Source: Alphaproteobacteria bacterium (GTDB lineage Bacteria > Pseudomonadota > Alphaproteobacteria > Sneathiellales > Sneathiellaceae). Taken from it: 15,036 bases of DNA. The stretch lies in assembly GCA_006226265.1 (NCBI GenBank), contig SBHH01000359.1, positions 1-15,036 of the forward strand. Direction: 5' to 3'. A program made the translations under genes and the position numbers. Shown here in pieces: positions 1 to 15,036 of the stretch. Each line of letters begins with the position of its first letter. Position 1 is the first letter of the stretch. Below the pieces are notes generated by a model that saw only the letters and a list, made by a program, of their open reading frames with translations, searched no databases and had not been told where the DNA came from.

Positions 1-1
1 C

Positions 2-307
2 ATGGATTACCCAAAAACACCGCGATTGACTGATTTCGCTTATATGGTCAGCTATCAGCCGCCAACCGGATATGGCGCGGCGATGGACTGGGGCGTCGCC
101 GTCGCAATTCAGTACCTGGCCTGCTCATTCGCTTGGAACCAGAATGAAAAAGTTCAATTCCTCGGACCGATTGTCAATGATGCCCATCGTGATATTGCCA
201 TCAAGAATCTCTTGCGGATCACACCCGCAGCTATTGCCGCGTTTGGCGGCGTATGGATTGCCTACAGATATCTTTATGCATCGAGCGGAGGTTCCAGCAA
301 GCTCTAA
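2..307 (+). CDS. Unidentified protein, possibly 5'-truncated
   Basis: An open frame of 101 codons runs from an ATG one base inside the window to TAA at 305-307. With only one base upstream, neither a ribosome binding site nor the true start can be judged, so this may be the tail of a longer gene. I do not recognise the family. The protein is rich in aromatic residues at its start. It has a moderately hydrophobic stretch near residues 73-92 (PAAIAAFGGVWIAYRYLY) that could be one membrane segment close to the C-terminus, followed by a small Gly/Ser-rich tail. The frame ends 18 bases before a perfect hairpin that separates it from the convergent tetR gene. That fits the 3' end of a real transcription unit. 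Coding status is likely but not certain; no function is proposed. Confidence 0.5.
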   Translation: MDYPKTPRLTDFAYMVSYQPPTGYGAAMDWGVAVAIQYLACSFAWNQNEKVQFLGPIVNDAHRDIAIKNLLRITPAAIAAFGGVWIAYRYLYASSGGSSKL

Positions 308-325
308 TCTCTTCAACAATCAGAT

Positions 326-348
326 GGCTGCCGGAGCTTCCGGCAGCC
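326..348. terminator. Hairpin between convergent genes, probable bidirectional terminator
   Basis: A perfect 10-bp inverted repeat (GGCTGCCGGA at 326-335, TCCGGCAGCC at 339-348) leaves a 3-base loop. It sits midway between the stop codons of two convergent genes, 18 bases from each. Neither side has a good run of T, so it is not a textbook intrinsic terminator. The symmetrical position makes a shared terminator or 3'-end stabilising stem the most likely role. Confidence 0.6.
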
Positions 349-366
349 GCATTCAACAGCCCGGGA

Positions 367-972
367 CTACTTCCCCGCTATTTTATCATTCAGCATGTCG
401 ATCCACATGTCGATGATCTGGTCCCGATGACCGTTTTGCTCTTCGATACTGCCCTGCATGGAAAGACCGCGGAAAAGACAGACCGTCATTTCCATGAAAA
501 GTTCCCGGTTCTTTTCGGCAGCAGTGCCCGCAAAAATGTTATGCCACATTGTCCGGCGAAGATCCGTCAGTTCTTTGAGTGCCTCGACAAGCCCTTGGTG
601 CAACCGCTCATCCCCGCGTGCCGCCAGCATCATCTCCAGCGCCGCGACATATTGCGGATGGCCAAAAATGTCTTTCCAGAGAAATCGGATGTAGGATTCG
701 GCCGAAATTTCGGTTTCCGTACCGCCGACAACTTCCGCACGCTTGTTCTCCCAATCCTGCAGGAGATATTTGAACGAGGCATTCACGAGTTCGATCTTGG
801 TTGGGAAATGATGGGTCTGCGCACCCCGTGAAACACCGGCCCGTTCCGCAATCATGGTTGTCGTCGTTTTTTCATATCCGACGTCGGCGATGACCTCAAG
901 GGCCGCACGGCACAACCGGTCCCGCATTTCCTGAGTGCGTTCTCCTTGAGTTCTGGACACCGCCTTTTTCAT
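367..972 (-). CDS. TetR/AcrR-family transcriptional regulator
   Basis: A 201-residue protein of normal TetR-family length. The N-terminal three-helix DNA-binding domain covers about residues 14-62. Its helix-turn-helix core (TTTMIAERAGVSRGAQTHHF, 37-56, then PTK) matches the family pattern in which the recognition helix follows AGVSRG. The rest is a helical ligand-binding and dimerisation domain with no recognisable ligand motif. Such proteins are usually repressors released by a small molecule, often a substrate or acyl-CoA intermediate of the pathway they control. The gene is divergent from the TRAP operon, with 206 bases between them. That gap holds two copies of a palindrome (ACAAACA-N4-TGTTTGT), and a third lies before the ABC operon, so self-repression and control of both transporters are inferred. 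The ribosome binding site is weak (GCGAG, 7 bases before ATG). Family assignment is firm; targets and ligand are inferred. Confidence 0.93.
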   Translation of the reverse strand: MKKAVSRTQGERTQEMRDRLCRAALEVIADVGYEKTTTTMIAERAGVSRGAQTHHFPTKIELVNASFKYLLQDWENKRAEVVGGTETEISAESYIRFLWKDIFGHPQYVAALEMMLAARGDERLHQGLVEALKELTDLRRTMWHNIFAGTAAEKNRELFMEMTVCLFRGLSMQGSIEEQNGHRDQIIDMWIDMLNDKIAGK

Positions 973-1035
973 AACAACTCGCTTTGTTTTATTCGGTTTT
1001 TTTCAATTGGTGCGTGGCCCTGTCTTGCGCCCACG

Positions 1036-1064
1036 ATACAAACAACACCGTTTGAATATATCAA
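1036..1064 (-). promoter_or_regulatory. Candidate tetR promoter with degenerate operator (O2)
   Basis: A weaker copy of the palindrome lies at 1038-1055: ACAAACA, a 4-base spacer, then CGTTTGA, which matches 12 of 14 arm positions. On the minus strand it falls between a possible -35 box (TTGATA, 1064-1059) and a poor -10 box (TTGTAT, 1041-1036) 17 bases apart, leaving a leader of roughly 55-60 bases before the tetR ATG. This is the same layout as at the TRAP promoter. The operator match is what I see; the promoter boxes and autoregulation are inference. Confidence 0.45.
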
Positions 1065-1104
1065 TTCCCGCGCGGCGTCACCGGGGTAAAATTATAAAGG
1101 TATG

Positions 1105-1135
1105 TTGACAAACAAACAAGTATGTTTGTAAATTA
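1105..1135 (+). promoter_or_regulatory. TRAP operon promoter with TetR-type operator (O1)
   Basis: A perfect TTGACA (1105-1110) is followed, 18 bases later, by TAAATT (1129-1134), a fair -10 box. The spacer is filled by an 18-bp dyad, ACAAACA AGTA TGTTTGT (1112-1129), with 7-bp perfect arms. A repressor bound here would block RNA polymerase directly. The block from 1108 to 1135 is 24/28 identical to the block before the ABC operon at 4587-4614. The divergent tetR gene makes its product the obvious binder. The implied leader is about 35-40 bases. Confidence 0.72.
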
Positions 1136-1178
1136 TCTTATCCAGGTAAAGGTTGTCTAGCTCACGGGAGACAGAATT

Positions 1179-2201
1179 ATGGGAATGATGAAACATATGA
1201 TTGCACCTGCCTTGGCGGCAACGCTTGCATTTGCCGGGCAGGCTATGGCTCCGATCAACGCAGTGGCCGCGGAAATCACCTGGATCAGTGGCGGGCTTGG
1301 CTCCCCCAATTCCGACGAAGGAAAATCCGCAGAAAAGTTTGCCGACATGGTCACCGAACGCTCCAACGGGCGGATCAAGATTGAAATGCATGGCGGAGGA
1401 CAGCTCGGCACTGGACAGGAGCAGATGGAAGCGGTTTCCACAGGAACCCAACAGATGTTCATCTCCGCAGGCTCGCAAGCCTCCCGCCTCGTCAAGGCGT
1501 TCGGGGTCATCGATACAGCGTTCCTGTTCAAGGACTTCGGCCATATGGAACGCTTCATGGAATCCGACATGGGCCAGCAGCTCAATCAAAAGCTGGTGGA
1601 TGAATATGGTGTCCGGATTATTGCCTCCAACTGGTTTGCCCTGCCCCGCTATCTGATGCATCGGGACAAATTCATCGAAAGTCTCGGCGATGTGAAAGGC
1701 GTCCGCGTCCGCACCGCCAGTGTTCCGATGTATGTCCAGAACTACGAGAACATGGGCGCCGTCCCGGTCAAGATTGCCTATGGCGAGCAGTATCTAGCCC
1801 TGAGCCAGGGGGTCGTCGATATGACGGAATCAGCTGCCAATCGCATTTTGCCGACAAAACTGTATGAGGTCGCCCCCTATATCACCGAGGCCGATATGAT
1901 GTTCCCGCAGGTCAGTGTCTTTGTGAATGAGGAGGCTTGGAAAAAGCTTAGCCCGGAGGATCAGAAGCTGATTGCTGATGCCGCGCATGAAGCAGGTGTC
2001 TATCAGACCAAGCTGTCACAGAAAACCTTTGCTACCCAGAAGAAGGAAATCATGTCTAAGGGCGGAAAGTTCGAACGGATGCCGGAAGCCCTTCGCGACA
2101 AGTTTGCCGATAACACAAAACTACATCTTCAGGAAATGGTCAAAAAGGGCCTTATTCCGGACGGCTGGTATGAAAAAATTACAGCTCTGCGGAACCAATA
2201 A
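1179..2201 (+). CDS. TRAP transporter substrate-binding protein, DctP family
   Basis: The periplasmic binding protein of a tripartite (TRAP) transporter, 340 residues, normal for the family. A basic N-terminus and a hydrophobic signal peptide end near AVAA (28-31), so the mature protein would start at about E32. The central GVRVRTA (174-180) contains the position of the arginine (about R178) that in DctP proteins binds the substrate carboxylate. The downstream stretch resembling YGEQYLALSQGVVD (201-214) is the usual second signature, here followed by MTES rather than the common G-x-E/Q. This suggests an organic-acid ligand, but the substrate cannot be told. The ATG at 1179 has GGGAG (1166-1170) eight bases upstream. 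It is first in the TRAP operon, under the O1 operator, and is followed by a long hairpin that may favour its expression over the membrane subunits. Confidence 0.95.
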   Translation: MGMMKHMIAPALAATLAFAGQAMAPINAVAAEITWISGGLGSPNSDEGKSAEKFADMVTERSNGRIKIEMHGGGQLGTGQEQMEAVSTGTQQMFISAGSQASRLVKAFGVIDTAFLFKDFGHMERFMESDMGQQLNQKLVDEYGVRIIASNWFALPRYLMHRDKFIESLGDVKGVRVRTASVPMYVQNYENMGAVPVKIAYGEQYLALSQGVVDMTESAANRILPTKLYEVAPYITEADMMFPQVSVFVNEEAWKKLSPEDQKLIADAAHEAGVYQTKLSQKTFATQKKEIMSKGGKFERMPEALRDKFADNTKLHLQEMVKKGLIPDGWYEKITALRNQ

Positions 2202-2215
2202 ATTCCGCTGAGACG

Positions 2216-2266
2216 CCGGATGACGTCTTTCTAGGGACGTGATGAGAAAGAAAGGATGTCATCCGG
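2216..2266 (+). promoter_or_regulatory. Long intercistronic hairpin after the TRAP binding-protein gene
   Basis: CCGGATGAC (2216-2224) pairs perfectly with GTCATCCGG (2258-2266). The stem can be extended inward with two G-U pairs to about 15 pairs (2216-2230 with 2252-2266), leaving a 21-base loop. There is no T run after it, so it is not a standard terminator. It begins 15 bases after the binding-protein stop codon, where a stem can protect the upstream mRNA from 3' decay and lower expression of downstream permease genes. It also buries the ATG at 2256, which argues that translation of the next gene begins at 2298. Confidence 0.6.
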
Positions 2267-2297
2267 TATCTATTCCAAAGGGAGAAGGGTGTTACGA

Positions 2298-2819
2298 ATG
2301 CTGGATCTGTATGGGCGGTTCTGCGCCCTGATCGAGAGGCTGACCGGGCTTTTCTGCCTCGCCCTGATGTTCTGCATCGTCATCTCCATGGCCTGTCAGA
2401 TTTTCTTCCGCTACGCCCTGAACTATCCCCTTTCCTACACCGATGAAGTAAGCCTGATTGCCCTCACCTGGCTGACGTTCCTGGGAGCAGGCTGGATTTA
2501 CCGGAAACGGGAGCATATCACGGTGGAGCTGGTGCCGGCCTCCGATCCTGATGCTCCTTTTTCGCGCGCCTTCGATATCTGCGCCCAAATCGCGATCATT
2601 GTTATTTTGGCCGTGCTGATGAACGAGGCCATCCATCTTTCTCCCCGCGCCCTCAAGCTGAAGCTCGGCACGCTGGAACTGTCCCGCTTCGTCATGCATT
2701 TCCTGCCAATGATGATCGGCTCTGGCATTATCATGCTCTTCGCCCTGGAGCATGGCCTAAATTCCCTGTTCCGGCGGCAGGAGCCGGACAACCAATTCGA
2801 CAATCCGGCATCGGAGTAG
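2298..2819 (+). CDS. TRAP transporter small permease, DctQ family
   Basis: The small membrane subunit of the TRAP transporter, which joins the large permease in the inner membrane. From the ATG at 2298 it has 173 residues, typical for DctQ. Four membrane segments are visible at about 15-37, 50-68, 94-114 and 132-152. The family core FFRYALNYPLSYTDEVSLIA (36-55), then WLTFLGAGW and a basic R-K-R-E-H-I loop, is intact. An in-frame ATG at 2256 would add 14 residues, but it lies inside the 2216-2266 hairpin stem with its purine-rich stretch too close. The 2298 start has GGAGAAGGG (2281-2289) at good spacing, so I prefer it. The gene ends 6 bases before the large permease. Confidence 0.9.
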   Translation: MLDLYGRFCALIERLTGLFCLALMFCIVISMACQIFFRYALNYPLSYTDEVSLIALTWLTFLGAGWIYRKREHITVELVPASDPDAPFSRAFDICAQIAIIVILAVLMNEAIHLSPRALKLKLGTLELSRFVMHFLPMMIGSGIIMLFALEHGLNSLFRRQEPDNQFDNPASE

Positions 2820-2825
2820 CATTTC

Positions 2826-4112
2826 ATGGCCACATCTCTTCTTCTGCTACTCGGGCTTTTCCTGGTTCTGATTATCATCCGTATCCCGATCGCCTTTGCG
2901 ATGCTGATTATCGCGGCGCTTTATTTGATGATTGCGAATGTCCCGCTTCTGTTGCTTGCGCAAAAGGTTGTGGGCGGCGTCGATTCCTTCTCGTTGCTTG
3001 CCGTACCGCTTTTCCTGCTCGCCGGGTTCCTGATGAATACCATGGGGATCACGGAACGGATTTTCGCTTTCGCAGGCACCCTTGTACGGCATATTCCGGG
3101 CGGCCTTGGACATGTGAATGTGCTCGCATCCGTTATTTTTGCCGGCATGTCCGGATCAATCATCGCCGATGCGGGCGGTCTTGGCGCCGTCGAGATCAAG
3201 GCGATGCGCGAGGCAGGCTATCGGGACAGGTTCAGTGCCGCCATTACTGCCGCCTCCGCCCTGATCGGGCCGATCATTCCACCTTCCATCATTATGGTGA
3301 TCTATTCCTTCGTCACGGAAGTGTCAATTGGCCGGATGTTTCTGGCAGGCCTCATCCCCGGTCTGATGATGGCGGCGTCCATGATGATCCTGATCTATAT
3401 CATGGCAGAGATGGGGCAGGAAGAATGCCCGGTCCTGCCGCGCGCGAGCCTCCGGGAACTTGGCTCCGCCTTTCATGGCGCAATTCTGCCGATCCTCGCA
3501 CCGGTCATTTTGGTGGCCGGGATCATGAGCGGTATTTTTACACCGACTGAGGCGGGCGTGGTGGCTGTTCTATATGTGCTTGCAATCGGTGTTTTTCTGC
3601 TCCGCTTTCGGCTTTCGCATATTATCCACGCAACGAAGGAGGCGGCACGGGCAACGGCCGCGACGCTTTTCATTATCGCTGCTGCTTCGGTTTTCACCTG
3701 GATCGTTTCAACCGCCAATATTCCGGAAATTTTCAGCCAGTTCGTCAGCGGCTGGGTCAGCACGAAGCTTGGCGTTTTCATGGTTATTATCGTTTCCGTT
3801 CTCGTGCTTGGTATGGTCATGGAAGGGCTGCCGATCCTGATTATTTTTGGCCCCATTTTCCTCAATCTTGCAACCCATGTGGGGATCGATCCCGTCCATC
3901 TAGGCATCGTTTTCATCATGACAATCATGATCGGGGGTATAACCCCGCCTGTCGGCATCACTCTATATGTGGTTATGGCCATTGCGAAAGTTCCATTACC
4001 TGATTTCATGCGATCCATCTGGCCTTTTTACTTTGCCATTCTGACCGTCATTCTCTTGATCGTTCTATTCCCGTGGCTTTGCCTCTGGTTGCCTGACATG
4101 ATTTTTGGCTGA
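2826..4112 (+). CDS. TRAP transporter large permease, DctM family
   Basis: The large, transporting membrane subunit, driven by an ion gradient (sodium in characterised TRAP systems). It has 428 residues, the usual length, and is almost entirely hydrophobic, with roughly a dozen membrane segments. Family signatures are visible: PLFLLAGFLMN (61-71), FAGMSGSIIADAGGLG (105-120), GPIIPPS (148-154), GIFTPTEAG in the middle, and GGITPPVG near the C-terminus. These match the pseudo-repeated hairpin regions of the DctM fold. The ATG at 2826 has GGAG (2813-2816) upstream and lies 6 bases after the small-permease stop, so the two are translationally linked. Separate Q and M subunits are the normal arrangement; there is no fusion. 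Confidence 0.96.
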   Translation: MATSLLLLLGLFLVLIIIRIPIAFAMLIIAALYLMIANVPLLLLAQKVVGGVDSFSLLAVPLFLLAGFLMNTMGITERIFAFAGTLVRHIPGGLGHVNVLASVIFAGMSGSIIADAGGLGAVEIKAMREAGYRDRFSAAITAASALIGPIIPPSIIMVIYSFVTEVSIGRMFLAGLIPGLMMAASMMILIYIMAEMGQEECPVLPRASLRELGSAFHGAILPILAPVILVAGIMSGIFTPTEAGVVAVLYVLAIGVFLLRFRLSHIIHATKEAARATAATLFIIAAASVFTWIVSTANIPEIFSQFVSGWVSTKLGVFMVIIVSVLVLGMVMEGLPILIIFGPIFLNLATHVGIDPVHLGIVFIMTIMIGGITPPVGITLYVVMAIAKVPLPDFMRSIWPFYFAILTVILLIVLFPWLCLWLPDMIFG

Positions 4113-4125
4113 GGGACGTGGCAGA

Positions 4126-4515
4126 ATGACAGATCTTATGCGCATTATTCTCTTTTGCCAGATCGGCTATGTCGCAATCGCCCTTTTCTTCAATGGCATC
4201 AGCTGGATACGGATACAGCGAGGCCTCTCCCCCTTAACAGCGACCTCTCCGGTCAAAGGGCTTGTCTCAATGCTGGTCGTGCTGGCAGTCATTCTTACCT
4301 GGCCGTTGCTGGGCGGCTGGATTTTCTGGCTGGGTTGGATATTCCTGATTATTCGAATCATTCCGGGCGGCATTCTTATGCATTTTCGCCGTCTCGTGAT
4401 CGAGCGTAATTTAAAGGGCTATACTTCTCCGCTTTCCGGGGTTGTTGCCATGACAATCAATATTTTCGGCATTATTGCCGGAGTTTTGGGTCTTTTTGCC
4501 GGATTCCCGGCGTGA
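4126..4515 (+). CDS. Small multi-spanning membrane protein, fourth gene of the TRAP operon
   Basis: A 129-residue hydrophobic protein I do not recognise. Four membrane segments are likely, at about 5-25, 45-63, 65-85 and 104-126, with a basic cytoplasmic loop (MHFRRLVIERNLKGY, 85-99) between the third and fourth. The start chosen is the ATG at 4126, nine bases after GAGGGA (4111-4116). A TTG at 4105, inside the large-permease gene, would extend it by seven residues but has no matching ribosome binding site. It follows the large-permease stop by 13 bases, so it is co-transcribed with dctP/Q/M-type genes. An accessory membrane factor or quality-control partner for the transporter is possible but unproven. 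No conserved polar or catalytic motif stands out. Confidence 0.8.
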   Translation: MTDLMRIILFCQIGYVAIALFFNGISWIRIQRGLSPLTATSPVKGLVSMLVVLAVILTWPLLGGWIFWLGWIFLIIRIIPGGILMHFRRLVIERNLKGYTSPLSGVVAMTINIFGIIAGVLGLFAGFPA

Positions 4516-4559
4516 CGAGAGTGAGTTCGGGGATTTGACGATCGCCAATTGGAGGAGAC

Positions 4560-4614
4560 TTGACAGAAGATATTTTTAGCCTTATTACAAACAAACATAT
4601 TTGTTTGTAAATTA
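4560..4614 (+). promoter_or_regulatory. ABC operon promoter region with TetR-type operator (O3)
   Basis: The 18-bp dyad ACAAACA TATT TGTTTGT lies at 4591-4608. It also sits within a larger 26-bp near-palindrome (4585-4610, arms TTACAAACAA and TTGTTTGTAA) whose centre is offset by two bases. The block 4587-4614 matches the TRAP promoter block at 24 of 28 positions. Two promoter readings are possible: ATTACA (4584-4589) with TAAATT (4608-4613), which copies the TRAP layout, or a perfect TTGACA (4560-4565) with TATTAC (4583-4588) at 17-base spacing. Either would be blocked by a protein on the dyad. The leader from here to the ATG at 4725 also holds a short GGCGTG/CACGCC stem (4670-4683) of unknown role. 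Confidence 0.7.
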
Positions 4615-4724
4615 ACGGAATAATCCGGTCGTAAAAAACCGCGAGGCCGAACCCGGCCCGCCGAACAAAGGCGTGAACACGCCATAATTTACAGCCACCA
4701 TTCAGGGACGGGGGCAGGCAGAAG

Positions 4725-5519
4725 ATGACGAAACTGATTGCATCCAGCTTTGTTACCGCCGTTCTGGCATTTCTGGTACTGCCGGTGATCTTTATCGTCT
4801 GGGTCGCCTTTTTCGATAGCTCCTTTCTCACATTTCCACCGCCCGGCTATACGTTCCACTGGTTTGCGGAGGCGGCCCGCAACCCCGTCTTCCTGAACGG
4901 CTTCGTGACCAGCCTGATCGTTGTGGCAATTGCCTCGACGATTTCCGTCTTCTCCGGCGCTATGGCTGCCATCGTGCTGGTGCGCTATCAGTTTCCGGGA
5001 CGCGAAGCCTTGAACGGCCTGCTTCTCTCACCTCTGATCATCCCGAATATCGTACTTGGCATTGCGCTTTATATATTCTTCATCGCCATTGCCGATACGC
5101 TGTCCATCGATCTCATTGCGAGCAATGTCGGACTGATCATAGCCCATACAATGCTGGTCCTGCCCTGGGCCGTCCGGCTGATCGGCGCAAACCTGATCGG
5201 CATGGACCGCTCGATTGAGGAGGCTGCGTGCAATCTTGGCGCAAAAAGCGGCACGGTCTTCTTTCGCGTCACCCTCCCCCTCATGCGGGGCGGCATCGTC
5301 GCGGCGGCACTATTCAGCTTCATCGTTTCATTTGAAAATCTGGAGCTTTCCCTGCTTATTGTGAGCCCGGGTCACACGACCCTGCCGATCGCCCAAATGC
5401 AATATCTCGAATTCAACATGGACCCGACGATCGCCGCGGTCAGTACTGTGCAGATCCTCGTGATCGCCGCACTTCTTCTCATCACCGACAGATTTGTCAA
5501 ACTAAGCAGGATTGTCTGA
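4725..5519 (+). CDS. ABC transporter permease, PotC-like
   Basis: An inner-membrane permease of a spermidine/putrescine-type ABC importer, 264 residues, normal for PotC. About six membrane segments are visible. The cytoplasmic coupling motif EEAACNLGAKSGTVFF (165-180) followed by RVTLPL is the standard EAA-x3-G-x9-x-LP loop that docks on the ATPase. The closing sequence with SPGHTTLPIAQMQY (214-227) is also typical of PotC relatives. It is the first gene of the operon, about 110 bases downstream of the O3 operator, and its TGA overlaps the ATPase ATG by one base. The ribosome binding site is modest (CAGG, 4715-4718). It pairs with the second permease at 7692. The Pot-like family covers many ligands besides polyamines, so the substrate is open. 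Confidence 0.93.
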   Translation: MTKLIASSFVTAVLAFLVLPVIFIVWVAFFDSSFLTFPPPGYTFHWFAEAARNPVFLNGFVTSLIVVAIASTISVFSGAMAAIVLVRYQFPGREALNGLLLSPLIIPNIVLGIALYIFFIAIADTLSIDLIASNVGLIIAHTMLVLPWAVRLIGANLIGMDRSIEEAACNLGAKSGTVFFRVTLPLMRGGIVAAALFSFIVSFENLELSLLIVSPGHTTLPIAQMQYLEFNMDPTIAAVSTVQILVIAALLLITDRFVKLSRIV

Positions 5520-6592
5520 TGGCCTCGCTTTATATCAAAAATGTCACCAAGGATTTCGGCCCGGTCCGGGCAATCGACAATCTTTCCCTCGCCATTGAAG
5601 GACCGGAACTGATCGCCCTTCTGGGTCCAAGCGGCTGCGGCAAAACCACGCTTCTTCGCATGATTGCCGGCTTTGTCGAGGCAACTTCCGGCCGCATCCG
5701 CATTGGCGAGCGGGATGTGACCGATGTGCCGCCCAATTTGCGCAACACCGGCATGATTTTCCAGAGCTACGCCCTGTTCCCGCATATGACGGTTGCCGAA
5801 AACGTCGGCTTCGGCCTTGAAATGCGGAAGATCGCAAAGGACGAGCGGATGAAGCGCGTTCGCGAAGCTCTCTCCCTCGTTCATCTCAACGGATATGAGG
5901 ATCGCTACCCGAAACAGATGTCGGGTGGACAGCGTCAGCGCGTCGCCATCGCCCGCGCTCTGGTTATCCGTCCCGATGTATTCCTGCTGGACGAGCCCCT
6001 GTCCAACCTTGACGCCGTCCTTCGTCAGAGCGTCGGCAATGAAATCCGCGAGTTGCAGCAGCGCCTTGGCCTTACCTCTGTCTTTGTCACCCACGACCAG
6101 AAGGAAGCGCTGATGCTGGCCGACCGGCTGGTCGTCATGAAAGCGGGACGCATCATTCAGGAAGGCAGCGGCAGCGATATCTACAACCATCCGAATTGCC
6201 GCTTTGTTGCAAGTTTCCTTGGCAAGTCGAATTTCTTTGAAGGGCACCGGCAAACCGGCGGAAGCTTTACGACGGCGGGCGGGCTGACTTTCCGCTGCCC
6301 GGACAGCAATCTCGCCGATGGCGCGTCCGCACTTCTTAGTGTTCGCCCGGAAAGCATCCGCCTTGGGCCGGAAGCCTCAAAACTCGACAATACACTGGAG
6401 GCAAAGGTTGCCGGGATTACCTATCTCGGTTCGCTGACGGAGGTCGAGCTTGGTTTTCCCGGCAGCGACAACATTACTGTCCAGCTTCAAAACCGGCCGG
6501 GTGCAGAGTTCAGGGCCGACATCGGAGCGGCCGTACTGGCGGGCTGGACCGCCGGGTCCGCCCATCTCATCGCCGATCACGGCGAAAGCTGA
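5519..6592 (+). CDS. ABC transporter ATP-binding protein, PotA-like
   Basis: The ATPase that powers the importer, 357 residues. All motifs are present: Walker A GPSGCGKT (36-43), Q-loop Q82, signature MSGGQRQRVAIARAL (134-148), Walker B FLLDEP (155-160), D-loop SNLD (162-165) and switch H192 in FVTHDQKEA. The C-terminal part, about 230-350, is the TOBE regulatory domain seen in PotA, MalK and UgpC relatives, including the usual SVRPESI stretch (274-280). It starts on an ATG that overlaps the preceding permease stop (TGATG), indicating translational coupling, and is followed after 31 bases by the binding-protein gene. Confidence 0.96.
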   Translation: MASLYIKNVTKDFGPVRAIDNLSLAIEGPELIALLGPSGCGKTTLLRMIAGFVEATSGRIRIGERDVTDVPPNLRNTGMIFQSYALFPHMTVAENVGFGLEMRKIAKDERMKRVREALSLVHLNGYEDRYPKQMSGGQRQRVAIARALVIRPDVFLLDEPLSNLDAVLRQSVGNEIRELQQRLGLTSVFVTHDQKEALMLADRLVVMKAGRIIQEGSGSDIYNHPNCRFVASFLGKSNFFEGHRQTGGSFTTAGGLTFRCPDSNLADGASALLSVRPESIRLGPEASKLDNTLEAKVAGITYLGSLTEVELGFPGSDNITVQLQNRPGAEFRADIGAAVLAGWTAGSAHLIADHGES

Positions 6593-6623
6593 CCACAGCA
6601 TGGTTTCAACAGAGGAGGAGAGA

Positions 6624-7673
6624 ATGCATAAATTCGAGATGAAACGGCGAACGTTCCTGAAAAGCGCCGCTACGCTATCCGCAGGTGCCACCATTTCAGG
6701 CGCACTGCCCGCCTGGGCATCGACCAAGGAAGCCGTCATGGCAACATGGGGCGGCGATTATTCCCGCCTGCTGGGCGAAATAGTGCAACCGATTTCCATG
6801 AAGAAGGATGATGTCTCGGTTGTTTTCGATACCGGCAGCACCAGCGCCCGAAAGACCAAGGTCATTGCTCAATCAAAACGACCGACGAATGCGTTGGATG
6901 TTGTGAGTTTCGCCAATTCGGATATGCATCTGTTGAGTGAAAATGGTTATCTTGCGCAGCTGACGGAAAAGGAAATTCCGGAACTGAAGAATGTTTATCC
7001 GCAATTCGCAACCAGCTATTCAATTCCGCATATCTATAGCGCATTGGTAATCGTCTATAACAAGGACAAGGTAAAGGCGCCCAAATCCTACAAGGATCTC
7101 TGGAACAGGGAGTATGAGGGCAAGATCGGTCTCGCCAATGCGCTTTACGCGCAGGCCATTGTGGCCTCCGCTCTTGCCCATGGCGGCTCCAACGAAAATT
7201 TTGAACCTGGCTATAAACCGCTGCTGGAGCTTAAAAAGGCCGGTGCAAAAATCCTTCCCTCCAATGAAGCCGTCGCCAATGCCTTCAAGAGCGGGGATAT
7301 CGGCGTCACACTGATGTGGCGCGCCCGGGCCTATCAATGGAAGAAACTCGGTTTACCGCTTGCCTTTGCCGTTCCGTCAGAAGGCGCGCTACCGGTAATT
7401 TTCGAAGCCGCGATGACCAGAAATGCCGGTCATCCGGAAGCCGCCACCGTGTTCCTCAACGCCATGCTGAACCCGGAAGCACAGGCAGGTTTCGCCGAAA
7501 AGATGGGTTACATTCCAACCGTCAGGAACGCCAAACTGCCGGGCGATTTGATGGAAACGATTGGCTTCAGCGACACCGACCGGGAGAATTTCGTCAAGAC
7601 CAACTACGCCTACGTGGCGGAGCAGGGTCGGAAAATGCTCGAGTGGTGGTCGCAGACCTTTAAGGCTGCGTAA
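6624..7673 (+). CDS. ABC transporter substrate-binding protein, PotD-like, Tat-type signal
   Basis: A periplasmic binding protein of the spermidine/putrescine-like family, 349 residues. The N-terminus has a twin-arginine motif, KRRTFLKSAA (7-16), then a weakly hydrophobic stretch ending in PAWA (29-32). Export in a folded state through Tat is therefore likely. The mature protein opens with ATWGGDYSR, typical of this group, and has LWNREYEGKIGL and the late RARAY region expected of a two-lobe fold. The start at 6624 follows AGGAGGAG (6613-6620). Longer in-frame starts reach back to 6450 inside the ATPase gene and are rejected because the Tat signal would become internal. The gene sits between ATPase and second permease. 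The ligand is unknown; the acidic residues that bind polyamines in PotD cannot be aligned reliably by eye. Confidence 0.92.
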   Translation: MHKFEMKRRTFLKSAATLSAGATISGALPAWASTKEAVMATWGGDYSRLLGEIVQPISMKKDDVSVVFDTGSTSARKTKVIAQSKRPTNALDVVSFANSDMHLLSENGYLAQLTEKEIPELKNVYPQFATSYSIPHIYSALVIVYNKDKVKAPKSYKDLWNREYEGKIGLANALYAQAIVASALAHGGSNENFEPGYKPLLELKKAGAKILPSNEAVANAFKSGDIGVTLMWRARAYQWKKLGLPLAFAVPSEGALPVIFEAAMTRNAGHPEAATVFLNAMLNPEAQAGFAEKMGYIPTVRNAKLPGDLMETIGFSDTDRENFVKTNYAYVAEQGRKMLEWWSQTFKAA

Positions 7674-7691
7674 CGGAAGAAATCCGGTCCC

Positions 7692-8558
7692 ATGACAAAA
7701 CCCAGCAGACAGGCCATGACCGCGTCCATGATGATGATCCCCGCAACGGGGATCATCCTTCTGGCGCTTGTTATTCCTGCGCTCATTCTCCTGCGCTACA
7801 GTTTTAACGCCTATGACCCGACCCAGCTTATGGTCGAGGCCTTCACGCTGGACAATTACACAAGATTCTTTCACGAACCCTATTTTCAGCAGGTCATGAT
7901 CACGACGCTGACCGTTTCGCTTGAATGTACGCTGGCCAGCCTGTTGCTTGGCTATCCGGTCGCCTATTTTCTCGCGACGACCAGATCGCGGTTTAAAAGC
8001 CTGCTGATCATCCTGACGATTTTCCCGCTGCTGGTCGGGAATGTCGTCCGGGCGGCTGGCTGGATGACCCTTTTCGGCACGAAAGGCTTTATCAATGTCG
8101 TGCTGATGTATCTCGATATTATCGATAGTCCGATCAAGATGATGTATACGACTTTTTCCGTCTTCGTCGGTATGCTCTGCGTCATCCTGCCCTTCATGAT
8201 CCTGACCCTGCAAGGGGTTCTGGAGAGCATCGATTTCTCCCTGACGGAGGCCGCCGAAAACCTCGGTGCATCGCCTTTCACGGCTTTCCGGCGGGTGATC
8301 CTGCCGCTTTCCCTGCCCGGCATCGCAACCGGATCGATCCTCGTGTTCATCCTGTGCATGAATGCCTATTCGACACCGGTCCTGCTGGGCGGTCCCAGTT
8401 TCTCGATGATGGCGCCCGCGCTTTATGACCAGATCGCCTCCGCGTCGAACTGGCCGTTCGGGGCGGCGCTCGCCTTTATCCTGACTCTCGCCACCATTCT
8501 CGCAACCCTGATTTCGAGCCTTTATTTCCGGCGCAAGCTGAAAGCGATGGCGGCATAG
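7692..8558 (+). CDS. ABC transporter permease, PotB-like
   Basis: The second inner-membrane permease of the importer, 288 residues, normal for PotB. Six membrane segments are apparent. The coupling loop TEAAENLGASPFTAFRRVIL (185-204) then PLSLPG carries the EAA motif. The segment NAYSTPVLLGGPSFSMM (224-240) is a PotB-type signature. It starts 18 bases after the binding-protein stop, with GGAAG upstream of the ATG at 7692. An 11-bp perfect hairpin lies inside its first 22 codons. It completes the transporter with the permease at 4725; gene order permease-ATPase-binding protein-permease is unlike the potABCD order of enteric bacteria. Confidence 0.94.
   Translation: MTKPSRQAMTASMMMIPATGIILLALVIPALILLRYSFNAYDPTQLMVEAFTLDNYTRFFHEPYFQQVMITTLTVSLECTLASLLLGYPVAYFLATTRSRFKSLLIILTIFPLLVGNVVRAAGWMTLFGTKGFINVVLMYLDIIDSPIKMMYTTFSVFVGMLCVILPFMILTLQGVLESIDFSLTEAAENLGASPFTAFRRVILPLSLPGIATGSILVFILCMNAYSTPVLLGGPSFSMMAPALYDQIASASNWPFGAALAFILTLATILATLISSLYFRRKLKAMAA
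7733..7757 (+). promoter_or_regulatory. Strong hairpin just after the ABC binding-protein gene
   Basis: GATGATCCCCG (7733-7743) and CGGGGATCATC (7747-7757) form a perfect 11-bp stem with a CAA loop. It begins 60 bases past the binding-protein stop and 42 bases into the PotB-like gene, encoding part of MMMIPATGIIL. No T run follows. It could slow 3' decay of the upstream mRNA or early translation of the permease. Function is inferred; the symmetry is directly visible. Confidence 0.45.
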
Positions 8559-8614
8559 GGCTGGGCAAAAAAATCACGTCACAATCAACCAACAAACCAG
8601 AAAGGTATCCGACC

Positions 8615-9805
8615 ATGAGCTTCCTATCTACTGACGTCTATGAGTATCGGCGCGAGTTGCTGGACACTATGATGGATGAAAACGGCCTCGATGGCGTTGT
8701 CATTTTCGGCGCCGATTTCTTCCAGTTTTTCTCGAACTTCCATGTTGACGTGCAGACATGGGAGCGCCCCATTGCCCTGATCATCCCTCGGAAAGGTGAG
8801 CCCGTCGCCATTCTGAATGCGCTTTCCACCCACCATATTGGTTTTGCCCGCGACCGCGGCAGCCTTTGGACAGGAGAGGTCGATTACTATTGTGAATTCC
8901 CGGTCGCCGCGGATGATCCCCGTAATCCCAAGGGATTTATAGAACAACTTGCGGACAAACTTAACGCCCTCGGTCTTTCCGACGCCATGCTCGGGATTGA
9001 CAGCGGGTCCGGGTATCTCGCCAAAGTCGGGGAGACTCACCGCAACCTCAAGGTCAAAACTCTAGTCGCAGAATTCCGGGCCCTTCGCTGGATCAAACAC
9101 AGCGAAGAAATCGATATTATGAAAAAGCTCTGCGCCCTTACTGACTGGATGCAGGGCCATTACCGGCAAGGCATCCGCCCCGGTCGCCTGGTGCATGAAC
9201 TGGACTATTCCATTGCGACGAAAACCTTCGAGGAAGCGGCAAAGCGCTATCCTGGTGAAAATTTCGAGTTGCGCTTCTTCACTTTGAGCGGCCCCTCCTC
9301 CTCGTCTCCGCACGGCGATACGGGACAGGCCGGAGCCTGCATTCAGGAGGGCGACGGCATCGTCAATATTCTTATCCCGCGCCTCAACGGTGTAACGATC
9401 GAGAACGAACGAACATATTTCTGCGGCAAACCGTCCGATCTGCAGCGCTGCGCGTTCGAAGCGGCACGCCTTGCCAACCTTGCCGCTATCGAGCAACTGG
9501 TCGCCGGCAATTCGGTCAGCGCTGTCGATGAAGCCCCGCGTCGGATTTTTGCCGAGCATGGCTTCTCTCGCAATATCATGCATCGCACCGGCCATGGCAT
9601 GGGCCTGATCGGCCACGAATTTCCGGAAGACATGGCCTTCAATGACCGGCCGCTGATCGAGAATGAGGTCTATTCGGCGGAGCCCGGCATTTACCTTCCA
9701 GGTGTCGGCGGCTTCCGTTTCGACGATACAGTTGTAGTCGGGGAGGCCGGTCCGATCGTGCTCACCACCACACCGAAGGATCTGGCAAGCCAGACCATCA
9801 ACTGA
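8615..9805 (+). CDS. Creatinase-like / Xaa-Pro peptidase-like M24 family hydrolase
   Basis: A 396-residue two-domain protein: an N-terminal creatinase-type domain (about 10-155) and a C-terminal pita-bread catalytic domain (about 165-390). H233 (SSSPHG), H327 (GHGMG) and E356 (AEPGIY) are present. Of the five usual metal ligands, however, the first Asp is replaced by I252, the second by E263 (before ERT) and the last Glu by D370 (RFDD). The stretch GDGIVNILIP...ERTYF resembles metal-free creatinase more than prolidase. The enzyme is therefore more likely a C-N hydrolase acting on a small imported compound than a classical dinuclear-metal peptidase. It has no signal peptide, so it is cytoplasmic. 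It is last in the ABC operon, 56 bases after the permease, with AAAGG (8601-8605) before its ATG, and its substrate is probably what that transporter brings in. Confidence 0.88.
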   Translation: MSFLSTDVYEYRRELLDTMMDENGLDGVVIFGADFFQFFSNFHVDVQTWERPIALIIPRKGEPVAILNALSTHHIGFARDRGSLWTGEVDYYCEFPVAADDPRNPKGFIEQLADKLNALGLSDAMLGIDSGSGYLAKVGETHRNLKVKTLVAEFRALRWIKHSEEIDIMKKLCALTDWMQGHYRQGIRPGRLVHELDYSIATKTFEEAAKRYPGENFELRFFTLSGPSSSSPHGDTGQAGACIQEGDGIVNILIPRLNGVTIENERTYFCGKPSDLQRCAFEAARLANLAAIEQLVAGNSVSAVDEAPRRIFAEHGFSRNIMHRTGHGMGLIGHEFPEDMAFNDRPLIENEVYSAEPGIYLPGVGGFRFDDTVVVGEAGPIVLTTTPKDLASQTIN

Positions 9806-9904
9806 CCAATTACAGGTTCTAGCAACGGGCTCAACTCCCTGTCCCATTGCTGCATGGTATGGCCTGCAGACAGCTTTGCCGCAGTTTGTCGCCATGCCGT
9901 ACTT

Positions 9905-9937
9905 AACCGGAAGGGTAATCCCTTCCGGTTCTTTTTT
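9905..9937 (+). terminator. Intrinsic terminator of the ABC operon
   Basis: AACCGGAAGGG (9905-9915) and CCCTTCCGGTT (9920-9930) form a perfect 11-bp stem with a TAAT loop, followed by CTTTTTT (9931-9937). It lies 100 bases after the M24 hydrolase stop and immediately after the stop of the convergent synthetase. In the plus direction it is a textbook rho-independent terminator. In the minus direction only TTAAGT follows, so it is probably weaker there. Confidence 0.92.
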
Positions 9938-9940
9938 ACC

Positions 9941-11572
9941 TCAATTGCTTTCCCGGAGCTCCACCCGGCGGATCTTGCCGGAGATAGTTTTCGGGAGTTC
10001 CGTCACAAACTCTATTTTCCGCGGATATTTATATGGCGCCGTCAGGTTCTTGCAAAACTCCTGAATTTCCTTTGCGAGTGCCTCGCTCGCCAGCGCCGGG
10101 TTTTTGAGGATGATATAGCCCTTGACCAGCTGGCCGCGCATCTCGTCCGGCACACCGATGACTGCGCTTTCCACCACTTCGGGATGTTCCAGAAGAGCAC
10201 TTTCCACCTCGAAAGGACTGATGCGATAGGCGCCGGAGCTGATCAGGTCATCGGCCCGCCCTTCGAACCAGAGATAGCCGTCCGCATCGCGCCGTGCCGT
10301 ATCGCCGGTATAGTACCAGCCGTTTCGGAATGCGGCCGTATCAAGCTCGGCCTCCGTCAGGTAGCCCTTGAACAGGCCGGGCGGCCAGCTGCCTTCCGTA
10401 TTGACGGCAATATGACCGACTTCGTCATCCGGCATACGGTTACCATCGTCATCGACGATATCGACATTGAAGCCCGGCACGGTCTTGCCCATGGAGCCGA
10501 AGCGGATTTCCATTCCCGGGAAATTGCCAACGATATTGATCGTTTCTGTCTGCCCATAACCATCGGCGATGACATTGCCGGTATGTTTCTGCCAATAGCG
10601 GATGACTTCCGGATTCAAAGGCTCCCCCGCCCCCATCGACCGGCGAAGGGAGGAGAAATCATAGCCGTCAAGGTCTTGCTGTGCGAACAGGCGATAGACG
10701 GTCGGCGGCGCACAGAAGGTGGAGACTTTAAGCTTTTCGATCATCTTCAGATGAAAAATCGGATCAAACGCCCCTTCCCCGTCATAAAGCACAACATGCG
10801 CGCCGACGAGAAGCGGCGGGAACAGAAGCCCCCAGGCGGCCTTGGCCCAGCCAGTATCGGTCAAGGTCCAGTGCACGTCGCCCTCACGCAAATCCATCCA
10901 GAAAAGCGCCGTCGCCGCATGGGCAAGCGCATAGCCGAAATCGCGCGGCACCAGCTTCGGCATCGATGTGGTGCCAGAGGTGAAATAGGCCATCATCATA
11001 TCCGTGCTCCGGATCGCGGGAAGGCTCGCCCGGTCAAGATCGGGAGAGGCTTCAGCGAGCAAATCTTCGAAGGAGAGCCAGCCCGGATGCGTCCCGCCCA
11101 CGACGATGCAATGCTCGACCTTCGGGCATTGATCCCGCACCTCATCAAACTTCACACAATGCTCCGGCGTGACGACGATGAACCTCGCGCCCGATGCCTG
11201 CACCCGGTAAGCTATATCCTTCGCGGTCAAAAGGTTGGTGCCCGGCATGGAGATCGCACCGATTTTCATGCAGCCGAACAGGACCGTGTACCAGGCTGGA
11301 ATACGGCCGATGATGACGCAACCGAAATCCCCCTTGGTGATGCCAAGCGACGAGAGGGCATTAGCGAAGCGGCTGGACTGCTCGGAAAAATCGGAATAGG
11401 TGATGTTCCGGATATCCGATCCATCCCGCGACACCGCAATGATCGCCGTGCCGTCCCTTTCGCGGGCACGGACATCGATCACGTCATAGGCAAAGTTGAA
11501 ATCCTCCGGGATATCGAGGCGGTATTCCTTCCGGGCCACCTCGTAATCGCGGGTCTGCTCAAGTACATCCAT
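9941..11572 (-). CDS. Acyl-CoA synthetase, medium-chain (ACSM)-like
   Basis: An AMP-forming ligase, 543 residues, which activates a carboxylic acid with ATP and CoA. Motifs in order are the phosphate loop TSGTTSMPK (198-206), TDTGWAKAAWG (238-248), adenine-site YGQTET (339-344), YTGD (421-424), hinge GRADDLI (438-444) and C-terminal lysine K533 in ISGKIRR. The DTGW segment, the TAPYKYPRKIEFV stretch (511-523) and LPKTISGK resemble medium-chain and aromatic acid ligases (ACSM group). The phosphate loop has Ser where many relatives have Gly. The start follows GGGAGGG by six bases. It is third in the minus-strand operon, 39 bases after the FadD-type synthetase, and converges on the ABC operon at the 9905-9937 terminator. 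A medium-chain or aromatic substrate is suggested, not shown. Confidence 0.93.
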   Translation of the reverse strand: MDVLEQTRDYEVARKEYRLDIPEDFNFAYDVIDVRARERDGTAIIAVSRDGSDIRNITYSDFSEQSSRFANALSSLGITKGDFGCVIIGRIPAWYTVLFGCMKIGAISMPGTNLLTAKDIAYRVQASGARFIVVTPEHCVKFDEVRDQCPKVEHCIVVGGTHPGWLSFEDLLAEASPDLDRASLPAIRSTDMMMAYFTSGTTSMPKLVPRDFGYALAHAATALFWMDLREGDVHWTLTDTGWAKAAWGLLFPPLLVGAHVVLYDGEGAFDPIFHLKMIEKLKVSTFCAPPTVYRLFAQQDLDGYDFSSLRRSMGAGEPLNPEVIRYWQKHTGNVIADGYGQTETINIVGNFPGMEIRFGSMGKTVPGFNVDIVDDDGNRMPDDEVGHIAVNTEGSWPPGLFKGYLTEAELDTAAFRNGWYYTGDTARRDADGYLWFEGRADDLISSGAYRISPFEVESALLEHPEVVESAVIGVPDEMRGQLVKGYIILKNPALASEALAKEIQEFCKNLTAPYKYPRKIEFVTELPKTISGKIRRVELRESN

Positions 11573-11611
11573 TTTTTCCCTCCCTGAAAACGGATGCGGT
11601 CTCTGGCTCCC

Positions 11612-13390
11612 CTATACCGGATTTTTCAGCTGTTTCACCATTTCATCCCGCATGACAAATTTCTGCGGCTTGCCGGTGACGGTCATGGGAAGTTCGGACA
11701 CCATCCGTACATATCGCGGAATCTTATAATGCGCGATCTGGTTCTGACAATAGGCCTTTACCGCCGCCTCGTCGAGGGAGGCCCCGTTCCGTGTGACGAT
11801 CCAGGCGCAGACCTCCTCGCCAAACTTGTCGTCCGGCACGCCGAAGACCTGAACTTCCTGAATATCGGGATGGATGAAAAGAAATTCCTCGATCTCGCGG
11901 GGGTAAATATTTTCGCCGCCCCGGATGATCATATCCTTCAGGCGACCGACAATCTGGCAATAGCCTTCCGCGTCGAGAATGGCGAGATCGCCCGTCCGCA
12001 TCCAGCCACCGTCAACGATGGCCTCATTCGTCCGTTCCTCATCTTCCCAATAGCCCCGCATGACAGAATATCCGCGTGTCCAGAGCTCTCCCTGCTCGCC
12101 CACAGCAACCTCGGCACCCGCTTCGCCCACAATTTTCACTTCGACATGGGGATGGATGCGGCCAACGGTCGCGACCCGCTTCTCAAGCGGATCATCGACA
12201 TCGCTCTGGAAGGAAACGGGGGAGGTTTCGGTCATGCCGTAGCAGATAGTCACTTCCGACATGTTCATCTGCTGGATGACGCGCTTCATCACCTCGATCG
12301 GGCAAGGCGCCCCCGCCATGACACCGGTACGAAGGCTGGTGAGATCGAACTCCGAGAGTTTCGGATGATCGACCATAGCAACAAACATGGTCGGCACGCC
12401 ATAAAGCGCCGTGCAGCGTTCCCTTGCGACAGCGGTAAGCGTTTCGAGGGGATCGAAAGCCTCCCCCGGGAAGACCATGCAGGCACCGCGGGACACACAG
12501 CCAAGCGATCCCATCACCATGCCGAAACAATGATAGAGCGGTACCGGAATGCAAAGCCGGTCGGCCTCCGTGAAATTCATCCGCCCGACCACATTCGCCG
12601 CGTTATTGACGATATTGAAATGGGTGAGCGTCGCTCCCTTCGGCGCACCGGTCGTACCGGAGGTGAACTGGATATTGATCGGATCGTCAGGGGAGAGCGA
12701 CTTGGTGATACTGTCGAGCCGGAGCTGCTGCGCCGGACCGCCAAGCCCCTGGATTTCGCTGAACGGATAGATCCCGGCCCCAGGCGCATCGGTAAGCCCG
12801 ATCACGATTTTAAGGGCAGGCAGTTTCGCGGCATTGAGCCGCCCGGGCTCGCATTTCTCAAGCTCGGGCGCGAGGGTCCGGATCATCTGCAGATAATCGG
12901 AGGATTTGAACTTGTCCGCCGTGATCAGTGCGCGGCAGCCCGACTTGTTGAGCGCATATTCGAGTTCCGAAAGCCGGTAGGCCGGGTTAATATTGACGAG
13001 GATCAGGCCGATCCGCGCCGTCGCATATTGCGTCAGGATCCATTCGATCCGGTTCGGCGACCAAATCCCGATCCGGTCCCCTTTCTCAAGCCCGAGCGCC
13101 AGCAGGCCGGAGGCCAGTGCATCAATTTCCCGGTCGAGATCGTAATAGGTGAGCTTCTTCCCCTCCGCCGGGAAAACCAGCGCATCGCGCGGCCCGAATT
13201 TCGAGACAGTCTCGCGGAACATGTCGGGGATGGTGATATATTTGAGCGGTTCCGATTTCTCCCCTGCCACATAGGAGCGGTTATTCTCCGGCGCGATCAG
13301 GCCGCTCTTGTCTTTCGTCTCCCCTTCCGTCGTCTCAACGGCGACCTTACCGATCTTGTCTGCAAGGCTTTCGTTCAGAATGGACATCAT
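11612..13390 (-). CDS. Acyl-CoA synthetase, FadD/ACSF2-like
   Basis: A second AMP-forming acid-CoA ligase, 592 residues, of a different subgroup from its neighbour. Motifs: phosphate loop [10 protein letters not shown] (243-252), [11 protein letters not shown] (284-294), YGMTET (384-389), TGD (466-468), hinge GRLKDMI (482-488), [14 protein letters not shown] (491-504) and the C-terminal catalytic lysine K574 in TVTGKPQK. The first 45 residues form a charged extension before the usual N-terminus. The start has two adjacent ATGs (13390 and 13387) behind GGGAG, five or eight bases away. It begins 12 bases after the amidase stop, so it is co-transcribed, and could activate the acid that the amidase releases. 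The chain-length preference is not readable from the sequence. Confidence 0.94.
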
Positions 13391-13402
13391 TATTTCTCCC
13401 GT

Positions 13403-14917
13403 TTAGAAGGTCCGCCAATCCCCGCTTTGTTCAAAGGCATGGGCAGCCTGATATATTGTCATTTCGCAATAGTCGTCCGCAACGAGCATCATTCCGATCG
13501 GCAATCCTTCGCTCAAGCCGCAAGGGATCGACATGGCCGGAAAGTGGCCGGAATTGAAGGCCGAGGTATTGCCGACCATTTCAAAGGCCCGGGTCACATA
13601 TTCCATCAGGCTGGCATCCGGCGCCGGAATTTTCTGCGCCTTCATCGGCAGGGTCGGAACCAGCAGAAGATCGAACTTCCGGAACATCTCCTTGTATTTT
13701 GTACGGACGAGCCGCATCAGATTCTGCGCCTTGCCGTAGAAACGGCCGCGGTATTGCGTCTGGAAAAACTCCCCGATGAACATACAGGTTTTGAGGGAGT
13801 GAGACAATTCATCTGCGCGGCTCCGCCAGTTTCCGAAATGATCGATCATGGAGGGAAGATAGAGCCCTTCATAATTCGTCCCGCCGCAATTGCCGTGCAT
13901 CATGTGATCCTGCAACCCTTCCACCGTGATGGCAACCCAGGCATCGCCCGCAAGATTATGTTCGGGCAGGGAAATTTCGCTCACAATCGCACCGAGCCTT
14001 GCAAATCGCTCCGCCGCCTCGCGCACCTTGGCATCGACATCGGCCTCGCTTTCCGGGCGGCCGAAGCCTTCTTTCAGAATACCGATCCTGAGGCCATTGC
14101 AGCCACGGTCGAGCGCCTCTGTATAGCGATAGACTTTCGGCGCATACTGCCGCGGATCGAGCCCGTCTTCGCCCGCCAGCACTTCAAGGAACAGCGCATT
14201 GTCGGCGACATTGCTGGTGATCGGCCCGACATGATCTATCGTCTGCTCAACCGGCATGATCCCGGTATAGGGCACCAGGCCATGGGTTGCCTTCATGCCA
14301 TAGACCCCGCAGTTGGAGGAGGGGATGCGGATCGATCCGCCCTGATCCCCGGCAATGGCCATATCCACCTCGCCCGAGGCGACAAGGGCGGCGGACCCGC
14401 TGGACGATCCGCCCGCCATATATCCATGCTTCCAGGGATTATGAACCGGGCCTGTGGCATTTGTGTGGCTGCCTCCGGAAAGACAGAGATTTTCGCAATG
14501 GGACTTGCCGACGATGATGGCGCCCGCATCGAGAATGCGGGTCACGATGGTCGCATCGATCTCGGGCGTATATCCCTCCATGATAGAAGAGCCGTTCATC
14601 ATCGGCACGCCAGCAAGGCAGACCGTATCCTTCAAGACAATTTTCTTGTCGCGGAGGGGGCCGTCCATCGCCCCCTTGATATTGGTTTTGTAGTACCAGG
14701 CATTGAGCGGGTTTTCAGAAGGCGACGGCCGGTAGCCCGGGGAACGCGGATAGCGCACCTCTGGCAGATAGTCAGGCAGCGCATCCAGCCGGTCATAGCT
14801 CTGGATATAAGGCTCCATGATCTCGGAAAACTGGCGAAGTTCGTCATCGCTCAAGGACATGTTGAAGCGGTCCGCCATGGCGCGCATCTGTGAAAGGCTT
14901 GGACGTTTGACTGTCAT
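13403..14917 (-). CDS. Amidase, amidase-signature family (nitrile-pathway aliphatic/aryl amidase type)
   Basis: Hydrolyses a carboxamide to the acid and ammonia. From the ATG at 14917 it has 504 residues. The Ser-cisSer-Lys triad is K96 (VLKDTV), S171 (GGSSSGS) and S195 (DQGGSIRIP). As I recall, the Rhodococcus N-771 amidase triad carries these same numbers, which supports both the family and the start. The stretch GVYGMKATHGLVPYTG (204-219) and IDHVGPIT (227-234) are typical of amidases found beside nitrile hydratases, but none is visible here. Longer in-frame starts up to 15004 exist; the 14917 start has GGGGAC (14927-14922) about four bases upstream and is preferred. It lies 16 bases after a partial upstream gene and 12 before the synthetase, all in one operon. 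The exact amide is unknown. Confidence 0.93.
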   Translation of the reverse strand: MTVKRPSLSQMRAMADRFNMSLSDDELRQFSEIMEPYIQSYDRLDALPDYLPEVRYPRSPGYRPSPSENPLNAWYYKTNIKGAMDGPLRDKKIVLKDTVCLAGVPMMNGSSIMEGYTPEIDATIVTRILDAGAIIVGKSHCENLCLSGGSHTNATGPVHNPWKHGYMAGGSSSGSAALVASGEVDMAIAGDQGGSIRIPSSNCGVYGMKATHGLVPYTGIMPVEQTIDHVGPITSNVADNALFLEVLAGEDGLDPRQYAPKVYRYTEALDRGCNGLRIGILKEGFGRPESEADVDAKVREAAERFARLGAIVSEISLPEHNLAGDAWVAITVEGLQDHMMHGNCGGTNYEGLYLPSMIDHFGNWRSRADELSHSLKTCMFIGEFFQTQYRGRFYGKAQNLMRLVRTKYKEMFRKFDLLLVPTLPMKAQKIPAPDASLMEYVTRAFEMVGNTSAFNSGHFPAMSIPCGLSEGLPIGMMLVADDYCEMTIYQAAHAFEQSGDWRTF

Positions 14918-14933
14918 ATTGGTCCCCGGAAAG

Positions 14934-15035
14934 TTATATGGCTTGTCGCTCGCTTGCGCGGGCGCGCTGGAGCTTGTTGCACGGGAAGGTTTCGATGCGG
15001 GCAATGTTGCCCCCGTCGCGCCGGTCGTCCGGACG
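14934..15035 (-). CDS. C-terminal end of an unidentified gene upstream of the amidase
   Basis: Reading the minus strand from 15035, a frame stays open for 33 codons to TAA at 14936-14934. Codon third positions are almost all G or C, as in the neighbouring genes, which is better than in the two other frames. The decoded tail reads in part DGGNIARIETFPCNKLQRAR. It stops 16 bases before the amidase ATG, as expected for the preceding gene of the same operon. It is too short to assign to a family. The amidase frame is also open here, so a different explanation is an N-terminal amidase extension. Confidence 0.45.
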   Translation of the reverse strand, partial: RPDDRRDGGNIARIETFPCNKLQRARASERQAI

Positions 15036-15036
15036 G

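What the first reader, a model, noticed from the sequence alone, without database searches (positions are those of the whole stretch)
1108..4614. Near-identical operators in front of the TRAP and the ABC operons
The blocks 1108-1135 and 4587-4614 agree at 24 of 28 bases. The only differences are the four spacer bases of a dyad, ACAAACA-N4-TGTTTGT. Both sit on core promoter elements. The only regulator visible is the TetR protein encoded divergently at 367-972. This points to one repressor controlling a secondary and a primary transporter of unrelated mechanism, which is an unusual pairing.
Basis: partly seen in the sequence, partly recalled or inferred. Interest (0 to 1): 0.72.

Follow-up and report, generated by a model that had tools for sequence, protein, structure and literature searches.

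The report
One TetR repressor, two importer operons
In a marine Sneathiella-like bacterium two unrelated nutrient importers very probably share one TetR-type switch, because the same DNA docking site lies on both promoters and is kept in three related species; this is a sound but fairly ordinary piece of gene regulation.

Summary
In detail: 1108-1135 and 4587-4614 agree at 24 of 28 bases, on promoter-like elements of a TRAP operon and a Pot-like ABC operon. The locus (tetR, dctPQM, a small ORF, potC-A-D-B, an M24 hydrolase) recurs in 3 other genomes of the genus (Sneathiella, by database names) with both sites in place. tetR orthologue, dctM, potC and M24 were found in the same 4 of 24 genus genomes. 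Site 1 matches a published SmeT (TetR-family) operator oligo at 26 of 30 bases. Site 1 follows the -35; site 2 overlaps -10 and the probable start. Best explanation: the local TetR represses both importers, perhaps also itself. Binding, repression and ligand are inferred. 'Unusual pairing' is overstated: predicted TauR2 regulons contain ABC plus TRAP, and a paralogous Sneathiella module puts two TRAP importers, an amidohydrolase and a related TetR behind a related dyad. New member of a known kind.

The parts
367..972 (-). TetR-family regulator, 201 aa, divergent from the TRAP operon
   Evidence: PF00440 TetR_N 49.8 bits against cut-off 24; orthologues 76, 74 and 63 % identical in 3 congeners
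1091..1119 (-). candidate tetR promoter: TTGTTT (1119-1114), 17 bp, TATAAT (1096-1091); its -35 lies inside operator 1 (autoregulation is inferred and weak)
   Evidence: a like candidate in L027 (TTGTTT-17-TATAGT), none in L028, a different one in L029
1105..1134 (+). candidate core promoter of the TRAP operon: TTGACA, 18 bp, TAAATT
   Evidence: the -35 is identical in the 3 orthologues, the -10 is not
1108..1129 (.). operator 1, ACAAACA-N8-TGTTTGT, from the end of the -35 through the spacer
   Evidence: 16 of 22 columns invariant in 4 species, against 6 of 60 upstream and 1 of 60 downstream
1179..2201 (+). dctP, TRAP solute-binding protein
   Evidence: PF03480 209.9 bits; NF037995 above cut-off, TIGR00787 just below (173.9 against 175.05)
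2256..2819 (+). dctQ-like small permease (start codon uncertain)
   Evidence: position between dctP and dctM; weak YiaM match below cut-off; 63, 52 and 48 % orthologues
2826..4112 (+). dctM, TRAP large permease
   Evidence: TIGR00786 385.3 bits, above cut-off 268
4105..4515 (+). small hydrophobic ORF closing the TRAP operon, no family match (start may be 4126)
   Evidence: no NCBIfam, Pfam or PHROG match; 45, 52 and 42 % orthologues in the same place
4560..4588 (+). candidate core promoter of the ABC operon: TTGACA, 17 bp, TATTAC (TATAAC in the 3 orthologues)
   Evidence: not listed by the stricter scan
4587..4608 (.). operator 2, ACAAACAAA-CATA-TTTGTTTGT, overlapping the end of -10 and the probable start site
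   Evidence: 20 of 22 columns invariant in 4 species, against 4 of 60 upstream and 1 of 60 downstream
4725..5519 (+). PotC-like ABC permease
   Evidence: best match PotC, 134 bits, below the equivalog cut-off; 84, 83 and 74 % orthologues
5519..6592 (+). ABC ATPase of the PotA/PhnT type
   Evidence: no equivalog cut-off reached among the rows shown; 77, 79 and 73 % orthologues
6624..7673 (+). PotD-like solute-binding protein; ATG at 6624
   Evidence: PF13416 97.9 bits; start read from the sequence printed
7692..8558 (+). PotB-like ABC permease
   Evidence: 85, 80 and 71 % orthologues
8615..9805 (+). M24 (pita-bread) hydrolase with altered metal-ligand positions, last conserved gene of the unit
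   Evidence: PF00557 114 bits; alignments

Best explanation
The TetR protein at 367-972 binds as a dimer to the two 22-bp operators (1108-1129 and 4587-4608) and shuts off both importer operons by covering their core promoters. It may also limit its own synthesis, because a tetR promoter candidate runs through operator 1. An unknown inducer, most simply the imported compound or its product, would release it, so that TRAP importer, ABC importer and M24 hydrolase come on together for one substrate class. Shown here: the two sites, their conservation, register, overlap with promoter-like elements, and co-occurrence with tetR. Inferred: binding by this TetR, repression, the inducer, autoregulation and the shared substrate.
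For: Locus with both sites in 4 of 4 genomes that hold the tetR orthologue. tetR orthologue (62 % or more), M24, potC and dctM in the same 4 of 24 genus genomes. Of 9 exact N8 matches in the 24 genus genomes, 7 are these sites. Operators invariant at 16 and 20 of 22 columns while flanks drift. An invariant -35 at site 1 and a recurring -35/-10 pair at site 2. Site 1 matches the SmeT operator oligo at 26 of 30 bases; with that oligo the best window place away from the two sites scores 10 against 22. A paralogous TetR module in the genus has a related dyad, ACAGTC-N2-GACTGT within 2 mismatches, about 50-70 bp before its first dctP in 5 of 5 loci where that stretch was examined. The window TetR, its orthologues and the TetRs of G005, G014 and G288 share V/I-SRGA at the recognition helix.
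Against: No binding, footprint or expression data. No genome was found that keeps the transporters but lacks tetR, so co-loss cannot separate 'needed by tetR' from 'inherited as one block'. The -10 at site 1 is not fixed across species and the window scan finds no excess of promoter-like places. PmeR and CymR oligos match site 2 no better (score 11) than another window place; the most distant orthologue's sites match SmeT at only 20 and 19 of 30. The tetR-dctP gap is 206 bp, just above the 200-bp range in which divergent TetRs regulate most reliably (PMC3511530 passages). No plus-strand terminator-like place lies between the small ORF and potC, one lies inside the end of that ORF, so part of the ABC expression may be read-through.
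Confidence: 0.82

Rival explanations
1. The sites are bound by a different regulator encoded elsewhere (another TetR-family or global protein), and the adjacent tetR serves something else.
For: Several TetR-family proteins bind ACAAAC-type dyads (SmeT, PmeR, TtgR, CymR oligos), so the motif alone does not name the binder. The own genome is 70 % complete, so other regulators may be unseen.
Against: Exact N8 matches in the 4 tetR-bearing genomes occur only at these loci. At up to 2 mismatches, places elsewhere in the 4 genomes number 27 against 40 for the reversed control pattern (counted). tetR is adjacent in all four.
Confidence: 0.1
2. The TetR acts as an activator, or in different senses at the two promoters.
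For: The two sites lie differently: directly after the -35 at site 1, over -10 and the probable start at site 2.
Against: Both positions cover bases RNA polymerase needs; SmeT is reported to repress by such interference (PMC3128119 passage).
Confidence: 0.05
3. Site 2 is a copy of the site-1 promoter carried along by a local duplication, without own function.
For: 24 of 28 identical bases within one locus, including six bases beyond the dyad.
Against: Each site keeps its own inner sequence through species: the 22 bp of site 2 are letter-identical in 3 of 4 species, and outside the shared block the surroundings of the two sites differ. A copy older than the four species would have drifted like its flanks.
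Confidence: 0.03

Closest known systems
SmeT of Stenotrophomonas maltophilia with the smeDEF/smeT operator (PMC3128119, passages seen)
   Same: TetR-family repressor; operator oligo matches site 1 at 26 of 30 bases; one site serves two promoters by blocking RNA polymerase
   Different: SmeT controls an efflux pump; here importers, with a second operator; the TetR here is below the NCBIfam cut-offs of AcrR and MtrR
CymR with cym and cmt operons (PMC1654148, passages seen)
   Same: one TetR-type repressor, two operons with similar putative operators; outer arms ACAAACA and TGTTTGT
   Different: 12 bp between the arms instead of 8; catabolic operons for aromatic compounds, not two importers
TauR2 predicted regulons (PMC5320631, passages seen)
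   Same: one regulator with an ABC importer (oppABCDF) and TRAP transporters among its predicted targets
   Different: MocR-type regulator, other motif, other genes
Paralogous Sneathiella module: TRAP a, amidohydrolase, TRAP b with tetR (L098, L101, L104, L108)
   Same: TetR of the same broad group; two importers plus a C-N hydrolase; dyad at the head of the cluster
   Different: TetR 26-30 % identical to the window's; both importers are TRAP; tetR lies inside the cluster; inner dyad is ACAGTC-N2-GACTGT

Membership tests
TetR-family repressor | N-terminal TetR_N helix-turn-helix, about 200 aa | tested here: met
   PF00440, 49.8 bits, cut-off 24
TetR-family repressor | conserved palindrome on the promoter region next to tetR | tested here: met
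   that it is bound is not shown
TetR-family repressor | binds the operator and is released by a ligand | not testable with these tools
   needs purified protein
Named TetR subfamilies (BetI, AcrR, MtrR and others) | curated NCBIfam score | tested here: not met
   17 of 17 matches below cut-off, best BetI 45.6 against 118
SmeT-type operator | sequence match to a published operator oligo | tested here: met
   site 1 26 of 30, site 2 22 of 30; the sites of L029 only 20 and 19 of 30
TRAP transporter (DctPQM) | DctP and DctM domains in one operon | tested here: met
   PF03480; TIGR00786 above cut-off
Spermidine/putrescine PotABCD | equivalog scores of the four subunits | tested here: not met
   PotC 134 of 326, PotA 331 of 482, PotD 59 of 582, PotB 195 of 348 bits; Pot-like by architecture only
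M24 prolidase / aminopeptidase P | metal-ligand set D, D, H, E, E (ligand set recalled) | tested here: not met
   against 1pv9 the D, D and last E read I, E and D; against 4ege the first may align with N; I252, E263 and D370 are invariant in six homologues
M24 ectoine hydrolase DoeA | NCBIfam NF038259 score | tested here: not met
   35.3 against 575 bits

The most novel reading that the evidence does not exclude
This TetR is one branch of a wider alphaproteobacterial group of TetR regulators devoted to 'double importer' modules: two uptake systems plus one C-N bond hydrolase under one 22-bp dyad class. In the window's branch one TRAP importer has been exchanged for an ATP-driven ABC importer while the operator arrangement stayed, giving a low-cost and a high-affinity route for the same compound under one switch.
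Probability: 0.35. Interest if true: 0.5.

Novelty: new member of a known kind. Interest (0 to 1): 0.34.

Why it matters
It gives a ready regulator-operator pair for an uncharacterised TetR and ties a TRAP importer, an ABC importer and an M24-fold hydrolase of unknown substrate to one signal. Finding the inducer could name the substrate of all three. It also offers a test of why bacteria keep a secondary and a primary importer under one switch.

Tried and rejected
Third site at 1038-1055: not kept in the orthologues, rejected. Wider regulon: N8 at up to 2 mismatches in the 4 genomes gave no excess over the reversed pattern (27 against 40). Substrate by homology: sequence searches of solved structures with M24, DctP and PotD gave only broad families; that with the TetR gave partial matches to several TetR proteins. 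In one orthologue (L029) the seven frames tested beside tetR hold GGT, a GntR regulator, DHDPS, Aldedh, DAO, proline racemase and MR_MLE domains, which I recall as a hydroxyproline-type set; the four matched-window and three extra frames tested beside the locus in L027 and two in L028 show none of it, and not every flanking frame was tested, so no substrate is claimed. M24 relatives outside the genus: 2 of 385 class genomes (3 with the own; E 1e-60); their 19-kb stretches show no dctP, dctM, potC or potD match, L058 has other ABC ATPase genes.

Scanning TetR relatives for N8 dyads: of 36 loci given, 4 are the window and its orthologues and 4 repeat others, so 28 distinct distant loci; 7 of 28 had a match at 2 mismatches or fewer, 2 of 28 a control match; three of the 7 are one genus. 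In that call spacers 4 and 12 gave as many hits (13) as spacer 8, because of the ACAA periodicity, so it does not decide the register; searches do. Of 9 further stretches fetched, 3 had an N8 match at 2 mismatches or fewer, 6 none; of those 6, three hold no stretch before dctP a. Two of 5 paralogous modules have the N8 arms only at 4 mismatches, though the inner dyad is within 2. dctP starts are estimates.

The 8 named loci (partial TetR matches, 30-38 %) were not examined. G007 and a second G011 TetR match were not fetched with flanks. Papers opened but not used: PMC4052901 (none of the terms), PMC10132767 (passages). Literature: Sneathiella with TetR (33 papers, 10 listed, none of those titles on this), TetR family with TRAP transporter and EMSA (1 paper, listing only), TetR with TRAP and spermidine ABC (0), also 26, 29-31 and 61 by listing. 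I saw no study of this switch; the library is open-licence only and listings were partial. No structure was predicted.
Full report
What is in the window. tetR (367-972, minus) faces a TRAP operon (dctP, dctQ, dctM, a 136-aa ORF without family match), followed by a Pot-like ABC operon (potC, potA, potD, potB) and an M24-fold hydrolase. Two AMP-binding-enzyme genes and an amidase follow on the other strand; they had no match in the orthologous stretches, of which only about 1 to 3.4 kb beyond the M24 gene was held, and are left out.

The observation. 1108-1135 and 4587-4614 agree at 24 of 28 bases. The exact 22-bp pattern ACAAACA-N8-TGTTTGT occurs twice in the window and in 0 of 1000 shuffles of it; 20000 shuffles of each of the two intergenic regions gave none either.

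Orthologous loci. A search of 142 genomes with the TetR gave matches in 18; besides the own genome 3 congeners have close relatives (77, 74 and 62 % identity), the other 14 only 26-33 %. The three loci carry the same gene order and both sites. A protein search names proteins on contigs of the same length as two of these 'Sneathiella litorea' and 'Sneathiella sp.'. In the 24 genus genomes M24, potC and dctM are each found in the same 4 (E 1e-40, 1e-50, 1e-100). The other 20, some incomplete, had none at these thresholds, so the unit seems gained or lost as a block; a genome with the transporters but without tetR was not available as a test.

The operator. Aligned by site, 16 of 22 (site 1) and 20 of 22 (site 2) columns are invariant in four species, against 6 and 4 of 60 upstream and 1 and 1 of 60 downstream. 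Over all eight sites the arms fit N8 spacing exactly in 7 and with one mismatch in the eighth (L027 site 1); N4 spacing fits exactly in 5. Site 2 is a perfect 9-4-9 dyad in the window and in two orthologues. In the 24 genus genomes the exact N8 pattern occurs 9 times, 7 at these sites; the other two lie in G014 and G006.

Promoters. Site 1 begins at the last three bases of a TTGACA that is identical in the three orthologues. In the window a TAAATT follows at 18 bp; in the orthologues the best -10-like partner lies at 16 to 19 bp and is not conserved. Site 2 begins at the fifth base of the -10 (TATTAC; TATAAC in the orthologues), 17 or 18 bp after TTGACA or TTGACT. The consensus scan of 900-4800 found promoter-like places at chance level (2 against 3.3), one of them at site 1. 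Both positions, if these are the promoters, would block RNA polymerase. On the minus strand a TTGTTT-17-TATAAT candidate for tetR has its -35 inside operator 1; L027 has a like one, L028 none, L029 another.

Which protein binds. The SmeT oligo matches site 1 at 26 of 30 and site 2 at 22 of 30; the TtgR oligo 23 of 32 and 22 of 32 (oligos from passages of PMC3128119 and PMC4538802). PmeR and CymR match less, at site 2 no better than another place in the window. CymR's operator has the same outer arms with a wider gap, and CymR serves two operons (PMC1654148 passages). Together with adjacency and co-occurrence this makes the local TetR the likely binder. It is not shown.

Related modules. TetRs of 26-38 % identity lie in clusters with TRAP genes. 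In G288 (L096) an exact N8 dyad (6506-6527) heads a tetR-amidohydrolase-TRAP gene row, and a 2-mismatch dyad (9880-9901) lies between another TRAP dctP and a second tetR. In Sneathiella G005 (L098) a dyad with 1 mismatch (13642-13663) heads a cluster of TRAP a, amidohydrolase and TRAP b with tetR. Of 9 further stretches with TetR matches fetched, 7 hold this cluster whole or in part: G009, G011 and G010 with all eight genes; G002, G023 and G008 cut by contig ends; G014 without TRAP b. G022 lacks it; G057, of another family, has only a TetR and an amidohydrolase. Before dctP a the inner dyad ACAGTC-N2-GACTGT is present within 2 mismatches in 5 of 5 loci where that stretch was examined (G005, G009, G014, G011, G010). 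Two importers plus a C-N hydrolase beside such a TetR is thus a recurring theme; in the window the second importer is an ABC system.

Precedent. Predicted TauR2 regulons hold oppABCDF and TRAP transporters (PMC5320631 passages). Joint control of a TRAP and an ABC importer is therefore not new in kind. In the same passages ectoine (EutR) regulons carry mostly an ABC importer, and a TRAP importer in two species that lack it.

The M24 protein. Against the Xaa-Pro dipeptidase 1pv9 the positions of the two metal aspartates and the last glutamate read I, E and D, while the histidine and one glutamate are kept; against 4ege the first position may align with N (which residues bind metal is recalled). 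I252, E263 and D370 are invariant in six homologues. It is therefore likely not a standard two-metal prolidase. Its substrate is unknown.

Limits. The own genome is 70 % complete. L028 contains 101 N. Everything rests on sequence; four species of one genus are known here to carry the locus.

Noticed in passing
L098:5113-13663, L101, L104, L108: A paralogous Sneathiella cluster joins two TRAP importers, an amidohydrolase and a related TetR behind a dyad ACAGTC-N2-GACTGT.
   Followed up: partly
L096:1580-10656: In G288 two TetR genes and two TRAP gene rows alternate, with one exact and one 2-mismatch N8 dyad.
   Followed up: partly
8615-9805: M24-fold hydrolase with altered metal-ligand positions, conserved in six homologues; perhaps a creatinase-like, metal-free enzyme (inference).
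   Followed up: partly
L029:202-8482: Beside one orthologous locus lies a gene set with domains I recall from hydroxyproline catabolism, and a gamma-glutamyltranspeptidase; possible hint at the substrate.
   Followed up: no
L029:12880-12930: Operator 2 of this species sits in a longer palindrome running from CCCCTATAACAAACA to TGTTTGTTATAGGGG.
   Followed up: no
L029:9484-10415: The dctP match of this locus comes in two pieces in different frames; an assembly error or a broken gene.
   Followed up: no
4105-4515: Conserved 136-aa hydrophobic ORF closing the TRAP operon, no match in NCBIfam, Pfam or PHROGs.
   Followed up: no
2-307: Seems the tail of a longer protein: its first 71 residues match inside a 671-aa frame of L027 that has no Pfam match.
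   Followed up: no
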